A DNA stretch of 39,384 bases, from positions 1 to 39,384 of the forward strand of contig CANPVS010000019.1 in the NCBI GenBank assembly GCA_947581795.1. Reading direction: 5' to 3'. Below are positions 1-39,384 of this stretch, piece by piece. Every line of letters begins with the position of its first letter. Position 1 is the stretch's first letter. The position numbers and the translations under genes are program-made. The notes beneath the pieces were generated by a model that was given only the letters and a program-made list of their open reading frames with translations, was not told where the DNA came from and searched no databases. This stretch comes from an uncultured Oscillospiraceae bacterium. Its GTDB lineage: Bacteria; Bacillota; Clostridia; Oscillospirales; Oscillospiraceae.

Positions 1-86
1 CTTGCTATTCCAAAAACTCCGTGACGGAATGGCAAGCAATCTTCTCCGTGTGTATATACACCGGATTTGCTTGCTATTCTCCAAAA
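1..86. repeat. Hairpin and direct repeat at mobile-element left part
   Basis: CTTGCTATTCC at 1-11 faces GGAATGGCAAG at 26-36, an 11-bp imperfect inverted repeat. CTTGCTATTC returns as a direct repeat at 70-79, both copies followed by a CCAAAA-type stretch. GTGTATATACAC at about 48-59 is itself palindromic. Such clusters occur at transfer origins or recombinase sites of mobile elements, but no relaxase gene is in view, so the function is open. Confidence 0.4.
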
Positions 87-165
87 TCATAAATCCCCGC
101 CACGACCAGCGATAGGTTTTGAAAAAGTTTTTCCGGCAACACGAACACTTTTTCGATAAAACCTG

Positions 166-194
166 TTGACACGAACATACGTTTCTGTTACAAT
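166..194 (+). promoter_or_regulatory. Consensus sigma-A promoter
   Basis: TTGACA at 166-171, a 17-bp spacer and TACAAT at 189-194. The -35 box overlaps the second copy of ACACGAACA (139-147 and 169-177, exactly 30 bp apart), which could be a repressor site. It would drive the small gene at 484 through a long leader. Confidence 0.75.
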
Positions 195-483
195 AATCTC
201 GACAGATGCAATAACGCTCTGCCCCTCTTTTCCAATTCGGGACAGCCGTGATTTTGCGCTCCGTGTTTGGGCGTTCAAAGGGACGGCAAAGAGGCATATT
301 GATTTTAGCTGTGCTGTGGAGCCGCTGACAAGGCGAAGTCTTCCCAAAGCCGCAAGATGGAGTTTTCCGTATGGAGAACTCTTTACCGGCATTGGGATTT
401 TTTCTTTGCCGGTCAAGCGGCTCTTTCGTTTTCTTCCTCTTGTCGGGCTTCTCCGCGCAGCGGAGAAAAACGGAGGTATCGAG
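195..483 (+). other. Long structured leader without a convincing gene
   Basis: About 290 bases separate the promoter from the next start codon. The stretch holds ACCGGCA/TGCCGGT arms around 385-413 enclosing a T-rich loop, and TTCTCCGC (449-456) / GCGGAGAA (460-467) directly before the ribosome site at 472-476. Both suggest RNA-level control (attenuation or ribosome-site masking). An open frame runs through it from 166, but it has no ribosome site and no recognisable content. Confidence 0.45.
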
Positions 484-699
484 ATGAACGAGAACGAAAA
501 GAACAAAGATTACAAGCTGGAAGAACTGTTCCCCATTATCAAACATCAGGGGCGGGAGTTTCTTTGCCTGCCCACGAAAACCGAAATGGAGATGGAGGAC
601 GGCACGGTCTATCATGTCAACACATTTTATGGCGGCAGCACCGAGATGGGGCCTCTCCTTGACGCGCTCACTCTCGAAAAAATCGACAGGGCGGGCTGA
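484..699 (+). CDS. Small unknown protein of a mobile element
   Basis: A 71-residue protein I do not recognise. The start is chosen because GGAGG at 472-476 lies 7 bases before the ATG. It is acidic and soluble, with no membrane segment or cysteine cluster; the middle (KTEMEMEDGTVYHV) reads like a short beta-hairpin. It lies just upstream of the serine recombinase, a place where Clostridia elements often carry small conserved accessory proteins. It could be a recombination directionality factor or regulator by position only; nothing in the sequence proves it. Confidence 0.6.
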   Translation: MNENEKNKDYKLEELFPIIKHQGREFLCLPTKTEMEMEDGTVYHVNTFYGGSTEMGPLLDALTLEKIDRAG

Positions 700-727
700 G
701 GTCCTACTGGAATCATGGGCGGTGCTG

Positions 728-736
728 TGGTATAAT
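728..736 (+). promoter_or_regulatory. Extended -10 promoter for the recombinase
   Basis: TGGTATAAT matches the extended -10 form (TG, one base, TATAAT at 731-736). The -35 region is weak. It sits 55 bases before the recombinase start, whose ribosome site GGGAGG is at 774-779. Confidence 0.5.
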
Positions 737-791
737 GGGTTAGGATTTCTGATTACCATACGCACTGCATATTGGGAGGTAAAAGAAAAAT

Positions 792-2408
792 ATGCAGGAA
801 AATTATAACGTAGGTATCTATGCGCGGCTGAGCCGCGACGATGAAAGAGCCGGGGAATCTGTTTCAATCGAAAACCAGAAGGAACTGCTGACCCGGTATG
901 TCAGAGAGCAGGGATGGAATCTCTATGATTATTATTGCGACGATGGCGTTTCCGGGACGACGTTTGACAGACCGAGCTTCAATCGGCTGGTGCAGGATGC
1001 AACGGACGGGAAGATCAACCTGATTTTGACCAAAGATCTCAGTAGGCTGGGGAGAGATTACATCGAGGCTGGCCGATATACGGATTTTGTGTTCCCGTCC
1101 CTCGGCTGCCGGTTCATCGCGCTTAACGACGGCGTGGATACCATGCACAAGAACAATGAAATGCTGGTCATTCTGAAAAACGTGATGAACGACCTCTATG
1201 CGCGGGATACCAGCAACAAAATCAAGGCGGTAAAGCAATCCACGTTCAAGAGCGGCAAATATGTCGGGTGCTATGCTCCGCTGGGCTACAAAAAGAGCGC
1301 AGACGACAAGCACGTTTTGGAGATCGACCCGGTGACTGCGCCGGTAGTGAAGAGAATCTTTGATATGCGCTTGCAAGGCGACAGCTTTCGGAAAATTGCC
1401 CGAACGCTCAACGCTGAGAAAGTCCCCACGCCGATGGATTTCTATTACATGGCGGAGGGACGGACGAAGCCGAGCCGCCGGGGGCAATCGTGGAGTGGTG
1501 AAACAGTCAAATCTATTCTCCGTAATGAAGTTTATGTCGGTCACATGGTGCAGAATAAAACCGGCACGGTATCCTACAAAAACCACAAGCAGGTTGAAAA
1601 GCCAAAGGAAGAATGGATCAAGGTTGAAAACACCCACGAACCGTTAATCACTCAGGAGGCGTGGGATACCGTTCAGCGGATGGACAACCATCCGAGTCGT
1701 GGACGGACCGCCAAAAACGGCGACATTCCACTTTTCGGCGGTCTGCTCCGTTGTATGGACTGCGGCGCAGCAATGAGGTTTTACAGGGACTATCGTAAGA
1801 AAGCCGATGGCACATTCCCGGAGTATAAAGCCTATGCCTGCGAGCGCTACGCAGGTGGCGGCAAGGACGCTTGTTCCTCTCACTATATCAACCAGAAAGC
1901 TCTGGTGTCTGTGGTACTGACCGATATTCGGAACAAGGCGTTCTTCGCCCAGCAGAGCCGTGAAGTCCTCAAAGAACGGATACTCGCCAAGAAAGAATCT
2001 GCTAATGCGGAACGTGCGAACACCCTAAAAGCGGAGCTGTCCGCGCTGGACAAGCGCCTTGCCGAACTTGAAAAGCTGATTCAAGCCGCCTATGAGGATA
2101 AGGTCATGGGACGTATCCCGGAAAGTGTCTGTATCCAGCTTCTGAACAAGTACGAAGCCGAGCGGACGGAGAAGTTGGAACACAAGAAGGACATCTCCGC
2201 AAAGCTGGCAACCAGCCGGGCAAACGAGCAGTCGGTTGACGATTGGCTGGACATGATACAGGACTACACCCAGCTTGAGGAGCTTGACCGTCCCACCCTT
2301 GTCCGGCTCATCCAGAAAATCGAGGTCGGCGAGAAATATCAGGTGAATGACCACATGGAACGGGATATCAACATCTACTACAATTTCGTAGGCTTTGTAG
2401 AACTGTAA
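792..2408 (+). CDS. Large serine recombinase (site-specific integrase)
   Basis: A 538-residue large serine recombinase that would integrate or excise the element. The N-terminal resolvase domain (about 6-150) has the nucleophile in YARLS (Ser14) and the active-site arginines in LSRLGRD (Arg85, Arg88). A recombinase DNA-binding domain follows (about 165-290), then a zinc ribbon (CMDCG near 322 and a later Cys pair near 352-361), a coiled-coil-like stretch rich in Glu, Lys and Leu (about 390-470), and a short C-terminal tail domain. Length and order are those of the TndX/TnpX type. GGGAGG lies 12 bases before the ATG. All key residues are present, so it is probably active. It is followed after 7 bases by a second, broken recombinase. 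Confidence 0.93.
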   Translation: MQENYNVGIYARLSRDDERAGESVSIENQKELLTRYVREQGWNLYDYYCDDGVSGTTFDRPSFNRLVQDATDGKINLILTKDLSRLGRDYIEAGRYTDFVFPSLGCRFIALNDGVDTMHKNNEMLVILKNVMNDLYARDTSNKIKAVKQSTFKSGKYVGCYAPLGYKKSADDKHVLEIDPVTAPVVKRIFDMRLQGDSFRKIARTLNAEKVPTPMDFYYMAEGRTKPSRRGQSWSGETVKSILRNEVYVGHMVQNKTGTVSYKNHKQVEKPKEEWIKVENTHEPLITQEAWDTVQRMDNHPSRGRTAKNGDIPLFGGLLRCMDCGAAMRFYRDYRKKADGTFPEYKAYACERYAGGGKDACSSHYINQKALVSVVLTDIRNKAFFAQQSREVLKERILAKKESANAERANTLKAELSALDKRLAELEKLIQAAYEDKVMGRIPESVCIQLLNKYEAERTEKLEHKKDISAKLATSRANEQSVDDWLDMIQDYTQLEELDRPTLVRLIQKIEVGEKYQVNDHMERDINIYYNFVGFVEL

Positions 2409-2415
2409 ACCTGTC

Positions 2416-3747
2416 ATGCTTTATGCAAGGTTGACTAACGAGTGGTATGCCCGCGACATCAGCAAGAAGCGGCGCATAAGCAACAAGATCAAGGGCAACT
2501 CCGGCGAACCGATGGGCCCTCCGCCTTATGGCTATATGAAGGACCCGGATAATCCGAAGCATTGGATCGTCGATGATGAGGCCGCCGCCGTTGTCAAGCG
2601 CATTTACACCATGTCTGTCGAGGGCTACGGCATAGAGCAAATCGCCGCACGTCTGGAAGCGGATGGCGTTCTTACGCCTAGAGCTTACTGGTTCAGTAAA
2701 GGGGTCAGACGCCCTTTTTCCAGCGAAAACCCCTCTCCTACAAAGTGGTGTAAAACCACCGTCAGCAAAATCCTATCCCTTCAGGAATACTGCGGCGATG
2801 TTGTGAACTTCAAGACTTATTCAAAGTCCTATAAGCTGAAAAAGCGCATTGAGAATGACCCGGAGAAATGGGCTATCTTCAAGGACGTACACACTCCCAT
2901 AGTGGATCGTGCAATTTGGGAGAGGGTCCAGGAAAAGCGTGGAAAAGTCCGCAAGCGCAAAAAGCAGGATGGGACGCCGTGTATGTTTTCCGGGCTGCTG
3001 ATATGTGCCGACTGTGGACACAATATGCACTATCACTTCAACCAGAAGAACCACGAAATCAAGTATTATACTTGCTCCAATTACAAGGGGGATCGTGGCA
3101 CTTGTCCGTCTACACATTATATCCGTGTTGACTTTCTGGAACAGGTGGTGCTGGGAGAGATCAGGCGGCTGACAAAGTTCGCCAGCAAGTACGAAGAACA
3201 GTTTGCCCAGGCCGTTATGGGCTGCTCCCAGCAGAACGCCATAGTAGAACGTGAGGCCATGCAGAAGGAAGTCTACGCCCTTAATGCCAGAGATCGTGAG
3301 CTGGATGTGCTGTTCGAGAAAATCTACGAGGACAACGTCGCTGGCAAAATCAGCGATGAGCGGTTTGCACGGATGAGCAAAAAGTATGAGGAAGAACAGA
3401 TAGCGCTGACCGAGAAAATCAAATCCCTGAAGAAAGAGATTGACAGGATCGGCAGCCAGACCGTAACAGCGGATATGTTCATCTCTACCGTCCGAAAGTA
3501 CACCCGTGCGAAGAAGCTGACGCCTCGTATGCTCAACGAGCTGATCCAGTACATAGAGGTCCATCAGGCCGAAAAGATAGATGGTGTATGGGAACAGAGA
3601 CTAACCATCCACTATAACTGCATTGGCGTCATCGACATTCCTGCTGAATTGCCTCTCCCTTATCCCGATGTCTCTATGAACACCAGGAAAGGTGTGACGG
3701 TGAGCTATGTTCCCAGCACAGCAAATAGGACGGTGATTGTGGCATGA
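2416..3747 (+). pseudogene. Serine recombinase lacking its catalytic N-terminus
   Basis: 443 codons are open, but the resolvase domain is missing. The frame begins at what would be residue 130 or so of a complete enzyme: NEWYARDISKK is the usual linker after the catalytic core. The rest is intact: recombinase domain with PPPYGYM, zinc ribbon (CADCG and a later Cys pair), coiled coil and C-terminal domain. No ribosome site precedes the first ATG, which lies 7 bases after the stop of the upstream recombinase. A deletion has probably removed the 5' part. A surviving DNA-binding fragment could still be made by re-initiation. It is not a duplicate of the upstream gene; the sequences differ throughout. 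Confidence 0.8.
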
Positions 3748-4154
3748 GAGCATATCTTTACTGCCGGATCGCCGCACAGCCTCAACAGGATTCTGAATAT
3801 ATGGCGGCGCAGGAAAATGAGCTGAGACAGTTTGCAGAAAGAAAACACCTTCGGGTCGTCGGCGCAACTTGTGAGTACGCCATTGGGACTATCCTTAACC
3901 GTCCGGGCTTAAAAGACGTGGCAAATGCCGTTTGCGCTGGTCAGGTGGATGTGGTTGTAGTTTACAGCCTATCCCGTATCTCCAGGGACAGCGACATGAT
4001 AGCTGAATACATCCGATTTTTGCACCTGTATGGAGCCTCGCTGCTATCGCTGAAAGAGGGCATGATGCTTCCTGCGGTTGTGATGTTCCAGGATCAACTG
4101 TACTCGCTTATGCAAAAAAGCGAGTGTCCTTATAGGAGTTTTCAAATCCTATAA
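3744..4154 (+). CDS. Small resolvase-like protein with Ser-to-Ala active site
   Basis: A 136-residue protein with the fold of a resolvase catalytic domain: YLYCRIA at the start, DVVVVYSLSRISRD in the middle (the arginine motif) and a GASLLSLKEG strand. The position of the nucleophilic serine (YxRxS in active enzymes) is alanine in CRIA, so it should not cut DNA. There is no DNA-binding domain. Its ATG overlaps the stop of the upstream recombinase (ATGA), implying translational coupling. The last dozen residues are read from the tRNA-Leu terminator hairpin, so the natural C-terminus may have been replaced when the element inserted. A structural partner for the recombinases is a reasonable but untested idea. 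Confidence 0.7.
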   Translation: MRAYLYCRIAAQPQQDSEYMAAQENELRQFAERKHLRVVGATCEYAIGTILNRPGLKDVANAVCAGQVDVVVVYSLSRISRDSDMIAEYIRFLHLYGASLLSLKEGMMLPAVVMFQDQLYSLMQKSECPYRSFQIL

Positions 4155-4160
4155 GGACAC
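4114..4160 (-). terminator. Terminator of tRNA-Leu
   Basis: GTGTCCTTATAGGA (4124-4137) and TCCTATAAGGACAC (4147-4160) form a perfect 14-bp stem; on the minus strand the stem is followed by a run of six T (4119-4114). It ends the tRNA-Leu transcript. The plus-strand recombinase-like frame at 3744 stops inside it. Confidence 0.85.
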
Positions 4161-4166
4161 CCGTTA

Positions 4167-4253
4167 TGGTACCGGCGGCGGGGCTTGAACCCGCACGTCC
4201 CGAGGGACAAGGGATTTTAAGTCCCTGGTGTCTGCCAATTCCACCACGCCGGC
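4167..4253 (-). tRNA. tRNA-Leu (anticodon UAA)
   Basis: 87 nt including an encoded CCA. The acceptor stem is GCCGGCG with CGCCGGU; the anticodon loop CTTAAAA sits between AGGGA and TCCCT and gives anticodon UAA; a long variable arm (TGTCCCTCGGGACG) marks a class II tRNA; the T arm contains GGTTCAAGCCC. Confidence 0.95.
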
Positions 4254-4263
4254 GTACACCAAT

Positions 4264-4292
4264 AGAGTACACCATCCCCCGGCCAAAGTCAA
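4264..4292 (-). promoter_or_regulatory. Promoter of tRNA-Leu
   Basis: Read on the minus strand: TTGACT, a 17-bp spacer and TACTCT, ending 10 bases before the tRNA 5' end. Confidence 0.6.
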
Positions 4293-4382
4293 CGAAATAC
4301 CGCTCTTGCGGCGGGGCGGACTTTGCGGTACAACAGACGCTCCGCGCTGTTATACCCTCAAATACCAGTCGTGCTCCCGGAC

Positions 4383-4412
4383 TTGCGCCGGAACCGCACG
4401 ACGTGGTACAAT
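4383..4412 (+). promoter_or_regulatory. Promoter with -10 box directly before mnmG
   Basis: TACAAT at 4407-4412 lies only 7 bases before the mnmG ATG; TTGCGC at 4383-4388 is a poor -35 at 18-bp spacing. A transcript from here would start at or next to the start codon. Confidence 0.45.
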
Positions 4413-4419
4413 AGCGGCT

Positions 4420-6219
4420 ATGAGAACGTATGACGCGGGACAAGTGGATATCGTGGTCATCGGCGCGGGCCACGCGGGCATCGAGGCGGCCCTGGCCGCC
4501 GCGCGTCTCGGTCTGGAGACGACGTGTTACACCGTGAGCCTGGACGCCGTGGGCAACATGCCCTGCAACCCGGCCATTGGCGGCACGGGCAAGGGCCATC
4601 TGGTTCGGGAACTGGACGCCTTGGGCGGCGAGATGGGCCGGGCCGCGGACAAGGCCTGCATCCAGTACCGCATGCTGAACGTGGGCAAGGGCCCCGCCGT
4701 CCACTCCCTCCGGGCCCAGGCGGACCGCCGCCGGTATCAGGAGATCATGAAGCACACTCTGGAACGGCAGGACCATCTCTATGTCCGCCAGGGCGAGGTG
4801 GTCTCCATCGCCGTGGAGGACGGCCGCGTAGTCTCCGTCACCACGGACAAGGGCGCCGTCCTGCGCACCAAGGCTGTGATCGTGGCCTCCGGCACCTATC
4901 TGGGCGGCCGGACCATCACCGGCGAGGCGGTGCGCGCCTCCGGGCCGGACGGCCTGGCCGCGGCGCTGCCCCTCACTGACTGCCTCAAGGCCCTTGGTCT
5001 TCGCATGCGCCGGTTCAAGACCGGCACCCCGCCCCGGGTGAACGCCCGGAGCGTGGACTTCTCCAAAATGGAGGTCCAGCCCGGCGATGAGGCCCCCCAA
5101 CCCTTTTCCTTCTCCACCGACGCCCCGCCCCAAAACCAGGCGGTGTGCTGGCTCACCTACACCAACGCCGAGACCCACCGGATCATCCGGGAGAACCTGG
5201 ACCGGAGCCCCCTCTACGACGGGGTGATCCAGGGCGTAGGCCCCCGGTACTGCCCCAGCATTGAGACGAAGATCGTCACCTTCCCGGACAAGCCCCGCCA
5301 CCAGCTTTTCATCGAGCCCATGGGCCTGAACACCGACGAGCTCTATATCCAGGGCCTCTCCTCCTCCCTGCCCGAGGACGTACAGATCGCCATGGTCCGC
5401 ACCATCCCCGGCCTGGAGCACGCGGAGCTCACCCGTCCCGCCTACGCCATCGAGTACGACTGCCTGGACCCCATGGAGCTGTACGCCACCCTGGAGACGA
5501 AGAAGATATCCGGCCTCTACGGCGCGGGCCAGTTCAACGGCTCCTCCGGCTATGAGGAGGCCGCTGTCCAAGGCTGGGTAGCCGGGGTCAACGCCGCCCG
5601 GAAGATACAGGGCAAGGACCCGGTGATCATCCGCCGGGACCAGGGTTACATCGGCGCGCTCATCGACGACCTGGTGACCAAGGGCACCGAGGAGCCCTAT
5701 CGGATGATGACGAGCCGCAGCGAATACCGCCTTTTGCACCGGCAGGATAACGCCGATAAACGACTTGCATACATCGGATACGACTTAGGGCTCGTCAGCC
5801 GGGAACAGTACCAGCGCACGCTGGATAAATATGCACAGGTCGACGCCGAGATAGAGCGGCTCAAAAAAGGAAATCTCTACCAGCTCCTGAAAAGGCCTGA
5901 AAATACGTATGATTCCCTGGCCGTTCAGGACCCCGGCCGTCCCCCTCTCCCCCGGGCCGTCATCGAGGAAGTGGAAATATCCATAAAATATGAGGGATAT
6001 ATCCAGCGGCAGCTCCGGGAGGTAGAGGCCTTCGCGAAGATGGAGCGCCGCCGTATACCGGCGGATATCGACTATGACGCCGTCCCCGGCCTGCGCACGG
6101 AGGCGCGCCAGAAACTGACTGCCATCCGCCCGGTGAGCTTCGGCCAGGCCAGCCGCATCTCCGGCGTCTCCCCCGCCGACCTCACCGCCCTCATGATCTG
6201 GACGGAAAAAGAAAAATGA
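4420..6219 (+). CDS. mnmG: tRNA uridine 5-carboxymethylaminomethyl modification enzyme MnmG
   Basis: A 599-residue FAD protein that, with MnmE, modifies the wobble uridine (U34) of certain tRNAs. The FAD-binding GAGHAG follows about 14 residues after the start. The family blocks [38 protein letters not shown] and [16 protein letters not shown] are intact, and the C-terminal helical domain that docks MnmE and tRNA is complete (YEGYIQRQ, then [11 protein letters not shown] near the end). The start follows the family alignment; the same frame is open back to 4228, but that part is a shadow of tRNA-Leu. No ribosome site is visible before the ATG. The mnmE gene is not next to it. Confidence 0.96.
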
Positions 6220-6226
6220 CACTTAC

Positions 6227-6249
6227 GGCCCGCTGTTTTCCAGCGGGCC
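6227..6249 (+). terminator. Hairpin after mnmG
   Basis: GGCCCGCTG and CAGCGGGCC form a perfect 9-bp stem with a TTTTC loop, 8 bases after the mnmG stop. No T-run follows, so it may be a weak terminator or an mRNA-end stabiliser. Confidence 0.5.
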
Positions 6250-6336
6250 ACGTCATCTGGCCGAAAAGGGCAGAAAATGTCAGGACAGCGCCGCCCCCGG
6301 CAGGGTATGATGGCGGCACACGGAAGGAGGGTCCCT

Positions 6337-7197
6337 ATGGATTGGGTGACCGGGTTCCAGCGGGCGCTGGACTATATCGAGGCGCATCTGACCGGGGAGC
6401 TGGATATCTCCGCCGCCGCCCGGGAGGCGGCCTGTTCTCCCTTCTACTTCCAGCGTCTTTTCGGCATCCTCTGCGGCATGAGCCTGGGCGAATACGTCCG
6501 CTCCCGGCGACTGGCCGAAGCCGGCAGGGAATTGGCCGCCGGAGATGGAAAGGTCCTGGACATGGCGCTGAAGTACGGCTATGAGAGCCCGGAGAGTTTT
6601 GCCCGGGCCTTCCAGCGCTTCCACGGCGTCACGCCCTCGGAAGTCCGCCGCGGGGCCCATCCCCGATCCTTTGAGCCCTTCACCGTGCATATCACACTGA
6701 AAGGTGGTCACATCATGGACTGCAAGATCGTGGAAAAGCCCGCCCTCACCCTGCTGGAGCGGGTGGAACAGCACACAATCGTGGACTCCCAGAACGAGAA
6801 TACCATCCCTGATTTCTGGACCCGCGCCCAAGCGGACGGGACGCTGGAAAAGCTCCTGGCCCAGGCCCCGGACAAGACCTTTGTCTACGGCGTCTGCTAT
6901 GGCAACGCTCCCTCAGACGAGAAGACCTTTGACTACGCCATCGCGGCGGACTGCGGCGGCCCCGCGCCGGAGGGCTTCCGCCGGACGGTCATCCCCGCTC
7001 AGACCTGGGCGGTGTTTCCCTGCCGCGGCCCCATGCCGAAAGCCATCCAACAGCTCTGGCACCGGATCATCACGGAATACTTCCCCTCGTCCCGGTACGA
7101 GCCCACCTACGAGCTGGACATAGAGGCCTACCCCGACGGGGACATGTCCTCGCCGGACTATACCAGCGAGATCTGGGTCCCGGTCAGGGAGAAGTGA
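6337..7197 (+). CDS. AraC-family regulator with GyrI-like ligand domain
   Basis: 286 residues. An N-terminal AraC DNA-binding domain (about 5-105) has two helix-turn-helix units, with the typical FYFQRLF and GYESPESFARAFQRFHGVTPSEVR blocks. A GyrI-like (BmrR/Rob C-terminal type) small-molecule domain follows (about 112-286, ending in DIEAYPDGDM...EIWVPV). This is the Rob/SoxS-like architecture, usually a sensor of cationic or hydrophobic drugs. GGAGG at 6326-6330 fixes the start at 6337, although the frame is open from 6277. A TATGAT at 6306 may be its -10 box. No efflux pump gene is adjacent; the next gene has its own promoter and riboswitch. Confidence 0.9.
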   Translation: MDWVTGFQRALDYIEAHLTGELDISAAAREAACSPFYFQRLFGILCGMSLGEYVRSRRLAEAGRELAAGDGKVLDMALKYGYESPESFARAFQRFHGVTPSEVRRGAHPRSFEPFTVHITLKGGHIMDCKIVEKPALTLLERVEQHTIVDSQNENTIPDFWTRAQADGTLEKLLAQAPDKTFVYGVCYGNAPSDEKTFDYAIAADCGGPAPEGFRRTVIPAQTWAVFPCRGPMPKAIQQLWHRIITEYFPSSRYEPTYELDIEAYPDGDMSSPDYTSEIWVPVREK

Positions 7198-7201
7198 ACC
7201 C

Positions 7202-7231
7202 TTGACATATTCTCCCGGTCTGGACTATAAT
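7202..7231 (+). promoter_or_regulatory. Promoter of the riboswitch-permease unit
   Basis: TTGACA at 7202-7207, an 18-bp spacer and TATAAT at 7226-7231: near-perfect consensus, with transcription starting just before the riboswitch. Confidence 0.85.
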
Positions 7232-7238
7232 ATTGTTT

Positions 7239-7347
7239 TGTAAGAGGGAGTAGTTTGCGCGGGTCACCGCCCGCGTCCGGCGTCTCGTCAGTACGATCAT
7301 TTTGATCCGGGGCGCCGCAGATGTCCTGTCTGAAACGAGACTTTTAC
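7239..7347 (+). ncRNA. yybP-ykoY (manganese) riboswitch aptamer
   Basis: The order of conserved blocks fits the yybP-ykoY class: GGGAGTAG just after the 5' arm (7246-7253), a G/C hairpin (about 7257-7275), CGTCAGTACG, a GATC-closed hairpin, CCGGGGCGCCGCAGATG and then TGAAACGAGAC before a CTTTTACC tail. The closing stem P1 is visible: GTAAGAG (7240-7246) pairs with CTTTTAC (7341-7347). That 3' strand is also part of the 5' arm of the terminator that follows, so ligand-bound P1 would prevent termination. This is the known ON-switch logic of the Mn2+-sensing class. The class was assigned by reading, not by a covariance search. Confidence 0.82.
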
Positions 7348-7378
7348 CGCGTCTTTCCCGCGGTAAAAGTCTTTTTTT
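7339..7378 (+). terminator. Riboswitch-controlled intrinsic terminator
   Basis: GACTTTTACCGCG (7339-7351) and CGCGGTAAAAGTC (7359-7371) form a perfect 13-bp stem followed by seven T (7372-7378). Its 5' arm overlaps the 3' strand of riboswitch stem P1, so the two folds exclude each other. Confidence 0.92.
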
Positions 7379-7406
7379 GATGCCTGATGTAAGAAGGAGG
7401 AACGCC

Positions 7407-8675
7407 ATGTCTGTCACCGCTCTGGTCCTATTCATCCTCACCTACTGCCTGATGATCGCCCTGCCCAGGTACCGGCCCTGGGTGGCGCTGTCCAGCGCTG
7501 TTCTGTACGTGGTCCTGGGCTTCGTGCCCCTGTCGGAGCTGGCGGGCGCGGTGGATTGGAACGTGCTGATGATGCTGGCCGGCACCATGGGCACGGTGAG
7601 CCTGTTCATCGAGTCGAAGATGCCCAACCGCATGGCGGAGGTCCTGCTGACCAAGACGCCCAACGTCATGTGGGTGGCGGTGGCCATGAGCCTGTTCGCC
7701 GGCGTTGTGAGCGCCTTTGTGGACAACGTGGCCACGGTGCTCATGCTGGCGCCGGTGGGGCTCGCCATCGCGGCGAAGCTGGGCACCAGCCCCGTGCCGC
7801 TGCTCATTTCCATCGCCGTGAGCTCCAACCTGCAGGGCGCGGCCACTCTGGTGGGCGACACCACCTCCATCATGCTGGGCGGCTACGCCAATATGGACTT
7901 TCTGGACTTCTTCTTCATGGACGGGAAGTTCTCCATTTTCTGGGCCGTGGAGCTGGGTGCCGTCATGACCGTGCCCATCATCCTGTGGCTGTTCCGGGAC
8001 CAGCGGGAGCCGGTCTCCATCCCCGATAAGACGGAAGTGACCAACTACGTCCCCTCCTGGCTTCTGGTGGGCACGGTGGTGCTGCTCATCTGCGCCAGCT
8101 TCATCCCCGGCAAACCGGCCATCACCAACGGCATCATCTGCTGCAGCGTGTTCCTGGTGGGCGCGCTCCACTCCCGCCTGCGGGAAAAAAGCTGGCATAA
8201 CGTGAAGGCGGCGTTTTTGGAGATCGACTACCAGACGCTCCTTCTCCTGGCGGGCCTCTTTATCGTCATCGAGGGCATCAACCGGGGTGGCGTCATCGAC
8301 GCCATCGCGGACCTGTTCGTCCGGCTGGGCGGCTCCAACCTGTTCGTGATGTACACCATCATCGTCTGGGGCTCGGTGCTCATCTCCGCCTTCGTGGACA
8401 ACATCCCCTACGTGGCCACCATGCTCCCCGTGGTCACCGGCATCGCCGCCACCATGGGCTGCTCGCCCATCCTTTTGTATTTCGGCCTTCTCACCGGCGC
8501 CACCCTGGGCGGCAATATCACCCCCATCGGCGCCTCCGCCAATATCACCGCCATCGGCATCCTGCGCCGGCAGGATTACGAGGTCAGCACCAGGGACTTC
8601 ATGCGTATCGGCGTGCCCTTCACCCTGGCCGCCGTGCTGACGGGCTACCTGTTCTGCTGGTTCGTTTGGCATTGA
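7407..8675 (+). CDS. ArsB/NhaD-type permease (ion-transporter superfamily)
   Basis: 422 residues, almost entirely membrane segments (about 10-12). The two halves are inverted-repeat-like: each has an AFVDN hairpin motif (FVDNVAT at 104-110, FVDNIPY at 329-335), and each has a second family block (GAATLVGDTTSIMLG at 144-158; GGNITPIGASANI at 368-380). These are marks of the ArsB/NhaD/CitMHS/P-protein superfamily, which moves anions or exchanges cations. GGAGG 7 bases before the ATG fixes the start. It is the only gene behind the Mn2+-type riboswitch, which argues for a role in manganese or metal homeostasis, probably export; the substrate cannot be read from the sequence. Databases would probably call it an SLC13-family permease. 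Confidence 0.9.
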   Translation: MSVTALVLFILTYCLMIALPRYRPWVALSSAVLYVVLGFVPLSELAGAVDWNVLMMLAGTMGTVSLFIESKMPNRMAEVLLTKTPNVMWVAVAMSLFAGVVSAFVDNVATVLMLAPVGLAIAAKLGTSPVPLLISIAVSSNLQGAATLVGDTTSIMLGGYANMDFLDFFFMDGKFSIFWAVELGAVMTVPIILWLFRDQREPVSIPDKTEVTNYVPSWLLVGTVVLLICASFIPGKPAITNGIICCSVFLVGALHSRLREKSWHNVKAAFLEIDYQTLLLLAGLFIVIEGINRGGVIDAIADLFVRLGGSNLFVMYTIIVWGSVLISAFVDNIPYVATMLPVVTGIAATMGCSPILLYFGLLTGATLGGNITPIGASANITAIGILRRQDYEVSTRDFMRIGVPFTLAAVLTGYLFCWFVWH

Positions 8676-8706
8676 TATAGCTGGTTTTTCAGTGGAAATA
8701 ATAAGC

Positions 8707-8736
8707 TTGACAAAGGTGTAGATAAAAATCTATATT
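8707..8736 (+). promoter_or_regulatory. Promoter of the deacetylase gene
   Basis: TTGACA at 8707-8712, 18-bp spacer, TATATT at 8731-8736. It lies in a short AT-rich gap after the permease. Confidence 0.75.
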
Positions 8737-8777
8737 ATTTCAAAGAATAGGGTCGTAAGCGGAAAAGAGGATGAGAC

Positions 8778-10349
8778 ATGGCGGCGGACAGAGACAGCAG
8801 TCCCAACAGCGATTTTTTGGATGACTGGGATGACTTGGATTTTCCCGATGACATCATATCCGACCGCTCCCGACGCGTGAATGTGGATACCCGGCCCCAG
8901 CGGGGAGAGGCGGCTTCCACCCCGACGCGCCGCAGACCGCCTCCCGCCGGCCGGCACCAGGCGCCCGCCCGGCATGCCGCCCCGGCGCGCACCGCCGCAA
9001 AGCGCCGCCTCGCGTCCAGCGAGCCCATACCCGCTCCGGCGAGGGACCAGCCGTCGGGCCAAAAGCACCGCCCCATAGCCAAAAAGCGCCGCCGCAGGCG
9101 GCTCATCCTGTGCCTCTCCCTCGTTTTTGTCGTCGCTGCGGCGTTCGTCCTGCACAACCTCCTGGTCTTCCGGGTAAAGGACTTCCAGGTGTCCTCTCCC
9201 GCCGCGGACCGGCAGGTGCTCTCCTGGAAGAGCGCCGGCGGCATAGAGGCCTATGATATTTTCGACGGCGATGGCGAGCTTCTGGCGGAGGTGAGCGCGG
9301 AGGACGGTCCCCAATACATGGTGGACGGCCTGGAGAGCGCCACCCGGTACACCTACTCCATCTCCGCCGTGAACAGCTTCTTCGGAAAGCGCCTCAGCCG
9401 GGCGGTGACCTGCTCCGCCTACACCCTGCCGGAAGCCGTGAGCGCCATGACGGCGCTGAACTCCGGCACCGGCGTGCTCCTGTCCTGGGAGGACTGCGGC
9501 GCCGGCGGCTATGAGGTGGAGTACGCCGACGTGTCCGGTGAGGAGCAGACCCTGGACGCGAAAGCCGGCGACGCCGAGGGCTTCAGCATCCCCGACCTGC
9601 AGGAGGGTGCCCAGTATATGTTCAACATCCGCAGCTTTATCCAGGACGGCGATTCCCGGGTCTACTCCGGCTGGACCTCCTCCGAGCCCATCACCGCGGC
9701 CCGCGCGGCGGACATGACCGGCGTCCGCGTGGACGAGCCCATGGTGGCCCTCACCTTTGACGACGGGCCGGACTACGAGGACTGCACCGAGCGCATCCTG
9801 GCCGCGCTGAAGGAATACGGCGGCCACGCCACCTTCTTCCAGATCGGGATACGTTCGGCGGATCTGCCGGAAAAGCTCACCAATATGCTGAAGGCGGGCC
9901 ATGAGATCGGCTGCCACACCTACGATCACGCCCACTACGGCGACGAGGTCACCCCGGACGACATCCTCAGCGCCGACGACGCCATCGAACAGGCCTGCGG
10001 CCAGCGGCCCACGGTGTTCCGCTCCCCCGGCGGCATGACCACGGACCTGATCCGCAGCGTGTGCGTGGACGAGCATATGCCCATCTTCTACTGGAGCATC
10101 GACACCGAGGACTGGAAGAGCCGGAACGCCGACTCCGTCTGCAAGGCCGTAATGAACCACGTGAAGGACGGGGACATCATCCTCATGCACAACGTGTACG
10201 AGTCCACGGCGGACGCCGTGGAGCGCATCGTCCCCTTCCTGGCGGAGAAGGGCTACCAGATGGTCACGGTCAGCCAGCTTGTCCAGGCCAAGACCGGCAA
10301 GCCCCCGGTCCCCGGCACCCAGTATATCACCGCCAACATCACCAATTGA
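8778..10349 (+). CDS. Membrane-anchored FN3 and polysaccharide deacetylase protein
   Basis: 523 residues. A basic, Pro/Ala/Arg-rich cytoplasmic tail (1-107) leads to one membrane segment (about 108-130), then two fibronectin type III-like domains (about 139-218 and 219-310), then a NodB deacetylase domain (about 322-505). The catalytic blocks are visible: TFDDGPD (Asp328 base, Asp329 metal ligand), HTYDH (His380, His384 metal ligands), RSPGG (Arg415), DTEDW (Asp442, Trp446) and ILMHN (His471). It should remove N-acetyl groups from peptidoglycan or a surface polysaccharide outside the membrane, which commonly blocks lysozyme. The long cytoplasmic tail, acidic at its tip then strongly basic, is unusual. 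AGAGGATG precedes the ATG; an own promoter and terminator make it a single-gene unit. Confidence 0.92.
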   Translation: MAADRDSSPNSDFLDDWDDLDFPDDIISDRSRRVNVDTRPQRGEAASTPTRRRPPPAGRHQAPARHAAPARTAAKRRLASSEPIPAPARDQPSGQKHRPIAKKRRRRRLILCLSLVFVVAAAFVLHNLLVFRVKDFQVSSPAADRQVLSWKSAGGIEAYDIFDGDGELLAEVSAEDGPQYMVDGLESATRYTYSISAVNSFFGKRLSRAVTCSAYTLPEAVSAMTALNSGTGVLLSWEDCGAGGYEVEYADVSGEEQTLDAKAGDAEGFSIPDLQEGAQYMFNIRSFIQDGDSRVYSGWTSSEPITAARAADMTGVRVDEPMVALTFDDGPDYEDCTERILAALKEYGGHATFFQIGIRSADLPEKLTNMLKAGHEIGCHTYDHAHYGDEVTPDDILSADDAIEQACGQRPTVFRSPGGMTTDLIRSVCVDEHMPIFYWSIDTEDWKSRNADSVCKAVMNHVKDGDIILMHNVYESTADAVERIVPFLAEKGYQMVTVSQLVQAKTGKPPVPGTQYITANITN

Positions 10350-10360
10350 CGTATACCAAG

Positions 10361-10398
10361 CCGGCCCACGACGAACGTCGCGGGCCGGTTTTTATTTT
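10361..10398 (+). terminator. Terminator of the deacetylase gene
   Basis: CCGGCCC (10361-10367) pairs with GGGCCGG (10382-10388), with further ACG/CGT pairing inside, followed by TTTTTATTTT. It separates this gene from the convergent beta-propeller gene. Confidence 0.85.
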
Positions 10399-10408
10399 GT
10401 CGGTCGGT

Positions 10409-12112
10409 TCACTCCAGGGTGATACCGTATATCTCCTCGCCCCGGGTGCCTATGACCACGGTGTTGTTCCAGACGATGGGCGTGGCCTCGGTGGTGACGC
10501 CGAAGTAGAACTCGTCGCAAAGCTCCCCTGTCAGGCCGTCCAGCATATACATGCTCCCATTGATGCAGGAGCAGTACAGCACATAGCCGTTGCCGTCCGT
10601 GTCATAGAAGGTAACGGGCGTGGACCAGGAGTAGCTGTCGGAATGGTAGGTCCAGACCTCCTCCCCTGTCTCGGTGTCCAGGGCCACCAACGTGCCGTCC
10701 TCCACGTTGGGATACCGGGCCACGGACACGTACAGCAGCCCCTCCAGCGGCCCCGTACCCAAGGACAGGGACCCCTGCACGCCGCCGGACAGGTCGGCTA
10801 TGGAGTGGCAGTCATAGCTGTGGTGCCATACCTCCCTGCCCGTGACCGCGTCGATCTTCCATATGGGTATCTCCAGGGCGTTCCAGCCCCGCCACCCCAG
10901 GTGGTAGGAGGTGCTGAGATAGATATAGGGGTGGCCCGTCTCGTCCACCTCCAGCACGCCGGTGCAGTTGGTGTCGTCCAGGCAGTCGAAGTGCCACACG
11001 ATCTGGAGGGTGTTCAGGTCTATGCACAGGAAGTCGCCGCCGTTGTCGGCGATGAACAAATAGCCCCGCCAGGCGATGGCGCTGTCCTCCATGCCGTAGT
11101 AATACTTGTCCGCCGTGGAGGACGTATAGGTGAACTTGACCTCCTGCGGGTCGATGGATATGGTCCCGGCGGCCTCGTCATACTCGCTGTTCAGGTCGAT
11201 GACATAGAGCACCCCGTTCTCGCCGGGGTAGATGAGCTGGTCCGTCTCGGCGTCCACCAGGGCGGAGCTGTCCCAGGCGCTCCACTCCCGGGGGGCAAAG
11301 GGATCGCCGTTGCCGGTGGTGTAGAGCACCTCCCCGTCGATGAGACTCACGATCATGATCCGGGGCGTCCCCTCCCCGGACACGCCGCCGCCCAGGTACA
11401 TGAGGGGGTACCCCCGGGGATCGATGGACCCGGCCCCCTTGAAGGGGTAGCCCAGGTAGATGGAGTCCCGGGTCTTCTCCCCTGTCTCCATGTCGATGAA
11501 GTACACCCGCCCCGCCAACGTGGCGTATATGACCTCCACCAGGCCGTCCTTCTCCTTGGCCCAGTCGTACATATCCATGATCTTTTTGGTGCTCTCCGGC
11601 CACTGAACGGCCAGGGGCTGGCCTGTCCAGCCGCTGCCGCCCCAGTAGGTGCCGCCTCCGGACATGCCGCCGGTGGTCACGGTCCAGTAGTCCCCGAACA
11701 CCGCCGCGTTCAGCGCCGCGGTGCCGAAGGAGGAGCTATTCCGGAAGTTGTTGCCCCGGAAGGTGACGATGCCGGTCACCTTCGCGTAGTCCTCCGGCCC
11801 CAAAAAGTCCATGATGTGGTCGCTGTCCGCCTGATAGCTTGCGGCCTCCTCCCCATTGACCATGTAGGCGGTGGAGGTGATGACGTCGGAGACCCGCCGC
11901 TCCGGCGTAAATTCCGCCGGCGGCGTGGGCGCGGGAGTAGGCGTGGGCGGCATCGTGGGGGATACGGATTTCTCCGAAACCTCCGCCGTGCCGCCCATGG
12001 CGGGCACGGCCTGTCCGGTCAGCCGCCCCTTCGCGGCGCGCGCCAGCAGACCCAGGCCCACCAGCAGCACCAGCAGCGCCAGGGCCTTTATCACGATCGT
12101 CTTACGTTTCAA
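10409..12112 (-). CDS. Secreted PQQ-type beta-propeller protein
   Basis: 567 residues. An uncleaved or cleaved N-terminal signal segment (about 7-27) and a Pro/Thr-rich linker (about 50-66) precede a domain made of WD/PQQ-like blades. Repeats of the type 'YVIDL', 'VYFIDMETGEKT', 'VALDTETGEEVWTYHSD' and 'MYMLDGLTGE' are the BamB/PQQ signature, including the Ala/Gly-x-x-x-W positions. There are no quinoprotein catalytic residues that I can point to, so it is probably a surface scaffold rather than a dehydrogenase. AAGGGA about 8 bases before the ATG supports the start. It is transcribed with the rhomboid-like gene, 36 bases upstream, and ends convergent to the deacetylase. Confidence 0.82.
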   Translation of the reverse strand: MKRKTIVIKALALLVLLVGLGLLARAAKGRLTGQAVPAMGGTAEVSEKSVSPTMPPTPTPAPTPPAEFTPERRVSDVITSTAYMVNGEEAASYQADSDHIMDFLGPEDYAKVTGIVTFRGNNFRNSSSFGTAALNAAVFGDYWTVTTGGMSGGGTYWGGSGWTGQPLAVQWPESTKKIMDMYDWAKEKDGLVEVIYATLAGRVYFIDMETGEKTRDSIYLGYPFKGAGSIDPRGYPLMYLGGGVSGEGTPRIMIVSLIDGEVLYTTGNGDPFAPREWSAWDSSALVDAETDQLIYPGENGVLYVIDLNSEYDEAAGTISIDPQEVKFTYTSSTADKYYYGMEDSAIAWRGYLFIADNGGDFLCIDLNTLQIVWHFDCLDDTNCTGVLEVDETGHPYIYLSTSYHLGWRGWNALEIPIWKIDAVTGREVWHHSYDCHSIADLSGGVQGSLSLGTGPLEGLLYVSVARYPNVEDGTLVALDTETGEEVWTYHSDSYSWSTPVTFYDTDGNGYVLYCSCINGSMYMLDGLTGELCDEFYFGVTTEATPIVWNNTVVIGTRGEEIYGITLE

Positions 12113-12148
12113 GCCGTTCCCTTCGTTTCTGAAAGTCTTTTGTAAGAG

Positions 12149-13027
12149 TTATTCGGTGAAATGGATATGGCTGTTGATATGGTCGATGCAGAAGCAGTGG
12201 TAGCCCGCGCACCGGCTGCAGTAGCGGAACTCCAGGTCCGGATAGTCCCTATCCGTCCGGCCGCACACGTCGCATTTTCTGGTGTAGCCCTGGGCCTTCT
12301 GCTCCTGCTGGACCTTTTTCGCGGCCTGCTTGAACTGGATGGTCTTGACCCGCTGGGCCGCCTTTGCCCGGGCGTGGGAGGGCCGGAGGAAGTCGAAAAG
12401 CCACGACCCGCAGAACACCAGGTAGTTGAGCATGGCCACCACCGGCACCAGCGCGAGGCCGATGAGCCCCTGGCCGATATAGGTGACGATGGCGATGAAG
12501 AACATGGCCGCGTCCACCCAGGCCAGCCACTTGATCTTGATGGGGATAAAGAAGAACAGCAGCACCCGCTGCTCCGGCCACAGGGTGGCAAAGGCGAAAA
12601 ACAGCGACAGGTTCAGATAGGCCGACGTGGCCACCACGATCCGCTTGGTGAGCACGTAGTACAAAAGGGAATACAGGGCCGTGAGGAGCATGCCGCTGAA
12701 GTAGTAGATGTTGAACCGGGGCGTGCCCCAGGCCGATTCCAGGCTGCTGCCGATGAAGTAATAAAAATACAGGGCGATGGCGAAAAACAGCAGCGACGAG
12801 TCATAGGGCACCAGCACGAACGTGACGATGCGCCACACCTGCCCCCGCAGGAACAGGGCCGGGTTGAAATAGAGGTACTGCACCAGCGTCCCGGTCCGGT
12901 CCATCATGCTGAACAGCCACACGATGACCTGTCCGATGACCACGAAGATCATCAGATTGTGCAGCCCGAACCCGGGATGGTTCATGCAGAACCGGTCTAT
13001 CCTCTTATTCAGAGATCTCAATGCCAT
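12149..13027 (-). CDS. Rhomboid-fold membrane protein without catalytic dyad, C-terminal Cys/His cluster
   Basis: About 292 residues. Six or so membrane segments follow the rhomboid plan, including the conserved WR loop (GQVWRIVTF near 65) and SLESAWGTPRF (the GxxLE-x-x-xG-x-x-R-F block). At the place of the nucleophile motif GxSG the sequence is VATSAYLN (132-139), and the helix that should carry the catalytic His reads VAMLNYLVF, so it is most likely an inactive homologue. A basic linker leads to a likely zinc-binding tail: C252, C255, C270, C273, H277, C278, C280, H283, H287, H289. GGGAGGTGA overlaps the ATG at 13027 with only 2 bases between GGAGG and ATG; an in-frame TTG at 13021 has the ideal 8-base spacing and may be the true start. 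The same transcript probably carries the beta-propeller gene. Confidence 0.75.
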   Translation of the reverse strand: MALRSLNKRIDRFCMNHPGFGLHNLMIFVVIGQVIVWLFSMMDRTGTLVQYLYFNPALFLRGQVWRIVTFVLVPYDSSLLFFAIALYFYYFIGSSLESAWGTPRFNIYYFSGMLLTALYSLLYYVLTKRIVVATSAYLNLSLFFAFATLWPEQRVLLFFFIPIKIKWLAWVDAAMFFIAIVTYIGQGLIGLALVPVVAMLNYLVFCGSWLFDFLRPSHARAKAAQRVKTIQFKQAAKKVQQEQKAQGYTRKCDVCGRTDRDYPDLEFRYCSRCAGYHCFCIDHINSHIHFTE

Positions 13028-13155
13028 CACCTCCCGTCAATCATACCCTTTTTTTCAATTAAAGTCCATACCATTTTACCCATGTCCGGCCATCCTGAGT
13101 ATTTTTTGGCAAAGGCGAGGATTTTCCTTTTAAAACAGGAATATTTGTGCTATAG

Positions 13156-13161
13156 TATAAT
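13156..13161 (+). promoter_or_regulatory. -10 box directly before rlmB
   Basis: TATAAT ends 4 bases before a first ATG (13166) and 10 bases before a second in-frame ATG (13172). No good -35 and no ribosome site are visible, so the mRNA may be leaderless, starting near the second ATG. Confidence 0.5.
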
Positions 13162-13165
13162 CTGT

Positions 13166-13909
13166 ATGAATATGTCGGAAGAAAACATTATAGAGGGAAA
13201 AAACGCCGTCATGGAAGCCATCCGGGCGGGCCGTCCTCTGGACAAGGTATTCCTTGCCAGGGGAAGCGCCGATAAGGCCCTGGCCTTCATCGCCTCCAGC
13301 GCGAAAAACGCCGGCGTGACCGTGACGGACTGCGACCGGCGGAAGCTGGACGCCATGAGCCGGACCCACGCCCACCAGGGCGTGATCGCCGTGGCCGCCG
13401 CCCGGGCCTACTGCACCCTGGAGGACATCCTCGCCCACGCCGAAGAACTGGGCCAGGACCCCTTCGTGGTGGTCTGCGACGGGATAGAGGACCCCCGGAA
13501 CCTGGGGGCCATCATCCGCTGCGCCGAGTGCGCCGGGGCACACGGCGTCGTCCTTCCCAAGCACCGCAGCGCCGGGCTCACCGCCGCCGCGGACAAGACC
13601 AGCGCCGGCGCCGCCGAGCACATGCTGGTGGCCCGGGTGCCGAACCTGACCGCCGCGCTCCACACCATGAAGGAGCGGGGCCTTTGGATCTTCGGCGCCG
13701 AGGCGGGGGGCGGCAGTCCTCTTTGGAAAACGGACATGAAAGGACCGGTCTGCCTCGTGATCGGCTCGGAGGGCGCGGGCATGAGCCGCCTGGTGCGCGA
13801 AGAGTGCGATTTCGTCATGGACATCCCGCTCATGGGGAAGGTGAATTCCCTGAACGCCTCCGCCGCGGCGGCGGTCCTTCTCTATGAGATCGTCAGACAG
13901 CGCCAATGA
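13166..13909 (+). CDS. rlmB: TrmH/RlmB-family 2'-O-ribose methyltransferase
   Basis: About 247 residues, the usual length for RlmB-type SpoU enzymes, which methylate a guanosine ribose in 23S rRNA. A substrate-binding N-terminal domain (about 5-80, with EGKNAVMEAI and HQGVIAV) is followed by the SPOUT knot: motif 1 DGIEDPRNLGAIIRCAE (catalytic Asn and Arg), motif 2 LVIGSEGAGMSRLV and motif 3 IPLMGKVNSLNASAAAAVLLYE. The start may be 13166 or 13172; neither has a ribosome site and a -10 box sits immediately upstream. The stop overlaps the next ATG (ATGA), so the degenerate P-type ATPase gene is translationally coupled. RlmB is the best fit; another TrmH-family target cannot be excluded. Confidence 0.9.
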   Translation: MNMSEENIIEGKNAVMEAIRAGRPLDKVFLARGSADKALAFIASSAKNAGVTVTDCDRRKLDAMSRTHAHQGVIAVAAARAYCTLEDILAHAEELGQDPFVVVCDGIEDPRNLGAIIRCAECAGAHGVVLPKHRSAGLTAAADKTSAGAAEHMLVARVPNLTAALHTMKERGLWIFGAEAGGGSPLWKTDMKGPVCLVIGSEGAGMSRLVREECDFVMDIPLMGKVNSLNASAAAAVLLYEIVRQRQ

Positions 13910-16179
13910 GTGACCACTATCTGGACAACCTATTGCCGGATTTCGGGGAGTACTCCCTGGACTCCATCCTGGACAGCTACCGGAACCGCGCGGCGGCCAG
14001 GCCCGCCGACGGCGACCCGTCCCCCGCTCAGCCCGCGAAGGCGGCGGAGGCCATCGCCCGGCGGTCCCGGCAGATCGTCATGGAGGCTCTGGGCGAGACC
14101 ATCAGCCAGCGGGGCGGCTCCTCCGTCCTGGATTTTGACGCCAAGGGCCTGGGGGAGCTTCTGGAGGACGACGATGAGTCGGTTCCCGCCCCGGAGGAGG
14201 AAGCTGAGTCCGCCCCCGCTCCGGAACCGGAACAGCCCAAAAAGCCCCGTGTGCACATCTCCCCCGAGGGGGTCATCACCGTGGACGTGGACATGCCCGG
14301 CGAGGACGAGCCCGCCCCGGAGGAGCCCGAGGAGGAGTTTGAGGAAGAAGCCGCCCCCATCCCGGAGGAGGAGCCCGTAACCGACGAGCGTCCCCGCCGC
14401 CGTGTCCGTCGGCCCGACGACATCCCCCAGGGGGAAAACCCCTCCTTCAAGGACCGGTTTCTGACCCCTCTGGCCCGGTATTTCGCCACCCGCGCCGCCC
14501 GAAAGGAGCTGCAGAAGGCCGAGGCCGCCAACTGGCCCGACCCGGAGGAATACGACGCCGCGGACGAGGTCTCCCCCAAAAAGGCCCACAAGTTCTACGC
14601 CGGTCAGGTGAAGAGCATCCGCTTCCGGCTGAAGGTATGTGTATTTCTGTGCATCGTCCTGGCCTGGATCAGCCTCCGCCTGCCTATGGCGGGCATCCTG
14701 GGAAGGAGCCTGCAGACCCAGGCGGCCGTGTCCATGATCCTGCTGCTCACGGTGATGCTCGCGTCCCTGGATATCTTCGTGGCGGGCCTGCGGCAGTTGC
14801 TGGCCCTGCAGCCCCGGGCGGAATCCCTGGCCTGCATATCTGCTCTTTTGAGCTTCGTGGACAGCGCCCTCGTGACCTTTGGCCAGGGCGGGGCCATGCC
14901 CTTTTGCGCCCTGGGCGCCTTCTCCCTGACCGCCGCCCTCTGGGGGGAGAAGCTGGCCTGCGTGGCCCGGGCCCGGACCATGCGCATGGCAGCCATCTCC
15001 AAGGCCCCCACCGTGCTGGCCGCCGGTGAGACGAAGCGTGGCGGCCGTTTCCTGAGCCGGGTCCCGCGGGGACTGGACGGTGTGGTCCACCGCACCGAGG
15101 AGCCGGACTTCTGTCAAAACCTGTACGCCACGGCGTCACCGATCCTGCTTTTGGCGTCCCTGCTGCTGGCTGTGGTGTCCTCTCTGGGGAACATGGGTTC
15201 CCTCTTTCTGCACACCTTCTCCGCCCTCATGGCGGTCAGCGCCTCCTTCACGGCCTTTGTGAGCTTCCCTCTGCCCTATTCCATGCTGGCCCGGAAGCTC
15301 CAGCTGTCCGGAGCCGCCGTGGCGGGCTATGCCGGCGCCGCCGACATCGGCCGCACCAAGCGGGTGGTCATCTTCGACGAGGACCTGTTCCCGCCCGGGA
15401 ACATCAAATTCAGCAGCATCAGCATCCTGGAGGGCGCTCTGGTGGACAAGGTGATCTCCTGCACCGCCAGCATGCTCCTGGCCTCCGGCAGCGGCGTTTC
15501 CGGGGTGTTCATGGAGCTCATAGAGCGGCGCAAGTACTCTCTGGTCCAGCCGGAGGAGTTCCGCATCCACGAGGGCGGCGGCCTGTCCGCCCGGGTGAAC
15601 GGCGAGCAGGCGCTGGTGGGTTCCGCCGGGTTTATGAACCTGATGGGCATCCGCCTGCCCCAGAACATGGTGGTGAAAAACGCTGTGTGCACGGCCCTCA
15701 GCGGCGAGCTGGTGGGCGTGTTCACTTTGGACTACATCCCCGTTTCCAGCGTCCAGGAGGCGCTGGTGACCCTCCTGTCCGGCCGCACCCAGCCCATCTT
15801 CGCCATCCGGGACTTCAACATCACTCCCCTGATGATCCGCCAGCTGTTCCGCATGCCCACGGACAACTTCAACTTCCCGCCCTTCCGTGACCGCTACCGG
15901 GTCTTCTCCCGGCAGGAGCAGCCCGGCCCTGTGGCGGCGGTGCTGTCCCGGCCGGGCATGGGCCCCCTGGTGGACGCGGCGGAGGCGGGCCGGAAGCTCT
16001 ATGCCGCCAGCCGCGCCGGCGCGGTCATCTCCCTCCTGGGCACGGTCATTGGCATGATCACCATGTTCCTCCTGTTCCGGGCCGGCTCCTACGACACGGC
16101 CACGGCGGGCAACGTGCTCATGTACATGTTCCTCTGGGCCCTGCCGGTGGTCATCCTGTCCTTCGGCCAGAGCCGTTGA
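13906..16179 (+). CDS. Degenerate P-type ATPase-like membrane protein
   Basis: 757 residues. The first 235 are a soluble tail, strongly acidic and Pro/Glu-rich around 88-160, then basic. Membrane segments lie near 241-262, 272-297, 305-345, 405-430, 433-455, 703-726 and 733-753, the P1-type layout. Between them: FPLPYSML (453-461) stands where P1B pumps have the metal-binding CPC motif; RVVIFDEDLF (486-495) stands where the phosphorylation motif DKTGT should be; NGEQALVGSAGFM (565-577) resembles the nucleotide-domain VGS block; the segment before 703 resembles the stretch after the GDGxNDxxAL hinge, but the hinge motif itself is absent, as is TGES. Asp491 remains but the Lys and Thr of DKTGT are lost. 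This should be a pseudoenzyme. It is coupled to rlmB by a 4-base overlap. Role unknown. Confidence 0.75.
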   Translation: MSDHYLDNLLPDFGEYSLDSILDSYRNRAAARPADGDPSPAQPAKAAEAIARRSRQIVMEALGETISQRGGSSVLDFDAKGLGELLEDDDESVPAPEEEAESAPAPEPEQPKKPRVHISPEGVITVDVDMPGEDEPAPEEPEEEFEEEAAPIPEEEPVTDERPRRRVRRPDDIPQGENPSFKDRFLTPLARYFATRAARKELQKAEAANWPDPEEYDAADEVSPKKAHKFYAGQVKSIRFRLKVCVFLCIVLAWISLRLPMAGILGRSLQTQAAVSMILLLTVMLASLDIFVAGLRQLLALQPRAESLACISALLSFVDSALVTFGQGGAMPFCALGAFSLTAALWGEKLACVARARTMRMAAISKAPTVLAAGETKRGGRFLSRVPRGLDGVVHRTEEPDFCQNLYATASPILLLASLLLAVVSSLGNMGSLFLHTFSALMAVSASFTAFVSFPLPYSMLARKLQLSGAAVAGYAGAADIGRTKRVVIFDEDLFPPGNIKFSSISILEGALVDKVISCTASMLLASGSGVSGVFMELIERRKYSLVQPEEFRIHEGGGLSARVNGEQALVGSAGFMNLMGIRLPQNMVVKNAVCTALSGELVGVFTLDYIPVSSVQEALVTLLSGRTQPIFAIRDFNITPLMIRQLFRMPTDNFNFPPFRDRYRVFSRQEQPGPVAAVLSRPGMGPLVDAAEAGRKLYAASRAGAVISLLGTVIGMITMFLLFRAGSYDTATAGNVLMYMFLWALPVVILSFGQSR

Positions 16180-16205
16180 GGGCCAAAAAGGGCCAAATAA
16201 ATGGG

Positions 16206-16234
16206 TTGCCAAGGATTTCCCAATCGTGTATAAT
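16206..16234 (+). promoter_or_regulatory. Promoter of the EF-G paralogue
   Basis: TTGCCA at 16206-16211, 17-bp spacer, TATAAT at 16229-16234. About 60 bases of leader follow before AAGGAG and the ATG at 16298. Confidence 0.8.
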
Positions 16235-16297
16235 AGATATTTGTGAAACGCCTGTCCAATCTTGTAATTTGTATTTGATATAAGGAGAGCAGCACCT

Positions 16298-18319
16298 ATG
16301 GAAATGAAGAACATCCGCAACATCTGCCTGCTGGGCCACGGCACCAACGGCAAGACCTCCTTCGCGGAGAACATCCTGTCCGTGGCGGGCATGACCGACC
16401 GCCAGGGCAAGATCACCGACGGCAACACTGTCTCCGACTACGACCCCGAGGAGATCCGCCGCCAGATCAGCATCTCTGCCGCCACCATGTACGCCAACTG
16501 GCAGGGCCACAAGATCAACATCATCGACACCCCGGGCTTCTTCGATTTCGCCGGCGAGGTGTACCAGGCGCTGCGCGTGGCCGACATCGGCGTCATCTGT
16601 GTGGCCGCCAAGGAGGGCGTGAACGTAGGCGCTGAGAAGAGCTGGAAATACCTGCGGGACGCCAACAAGCCCCGGGCCTTCTATATCTCCAAGCTGGACG
16701 AGGAGCACGCCGACTTCGACAAGACCTTCGACGGCCTGCGCGAGCGGTTCGGCAGCTCCGTCTGCGCCATGACCGCCCCCATCAAGGACGGCGACAAGTA
16801 TGTGGGCATCGTGGATGTGGTCACCCGCAAGGCCTACAAGATGGACGGCAAGAAACGGGTAGAGATCCCCGTTCCCGACGCCATGAGCGGCCGGCTGGAC
16901 GAGCTGTACACGGAGCTTGCCGAGTCCGCCGCTGAGACCAGCGAGGAGCTGATGGAGAAGTACTTCGAGACCATGGAGCTGTCCCCCGAGGAGATCTCCG
17001 GCGCTCTGAGCACCGCCGTGGCCGACGGCAGCGTCTGCCCGGTCTACTGCGGCAGCGCCCTGAGCGGCATGGGCACCCAGATCTTCCTGGACGCTGTGTG
17101 CTCCGTGTTCCCCGCCCCCATGGAGGGCGGCAAGCCCTGCGACCCCGCCGGTCCCGCCCGGGCCATCGTCTACAAGACCATCTCCGACCAGTTCGGCAAG
17201 TTCTCCCTGTTCAAGGTGGTCTCCGGCAAGGTCACCGCCGACATGATCCTGACCAACGCCCGCAGTTCCACCCAGGAGAAGCTGGGCCACATCTACTGCA
17301 TGCAGGGCAAGAAGAACACCGAGGTGCCCGAGATCTGCTGCGGCGACATCGGCGCCGTCTCCAAGCTCTCCGACACCAAGACCGGCGACACCCTCTGCGC
17401 CGCCGGCGCGGTGGAGGCCCTGCCCGGCATCACCTTCGACATCCCCTGTTACCAGATGGCCATCGCCCCCAAGGTAAAGGGCCAGGACGACAAGGTGGCC
17501 CAGGGTCTGGCCCGTCTGGCCGAGGAAGACCCCGCCTTCTCCGTCACCCTGAACGCTGAGACCCACCAGCAGGTGGTGGCCGGCGCCGGCGACATGCACA
17601 TCGACGTCCTCTGCTCCAAGCTGAAGAGCAAGTTCGGCGTGGAGGTGGAGCTGAGCCCCGCCCGCGTGGCCTACCGCGAGAAGATCCGTAAGACGCTGGA
17701 CACCCACGGCCGCCACAAGAAGCAGACCGGCGGCCACGGCCAGTTCGCCGACGTGAAGATCCGCTTCGAGCCCCAGAGCGAGCAGGAGGACATGATCTTC
17801 GCCGAGGAAGTGTTCGGCGGCAGCGTGCCCAAGAACTTCTTCCCCGCGGTGGAAAAGGGCCTGCGGGAGTGCTGCGTGAAGGGCGTGCTGGCCGGCTATC
17901 CCATGGTGTATCTGAAGGCCGTGCTGTACGACGGCGACTTCCACCCCGTGGACTCCTCCGAAATGGCCTTCAAGACCGCCGCCGGTCTGGCCTACAAGGA
18001 GTTGGTCAACGCCAACCCCGTCATCATGGAGCCCATCGGCCTGCTGAAGGTCACCGTCCCCGACGCCAACCTGGGCGACATCATGAGCGACATCCCCTCC
18101 AAGCGCCGCGGCACCGTGCTGGGCATGAACGCCCATGACGGCATGCAGATCGTGGAGGCCGAGGTCCCCATGGCGGAGATGACCACCTACGCCATCGACC
18201 TGCGCAGTATCACCCAGGGCCGCGGCTCCTTCACCCTGGATTTCATCCGCTACGACGAGACCCCCATGAACGTCCAGCAGAAGATCATCGAGGAGGCCAA
18301 GGCGCAGAACGCCGAGTGA
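16298..18319 (+). CDS. Elongation factor G-like GTPase (EF-G2 type)
   Basis: 673 residues, all five EF-G domains present in order. G1 is GHGTNGKT (13-20); G3 is DTPGFFDF (77-84), with Phe where canonical EF-G has the catalytic His of DTPGH; G4 is SKLD (131-134) instead of NKxD. The C-terminal part has the domain IV loop (TGGHGQFADVKIRF) and domain V (LRSITQGRGSFTLDF). These changes place it with the slow or non-canonical EF-G paralogues rather than with the housekeeping fusA, which normally lies in the str operon with rpsL/rpsG. It may act in translation under stress or in ribosome recycling; the sequence does not decide. Third positions are very G/C-rich, suggesting good expression. Confidence 0.9.
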   Translation: MEMKNIRNICLLGHGTNGKTSFAENILSVAGMTDRQGKITDGNTVSDYDPEEIRRQISISAATMYANWQGHKINIIDTPGFFDFAGEVYQALRVADIGVICVAAKEGVNVGAEKSWKYLRDANKPRAFYISKLDEEHADFDKTFDGLRERFGSSVCAMTAPIKDGDKYVGIVDVVTRKAYKMDGKKRVEIPVPDAMSGRLDELYTELAESAAETSEELMEKYFETMELSPEEISGALSTAVADGSVCPVYCGSALSGMGTQIFLDAVCSVFPAPMEGGKPCDPAGPARAIVYKTISDQFGKFSLFKVVSGKVTADMILTNARSSTQEKLGHIYCMQGKKNTEVPEICCGDIGAVSKLSDTKTGDTLCAAGAVEALPGITFDIPCYQMAIAPKVKGQDDKVAQGLARLAEEDPAFSVTLNAETHQQVVAGAGDMHIDVLCSKLKSKFGVEVELSPARVAYREKIRKTLDTHGRHKKQTGGHGQFADVKIRFEPQSEQEDMIFAEEVFGGSVPKNFFPAVEKGLRECCVKGVLAGYPMVYLKAVLYDGDFHPVDSSEMAFKTAAGLAYKELVNANPVIMEPIGLLKVTVPDANLGDIMSDIPSKRRGTVLGMNAHDGMQIVEAEVPMAEMTTYAIDLRSITQGRGSFTLDFIRYDETPMNVQQKIIEEAKAQNAE

Positions 18320-18338
18320 GCCTGTAAAACACGAATAC

Positions 18339-18368
18339 CACAAGGGGAAGCATCCGCTTCCCCTTGTG
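18339..18368 (+). terminator. Hairpin between EF-G2 and the SGNH genes
   Basis: CACAAGGGGAAG and CTTCCCCTTGTG form a perfect 12-bp stem with a 6-base loop, 20 bases after the EF-G2 stop. There is no T-run, and a ribosome site follows at once, so it may be leaky or act as an mRNA processing or stabilising element. Confidence 0.55.
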
Positions 18369-18382
18369 TCGCGAGGAGAGCT

Positions 18383-19252
18383 ATGGAGCCGAAAAGAAAC
18401 TATCTTCCCGTCATCGCCGTGGCCATGCTGGCCGTGGCCGTGGTCATAGCCCTGGGCGTGCTCATCTGGGCCATCGCGGGCCGCGGGGACACCCCTGCGC
18501 CCACGCCTGCCCCCACCATCGCCGTATCCCCGGAGATGACCCCGGCGCCCAGCGCCACACCGGCCCCCACGCCCGCGCCCACCTACGTGCCCGCCACGCC
18601 CCAGCCAGAGCCTGCGGAGCCCACGGTGGAGCTGGCCGAGACGGAGGACATGGGCCAGGAGTACATCGACAAGATGGTCTTTCTGGGGGACAGCACCACC
18701 TACGGCATGGGCGCCTACGGGATACTGCCCTTCACCCAGATATGGTCTGATTCCGCCGGGACGCTGGCCCTGTTCAACTGGGAGGTCGACCCCATCGCCT
18801 ACTACGACCCCGCCGACCCCTACAACGCCCAGAGCCTTTCCATCGCGGACGCCGCCGCCCGGCGGCAGCCGGAGTACCTGGTGATCACCTTGGGCATCAA
18901 CGGCATCGCCTTGCTGGACGAGCAGCAGTTCAAGGACTACTACACGGACATGGTCCAGGCCATCCAGGCCGCCAGCCCCAACACCCGCATCATCTGCCAG
19001 TCCATCTATCCCGTGCTGGACGACGTGGTACCCAAGGGCATAAGCAACGCGGGCGTCAACGCCGCCAACGGCTGGATATACGAGGTGGCCCAGGCCACCG
19101 GCGCGCGCTACCTCAACTCCCATGACCTGCTTGTGGACGACACCGGCAACCTGGCGAAGAAGTACAGCAACGGCGACAGCATGGGCATCCACCTGAACAA
19201 CGCCGGTTTCGACGTGGTGCTGACGAACCTGCGCACCCACGGCTGGCAGTGA
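18383..19252 (+). CDS. Membrane-anchored SGNH/GDSL hydrolase, first copy
   Basis: 289 residues. One N-terminal membrane segment (about 10-33) is followed by a Pro/Ala/Thr linker (about 36-80) and an SGNH hydrolase domain. GDSTTYG (102-108) carries the nucleophile Ser104; LGING (170-174) is block III, with Gly-Ile-Asn-Gly for GxND; the C-terminal block reads NGDSMGIHLNNAGF, where two extra residues separate the Asp from the DxxH position seen in the neighbouring copy (SGDGIHVT). The likely substrate is an acyl or acetyl ester on a wall or surface polymer. GAGGAG precedes the ATG. It is followed after 34 bases by a paralogue with the same design; together they look like a duplication. Confidence 0.88.
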   Translation: MEPKRNYLPVIAVAMLAVAVVIALGVLIWAIAGRGDTPAPTPAPTIAVSPEMTPAPSATPAPTPAPTYVPATPQPEPAEPTVELAETEDMGQEYIDKMVFLGDSTTYGMGAYGILPFTQIWSDSAGTLALFNWEVDPIAYYDPADPYNAQSLSIADAAARRQPEYLVITLGINGIALLDEQQFKDYYTDMVQAIQAASPNTRIICQSIYPVLDDVVPKGISNAGVNAANGWIYEVAQATGARYLNSHDLLVDDTGNLAKKYSNGDSMGIHLNNAGFDVVLTNLRTHGWQ

Positions 19253-19286
19253 GCCCACACCGGAAGAGACAAAGGAGACGAAGGAT

Positions 19287-20225
19287 ATGAACAGCCGCTC
19301 CCGCGAGGGCTTTTACCTCCTCTGGACCATCGCCATATTGGTGTGTCTGGCCGCCTGTCTGTTTCTGCTTGCCTACGTGTCCTTCACGGGCGGCGGCAAG
19401 GCGCCCGCGGCGGAGCAGCCCCCCGCCTCTGACGGCGCGGCCCTGCCCGGGGATGCCGCCACCGCGGACGGGACCCAGCCCGCCGACGGGGCTGTTCCCG
19501 CTGACATGACCCAGGACGGCGCCATACCCGCCGAGGCGGGCCAGGACGGGGCCTTTCCCGTCGACGTGACGGATGTGCCTGTCCCCACCGACGCGCCCCA
19601 GGCCGCCTCCACGGTCCTGGCGGAGACGGCGGATCTGGGCCAGGAGTACCAGGACAAGCTGGTCTTCCTGGGCGACAGCACCACCTACGGCCTCATGACC
19701 TACGGCGTGCTGCCCAGCTATCAGGTCTGGGTCCCGGCCAGCGGCACCCTGAGCCTCTTCAACTGGGAGATCGAGACCATCGACTACTACGGCCGGGACG
19801 GGTCCAATCAGACCCTGTCCATCGCGGACTGCGCCGCCACGGCCCAGCCGGAATACCTGGTGATCACCCTGGGCATCAACGGCATCTCCATCCTGAACGA
19901 GACCCAGTTCAAGGACTACTACCGACGGCTGGTCCAGGCCATCCAGACCGCCAGTCCCAACACCCGCATCATGTGCCAGTCCATCTACCCCGTCATCGAC
20001 TCCATGACCAGCTCGGACATCAAAAACGACAAGGTGGACGCCGCCAACAGCTGGATCCTGTCCGTGGCGGAGGAACTGGGCGTCCGGTACCTGAACACCC
20101 ACGACGCCCTGCTGGACAGCTCCGGCAATCTGATCGCGGAACTGAACTCCGGCGACGGCATCCACGTGACCCCCCAGGGCTACGACCGTATCCTGGAGTA
20201 CATCCGGACCCACGGCTACCAGTAA
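19287..20225 (+). CDS. Membrane-anchored SGNH/GDSL hydrolase, second copy
   Basis: 312 residues. Membrane segment about 11-32, then a linker with loose repeats of the form DGAxPA (about 50-98), then the SGNH domain: GDSTTYG (nucleophile Ser131), LGINGIS, and the canonical SGDGIHVTPQGY (Asp280, His283). Outside the linker it aligns with the first copy along its whole length (LGQEYxDK, LFNWE, SIADxAA, QSIYPV, RYLNxHD). AAGGAG is well placed before the ATG. It probably acts on an O-acylated wall or capsule polymer outside the membrane. Transcription likely ends at the hairpin at 20241. Confidence 0.9.
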   Translation: MNSRSREGFYLLWTIAILVCLAACLFLLAYVSFTGGGKAPAAEQPPASDGAALPGDAATADGTQPADGAVPADMTQDGAIPAEAGQDGAFPVDVTDVPVPTDAPQAASTVLAETADLGQEYQDKLVFLGDSTTYGLMTYGVLPSYQVWVPASGTLSLFNWEIETIDYYGRDGSNQTLSIADCAATAQPEYLVITLGINGISILNETQFKDYYRRLVQAIQTASPNTRIMCQSIYPVIDSMTSSDIKNDKVDAANSWILSVAEELGVRYLNTHDALLDSSGNLIAELNSGDGIHVTPQGYDRILEYIRTHGYQ

Positions 20226-20240
20226 CCACACTGAACCGTA

Positions 20241-20281
20241 ATACCCTCCCGGCGCATAGGATGGCCGGGAGGGGTATTTTT
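20241..20281 (+). terminator. Terminator-like hairpin that contains the next gene's ribosome site
   Basis: ATACCCTCCCGGC (20241-20253) pairs with GCCGGGAGGGGTAT (20264-20277), one bulge, followed by TTTT (20278-20281). The 3' arm holds GGAGGGG, the ribosome site of the gene starting at 20282. It can serve as terminator of the SGNH genes and as a lid on translation of the next gene. Confidence 0.75.
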
Positions 20282-20779
20282 ATGGACGATCTCATACGGG
20301 AGAGCATGGACGGCTTTCAGGACGTGTGGCGGCGGGTGACGGCGAGACCCGGACCAGCGGAGGAAACGCCTGACCCGGACCAGCCCCATACCTGCAGGGA
20401 CCCGCTGCCGGCCCTTATCCGAGAGGAAGCCCGCGCCGCCTTCGAGAGCGGAGCTCTGGCCCGGATGCTCCAGGGGGACGGCCGGGCCCTACTTACGCGC
20501 CACGCCGCGGAGGGAAATCGCCGCCTCCGGCGGCTGCGGGCGGAGTATTTCATCGCCACCGGCCGGACCAGCCGGGAGGACGGACGCCATCCCATGCCCG
20601 CCGGGAAGCTGGACTGCCTGCGGGAGCTGTACCTGCGGACCTGCGGCCTCGCCGACGGCTATGAACAGGCCGCTGGCCGGACCGGCGACCCCGTCCTGCG
20701 GGAGCTATATTCGGCTTTTGCCGATGACAGCCGCCGCCGGGCGAAGGAGCTCCGTGCTCTGCTCATAGCCAGCTTCTGA
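20282..20779 (+). CDS. Ferritin-like helical protein
   Basis: 165 residues, nearly all helix. The pattern of two helix pairs with EEARAAFESGALARML, HAAEGNRRLRRLRAEYF and, later, LRELYSAFADDSRRRAKELRALL resembles short ferritin-like domain proteins of Clostridia, but the iron-ligand ExxH pairs are not cleanly present, so metal binding is doubtful. An N-terminal 45 residues rich in Pro/Asp form a separate tail. The ATG at 20282 is chosen because GGAGGGG ends 7 bases before it; that site lies inside a hairpin. It is the last gene before a bidirectional terminator. Confidence 0.65.
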   Translation: MDDLIRESMDGFQDVWRRVTARPGPAEETPDPDQPHTCRDPLPALIREEARAAFESGALARMLQGDGRALLTRHAAEGNRRLRRLRAEYFIATGRTSREDGRHPMPAGKLDCLRELYLRTCGLADGYEQAAGRTGDPVLRELYSAFADDSRRRAKELRALLIASF

Positions 20780-20783
20780 ATAC

Positions 20784-20814
20784 AAAAAACGGGGACCGCC
20801 TTACGCGGTCCCCG
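20784..20814. terminator. Bidirectional terminator
   Basis: CGGGGACCGC (20790-20799) and GCGGTCCCCG (20805-20814) form a perfect 10-bp stem. On the minus strand six T follow (20789-20784), ending the large surface protein gene; on the plus strand only a CTTTGTT tail follows. Confidence 0.88.
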
Positions 20815-20835
20815 CTTTGTTATTCTATCTCAGCT

Positions 20836-23800
20836 TCAGTTGTTCCTGCGCCGGCGCAGGCCCACATAGGCCAGGCCGCAGCCGGAGGCCGCCAGCATCA
20901 GCATCCAGGGCAGGACGCTGGTCTCGTCCCCGGTCTTGGGGGATTTCTTGGAGCTGGAGCTTCCAGAGCCAGAACCGCTGCCGCTGCCGGAGCCGGAACC
21001 ACTGCCGGAACCGGAGCCGGAGCTGGCGGGCTTCTTCGTGGCCGCGGGCTTGGCGGTAGGCCTGGGCGTGGGCGTGACGCTGGGGTCACGGGACACGGTC
21101 AGGGTCCCCGCCAAAGTGTTGGACGAGCCGTCCACCTGGCTGCCGCTGCGCATGAACCGATAGCCTCTGGCCAGCATCCCGCTGACGTCGGAGCCCTGAG
21201 AGCAGGCCACCGCCGCGGTGCCCTGGAAGGTGCCGCCGGACAGGGACACATACCGCGCCTCGGTAGTGGCGATGCCGTACCGGACGCCGGCAATGGTACC
21301 GCCGGATACATTCACCTTGCCGCCCCGGACATACACGCCCCAGCCGCTGTCGCCGGTGCAGCGGATGGTGCCGCCGGACATGGTCAGCGTACCGCTGGAC
21401 ATGAACACGCCGTTATAGGGGCTGGTGATGGTGCCGCCGGAGAGGTTGATAGCGCTGCGGTTGCTGTTCACGATGCCGTACTGCAGCTCCCCCTCGGGGG
21501 CGTTGTTCTGGATGGTGCCGCCTCTCATATTCACGATGCAGCCCGCGGCGGAGATACCGGTGTCCAGCGCCTTGATGGTGCCGTCGGTGATGGTCACAGT
21601 GCCGCCGGTGGCGTCCACGCCGGTGCCGTCGCTCTGGATCACGCCGCCGGCGATGGTCAGCGCGCCGCCGCTGATGGTGAAGGCACTCTCGCCCGTGCTG
21701 TGCAGGGTATAGGCGCCGGTGAAGGTGATGTCGTCGCCGGCCTCCACAGCGAGGACCTGAGCGGTCTCCTGGTCGGACAGCAGCTGGACCGTGGCCGTGC
21801 CGCCCTTGGCGGCCGTCCAGGCCTCTTCGATGGTGTCAAATTCGGTAGTCTCGCCGCCCACGATGACGCGGGCCGCCTTGGCCGCCGCGATGCGCTCCAC
21901 GCTCACGGTACCGGCCAGACCGTCGCCGGACACGTCCTCGATCACCGTCTCGTCCTGGGTGAACACGCAGCCGCTCTGGAGCATGAGGCCCACGGAGTTG
22001 CCCTCGGCGGTCTTTACGGCGTACTCGCCGGTAAAGGTGCCGCCGCCCAGAGCCACGGTGGTGGGATTGGCGGCCTGGATGCCGTAGCGCATGCCCTCGA
22101 TGGTGCCGCCGTCCACGGAGACCTGACCGCTGGACACGTAGATGCCCCAGCCGCTCGTCTCGCCGATGCCCTTGAGGGTGCCGTTCAGGATCTTCATGGT
22201 GCCGCCGAACAGGCAGGCGCCGTTATATTTACTGTCCACAACGGTCTCGCCGTCGATGACCGCGTCGCCGTTGCTCACATAGACGCCGTACCTCTCAGCC
22301 GTGATGGTGCCGCCGGTGATATTCGCCGCCGCCTCGTTGACGCGGACGCCGCAGTTGCTCGTGATCTCACCGCCGGAGATATCCGCGGTGCTGCCCTCGG
22401 ATACCACCACGCCGTAGGTGGCGCCGGAGACAGCGCCGCCGCTCATGGTGATGGAGCTGGCCTTGTCCGCCGCAATGCCGTTGGCCTCGCCGGCGACGGT
22501 GCCGTTGGAGAGGGTGGCCTCGCCGCCGTTGACGGCGCGGATGCCGTTGGTGCCGCCGGTGATGGTGCCCGCGGTCACGGTGACCTTGCCGCCGTCGGCG
22601 TAAATACCCTCGCCGCTGCCGGCGCCGGTGATGGTGCCGCCGCTGACAGTCAGCGCGCCGCCGGATGCCACGGAGACGCCCCAGGCCCGATCCGTGCCGG
22701 TGCCTGTCACGGTGCCGCCGCTGATAGCGGCCTCGCCGCCGGTGATGTACGCGCCCATATAGCTGCTCTCCACAGCGCCGCCGCTGATGTTCAGGGTGCT
22801 GGCGGAACTGGTCACGCCGTAGCGGTCCGCGCTCACGGTGCCCCCAGTGATGTTCAGGGTGCCGCCGTTGAATGCCCGGATGCCGTAATCCGCGCCCACC
22901 ACGTCGCCGCTTTCCACGGTCAGGGTGCCGCCGGCCACGTTCATAACGGCGCTGCCCGTACCGGTGACGGTATAGTCGCCGCCGGCGAAGGTGATCTCAT
23001 GGTCCGCCGCCACGGCCAGGGGCGCGCTCACCGTCACGTCGCCCAGCAGAGCGACCGTGGCGCTGTCCGCCGCCGAGGCGGCCGCCCAGGCCTCCTCGAT
23101 GGTGTCATATTCGGTAGTGGTGCCGTCGATGGTCGCCGAGGCGCCAAGCCCCGCCGCCACCGGCCGCACGGACACGCTGCCCGGCAGATAGTCGGCGCTC
23201 ACGTCCTCGACCACCGCGCCGTCCTGCTTGTACTCATAGCCCTCGCCCAGCATCTCGCCCACGGTCAGGGACCCGGGCACGGCCACAGCCGCCTCGCCGC
23301 CCACGTACACGCCGCCGGTCAGGGTGACGGCCATGGGATCCACCGCGTACAGGGCTGCGTATCCGCTGGTGAGGGTGCCGCCGCTGATGGTCACCGCGCT
23401 GTGATCCCCCAGGGTCACCGAGGCGGGCACAGCCGCGCCGATGGCCTCGTCGTCTATCTCCTCCGTGCCGCCCACCACGTCCACGGCATAGATGCCGCCG
23501 GTGATGGCGCCGCCGGTCACGTCCACGCTGCCGGCCGCCAGGACGCCGTAATCCGCGCCCACGAGCTCACCGCCGGCCACGGTCAGGCTGCCGCCGGCCT
23601 CTACCTTGACCGCCGCGCCGGTCCCGGCGCTGATGACGCCGCCGGCCACGGTCAAGCTGCCGCCGGCCTCTACCACCAGCAGCGCGTCCTCCGTCTCGCC
23701 GGACAGGGTGAACTCGCCGCCGTCAAAGGTGACGGCCTCGCCGGAGGCCACTACCAGCTGGCCCGCCGCGGCGGTGTCCTCCGCCAGGGTGACAGTGCCG

Positions 23801-24852
23801 CCGGAGGTCCTGGCCTCGGCCCACTTCTCCTCAAAGCTCTTTTCCGCGGGCTCGGCCGCCTTCACGGTCACCGCGCCCTTCAGGCTGTTCACAGCCGTAT
23901 CCTCCACGGGCGCGCCGTCCTGGACGAAGGAGCAACCCTCCGCCAGCAGCTCGCCCACGGTCCGGCCGTCAGCGACGACCGTCGTGTCCTCGCCGGCAAA
24001 GGCGCCGCCCTTCAGCTGGACCTGGGCGGCTTCCGCCGCGTACAGGGCCACATGCTTCGCGGTCACCTCGCCGTCGATGGTGGTGAACTTGCCGCCCTCG
24101 GCGCGGATGCCGTCGCCGTCGGTCACGATCCGGCCGCCGGCCAGCTTCAGCTCGCCGTCGCCGGTCACGGTCACCGCGGCCAGTTCTTCATATGTATGCT
24201 CCTTCAAGACGCTCTCGGAGAGGGTGCTGATAAGAGCGCCGCCCTTCAGGGTCAGCCTGCCGCCACTCACCTGGAACAGGGCCGTGTCCTTGGCGCTGAC
24301 GGTGTGCTCGCCGGTAATGGTAACGTCTCCGGCCGTCAGGGCCAGGGAGGCGCTTACCGTCACATCCTTGTTCAGCTCGATGACGGCCTTCCCGGCCTGG
24401 ATGGCCTGGGTCCACGCCGCCTCGAAGGATTCAAAGTTCTGGGTCTGCTCGTTTATGGTCACGCCGGCCACATAGGGAGACTCGGTGGCCTCCGGCGCCA
24501 GCGTCTCGGCGGGGGTGGCCTCCGGCTCCTCCGAAGGCGCGGCCGTCTCCTCCACAGAGGGTTCGCCGGGCGCCTCGGGGGCCTCCGCCTCCGGGGTGAT
24601 CTCCGGCGTCTCGGTGGGTTCCCCGGTGAACTCCGGGGCGGGCTCCTCGGTGGGTGCCGCCGTCTCCTCCGTAGCGGGCTCCTCTGTGGGCGCGGCCGTC
24701 TCCTCCGGGACCGGCTCCTCTGTGGGAGCCGCCGTGGGAACAGCCGTGACCTCCGGTGTCTCGGCAGGCTCCTCCGCCGCCAGCACCGGCATGCCCACCT
24801 GCCCGGCCATCAGGACCAGGCACAGAAGTGCCGCAAACAGCCTTTTCTTCAT
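20836..24852 (-). CDS. Large sortase-anchored surface protein with four beta-helix modules
   Basis: About 1338 residues. A signal peptide (1-25, ending VLA) is followed by a Thr/Glu/Pro repeat stalk (about 27-127, repeats of AAPTEEP). Then come four modules (about 129-333, 334-566, 567-988, 989-1256). Modules open with an EEAW-type helix (TIEEAW in modules 3 and 4), continue with a beta strand pair (VTVSAxLAV...ITFxG) and then many turns of the form 'GGTLTISGGTVSG...YGV', and close with GxxFxQDGxxVED...LxGTVSV. This is a right-handed beta-helix design, as in adhesins. A Gly-Ser repeat (about 1279-1298) leads to SPKTG, a hydrophobic segment and RRRR, a sortase signal with Ser in place of Leu. 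GGAGGAG before the ATG at 24852 fixes the start. Likely an adhesin or polymer-binding protein; the ligand is unknown. Confidence 0.88.
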   Translation of the reverse strand: MKKRLFAALLCLVLMAGQVGMPVLAAEEPAETPEVTAVPTAAPTEEPVPEETAAPTEEPATEETAAPTEEPAPEFTGEPTETPEITPEAEAPEAPGEPSVEETAAPSEEPEATPAETLAPEATESPYVAGVTINEQTQNFESFEAAWTQAIQAGKAVIELNKDVTVSASLALTAGDVTITGEHTVSAKDTALFQVSGGRLTLKGGALISTLSESVLKEHTYEELAAVTVTGDGELKLAGGRIVTDGDGIRAEGGKFTTIDGEVTAKHVALYAAEAAQVQLKGGAFAGEDTTVVADGRTVGELLAEGCSFVQDGAPVEDTAVNSLKGAVTVKAAEPAEKSFEEKWAEARTSGGTVTLAEDTAAAGQLVVASGEAVTFDGGEFTLSGETEDALLVVEAGGSLTVAGGVISAGTGAAVKVEAGGSLTVAGGELVGADYGVLAAGSVDVTGGAITGGIYAVDVVGGTEEIDDEAIGAAVPASVTLGDHSAVTISGGTLTSGYAALYAVDPMAVTLTGGVYVGGEAAVAVPGSLTVGEMLGEGYEYKQDGAVVEDVSADYLPGSVSVRPVAAGLGASATIDGTTTEYDTIEEAWAAASAADSATVALLGDVTVSAPLAVAADHEITFAGGDYTVTGTGSAVMNVAGGTLTVESGDVVGADYGIRAFNGGTLNITGGTVSADRYGVTSSASTLNISGGAVESSYMGAYITGGEAAISGGTVTGTGTDRAWGVSVASGGALTVSGGTITGAGSGEGIYADGGKVTVTAGTITGGTNGIRAVNGGEATLSNGTVAGEANGIAADKASSITMSGGAVSGATYGVVVSEGSTADISGGEITSNCGVRVNEAAANITGGTITAERYGVYVSNGDAVIDGETVVDSKYNGACLFGGTMKILNGTLKGIGETSGWGIYVSSGQVSVDGGTIEGMRYGIQAANPTTVALGGGTFTGEYAVKTAEGNSVGLMLQSGCVFTQDETVIEDVSGDGLAGTVSVERIAAAKAARVIVGGETTEFDTIEEAWTAAKGGTATVQLLSDQETAQVLAVEAGDDITFTGAYTLHSTGESAFTISGGALTIAGGVIQSDGTGVDATGGTVTITDGTIKALDTGISAAGCIVNMRGGTIQNNAPEGELQYGIVNSNRSAINLSGGTITSPYNGVFMSSGTLTMSGGTIRCTGDSGWGVYVRGGKVNVSGGTIAGVRYGIATTEARYVSLSGGTFQGTAAVACSQGSDVSGMLARGYRFMRSGSQVDGSSNTLAGTLTVSRDPSVTPTPRPTAKPAATKKPASSGSGSGSGSGSGSGSGSGSGSSSSKKSPKTGDETSVLPWMLMLAASGCGLAYVGLRRRRNN

Positions 24853-25041
24853 ATGATCTCCTCCTGAGAATCTCTCAACGGTCAAACGCGTTTTCTACAA
24901 AATAATACTGGGGCGCACGCTGGCGCTATCCCACCCATTACCACATTATAACGATGCAAGTTTAACATAATTTAAGCTCGAATGCAACCTATTGTGGCTG
25001 GTATGATCTGGTTTTGTCGAAAAATTAAGAAACCCACCCCG
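24853..25041 (-). promoter_or_regulatory. Upstream region of the surface protein gene
   Basis: No gene here. On the minus strand a TATAAT lies at 24950-24945 with a poor -35. Downstream of it GGGATAGCGC pairs partly with GCGCCCC (about 24932-24910), followed by AGTATTATTTTG, which could be a weak attenuator in the leader. Confidence 0.4.
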
Positions 25042-25884
25042 TCACTTGCGGTAAAAGAGGATGCCCAGGGTCCCCGGCCCGCAGTGACAGCTCACGGTGC
25101 AGCCGGCCCGGGTATGTATGACCTCCCGGAAGGGGGCCAGCTCCCGGACGGTCCGCTCCGCCGCGGCCCGGCATTCCTCGTCGATGCCTGAGTCGGTGAT
25201 GAATATCCGCCCGGTGTCCACGGTGGACACGTCCCCCAGCCGGTCCCGGACGTACGCCTTGATGCACTCGGTCATTTTGCCCCGGTACTTCTTGCCCACG
25301 CCCATGGCTCCGTCCTTCACGAAGATGCAGGGGTGGAGCTTGAGGATGTTGGCCCCCATAGCGGCGAGAGCCGTGCACCGGCCCCCCTTGCGCAGATAGT
25401 CCAGGGTGCTCACCACGAAGCTCACGTCCAGCTTTTCCCGCTTTTCCTCCAGGGCCTTCTGGATGGCCGCGCCGTCCATCCCCGCGTCCGCCATGTCGCA
25501 GGCGTCCAGCACCAGATGGCCGATGCCGGTGGACAGGTTCCGGCTGTCCACCACATACACGTTCCCCAGCTCCTCCGCCGCGATGCAGGCGTTCTGGTAG
25601 CAGGCGGACATCTGGGCGCTGATGGTGAAGTGGACGATGGCGTCGTACTCCTTCAGCAGGCCCCCGAACAGGTCCAGGTAGTCCTGCACGTTCACCGCCG
25701 CGGTGGAGCCCAGCTTCCCGCAGGCGGCGATCTTCTCATACAGCTGGTCCGGGGTGATCTCCGTGCCGTCCTTATAGCTCTCCCCGCCGCAGGTGACGGT
25801 CAGGGGCGCGATGGTGATGTTCCGGGACGCAATCAGCTCCTCCGTCAGGTCACAGGTGCTGTCCGCGGTCACTTTTATCTTCAT
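25042..25884 (-). CDS. DegV family fatty-acid-binding protein, first copy
   Basis: 280 residues, the normal DegV length. N-terminal IKVTADSTCDLTEE is the family start; GSTAAVNVQDY holds the conserved TSQ/P-like loop; ISAQMSACYQNA is the family's SGT-x-x-x-A-like loop, here without Gly-Thr; STLDYLRKGGRC is the SLDYLRKGGRI-type motif; HCGPGTLGILFY closes it. DegV proteins (FakB type) bind a fatty acid for phosphorylation by FakA; no fakA is in the window. The start at 25884 is chosen over an upstream in-frame ATG because the family begins here and AAAGGAGA lies about 11 bases before it. It has its own promoter. Confidence 0.92.
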   Translation of the reverse strand: MKIKVTADSTCDLTEELIASRNITIAPLTVTCGGESYKDGTEITPDQLYEKIAACGKLGSTAAVNVQDYLDLFGGLLKEYDAIVHFTISAQMSACYQNACIAAEELGNVYVVDSRNLSTGIGHLVLDACDMADAGMDGAAIQKALEEKREKLDVSFVVSTLDYLRKGGRCTALAAMGANILKLHPCIFVKDGAMGVGKKYRGKMTECIKAYVRDRLGDVSTVDTGRIFITDSGIDEECRAAAERTVRELAPFREVIHTRAGCTVSCHCGPGTLGILFYRK

Positions 25885-25916
25885 GGAATGACCATCTCCT
25901 TTTTTGCACAGCCCAT

Positions 25917-25945
25917 ATAATAGCACACTCCGCCGGATGAAACAA
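25917..25945 (-). promoter_or_regulatory. Promoter of the first degV gene
   Basis: Minus strand: TTGTTT (25945-25940), 17-bp spacer, TATTAT (25922-25917). The spacer and -35 lie within an 11-bp perfect inverted repeat. Confidence 0.5.
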
Positions 25946-25955
25946 TCCGGCGGAG
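25928..25955. repeat. Perfect inverted repeat over the degV promoter
   Basis: CTCCGCCGGAT (25928-25938) and ATCCGGCGGAG (25945-25955) with a 6-base centre. It may end transcription from the upstream wall-protein gene (no clear T-run), or be an operator, because it covers the -35 box and spacer of the degV promoter. Confidence 0.6.
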
Positions 25956-25998
25956 CGAACAGTAATTATTTGTTATTAATTATTAATGTATTCCAGCA

Positions 25999-27195
25999 TT
26001 ATCCGACCAGCTGGCCATAGGTGTTAAAGGTACGGGAGACGCCGTCAATCACGTAGGTCCCGGCCACATACCCTTGACCGAACCGGCCGTTGTGCCTGGG
26101 CTCGAAGTAGTACCGGGCGCCGTCTATGTCCTGCCAGCCCGACATCACGTGGCCGCAGCCGCCGTCATGGGAGGGGTTGAAGTAGTATAGACCGTCGTCC
26201 GCGCTGCCGTCCAGCACCCAGTAAAGACCCGTCACCATCTTCCCGCTCTCGTCCAGATAGGTCCAGCTCTTCCCGTCGCACACCCACTGGCTGCGGATCA
26301 TCCGGCCGCAGGTGCCGTCGTTTTTGGGATTGAAATAGTAATAGCTGCCGTTGATCCAGCGCCAGCCCGTGAGCATAGCGCCGTATGTGCCGTCGTGGTT
26401 GGGGTTGAGGTAATACCAGCCGTCGGAGGTCTCTCCCGTGATGATCTCCCGGAGGCCCGCCGCCTGCTCGCCGTTCTCGTCCACGAAGTACCAGGCGTTG
26501 TCCCACACCCAGGCGTTTTTCACCATCACGTCGTTTTTGTAGTAGCGCCAGCCGTCCTCCTCCAGGTACCAGCCGTTCTTGTAGCGGGAGGCACTATCCG
26601 GATAGTACGTCCAGCGGTACTGCAGCTCGCCCATGTCCGCGGGAGTGACCTTCCGGCCCCAGCGGACGCCCATGTTCATGTTGCCCTCCGCCATGACCAC
26701 GTAGCCGTCGCCTCTCTCCACCACAATGGCGGTGTGGCCGGGGGTGGACAGCATATCGCCCACGCATATGTCCTCGAACCGGATGGGCGCGCTCTTCCTG
26801 TAGGGGCCGTACAGGCCGGGGAAGGCGGCCTCCTGGAGCATGATGGCGAAACCGAAGCAGCCGTATTCCTTATAGCCGCTCTTATCCACGTAATAGCTCT
26901 TGCTGTCCCAGTGGGTGCCGTCCGGCCACTCGTCATACATGGCCAGAAGCCGCTCCTGGACCACGGATTCCGGGGGAAGCGCGGCCGCGGTCACAGGCTC
27001 GTCCGCGGGCTCCACCGCCGCAGCGGGCGTCTCTGCGGAAACGGGCTCCGCCGCTTCCCCGGTCTCCTCGACCTCGATATCAATTTCCGGGGCGATGGGC
27101 GCTTCGATCTCCGGCTCTTCCTCGGCGAAGGCCGCGGGGACCAGGGCCAGGACCAGCAGCGCCGCCAGGGTCAGGGACAGTATCCGTTTGCTCAT
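25999..27195 (-). CDS. Secreted NlpC/CHAP-like protein with cell-wall-binding repeats
   Basis: 398 residues. Signal peptide 1-24 (ending AFA), an acidic Pro/Glu/Ala linker (25-75), then a papain-fold-like domain (about 76-185) with Cys113 in YGCFGFAIML and His144 in PGHTAIVVE, the Cys/His spacing expected of NlpC/P60 or CHAP amidases. The C-terminal half (187-398) consists of aromatic repeats (NGWYLEEDGWRYYKND, WYYLNPNHDGTYGAMLTGW and so on), the choline/glucan-binding type that holds proteins to wall polymers. GAGGAAAGAG before the ATG at 27195 fixes the start. It follows the kinase gene by 37 bases and may share its transcript. Peptidoglycan hydrolase or surface amidase are both possible. 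Confidence 0.85.
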   Translation of the reverse strand: MSKRILSLTLAALLVLALVPAAFAEEEPEIEAPIAPEIDIEVEETGEAAEPVSAETPAAAVEPADEPVTAAALPPESVVQERLLAMYDEWPDGTHWDSKSYYVDKSGYKEYGCFGFAIMLQEAAFPGLYGPYRKSAPIRFEDICVGDMLSTPGHTAIVVERGDGYVVMAEGNMNMGVRWGRKVTPADMGELQYRWTYYPDSASRYKNGWYLEEDGWRYYKNDVMVKNAWVWDNAWYFVDENGEQAAGLREIITGETSDGWYYLNPNHDGTYGAMLTGWRWINGSYYYFNPKNDGTCGRMIRSQWVCDGKSWTYLDESGKMVTGLYWVLDGSADDGLYYFNPSHDGGCGHVMSGWQDIDGARYYFEPRHNGRFGQGYVAGTYVIDGVSRTFNTYGQLVG

Positions 27196-27232
27196 ATCTC
27201 TTTCCTCCTCGGTAAAGGTGTCCGCGTGTCTC

Positions 27233-28168
27233 TCAGTACTCATAGATGCCGCCGCCGGTGAACTCCCGGAGCATGGCGTCCTCGGGCAGATACTTCAGGT
27301 CTATGGGGGTGAACCTGGCCAGGGCCGGGCCCACCTGCCGTATCTCCTGATAGGGGATGTCCTCCGGCACATGGGCGAACAGGGGCTCTGCGATTGGCTG
27401 CATGATGCAGGCCTCATAGCCGAAAGCGGTGTCCAGCTGCACGTCCGCCTGGTTCTTGTAGGGCGAGATGTTGCGGATCTCCCCCTTACGCACGTTCTCC
27501 CACATGCGCATGGTCTCCACCGGGTCCGCCCCCCGGAACAGGTGATCCCGGGTCACCCGCCGGACCAGCCGCAGCCAGGTACCCTTGAAGGCGTACTCGC
27601 CGCTGTCGTCCACGATGTTGGACCGGGCGCTCACGTAGAGCTTGAAGGCCTCCGGGTGCACCTCCGTGATGCTGGTGTTCAGGGCGTGGATGCCCTCGAA
27701 GATGACCACCTCGTTATCTTTGAGGCGCAGGGACTGGCTGGGCTCAATGGAGCGCATCTGCCGGGCGAACTCGTACCGGGGCACGAAGATGCGCCGGCCC
27801 TGGGACAGGTCCGTGAAGTGCTCGTTCAGAAGCTCCATATCCATACACAGGGGGCTCTCCAGGTCCGGCTCCCCCTCCTCCGTCCGGGGCACGGTCTCGG
27901 GCCGGACGGTCTTGAAGTAGTTGTCCATGGAGATGCTGTAGCTCTTCACGCCCCGGCGGCTCAGCTCGTCCCGGACCTTCATGGCCGTGGTGGTTTTGCC
28001 GCTGCCGGAGGGGCCCGACAGCAGCACGATGGGGCTGTGGGCCATGTTGTCGATGATCTTCTCCGCAGTATGGGCTATGCGCTCGTTGTAGACTTTATCG
28101 CAGTCCGCGATGAATCCGGCCGGGTCGTCAGCCGCCGCCCGGTTGATGTCCTCCATGTCAAACGCCAT
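27233..28168 (-). CDS. Uridine-kinase-like P-loop kinase
   Basis: 311 residues, longer than a plain Udk (about 210). The P-loop GPSGSGKTT is at 52-60; SISMDNYFKT carries the Asp/Tyr block of uridine and phosphoribulokinases; PRYEF and VVIFEGIHALN are the substrate-binding and Walker B-like blocks. An extra 45 N-terminal and about 90 C-terminal residues set it apart from Udk and resemble the uridine kinase-like proteins of Clostridia that follow a TGS-like domain in longer family members; no such domain is here. It lies 17 bases after hemZ, clearly the same operon. A nucleoside or sugar kinase is the safe call. Confidence 0.85.
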   Translation of the reverse strand: MAFDMEDINRAAADDPAGFIADCDKVYNERIAHTAEKIIDNMAHSPIVLLSGPSGSGKTTTAMKVRDELSRRGVKSYSISMDNYFKTVRPETVPRTEEGEPDLESPLCMDMELLNEHFTDLSQGRRIFVPRYEFARQMRSIEPSQSLRLKDNEVVIFEGIHALNTSITEVHPEAFKLYVSARSNIVDDSGEYAFKGTWLRLVRRVTRDHLFRGADPVETMRMWENVRKGEIRNISPYKNQADVQLDTAFGYEACIMQPIAEPLFAHVPEDIPYQEIRQVGPALARFTPIDLKYLPEDAMLREFTGGGIYEY

Positions 28169-28185
28169 TTTGTCCACCGTCCTTT

Positions 28186-29592
28186 TTACACTGTCTTGTC
28201 TGCCATAATACGTTCTATATATTCCTTGGGGTACTTGGGATTCACATGTCTTACGATGGACCCGTCCGGGCCGGTGAGCTTGGTGGAGCCCCCCGCGCCC
28301 ATGGCCAGCACCGGGCACAGCTCCTCCATCATCAGGATGTTATAGAGACTCCCGGTGCCGGGCCTGGCCCAGCCCACGTTCTCAAAGCCTCCCGACATAT
28401 ACTTCTGCCGGTAGAGGTAATAGGGCTCGTATCCCGCGGCCGCCAGCCGCTGGCCCGCCAGCTCCACCATCCGGCCCACCGCCGCCCCTTCGGGCAGGGC
28501 GGTTGGGTCTTGAGCAAGGAAGGAGCCGTTTTTGATGGCCAGGGTGTGGACGGTCACGTTCTCCGGCGCCAGCGTGAGCACCGCGTCCATGGTCTTTTCA
28601 AAGCTCTCCACCGTGTCCTTCGGCAGTCCGGCGATCAGGTCCATATTGACCTCAAAGCCGCCCGCTTGCCGCACCAGCGCCAGAGCGTCTATGATGTCCC
28701 GGGCCGTGTGGGCCCGGCCGATGGCGGCCAGCACCTCGTCGGACATGGTCTGGGGGTTCACGGACACCCGGCCCACCCCGTGGGCCCGGAGGACATGCAG
28801 CTTTTCCTCCGCGATGGTGTCCGGCCGGCCCGCCTCCACGGTGTACTCCCGCAGGGCGGTGAGGTCAAAGCTCTCCTCCAGGACCGTGCACAGCCGGTCC
28901 AGCTGCGCCGCCGAGAGGGTGGTGGGGGTGCCGCCGCCGAAATAGAGGGCCACGGGCCGCTGTCCGGCGGCTCTCACCGCCGCTCCCGTCCGGCGTATCT
29001 CTTTATAGAGCGCTTCCAAATAGGGCTCCACCAGCTTCTGGCTGGCCCCCACCGCGCTGGATATGAATGAGCAGTAGGCGCACCGGGTGGGACAGAAGGG
29101 GATGCCCACATAAAGGCCTATATCCCCGGCCGCCAGGGACGCCTTCGCCGTCAAAGCCGCCCTGGTGGTGGCCTCGCACAGGGCCGCCCTGTCCGGGCTC
29201 ACGTCAAAGTCCGCCGCGAAATCGACGGCCGTCTTTCCTTCTTTGAGATACCGGGCCATGAGCTTTCCCGGCTTCACCCCGGTGAGGGCCCCCCACACGG
29301 GCTTCGGGACCCCCGCGGCCAGGCCCGCCCGGTAAAAGCTGAACTTCACGGCCTGCTGTTCCAGCCGCACCCGCTCCCGCTCGCTGCCGGATGGCTTCAC
29401 CGCCGCCCGGCCCTCAAAGGTCCGGCCGTCCCGGACGAGGCGGCACACCGCCTCCCCGTCCGCCAGGACCAGCTCCGCCCGGTCTCCCGCCGGCGCGCCC
29501 GCGGGATATACGGGCCGCTCGGCGGGATACAGGGTCAGCAGCATCTGCTCCGCGGCGTATTTGTAGTTGTGTCCGGTGAGATACAGGTCCAT
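28186..29592 (-). CDS. hemZ: Coproporphyrinogen dehydrogenase HemZ-type radical SAM protein
   Basis: 468 residues. A HemZ-type N-terminal extension (1-150) precedes the radical SAM core with CPTRCAYC (Cys167, Cys171, Cys174) for the 4Fe-4S cluster. The HemN-like blocks YFGGGTPT, VEAGRPDT, VSVNPQTM and NMDLIAGLP follow, and YYLYRQKYMSGGFENVG is typical of HemZ. It would convert coproporphyrinogen III oxygen-independently, or act as one of the HemZ relatives of unproven substrate; no other heme genes are nearby. AGAGGAC before the ATG supports the start. First gene of a minus-strand operon with the kinase gene, divergent from the FAD oxidoreductase. Confidence 0.92.
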   Translation of the reverse strand: MDLYLTGHNYKYAAEQMLLTLYPAERPVYPAGAPAGDRAELVLADGEAVCRLVRDGRTFEGRAAVKPSGSERERVRLEQQAVKFSFYRAGLAAGVPKPVWGALTGVKPGKLMARYLKEGKTAVDFAADFDVSPDRAALCEATTRAALTAKASLAAGDIGLYVGIPFCPTRCAYCSFISSAVGASQKLVEPYLEALYKEIRRTGAAVRAAGQRPVALYFGGGTPTTLSAAQLDRLCTVLEESFDLTALREYTVEAGRPDTIAEEKLHVLRAHGVGRVSVNPQTMSDEVLAAIGRAHTARDIIDALALVRQAGGFEVNMDLIAGLPKDTVESFEKTMDAVLTLAPENVTVHTLAIKNGSFLAQDPTALPEGAAVGRMVELAGQRLAAAGYEPYYLYRQKYMSGGFENVGWARPGTGSLYNILMMEELCPVLAMGAGGSTKLTGPDGSIVRHVNPKYPKEYIERIMADKTV

Positions 29593-29601
29593 GCCGTCCT
29601 C

Positions 29602-29631
29602 TTGACAGTTTGCTTTTTCCTGATTTAATAT
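29602..29631 (+). promoter_or_regulatory. Promoter of the FAD oxidoreductase gene
   Basis: TTGACA at 29602-29607, 18-bp spacer, TAATAT at 29626-29631. It lies in the 100-base gap shared with divergent hemZ. Confidence 0.65.
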
Positions 29632-29693
29632 AGCGTATGTACGATATGACGCGCACTTCCGCGCACTACTTCATAAACAGCGAGGGGATTTCA

Positions 29694-31082
29694 TTGAATA
29701 CCAACATCGCCATCGTGGGCGCCGGTCCCGCCGGCATCTTCACGGCCATCGAGATGCTCCGCAGGGGCAGCCGGAAGAAGATCACCATCCTGGAAAAGGG
29801 CAAGAGCGTGGAAAAGCGCCACTGCCCCAAGGCGGAGACGGACCGCTGCATGAACTGCAAGCCCTACTGCGCCATCACCACCGGCTTCTCCGGCGCGGGC
29901 GCCTTCTCCGACGGGAAGCTTTCCCTGTCCTGTGAGGTGGGCGGCGAACTGCCCCAGCTCATCGGCGAGCGCCTGGCCCAGGAGACCATCAACTACACCG
30001 ACGGCATCTATCTGGAGTTCGGCGCGGACACCCATGTGGAGGGCATGGCGGAGACCGAGGAGGTCAAGCGCATCCGCACCCGGGCCATCCAGGCGGGTCT
30101 GAAGCTGGTCTCCTGCCCCATCCGCCACATGGGCACCGAGAAGGCCCAGCAGATCTATACGGACATCGAGCACTGGCTTCTGGACCGGGGCGTGGAGATC
30201 CTCTTCGACACGGAGTGCACCGGCCTCATCATGGAAAACGGCCGCTGCAAGGGCGTGACCTACTCCGACGGCCGCCAGGACCACACGCTGTATGCCGACG
30301 AGACCGTGGTGGCCACCGGCCGCCGGGGCGCCGACTGGCTGGAGAGCCTTTGCACCCAGCACGGGGTGGACCACGTGCCCAGCACCGTGGACATCGGCGT
30401 GCGCGTGGAGGTGCGCAATGAGGTCATGGAGGTGGTGAACCGGACCTTTTACGAGTCCAAGCTCATCGGCTACCCCGCCCCCTTCAAGAACAAGGTCCGC
30501 ACCTTCTGCCAGAACCCCGGGGGCTTCGTGGCCCAGGAGAACTACGACAACGGTCTGGCCGTGGTGAACGGCCACTCCTACAAAGAGCTCAAGAGCGAGA
30601 ACACCAACCTGGCCATCCTCTGCTCCCACAACTTCTCCGTGCCCTTCAATCAGCCCATCGCCTACGCCCAGAAGGTGGGTGAGCTGACCAACATGCTGGC
30701 CAACGGCCAGCTCCTGGTCCAGCGCTTCGGGGACATCCTGGACGGCAAGCGCACCTGGCAGAAAGAACTGGAATACTCCAACGTCCGCCCCACCCTGCCC
30801 GACGTGGTGGCCGGCGACATCACCGCCGCCATGCCCTACCGGGCCATGATCAACATCATCAACTTCATCAAGGCCATGGACCAGGTGGTCCCCGGCTTCG
30901 CCGCCTATGAGACTCTGCTCTATTCCCCGGAGCTGAAGTTCTACTCCAACCGCATCCGCATGGACCAGGACTTCAACACCAACGTCCCCGGCCTGCATTG
31001 TCTGGGGGACAGCTCCGGCTGGACCCGGGGCTTGATGATGAGCTCTGTCATGGGCGTGCTCATGGGCCGGAAACTGGTGTGA
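29694..31082 (+). CDS. FAD-dependent oxidoreductase (COG2509-like)
   Basis: About 462 residues. IAIVGAGPAG near the start binds FAD; a Cys-rich block (CPKAETDRCMNCKPYC) follows at about 50-65, then GFSGAGAFSDGKLSLS, all typical of the uncharacterised FAD-dependent dehydrogenases common in Firmicutes. The C-terminus GDSSGWTRGLMMSSVMG is the second FAD contact. Substrate unknown. A TTG at 29694 is chosen as start: GAGGGG ends 6 bases before it and the Rossmann motif then begins at the usual distance. The ATGs at 29637 and 29646 are in frame but lack ribosome sites and would add 16-19 residues not expected in the family. Confidence 0.88.
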   Translation: MNTNIAIVGAGPAGIFTAIEMLRRGSRKKITILEKGKSVEKRHCPKAETDRCMNCKPYCAITTGFSGAGAFSDGKLSLSCEVGGELPQLIGERLAQETINYTDGIYLEFGADTHVEGMAETEEVKRIRTRAIQAGLKLVSCPIRHMGTEKAQQIYTDIEHWLLDRGVEILFDTECTGLIMENGRCKGVTYSDGRQDHTLYADETVVATGRRGADWLESLCTQHGVDHVPSTVDIGVRVEVRNEVMEVVNRTFYESKLIGYPAPFKNKVRTFCQNPGGFVAQENYDNGLAVVNGHSYKELKSENTNLAILCSHNFSVPFNQPIAYAQKVGELTNMLANGQLLVQRFGDILDGKRTWQKELEYSNVRPTLPDVVAGDITAAMPYRAMINIINFIKAMDQVVPGFAAYETLLYSPELKFYSNRIRMDQDFNTNVPGLHCLGDSSGWTRGLMMSSVMGVLMGRKLV

Positions 31083-31175
31083 CGCCCTCCAATTATGTAA
31101 CCTATTGTAATCTCCCTGTTTCTTTTTGTCAACGGCAACTTACCATTTTTAATATTTATTTTCCAGCGACAGCAG

Positions 31176-31213
31176 CGCCCCCGTCCGAGCGGACGGGGGC
31201 GTCTTTCTGTTTT
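31176..31213 (+). terminator. Terminator after the FAD oxidoreductase
   Basis: CGCCCCCGTCC (31176-31186) and GGACGGGGGCG (31191-31201), a perfect 11-bp stem with a 4-base loop, then TCTTTCTGTTTT. It lies between convergent genes. The preceding 90 bases (31083-31175) hold nothing else recognisable. Confidence 0.8.
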
Positions 31214-31224
31214 GCTCTGATGGT

Positions 31225-32970
31225 TCAGTACTGTTCCACATCCTGGAGGGCGTCGTAGCCCTCCTCGCCGGTGCGGACCTTCACCACGTTCTCCACGTCG
31301 TAGACGAATATCTTGCCGTCGCCGATGTGGCCGGTGTACAGGACCTTTTTGGCCGTCTCGATGACCGTGCGCACGGGCACCTTGCTCACCACGATCTCCA
31401 CCTGGATCCGGGGCAGGAGGGTGATATCCTGGACTACGCCGCGGTAGTACTCGGGCTTTCCTTTCTGCACACCGCAGCCCATGACGTTGGTCACCGTCAT
31501 GCCGGTGATGCCGATGTCCAGCATGGCCGCTTTCAGGGCCTCGAACTTCTCCATGTGGAGCAGGATGGTGACGTTGGACATCTTCACCGCCCCGTCGGAG
31601 GCCACAGGTTTCGGCGAACGGACCTGCACCGGCACCGCCTCGTCCACAGGGGCGGCGGGCACATCGCCGGGCGCTGCCTCGCTCGCCGCCATCATGGCTG
31701 GCATACCCAGAGCGGGCATGAAGTCCGCGTAGGCGCTCACGAGACCGTGCTCTGTCACGTCCAGGCCCTTCAGCTCCTCCTCCTCGCTGACCCGCAGGCC
31801 CAGGGTGGCCTTCAGGATGAGGAAGAAGATGGTGATGGTCACGGCCGTCCAGGCGATGACCGCTGCGATGCCCAGAAGCTGGACGCCCAGCAGATGGAAC
31901 CCGCCGCCGTAGAAGAGACCCGTGAGGGTATCGTTGCCGGGGGCGGAGGTGGTGGCGAAGAGCCCCACGGCGATGCCGCCCCAGATGCCGTTGCAGCAGT
32001 GGACCGCCACGGCGCCCACCGGGTCGTCGATGCGCAGCTTGTTATCCAGGAGCCACACACCGAACACCACCAACACGCCCGCCACCGCGCCGATGATGAC
32101 GGCGCCCAGGCAGTCGGTCACGTCGCAGGGGGCCGTGATGGCCACAAGACCCGCCAGAGAGGCGTTCAGGCACATGGAGACGTCCGGCTTGCCGAATTTG
32201 AGCCACGTGAAAATCATGCACACCGTCGTGGCCACGGCGGGGGCCACGGTGGTGGTCAGGAAAACCGAGCCCAGCTGTTCCACGCTGGTGCAGGCCGCGC
32301 CGTTGAAGCCGTACCAGCCCAGCCAAAGGATGAACACGCCCAGGGCCCCGATGGGGATGTTGTGGCCGGGGAAGGCGTTGACCTTCACGATCTTGCCCTT
32401 GGCGTCCCGGGTGAACTTGCCGATGCGGGGTCCCACCAGCTTCGCGCCGATGAGGGCGCACACGCCGCCCACCATGTGGATGGCCACGGACCCGGCGAAG
32501 TCGTGGAAGCCCAGCTGCGCGAGCCATCCGCCGCCCCAGATCCAGTGGGCCTCGATGGGGTAGATCAGCGCCGAGATGACGCCGGAATAGATGCAGTAGG
32601 ATATGAACCTCGTCCGCTCCGCCATGGCGCCGGACACGATGGTGGCCGTGGTGGCGCAGAACACCAGGTTGAACACGAAGTTGGACCAGTCGAAGCTCTC
32701 ATAGGCCGTGAAGATGTCGAACCCCGGCTTGCCGATGAACCCGCACAGGTCCTCCCCCAGCAGCAGGCTGAAGCCTATGAGGATGAACACACATGTGCCG
32801 ATGCAGAAATCCATCAGGTTCTTCATCAGGATGTTGCCCGCGTTCTTCGCCCGGGCGAAACCGCTCTCCACCATAGCGAAGCCCGCCTGCATCCAGAACA
32901 CCAGCGCCGCGCCGATCAAAAACCACACGGCGAATATCTCGCCGGACAGGCTCTCCATTATCTCCTCCAT
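31225..32970 (-). CDS. Ammonium channel Amt fused to a PII signalling domain
   Basis: 581 residues. The Amt part (about 10-395) has the usual eleven membrane segments, MVESGFARAKNAGNILMKN, and the pore twin histidines His165 (AIHMVGG) and His324 (AVHCCNG). A linker rich in Ala/Pro/Met (about 400-463) leads to a complete GlnB/GlnK domain (about 465-575): Gln502 and Lys503 in the T-loop, Arg510 in YYRG (equivalent to Arg47 of GlnK, which plugs the channel), TGHIGDGKIFV and VRTGEEG. The uridylylation Tyr51 is Gln514 here. Thus the channel carries its own gate, sensing ATP/ADP and 2-oxoglutarate. AGGAAAGGA before the ATG at 32970 and the family N-terminus support this start; an in-frame upstream ATG at 33057 sits at the transcription start. 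Confidence 0.95.
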   Translation of the reverse strand: MEEIMESLSGEIFAVWFLIGAALVFWMQAGFAMVESGFARAKNAGNILMKNLMDFCIGTCVFILIGFSLLLGEDLCGFIGKPGFDIFTAYESFDWSNFVFNLVFCATTATIVSGAMAERTRFISYCIYSGVISALIYPIEAHWIWGGGWLAQLGFHDFAGSVAIHMVGGVCALIGAKLVGPRIGKFTRDAKGKIVKVNAFPGHNIPIGALGVFILWLGWYGFNGAACTSVEQLGSVFLTTTVAPAVATTVCMIFTWLKFGKPDVSMCLNASLAGLVAITAPCDVTDCLGAVIIGAVAGVLVVFGVWLLDNKLRIDDPVGAVAVHCCNGIWGGIAVGLFATTSAPGNDTLTGLFYGGGFHLLGVQLLGIAAVIAWTAVTITIFFLILKATLGLRVSEEEELKGLDVTEHGLVSAYADFMPALGMPAMMAASEAAPGDVPAAPVDEAVPVQVRSPKPVASDGAVKMSNVTILLHMEKFEALKAAMLDIGITGMTVTNVMGCGVQKGKPEYYRGVVQDITLLPRIQVEIVVSKVPVRTVIETAKKVLYTGHIGDGKIFVYDVENVVKVRTGEEGYDALQDVEQY

Positions 32971-33004
32971 TGTTTTCCTTTCCTCCTCTTGATGCCAAGA
33001 AATC

Positions 33005-33050
33005 AAAAAAGCGGCAGGGACGCCTTGACCTTCGTCACGACGTCCTTGCC
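33005..33050 (-). terminator. Attenuator-like hairpin in the amt leader
   Basis: On the minus strand GGCAAGGACG (33050-33041) pairs with CGTCCCTGCC (33022-33013), one mismatch, followed by GC and six T (33010-33005). It lies between the promoter and the amt start, so it could stop transcription before the gene. Confidence 0.6.
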
Positions 33051-33064
33051 GTTTCATGCTACGC

Positions 33065-33093
33065 ACTATACCCCCCAAAAGTTCAGTTGTCAA
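33065..33093 (-). promoter_or_regulatory. Promoter of the Amt-PII gene
   Basis: Minus strand: TTGACA (33093-33088), 17-bp spacer, TATAGT (33070-33065). An in-frame ATG follows 7 bases after the -10 box. Confidence 0.8.
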
Positions 33094-33332
33094 GGCACAA
33101 TGCTCAATTTTTTCGCCCCTGTTTGTGCATTTTGTCGGATTCCATAGACTTTCGCCGCCGGAGCAAGATCCATTTATGAGAATTGACAATGCATGATATA
33201 AGTTATTCTTATTTATTGACCACCTATCAAGGAGGGCAGAGCAGGGCCAGTGCCGACGAACAAACATTGTTGAGCGCAGCGAAACCGTTTGAGAGGAGGT
33301 ACTGTCACTGTCTGACCGACTTAAGCTTCCTC
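33094..33332. other. Intergenic stretch with no gene seen
   Basis: AT-richer than its surroundings. Short frames are open on both strands, but none has a recognisable product. AAGGAGGG near 33230 and GAGAGGAGG near 33290 look like ribosome sites but lead to no convincing gene; a lost or very small gene cannot be excluded. Confidence 0.5.
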
Positions 33333-33361
33333 TTGACAAATGCCGCTTCCTGTCGTATATT
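33333..33361 (+). promoter_or_regulatory. Promoter of the glycosyltransferase operon
   Basis: TTGACA at 33333-33338, 17-bp spacer, TATATT at 33356-33361. The -10 box overlaps the first of three palindromes. Confidence 0.85.
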
Positions 33362-33410
33362 CTATTTCGATAGAATATTCTACTCTGATAGAATCTCTAT
33401 AAAATAGAAC
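33359..33410 (+). promoter_or_regulatory. Triple palindromic operator
   Basis: Three consecutive palindromes of the form TTCTAT-x4-ATAGAA: 33359-33376 (perfect, centre TTCG), 33377-33394 (one mismatch, centre TCTG) and 33395-33410 (shorter, TCTATAAAATAGA core). Centres of the first two are 18 bp apart, the third about 17 bp further. They cover the -10 box, the transcription start and the early leader, the classic place for repressor sites. Confidence 0.75.
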
Positions 33411-33423
33411 GCAGGAGGCGGCT

Positions 33424-34725
33424 ATGACTTACATCCTTCGATATCTCTTTCAGCTGGCGGCGGTGACGGCGCTGGCCGCCGCGGCGCTGGCGCTTCTGCT
33501 GCGGATGGCCGGCCGGGAGACGCTCACCCTGGGCCCCCGCACCGTCCCCATCCGCTGGGACGCGCCCTGCCGGGGCCAGCCCTTCACCCGGTCCATGGCC
33601 CTTCGGGCGGCCCTTTGGGGCCTGGCCTATCTCGCCGCGGTGTACGCCGCCACGGTCCTCTGCTGCGCCGTCAGCGGCGGAAGCGTCACCTGGGAGGCGG
33701 TGGTAAGCGCCCTGCGCCGCTCCGACGCCGTCCACTACCGGAACCTGGCTATGCTGGGCTACCACGGCTACATCGAGAACGGCCAGCACCTCTTTTTGGT
33801 GTTCTTCCCTCTGTACCCCTGGTGCGTGCGCCTGCTCCACAGCCTCATCGGCGGCAGCTACGATCTCTGCGCCCATCTGCTGTCCGGGTCCTGCTTTGTC
33901 GCCGGGTGCGTGGTGTTCGCCCGGCTCATGACGGAAGAGCTGGGCTGGGAGGCTGCCCGGCTGGGTCTGGGCCTTCTGACGGCTTACCCTTTCTCCTTTT
34001 TCTTCGCCGGGGTGTTCACGGAGAGCCTCTTCTTCCTCCTGTCCGTCGCCGCCTTCTATTCTATCCGCCGGCGGCGCTGGGTGCGGGCAGGACTTCTGGG
34101 CGCCCTGGCGGTGCTGACCCGGATGCAGGGGCTGGTGCTGGCGGTGCCCTGGCTGGTCCAGGTCTGGACCGATGAGCGGCCGCTGCAAAAGCTGCGCCGC
34201 CGGGAGGGGTGGGTCTTGGTCCGGGACCTCCTCCGGCGGCTGCTGCCCCTGGGATTTCTGGGTCTTGGCGCGGGAGTCTATCTCGCGCTGAACTGGTCCG
34301 TGGAGGGGGACCCCTTCCGTTTCGCTTTCTACCAGCGGGACCACTGGTTCCAGTACCCGGTGCCCCTGCCGGCGTGTCTGGGCATCCTGTGGGACACCGC
34401 CGCCGCCAACGGCGCCAACGCCTTCACCTTCACCACCCTTCTGCCGGAGCTGATCGTGTTCGTCCTCTCCGCCGGGGCGGTCCTGTACGCCGCCGGGGCC
34501 CTGCCCCCGCCCTGGACGGCCTACCTGCTGGGCTGCCTGGTCCTCAACTACTCCCTGAGCTGGCCCCTCAGCTGCGGCCGGTACATGGCCTGCGCCTTTC
34601 CCCTGTTCGCGGCCCTGGCCCTGCTCCTCCGCCGCCGGCCCGCTCTGGGCTGGGCCCTCCCCGCCTCCGCCCTGCTCCAGGGGGCGTACCTCTACGCCTT
34701 CCTCACGGGCACGTCCATCTATTGA
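33424..34725 (+). CDS. PIG-V-like membrane mannosyltransferase
   Basis: 433 residues with about nine membrane segments. The block SDAVHYRNLAMLGY (about 100-113) corresponds to the WDSxHYxxIAxxGY loop of GPI-mannosyltransferase II (PIG-V, COG5542) relatives, and FFPLYPW follows as expected. AYPFSFFFAGVFTESLFF and the distal LSWPLSCGRYMACAFPLFAAL are also family-like. It would use a polyprenyl-phosphate sugar to glycosylate a lipid-linked or surface acceptor on the outer face. The Trp of the WD motif is replaced (RSD). AGGAGG lies well before the ATG. It is the first gene of a two-gene operon under the triple palindrome. Confidence 0.82.
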   Translation: MTYILRYLFQLAAVTALAAAALALLLRMAGRETLTLGPRTVPIRWDAPCRGQPFTRSMALRAALWGLAYLAAVYAATVLCCAVSGGSVTWEAVVSALRRSDAVHYRNLAMLGYHGYIENGQHLFLVFFPLYPWCVRLLHSLIGGSYDLCAHLLSGSCFVAGCVVFARLMTEELGWEAARLGLGLLTAYPFSFFFAGVFTESLFFLLSVAAFYSIRRRRWVRAGLLGALAVLTRMQGLVLAVPWLVQVWTDERPLQKLRRREGWVLVRDLLRRLLPLGFLGLGAGVYLALNWSVEGDPFRFAFYQRDHWFQYPVPLPACLGILWDTAAANGANAFTFTTLLPELIVFVLSAGAVLYAAGALPPPWTAYLLGCLVLNYSLSWPLSCGRYMACAFPLFAALALLLRRRPALGWALPASALLQGAYLYAFLTGTSIY

Positions 34726-34734
34726 GGCAGTGTT

Positions 34735-36213
34735 ATGTTAACTAAATGGAGAATCGCTGCCCTCCGCCTCTTCTACGGCTCTTTCGCCCTGTGCTTCCTC
34801 TGGCTTACCGTGCACATCACCGTGAACGGCGGATGGTATTATTATGGCTATACCGAGACCAGCCTGTTGGCCTGCACCGCCCTGGCCCTGGGCGTTCTGG
34901 CGCTTATCTGGCGGCTGGTGAAGCGCTATGAGCGCGCCCTGGCGGCCCATTCCCGGGCTGTGACGGCGGCGTTCCTCCTGTTCATGGCCGCCGTACAGCT
35001 GCTGATGGGTCTTCGCCTGCGCTACCGGCCGGTGTACGACATCGACGCGGTGTTCGGCGGCGCGGTCCAGTGGGCCGAGACCGGGTCTTTCCCCGACTAC
35101 TACGACTATTATTATGCCTTCTTCAACAACCTGGGCGGCCTGCGCTTTTTGTACCGCGTCTTCCAGCTGGCCAAGGCCCTGGGCGTCCACGACTGGTACC
35201 TCGCCGCCACCGCGGCCAACGGCACCCTGTCCCTCCTCACCATGTTCGCCACGGGCCAGGCAGCGAGGAAGCTTCTGGGCGTGCGGGGGCAGATGATGGC
35301 CTATGCCCTGTTCGCCCTGAGCCCGCCGTTTTATTTCATCGCCCCGGCCTTCTACACCGACGCGCTGAGCATGCCCTTCCCCATTCTGACCTGCTGGCTG
35401 TGGCTGGCCGCAAAAGACCGCCCCCGGCGGCGGGACCGGCTGTGCCTCTACGCCCTCATGGGACTGTGCACCGCCCTGGGCGCCCAGATCAAGGCCACGG
35501 TGATCATCGCATTTATCGCCATCGTCCTGGACGGCCTGTTCAAACGCCGGTGGAAGCGCACCGCCGCCATGGCTCTGATCGTGGCGGCCGCCCTCCTGCT
35601 GGGCCAGGCGGGCCTGGAGCACGAAGTCTATCAACACCTGGACCGGGAGACGGCCCAGGAGCGGCGCACGCCCCTGCTCCACTGGGTGATGATGGGCCTG
35701 GGCGGCGACGGCATGTATGACCCGGAGGACTACGCCTTCACCCAGTCCTTCACGGACCGGGACGCCCAGTACGCCGCTCTGAAGGCAGAGATATCCCGCC
35801 GCATCCGGGAGCTGGGCCCGGCGGGGCTCATCCGGCTCCTGACCATAAAGGGGAACATCCTCTTCGGCGACGGCACCTACGGCCTGTCCGACTGTCTGGG
35901 CGGGGAGCCGCTGACGGAGACAAAGCTGCGGGAATGGGTCCTGCCCGGCGGGGCCCACAACGGGCTTTATAAGCACCTGTGCACCGGGGTGCTGCTGGCC
36001 CTCTACATCCTTATGATCGCCGCCAGCCTTCGGGACGTTCTCTCTCCCCAAAGGGAGACATTCCCCGTCCTCATCCCCCGCCTCGCGGTGTTCGGGCTTC
36101 TGCTTTTCCTCCTCTCCTGGGAGGCCCGGTGGCGGTACTTCTCCAATTTCATTCCTCTCATCTTCCTCTCCGCCCTGCCCGGCCTGGACGCGCTGGAGCG
36201 GATGACGCTTTGA
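34735..36213 (+). CDS. GT39/GT-C-like membrane glycosyltransferase
   Basis: 492 residues with about ten to twelve membrane segments. The first external loop has YDIDAVFGGAVQWAETGSF (about 100-118), where the Asp residues match the catalytic Asp of GT-C enzymes, and SPPFYFIAPAFYTDALSMPF is typical of PMT/ArnT-like proteins. The acceptor cannot be named. It starts 9 bases after the upstream glycosyltransferase, with a weak GAGGCAG site, so the two are co-transcribed and probably act on the same surface glycan. The stop lies at a strong minus-strand terminator. Confidence 0.8.
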   Translation: MLTKWRIAALRLFYGSFALCFLWLTVHITVNGGWYYYGYTETSLLACTALALGVLALIWRLVKRYERALAAHSRAVTAAFLLFMAAVQLLMGLRLRYRPVYDIDAVFGGAVQWAETGSFPDYYDYYYAFFNNLGGLRFLYRVFQLAKALGVHDWYLAATAANGTLSLLTMFATGQAARKLLGVRGQMMAYALFALSPPFYFIAPAFYTDALSMPFPILTCWLWLAAKDRPRRRDRLCLYALMGLCTALGAQIKATVIIAFIAIVLDGLFKRRWKRTAAMALIVAAALLLGQAGLEHEVYQHLDRETAQERRTPLLHWVMMGLGGDGMYDPEDYAFTQSFTDRDAQYAALKAEISRRIRELGPAGLIRLLTIKGNILFGDGTYGLSDCLGGEPLTETKLREWVLPGGAHNGLYKHLCTGVLLALYILMIAASLRDVLSPQRETFPVLIPRLAVFGLLLFLLSWEARWRYFSNFIPLIFLSALPGLDALERMTL

Positions 36214-36250
36214 AAAAAGCGTCGGAGCAAAGCGGACTTTGCTCCGACGC
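36213..36250 (-). terminator. Terminator behind the tRNA-Pro remnant
   Basis: GCGTCGGAGCAAAG (36219-36232) and CTTTGCTCCGACGC (36237-36250), a perfect 14-bp stem; on the minus strand six T follow (36218-36213). It may also slow plus-strand transcripts, which lack a T-run there. Confidence 0.85.
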
Positions 36251-36251
36251 C

Positions 36252-36280
36252 GTGATCCGAGTGACAGGGTTCGAACCTGC
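36252..36280 (-). pseudogene. Orphan copy of the tRNA-Pro 3' end
   Basis: 29 bases identical but for one to the 3' end of the tRNA-Pro gene at 36429-36457 (T arm, acceptor strand and CCA; here the end reads ATCA instead of ACCA). No 5' half lies next to it. Its own terminator follows at once, so a second tRNA gene, or an attachment-site duplicate, once stood here. Confidence 0.7.
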
Positions 36281-36361
36281 CATGCCGCGCAAGCGACGGC
36301 ATAGCCGTGCGGCGGAATGGCCCCACTCGCTCCCGGCTTACGCCGGAACCGCTCGGGGATG

Positions 36362-36377
36362 CCACCAGGCCGCAGGT
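36362..36377 (+). repeat. Inverted 16-bp copy of a tRNA-Pro segment
   Basis: CCACCAGGCCGCAGGT is the exact reverse complement of 36451-36466, part of the anticodon arm, variable loop and T arm of tRNA-Pro. It lies in the gap between the tRNA and the orphan 3' end. Confidence 0.75.
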
Positions 36378-36390
36378 CCTCACCCCAAGC

Positions 36391-36429
36391 AAAACGCGGG
36401 GATGGCCTCCCTGGCCACCCCCGCGTTTT
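36391..36429 (-). terminator. Terminator of tRNA-Pro
   Basis: AAAACGCGGGG (36391-36401) and CCCCGCGTTTT (36419-36429), a perfect 11-bp stem with an inner GGCC pair. It begins within the CCA end of the tRNA; only a short TTTTGCTT follows on the minus strand. Confidence 0.7.
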
Positions 36430-36504
36430 GGTCCGAGTGACAGGGTTCGAACCTGCGGCCTGGTGGTCCCAAACCACCCGCGCTACCAACTGCGCTACAC
36501 CCGG
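36429..36504 (-). tRNA. tRNA-Pro (anticodon UGG)
   Basis: 76 nt including encoded CCA. Acceptor CCGGGTG with CACTCGG (one G-U); D arm GCGC/GCGC; anticodon loop TTTGGGA between GGTGG and CCACC gives UGG; T arm GCAGG-TTCGAAC-CCTGT. Confidence 0.95.
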
Positions 36505-36530
36505 ATATATGCCGCTCACGCGGCCTTTCT

Positions 36531-36560
36531 ACTATAAACTTTTCTTCCCCGTCCTGTCAA
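36531..36560 (-). promoter_or_regulatory. Promoter of tRNA-Pro
   Basis: Minus strand: TTGACA (36560-36555), 18-bp spacer, TATAGT (36536-36531), directly after the degV terminator. Confidence 0.8.
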
Positions 36561-36562
36561 GG

Positions 36563-36597
36563 AAAACCGCCCGGAGCGCTCGCCCCGGACGGTTTTT
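36563..36597. terminator. Terminator of the second degV gene
   Basis: AAAACCGCCCGG (36563-36574) pairs with CCGGACGGTTTT (36585-36596), with one wobble. Both strands have a T-rich end, so it can work in either direction. Confidence 0.8.
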
Positions 36598-36605
36598 CAC
36601 CCCTT

Positions 36606-37493
36606 TCAGTCCTCCCGTTTTTTGCCCCAGAAGAACAGGGCCACGGTGCCGGGCCCGGTGTGGGCGCCGATAACGGTGCCGATGTCGTTGATGAGCACCT
36701 TGCCGTTCAGCTTGGGGAACCGCTCCTCCACCAGGCGGGCCACCTCCCGGGCGTCGTCCAGGCAGGCGGAGTTGGAGATATAGCACTTGCCGTCGTAGTC
36801 CAGGCCCTTGTCGGCGCACTTCTCCATCTTGTCCACGATGGCCGTGATGACCTTGGGCTTGGTGCGGATCTTCTCCCGGGGGATGAGCCGGCCCTGGAAG
36901 TCCACGTTCATCAGCGGGCAAATTTTGAGGGCCCCGCCGAAGACGCCTGCCGCCTTGGAGATACGGCCGCCCCGGACGAAGAACGTCAGGTCCGCGGAGA
37001 AGAACCAGTGATTGAGCCGCAGCTTGTTCTCCTCGGCCCAGTCACGGAGGCTGTCGATGTCCATCCCCTCATCCCGCTTGTCGGCCAGGGCGTCCATGAG
37101 AAGACCGTAGCCGGAGGAAGCGGCCAGGGAGTCCACGATGTATATCTTCCGCTCCGGGAACCGCTCCCGGGCGATAGCGGCGGCGTTGGACGCGGAGTTA
37201 TAGGTACCGGATATGCCGGAGGACAATGTCAGGTGCAGGATGTCCTTTCCCTGCTCCAGAAAGGGTGTGAAGAAGTCCAGGTACTCGGAGATGTTCACCT
37301 GGGCGGTCCGGGTCATGGCACCGTCCGTCATGGCCTTATAAAACTTGTCCAGGGGCATGGTCTGGCCCAGGTCGTCCATGTACTCCTTCTCGTCCAGGAA
37401 GTAGTGGAAAAACACGCAGGGGATATCCCGGCTGGCCAGGTGCTCCCGACTCAGGTCCACGGTGGAGCAGCAGCTCAGCACATAGTCGCTCAT
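36606..37493 (-). CDS. DegV family protein, second copy
   Basis: 295 residues. MSDYVLSCCSTVDL replaces the usual ADSxCDL start, so the first fatty-acid-pocket loop differs; TRTAQVNISEY, LSSGISGTYNSA and FFVRGGRISKA are the other DegV blocks. The second carries the full SGTYNSA loop that is altered in the copy at 25042, so the two copies probably bind different fatty acids or serve different partners. C-terminus GAHTGPGTVALFFWG is typical. AAGGAGA lies about 12 bases before the ATG. Single gene, with a terminator behind it. Confidence 0.92.
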   Translation of the reverse strand: MSDYVLSCCSTVDLSREHLASRDIPCVFFHYFLDEKEYMDDLGQTMPLDKFYKAMTDGAMTRTAQVNISEYLDFFTPFLEQGKDILHLTLSSGISGTYNSASNAAAIARERFPERKIYIVDSLAASSGYGLLMDALADKRDEGMDIDSLRDWAEENKLRLNHWFFSADLTFFVRGGRISKAAGVFGGALKICPLMNVDFQGRLIPREKIRTKPKVITAIVDKMEKCADKGLDYDGKCYISNSACLDDAREVARLVEERFPKLNGKVLINDIGTVIGAHTGPGTVALFFWGKKRED

Positions 37494-37597
37494 ATTGTCT
37501 CTTTCTCCTTTTGGGGTCGTTTACCGGGGTCAATTATATATGCCCCTTTCCCCCGTATGCAACCCCTTTGCGGGGGAAATCTCCTCTCAAAATAATA

Positions 37598-37626
37598 CCG
37601 GGGCGGAGAATCTCTCTACGCCCCGG
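37598..37626 (-). terminator. Probable terminator after the XRE gene
   Basis: CCGGGGCG (37598-37605) and CGCCCCGG (37619-37626), 8-bp stem with inner GAGA/TCTC pairing; the minus strand continues TATTATTTTG, a weak T-rich tail. Confidence 0.6.
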
Positions 37627-37651
37627 AAAATCCATTCTACGATACGGAGAA

Positions 37652-38254
37652 TCAGCTCCTGCGCCGCTGGATGTGGAAACACAAAAACACCAGCAGTTCC
37701 GCCGGTATGAGGATGAGGAACAGCTGCCAGGGCGCGTATTTTCGCAAAAACAGAAAGATCAGCGTGATGATGGTGGCCACCAGGGTCATGACGATGAGCA
37801 TATTATGCCTGCCCTTGTTCCACACGGAGTTCAGAACCAGCAGTGTGGTAAGAGAAAGGGGCACGGCGCAGGCGAAGATGATCCACAGCCGCGCGTCCAG
37901 CACAAGCCAGAACACCACGAACATGATCACCGCCATGGTCCATATGCCCACGATGGCCACCATGGTGACCACCCGGCTACTGAAGGTGGGGGCGGCGGCC
38001 CGCTCGGCGGCCTTGGCCTTCTCCACCGGGTCCTGCCAGGCGCTGTCGTCGTGGAGGAGTTCGTCCACGGTCATGCCGTATATCTCCGCGAGGCGGGTGA
38101 GGCTGTAGGCGTCGGGCATGGACTCGCCCCGCTCCCACTTGGACACGGTCTTGTCCGAGTAGTTGAGCTTCTCCCCCAGCTCGGCCTGGGTCATGCCCGC
38201 CCGCTGGCGGAGCTTGATGAGATTGCTGGCCACCACCAGCTTCAGCTCGTCCAT
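37652..38254 (-). CDS. XRE-type regulator with C-terminal membrane segments
   Basis: 200 residues. An HTH_3 domain (about 6-62: LIKLRQRAGMTQAELGEKLNYSDKTVSKWERG) is followed by a short linker and three to four membrane segments (about 93-115, 120-140, 150-168, 173-192). Such membrane-bound XRE proteins are thought to link an envelope or ion signal to DNA binding; what this one senses is unknown. AGAGGAGG precedes the ATG. It has its own promoter and terminator and no obvious partner gene. Confidence 0.88.
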   Translation of the reverse strand: MDELKLVVASNLIKLRQRAGMTQAELGEKLNYSDKTVSKWERGESMPDAYSLTRLAEIYGMTVDELLHDDSAWQDPVEKAKAAERAAAPTFSSRVVTMVAIVGIWTMAVIMFVVFWLVLDARLWIIFACAVPLSLTTLLVLNSVWNKGRHNMLIVMTLVATIITLIFLFLRKYAPWQLFLILIPAELLVFLCFHIQRRRS

Positions 38255-38290
38255 GGAACCGCCTCCTCTCCTTACGTCGTTCGCTCAGTT

Positions 38291-38319
38291 ATTGTATCAT
38301 AACCCCGCCGTTCATGCAA
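38291..38319 (-). promoter_or_regulatory. Promoter of the XRE gene
   Basis: Minus strand: TTGCAT (38319-38314), 17-bp spacer, TACAAT (38296-38291). CCGCCG/CGGCGG arms around it form a small hairpin that may end the upstream lipid kinase transcript. Confidence 0.7.
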
Positions 38320-38332
38320 GCGGCGGACAGGC

Positions 38333-39181
38333 TCACTTCACCGCCCGGTAGGTCTTTGTCCTGGCCGTGGGCTCCCCGTCCAGGTTGTTGCCCATGGGGA
38401 TGTCAAAGGCAGCGGATATGTCGTGGCCATAGCGCACGTCGCACACCTTCAGCTTCACGTGCCCGCCCCACAGGACGCTGGCAATGTACAGAAGAGCCCT
38501 GACCCGGCTGAGACTGTGCAGCACCACGCAGCAGAGCTTGTCGCTCCGCCGGTCCTGGCCGGGGGCCAGCTTCATGCCGCCGCCCACGTACCGGCCGTTG
38601 AAGGCGGAGGCCACCCACACCCGCTCATAGGTCCGGGTCTCCCCGTCCACGGTGACGGAGGCCTTCGCCGGGCGGTAGTCCCGGAAGAGCAGCCGCAGGG
38701 CCACGAATATGTAATTCACCGGCCGGCCCAGCCGGGCTTTCTCCTGCTCCCCCAGCTCGCAGGTCTGGCCGTCCAGACCGAAGCTCACGTTGTTGATGAA
38801 CCGCACGCGGCGGCCGTTCACCTCCGCCGCGGGGATATTCTCCAGGTAGGGGTTCAAAAGCAGCATCTGCTGTTTCTTCTTCCCCAGCACGTCCCGGAGA
38901 AAGTCGTTGCCCGTGCCCATCCGCCAGAGATACAGCGGCGCCGTGGGCACCCGTCCGTCCAGGGCGTTGACCAGATAGTGGAGCGTCCCGTCCCCGCCGC
39001 AGAGGATGGCCTCATCCTCCGGTCCCATGGCCATGAGCAGGGCGGCCTCGTCCTCCTTCGTCACGTCCACCAGTTCCGGGGTCTCCTGCGGATGGCGCTG
39101 GCCCGCCGCGGCGATGACCGCGTCCAGGCCCTCTGTGCCCCGGCCGTTGTTGGACTTTGGGTTGTAGAGGATGTATATCAT
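38333..39181 (-). CDS. Diacylglycerol/lipid kinase family protein
   Basis: 282 residues, normal for the DagK/YegS family. YILYNPKSNNGRG at the start, the nucleotide motif CGGDGTLHYLVN (Gly-Gly-Asp-Gly-Thr at 62-66) and GTGNDFLRD (89-93) are intact, and the C-terminal beta-sandwich begins near INNVSFGLDG. It would phosphorylate diacylglycerol or a related membrane lipid at the inner face. GGAGAGA before the ATG at 39181 fixes the start over an in-frame ATG at 39208. Confidence 0.92.
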   Translation of the reverse strand: MIYILYNPKSNNGRGTEGLDAVIAAAGQRHPQETPELVDVTKEDEAALLMAMGPEDEAILCGGDGTLHYLVNALDGRVPTAPLYLWRMGTGNDFLRDVLGKKKQQMLLLNPYLENIPAAEVNGRRVRFINNVSFGLDGQTCELGEQEKARLGRPVNYIFVALRLLFRDYRPAKASVTVDGETRTYERVWVASAFNGRYVGGGMKLAPGQDRRSDKLCCVVLHSLSRVRALLYIASVLWGGHVKLKVCDVRYGHDISAAFDIPMGNNLDGEPTARTKTYRAVK

Positions 39182-39219
39182 CGTCTTTCTCTCTCCGGCA
39201 ACATACATAGATCAACCTG

Positions 39220-39249
39220 ATTATACCTTATCCGCCCCCCTTTTGCCAA
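39220..39249 (-). promoter_or_regulatory. Promoter of the lipid kinase gene
   Basis: Minus strand: TTGGCA (39249-39244), 18-bp spacer, TATAAT (39225-39220). Confidence 0.75.
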
Positions 39250-39311
39250 GCCCCATTGCTGTCCGGTTTATGACCCACCTATGCTGGTACAGTATAGCCA
39301 CAACGACCCTA

Positions 39312-39384
39312 GATTGCAAAAGTGAACCCGCAAAAAAAGGGGTAAAAAAGTGGTAAGGACCTGATGTTCACTTCTGCAAAATGG
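39312..39384. mobile_element. Possible insertion-sequence edge
   Basis: GCAAAAGTGAAC (39314-39325) faces GTTCACTTCTGC (39366-39377), 11 of 12 matching, at the very edge of the window, in an AT-rich stretch without a gene. The words GTGAAC and TTCTGCAAAATGG recall the multiple repeats at IS21-family ends. The element itself would lie outside. Confidence 0.35.

Follow-up and report, generated by a model that had tools for sequence, protein, structure and literature searches.

The closest known counterparts of the leader analyzed here are riboswitches of the yybP-ykoY class (RF00080), such as those of E. coli mntP and of L. lactis yoaB, which share with it the L1 motif GGGAGUAG, a four-way junction and a discriminating adenosine in L3. 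In L. lactis, as in our leader, one P1.1 strand is common to the terminator, giving an ON switch (as described in PMC11087558). Such a manganese riboswitch in front of a transporter gene is a known kind of arrangement. Bacterial manganese exporters are listed in PMC13274385 as CDF, MntP, UPF0016 and P-type ATPase proteins, with growing evidence for TerC. Genes for MntP and for P-type ATPases also follow switches of this class in the order to which our DNA belongs. To our knowledge, none of the MntP, P-type ATPase, TerC, UPF0016 and CDF manganese efflux proteins belongs to the IT superfamily. In the window (the whole 39,384-base stretch that we analyzed), the switch stands before a permease of that superfamily. 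The original prediction knew of no ArsB/NhaD-type permease among the described members of the regulon, and our searches agree as far as they reached: we found no description of the pairing, which Dambach 2015 or Price 2015 may mention, and nothing joining manganese, riboswitch and CitMHS.

The transcription unit lies on the plus strand and is organized much as had been predicted. It begins with a sigma-70 promoter (TTGACA-18-TATAAT, 7202–7231) that matches the consensus at 12 of 12 positions; the segment 6500–9500 contains 3 promoter-like sites, against a mean of 0.6 in shuffled sequences, and by eye promoter-like elements also precede the 24 same-genus leaders. Transcription probably starts at about 7238–7240, the 5′ strand of P1.1. 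The permease gene is a single ORF for 422 residues, running from ATG 7407 to the stop at 8675 (the mechanical ORF list placed its start at an upstream TTG, 7302, within the leader; we use ATG 7407). A second promoter-like site (TTGACA-18-TATATT, 8707–8736, plus strand, 11 of 12 matches) precedes the next gene, consistent with a riboswitch transcript carrying one gene, and the site listing gives no terminator-like site between 8675 and 8707. Elsewhere in the window there are two tRNA genes on the minus strand, at 4170–4253 and 36432–36504.

The aptamer spans 7240–7347 (plus strand) and comprises P1.1, P1.2, P2, P3 and P4 around a four-way junction, with the L1 motif given above and L3 reading GUCAGUAC. 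The switch helix P1.1 pairs GUAAGAG at 7240–7246 with 7341–7347. Two adenosines are invariant in 23 of 23 leaders and correspond to residues whose roles are described in PMC6754395: the one at 7249 in L1 is A10 of the solved aptamers, which makes the A-minor docking contact, and the one at 7290 in L3, which our R3 alignment (see below) places at the CA of the canonical loop, is the Mn2+-discriminating A41 of L. lactis and A48 of X. oryzae. An intrinsic terminator (7337–7380) follows on the same strand, with a 15-pair stem at 7337–7373 plus a T-run, and its 5′ arm contains the entire 3′ strand of P1.1, as predicted. The leader thus has the competition between a P1.1 strand and a terminator that characterizes the transcriptional members of the class. 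The same arm takes all seven P1.1 bases in 27 of the 29 leaders scanned (27 permease leaders, two duplicate pairs included, plus one PsiE-like and one MntP leader); in the two that the scan missed, L098 and L148, the same sequence is present and by eye makes a bulged stem.

Folding and comparative evidence agree with this anatomy. The segment 7238–7380 folds with z = -5.7, and 0 of 200 shuffles were as low. For the nascent aptamer (7238–7347) the minimum-energy fold is the four-way junction with P1.1 closed (-43.6), and for the full leader the terminator is favored, at -64.6 vs -49.1 when P1.1 and P1.2 are forced, a gap of 15.5 kcal/mol. Across 23 same-genus leaders the proposed helices are 96.0% paired, and sliding the partner strands lowers pairing to 30–47%. 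Two-sided changes affect 11 pairs and 49 cells, values reached by 2 of 500 and 0 of 500 shuffles; the 29 further pair types are ordinary by the same comparison (71 of 500). P1.1 itself is paired in 100% of cells with 5 of 7 pairs invariable, and because it hardly varies, covariation says little about this helix.

The check proposed with the original prediction, an Infernal search with the yybP-ykoY model, failed with the Rfam model and succeeded with a model of our own. RF00080 (Rfam release 15) gave no match at the gathering cut-off in the window, none at E ≤ 10 on 7100–7450, and none at E ≤ 10 in the whole genome (2.29 Mb, 84% complete). We regard this miss as weak evidence because the E. 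coli mntP riboswitch also falls under the 45-bit cut-off, at 41.6 bits. On 14 control genomes RF00080 gave 2 above its cut-off, and of the 19 genomes among 295 in the order that match at E ≤ 0.01, none reaches it. The gathering score of RF00080 defines the class poorly, and the model looks too narrow.

Since RF00080 is insensitive both to E. coli mntP and to members in this order, we built our own covariance models. R1, from 23 permease leaders (alignment A2, excluding L024, which MAFFT misaligned), recovers 11 of the 19 loci found by RF00080, with E-values from 5e-11 to 1.2e-3. R2, from 54 mixed sequences, matches 195 of 295 order genomes at E ≤ 0.001, a count that takes in the loci it was trained on, and gives no match at L040 and L046, both of them partial RF00080 hits. 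The strict test was R3, made from 17 of the 19 loci that RF00080 had found (L040 and L046 were dropped because R2 had no match there). R3, whose alignment (A7) was made with R2 and so with a model trained in part on permease leaders, hits the window at 7240–7347 with 49.1 bits and E 3.9e-10, its sole hit at E ≤ 10 in the 39,384 bases. It also finds E. coli mntP (45.3 bits, E 1.2e-9) and 54 of the 57 loci given to it, the exceptions being L017, where the gene start is missing, and L025 and L026, which have no leader; it misses E. coli alx and so cannot serve as a general detector. Through R3 the leader is homologous to accepted members in both sequence and structure, and this, together with covariation in the 23 leaders, makes us almost certain that it is a yybP-ykoY riboswitch, as originally claimed; its ligand is presumably Mn2+. 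The difference between 19 of 295 genomes with RF00080 (E ≤ 0.01) and 195 of 295 with R2 (E ≤ 0.001, some training loci included) implies that much of the manganese regulon of these bacteria may be unannotated.

One other RNA family resembles these leaders. The Streptococcus sRNA SSRC10 matches the window weakly at 7252–7378 (13.6 bits, E 4.4, cut-off 56) and L024 at 2778–2899 (32.3 bits against the same cut-off). We rejected it as the identity of the window leader, given the 13.6-bit score; its consensus contains GGGAGUAG, CGUCAAUACG, GAGACC and a terminator, and from this sequence SSRC10 may itself be a manganese riboswitch leader.

The pairing of switch and permease recurs. Within the genus, 26 of 35 genomes carry the permease and the leader precedes it in 24 of these (it is absent in G008 and G010; the G028 gene is split over two contigs and counted through L027). 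With R1, 29 switches come to light across these genomes: 24 precede the permease, 4 a PsiE-like gene and 1 a MntP gene, the last in G024, a genome without the permease. The PsiE-like membrane protein, about 210 residues long, follows a second riboswitch copy in four same-genus genomes (L072–L075); the L072 gene scores 23.4 bits, just below the Pfam cut-off of 23.9, and that in L074 is cut by a contig end. We also considered the permease as a replacement for MntP and rejected the idea: 20 of the 26 same-genus genomes with the permease hold two MntP-family genes. The window's own genome (84% complete) has only the weaker MntP-family gene, and of 20 same-genus MntP loci fetched, one, L078 in G024, has a switch.

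Across the order, a clear orthologue (at least 54% identity) is present in 38 of 295 genomes, and 14 more have only a relative at 28–32%. At the 29 order-level orthologue loci beyond the window's own, the switch lies directly upstream in 6 (L096, L097, L098, L099, L100 and L107), and coordinates place one further pairing in G184. We also sampled a named collection through the best 80 of 591 confirmed relatives, mostly from uncultured Oscillospiraceae: 24 of these loci have a switch, in 22 cases 46–232 nt before the permease, and 58 of the 80 have none directly upstream, one of them (L189) with only 47 bases upstream. Five of those 22 pairings are same-genus contigs and two are order-level loci seen again, leaving about 22 distinct pairings beyond the same-genus set. 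On a quick permease tree of 119 sequences (113 different, 36 with the switch directly upstream) there are at least 13 label changes, 11 of them forced by well supported branches; the switch has been gained or lost at least 11 times. In a few loci the permease shares a switch with, or adjoins, another transporter gene: L109 reads riboswitch, CaCA gene, permease; L156 riboswitch, Na/Pi-like gene, permease; and in L115 and L169 the permease adjoins a riboswitch–P-type ATPase pair (the partners in L156 and L169 were named by eye).

Under crude ORF calling, each neighbor family is limited to at most 5 of the best 80 of 591 loci (two larger clusters, of 70 and 9 loci, correspond to the permease and to its antisense shadow), which leaves the riboswitch as the one flanking feature that we see shared. 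Guilt by neighborhood was accordingly set aside as an argument for a manganese role, which no conserved neighbor supports by itself. Nor did 20 order-level loci with switch-less orthologues give a gathering-level match to another RNA family nearby. The recurrence in 24 of 26 same-genus genomes and about 22 further loci agrees with the suggestion that homologues of the permease would carry the same riboswitch, and leaves us with very little doubt that a permease of the ArsB/DASS fold is under riboswitch control here.

The fold itself had been predicted as ArsB/NhaD-like, and we find that of ArsB and DASS transporters. The best Pfam match is CitMHS (PF03600, "Citrate transporter"; 194.7 bits vs a gathering value of 31.9), and ArsB (PF02040) also passes (33.2 vs 22.2 bits). 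The permease falls below the NCBIfam cut-offs for ArsB (49.3 vs 457, 43.5 vs 760 and 40.3 vs 415 bits) and for DASS (71.9 vs 198.6 bits), with DNV replacing the SNT motif of the latter. Its NCBIfam matches at E ≤ 0.001 include no NhaD model, and the NhaD part of the original label stays tentative. D106–N107, D151 and D331–N332 are invariant, which puts an Asp–Asn pair at the tips of both hairpins.

We propose that a transcriptional ON switch of the yybP-ykoY (Mn2+) class governs this one-gene unit. Transcription would begin at the 5′ strand of P1.1. At low Mn2+ the terminator (7337–7373) would capture the 3′ strand of P1.1 (7341–7347) and transcription would stop; at high Mn2+, L1 and L3 would dock around the metal and P1.1 would close, the terminator could then not form, and the permease would be made. 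The same ON mechanism is described for the L. lactis leader in PMC11087558. The permease would be an elevator-type secondary transporter of the IT superfamily, in which Mn2+ could be held between the two Asp–Asn tips and exported in exchange for H+; here we infer the direction of transport, the ion and the coupling. In favor of such a site, aspartates of the hairpins are reported to be essential in NhaB, another antiporter of the IT family (PMC9408914). On the strength of the regulatory link, we favor the permease as a candidate Mn2+ exporter, and we think it somewhat probable that the gene induced by Mn2+ encodes a cation exporter of the IT superfamily, most plausibly a Mn2+/H+ antiporter. 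A wider proposal is more tentative, and we would put it at slightly below even: that the permease founds an IT (ArsB/DASS) family of manganese exporters, working as a twin-Asp–Asn Mn2+/H+ antiporter, and is the genus's main Mn-responsive gene within a large manganese regulon of Oscillospiraceae-like gut bacteria that Rfam hides. Against reading it as an exporter, the majority of orthologues outside the genus have no switch immediately before the gene (58 of the best 80 of 591; 23 of 29 at order level).

What else the switch controls bears on the step from riboswitch to exporter. We examined 107 switches in the order, comprising 18 loci and 89 R2 hits (29 with loci, 60 among the matches listed); hits near contig ends were passed over, and the sample is non-random and leans to high R2 scores. 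After removal of two duplicates, the next gene at 105 switches encodes MntP in 29 cases, a P-type ATPase in 25, OAD_beta in 24, a CaCA protein in 16, the permease in 6 (L215 by coordinates) and a Na/Pi protein in 2, with 3 unresolved (targets were clustered by blastp, and families were named by Pfam searches with one or two representatives). OAD_beta, the beta subunit of Na+-transporting decarboxylases and one of three sodium-pump subunits, is therefore the third commonest gene under the switch in this sample (L033, L212, L214, L216 and 20 more). By eye, a further pump subunit lies downstream only in L270, with 10 of the 24 stretches offering fewer than 400 bases downstream. Na/Pi-cotransporter-type genes also lie under the switch in L219 (Pfam Na_Pi_cotrans and PhoU), L223 and L156 (assigned by eye). 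We take YrbG to be of the CaCA type. In V. vulnificus, yrbG is under a yybP-ykoY switch (PMC13274385). Because the class precedes OAD_beta, CaCA, Na/Pi and PsiE-like genes, a manganese riboswitch is no proof of a manganese exporter, and the breadth of targets in the order weakens that step.

This breadth speaks for a reading in which the riboswitch responds to Mn2+ and the permease, as a cation/H+ antiporter, mainly serves another ion (Na+ or Ca2+) or pH control, manganese stress demanding an adjustment of ions or pH rather than direct export. The superfamily also contains the Na+/H+ antiporters NhaB and NhaD, with the hairpin aspartates of NhaB reported to be essential (PMC9408914); TerC, a known regulon member, is described as acting in the metalation of exported enzymes (PMC10550928). 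The permease, however, mostly occurs alone and, within the genus, follows the switch more often than any other gene (24 of 29), and two symmetric carboxylates would suit a divalent ion; we consider a non-manganese antiporter unlikely. The substrate might instead be a metal–anion complex, with the switch tying the permease to Mn–citrate. B. subtilis CitM moves such a metal–citrate complex, and CitMHS is the best Pfam match, but the name says little because the same family includes E. coli YbiR. The hairpin tips, moreover, are acidic where dicarboxylate carriers have a neutral SNT, and the lack of a recurrent neighbor noted above also tells against transport of a complex, which we think improbable.

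Two further readings concern the RNA rather than the protein. The leader could descend from yybP-ykoY and now prefer another metal, such as Ca2+ or Cd2+: RF00080 fails to match it, and its L3, GUCAGUAC, departs from the R3 consensus AACAUAAU beyond the conserved CA. Against this, L1 and the adenosine that discriminates Mn2+ do not vary in the 23 leaders, the L. lactis L3 (UCAAUUC, as given in PMC6754395) is close to that of the window, and one same-genus switch (L071) precedes MntP, all of which makes a change of ligand quite improbable. That a terminator and hairpins merely resemble a riboswitch by chance would agree with the silence of RF00080, but the match to R3, a model of loci that RF00080 had found, the covariation and the conservation across dozens of loci reduce this to a negligible prospect. 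The reading that we prefer remains Mn2+-induced production of a candidate Mn2+ exporter.

Compared with the RF00080 class as described, then, the window leader is too divergent for the Rfam 15 model at E ≤ 10 and is distinguished by its L3 and a long, GC-rich P3, and as a target the permease family is, as far as our searches reached, undescribed. A possible distant parallel is E. coli YbiR, another CitMHS permease, annotated as a putative transporter, whose gene (L205, 2148–3266) shares its first 4 bases with the end of mntR; from sequence, YbiR and the permease are 23% identical over 111 residues (profile E 6e-5, probability 65%), YbiR has TND where the permease family has VDN, and a search by title and abstract gave nothing relevant on ybiR and manganese, so we treat it as a lead only. 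If our reading is true, a manganese-gated permease of the arsenite-pump fold adds a superfamily to the manganese exporters. Of DASS transporters (VcINDY, NaCT, NaS1), the permease has the fold and hairpin positions, with D-N-V in the first half aligned to the Ser-Asn-Thr of VcINDY and D-N-I in place of SNT in the second half, as read through the internal repeat. To the arsenite/H+ antiporter ArsB of L. ferriphilum (PDB 10tp) it is 16% identical, and D106/N107, D151 and D331/N332 align with A110/N111, D148 and N336/N337. Of the two proposed H+ sites of ArsB, Asp112 and Asp148 (PMC13381914), the permease keeps the second as D151 and has V108 at the first. The tips are Ala–Asn and Asn–Asn in ArsB, whereas the permease has Asp–Asn twice, and D106 and D331 would be an obvious place to look for metal selectivity relative to both ArsB and the DASS transporters.
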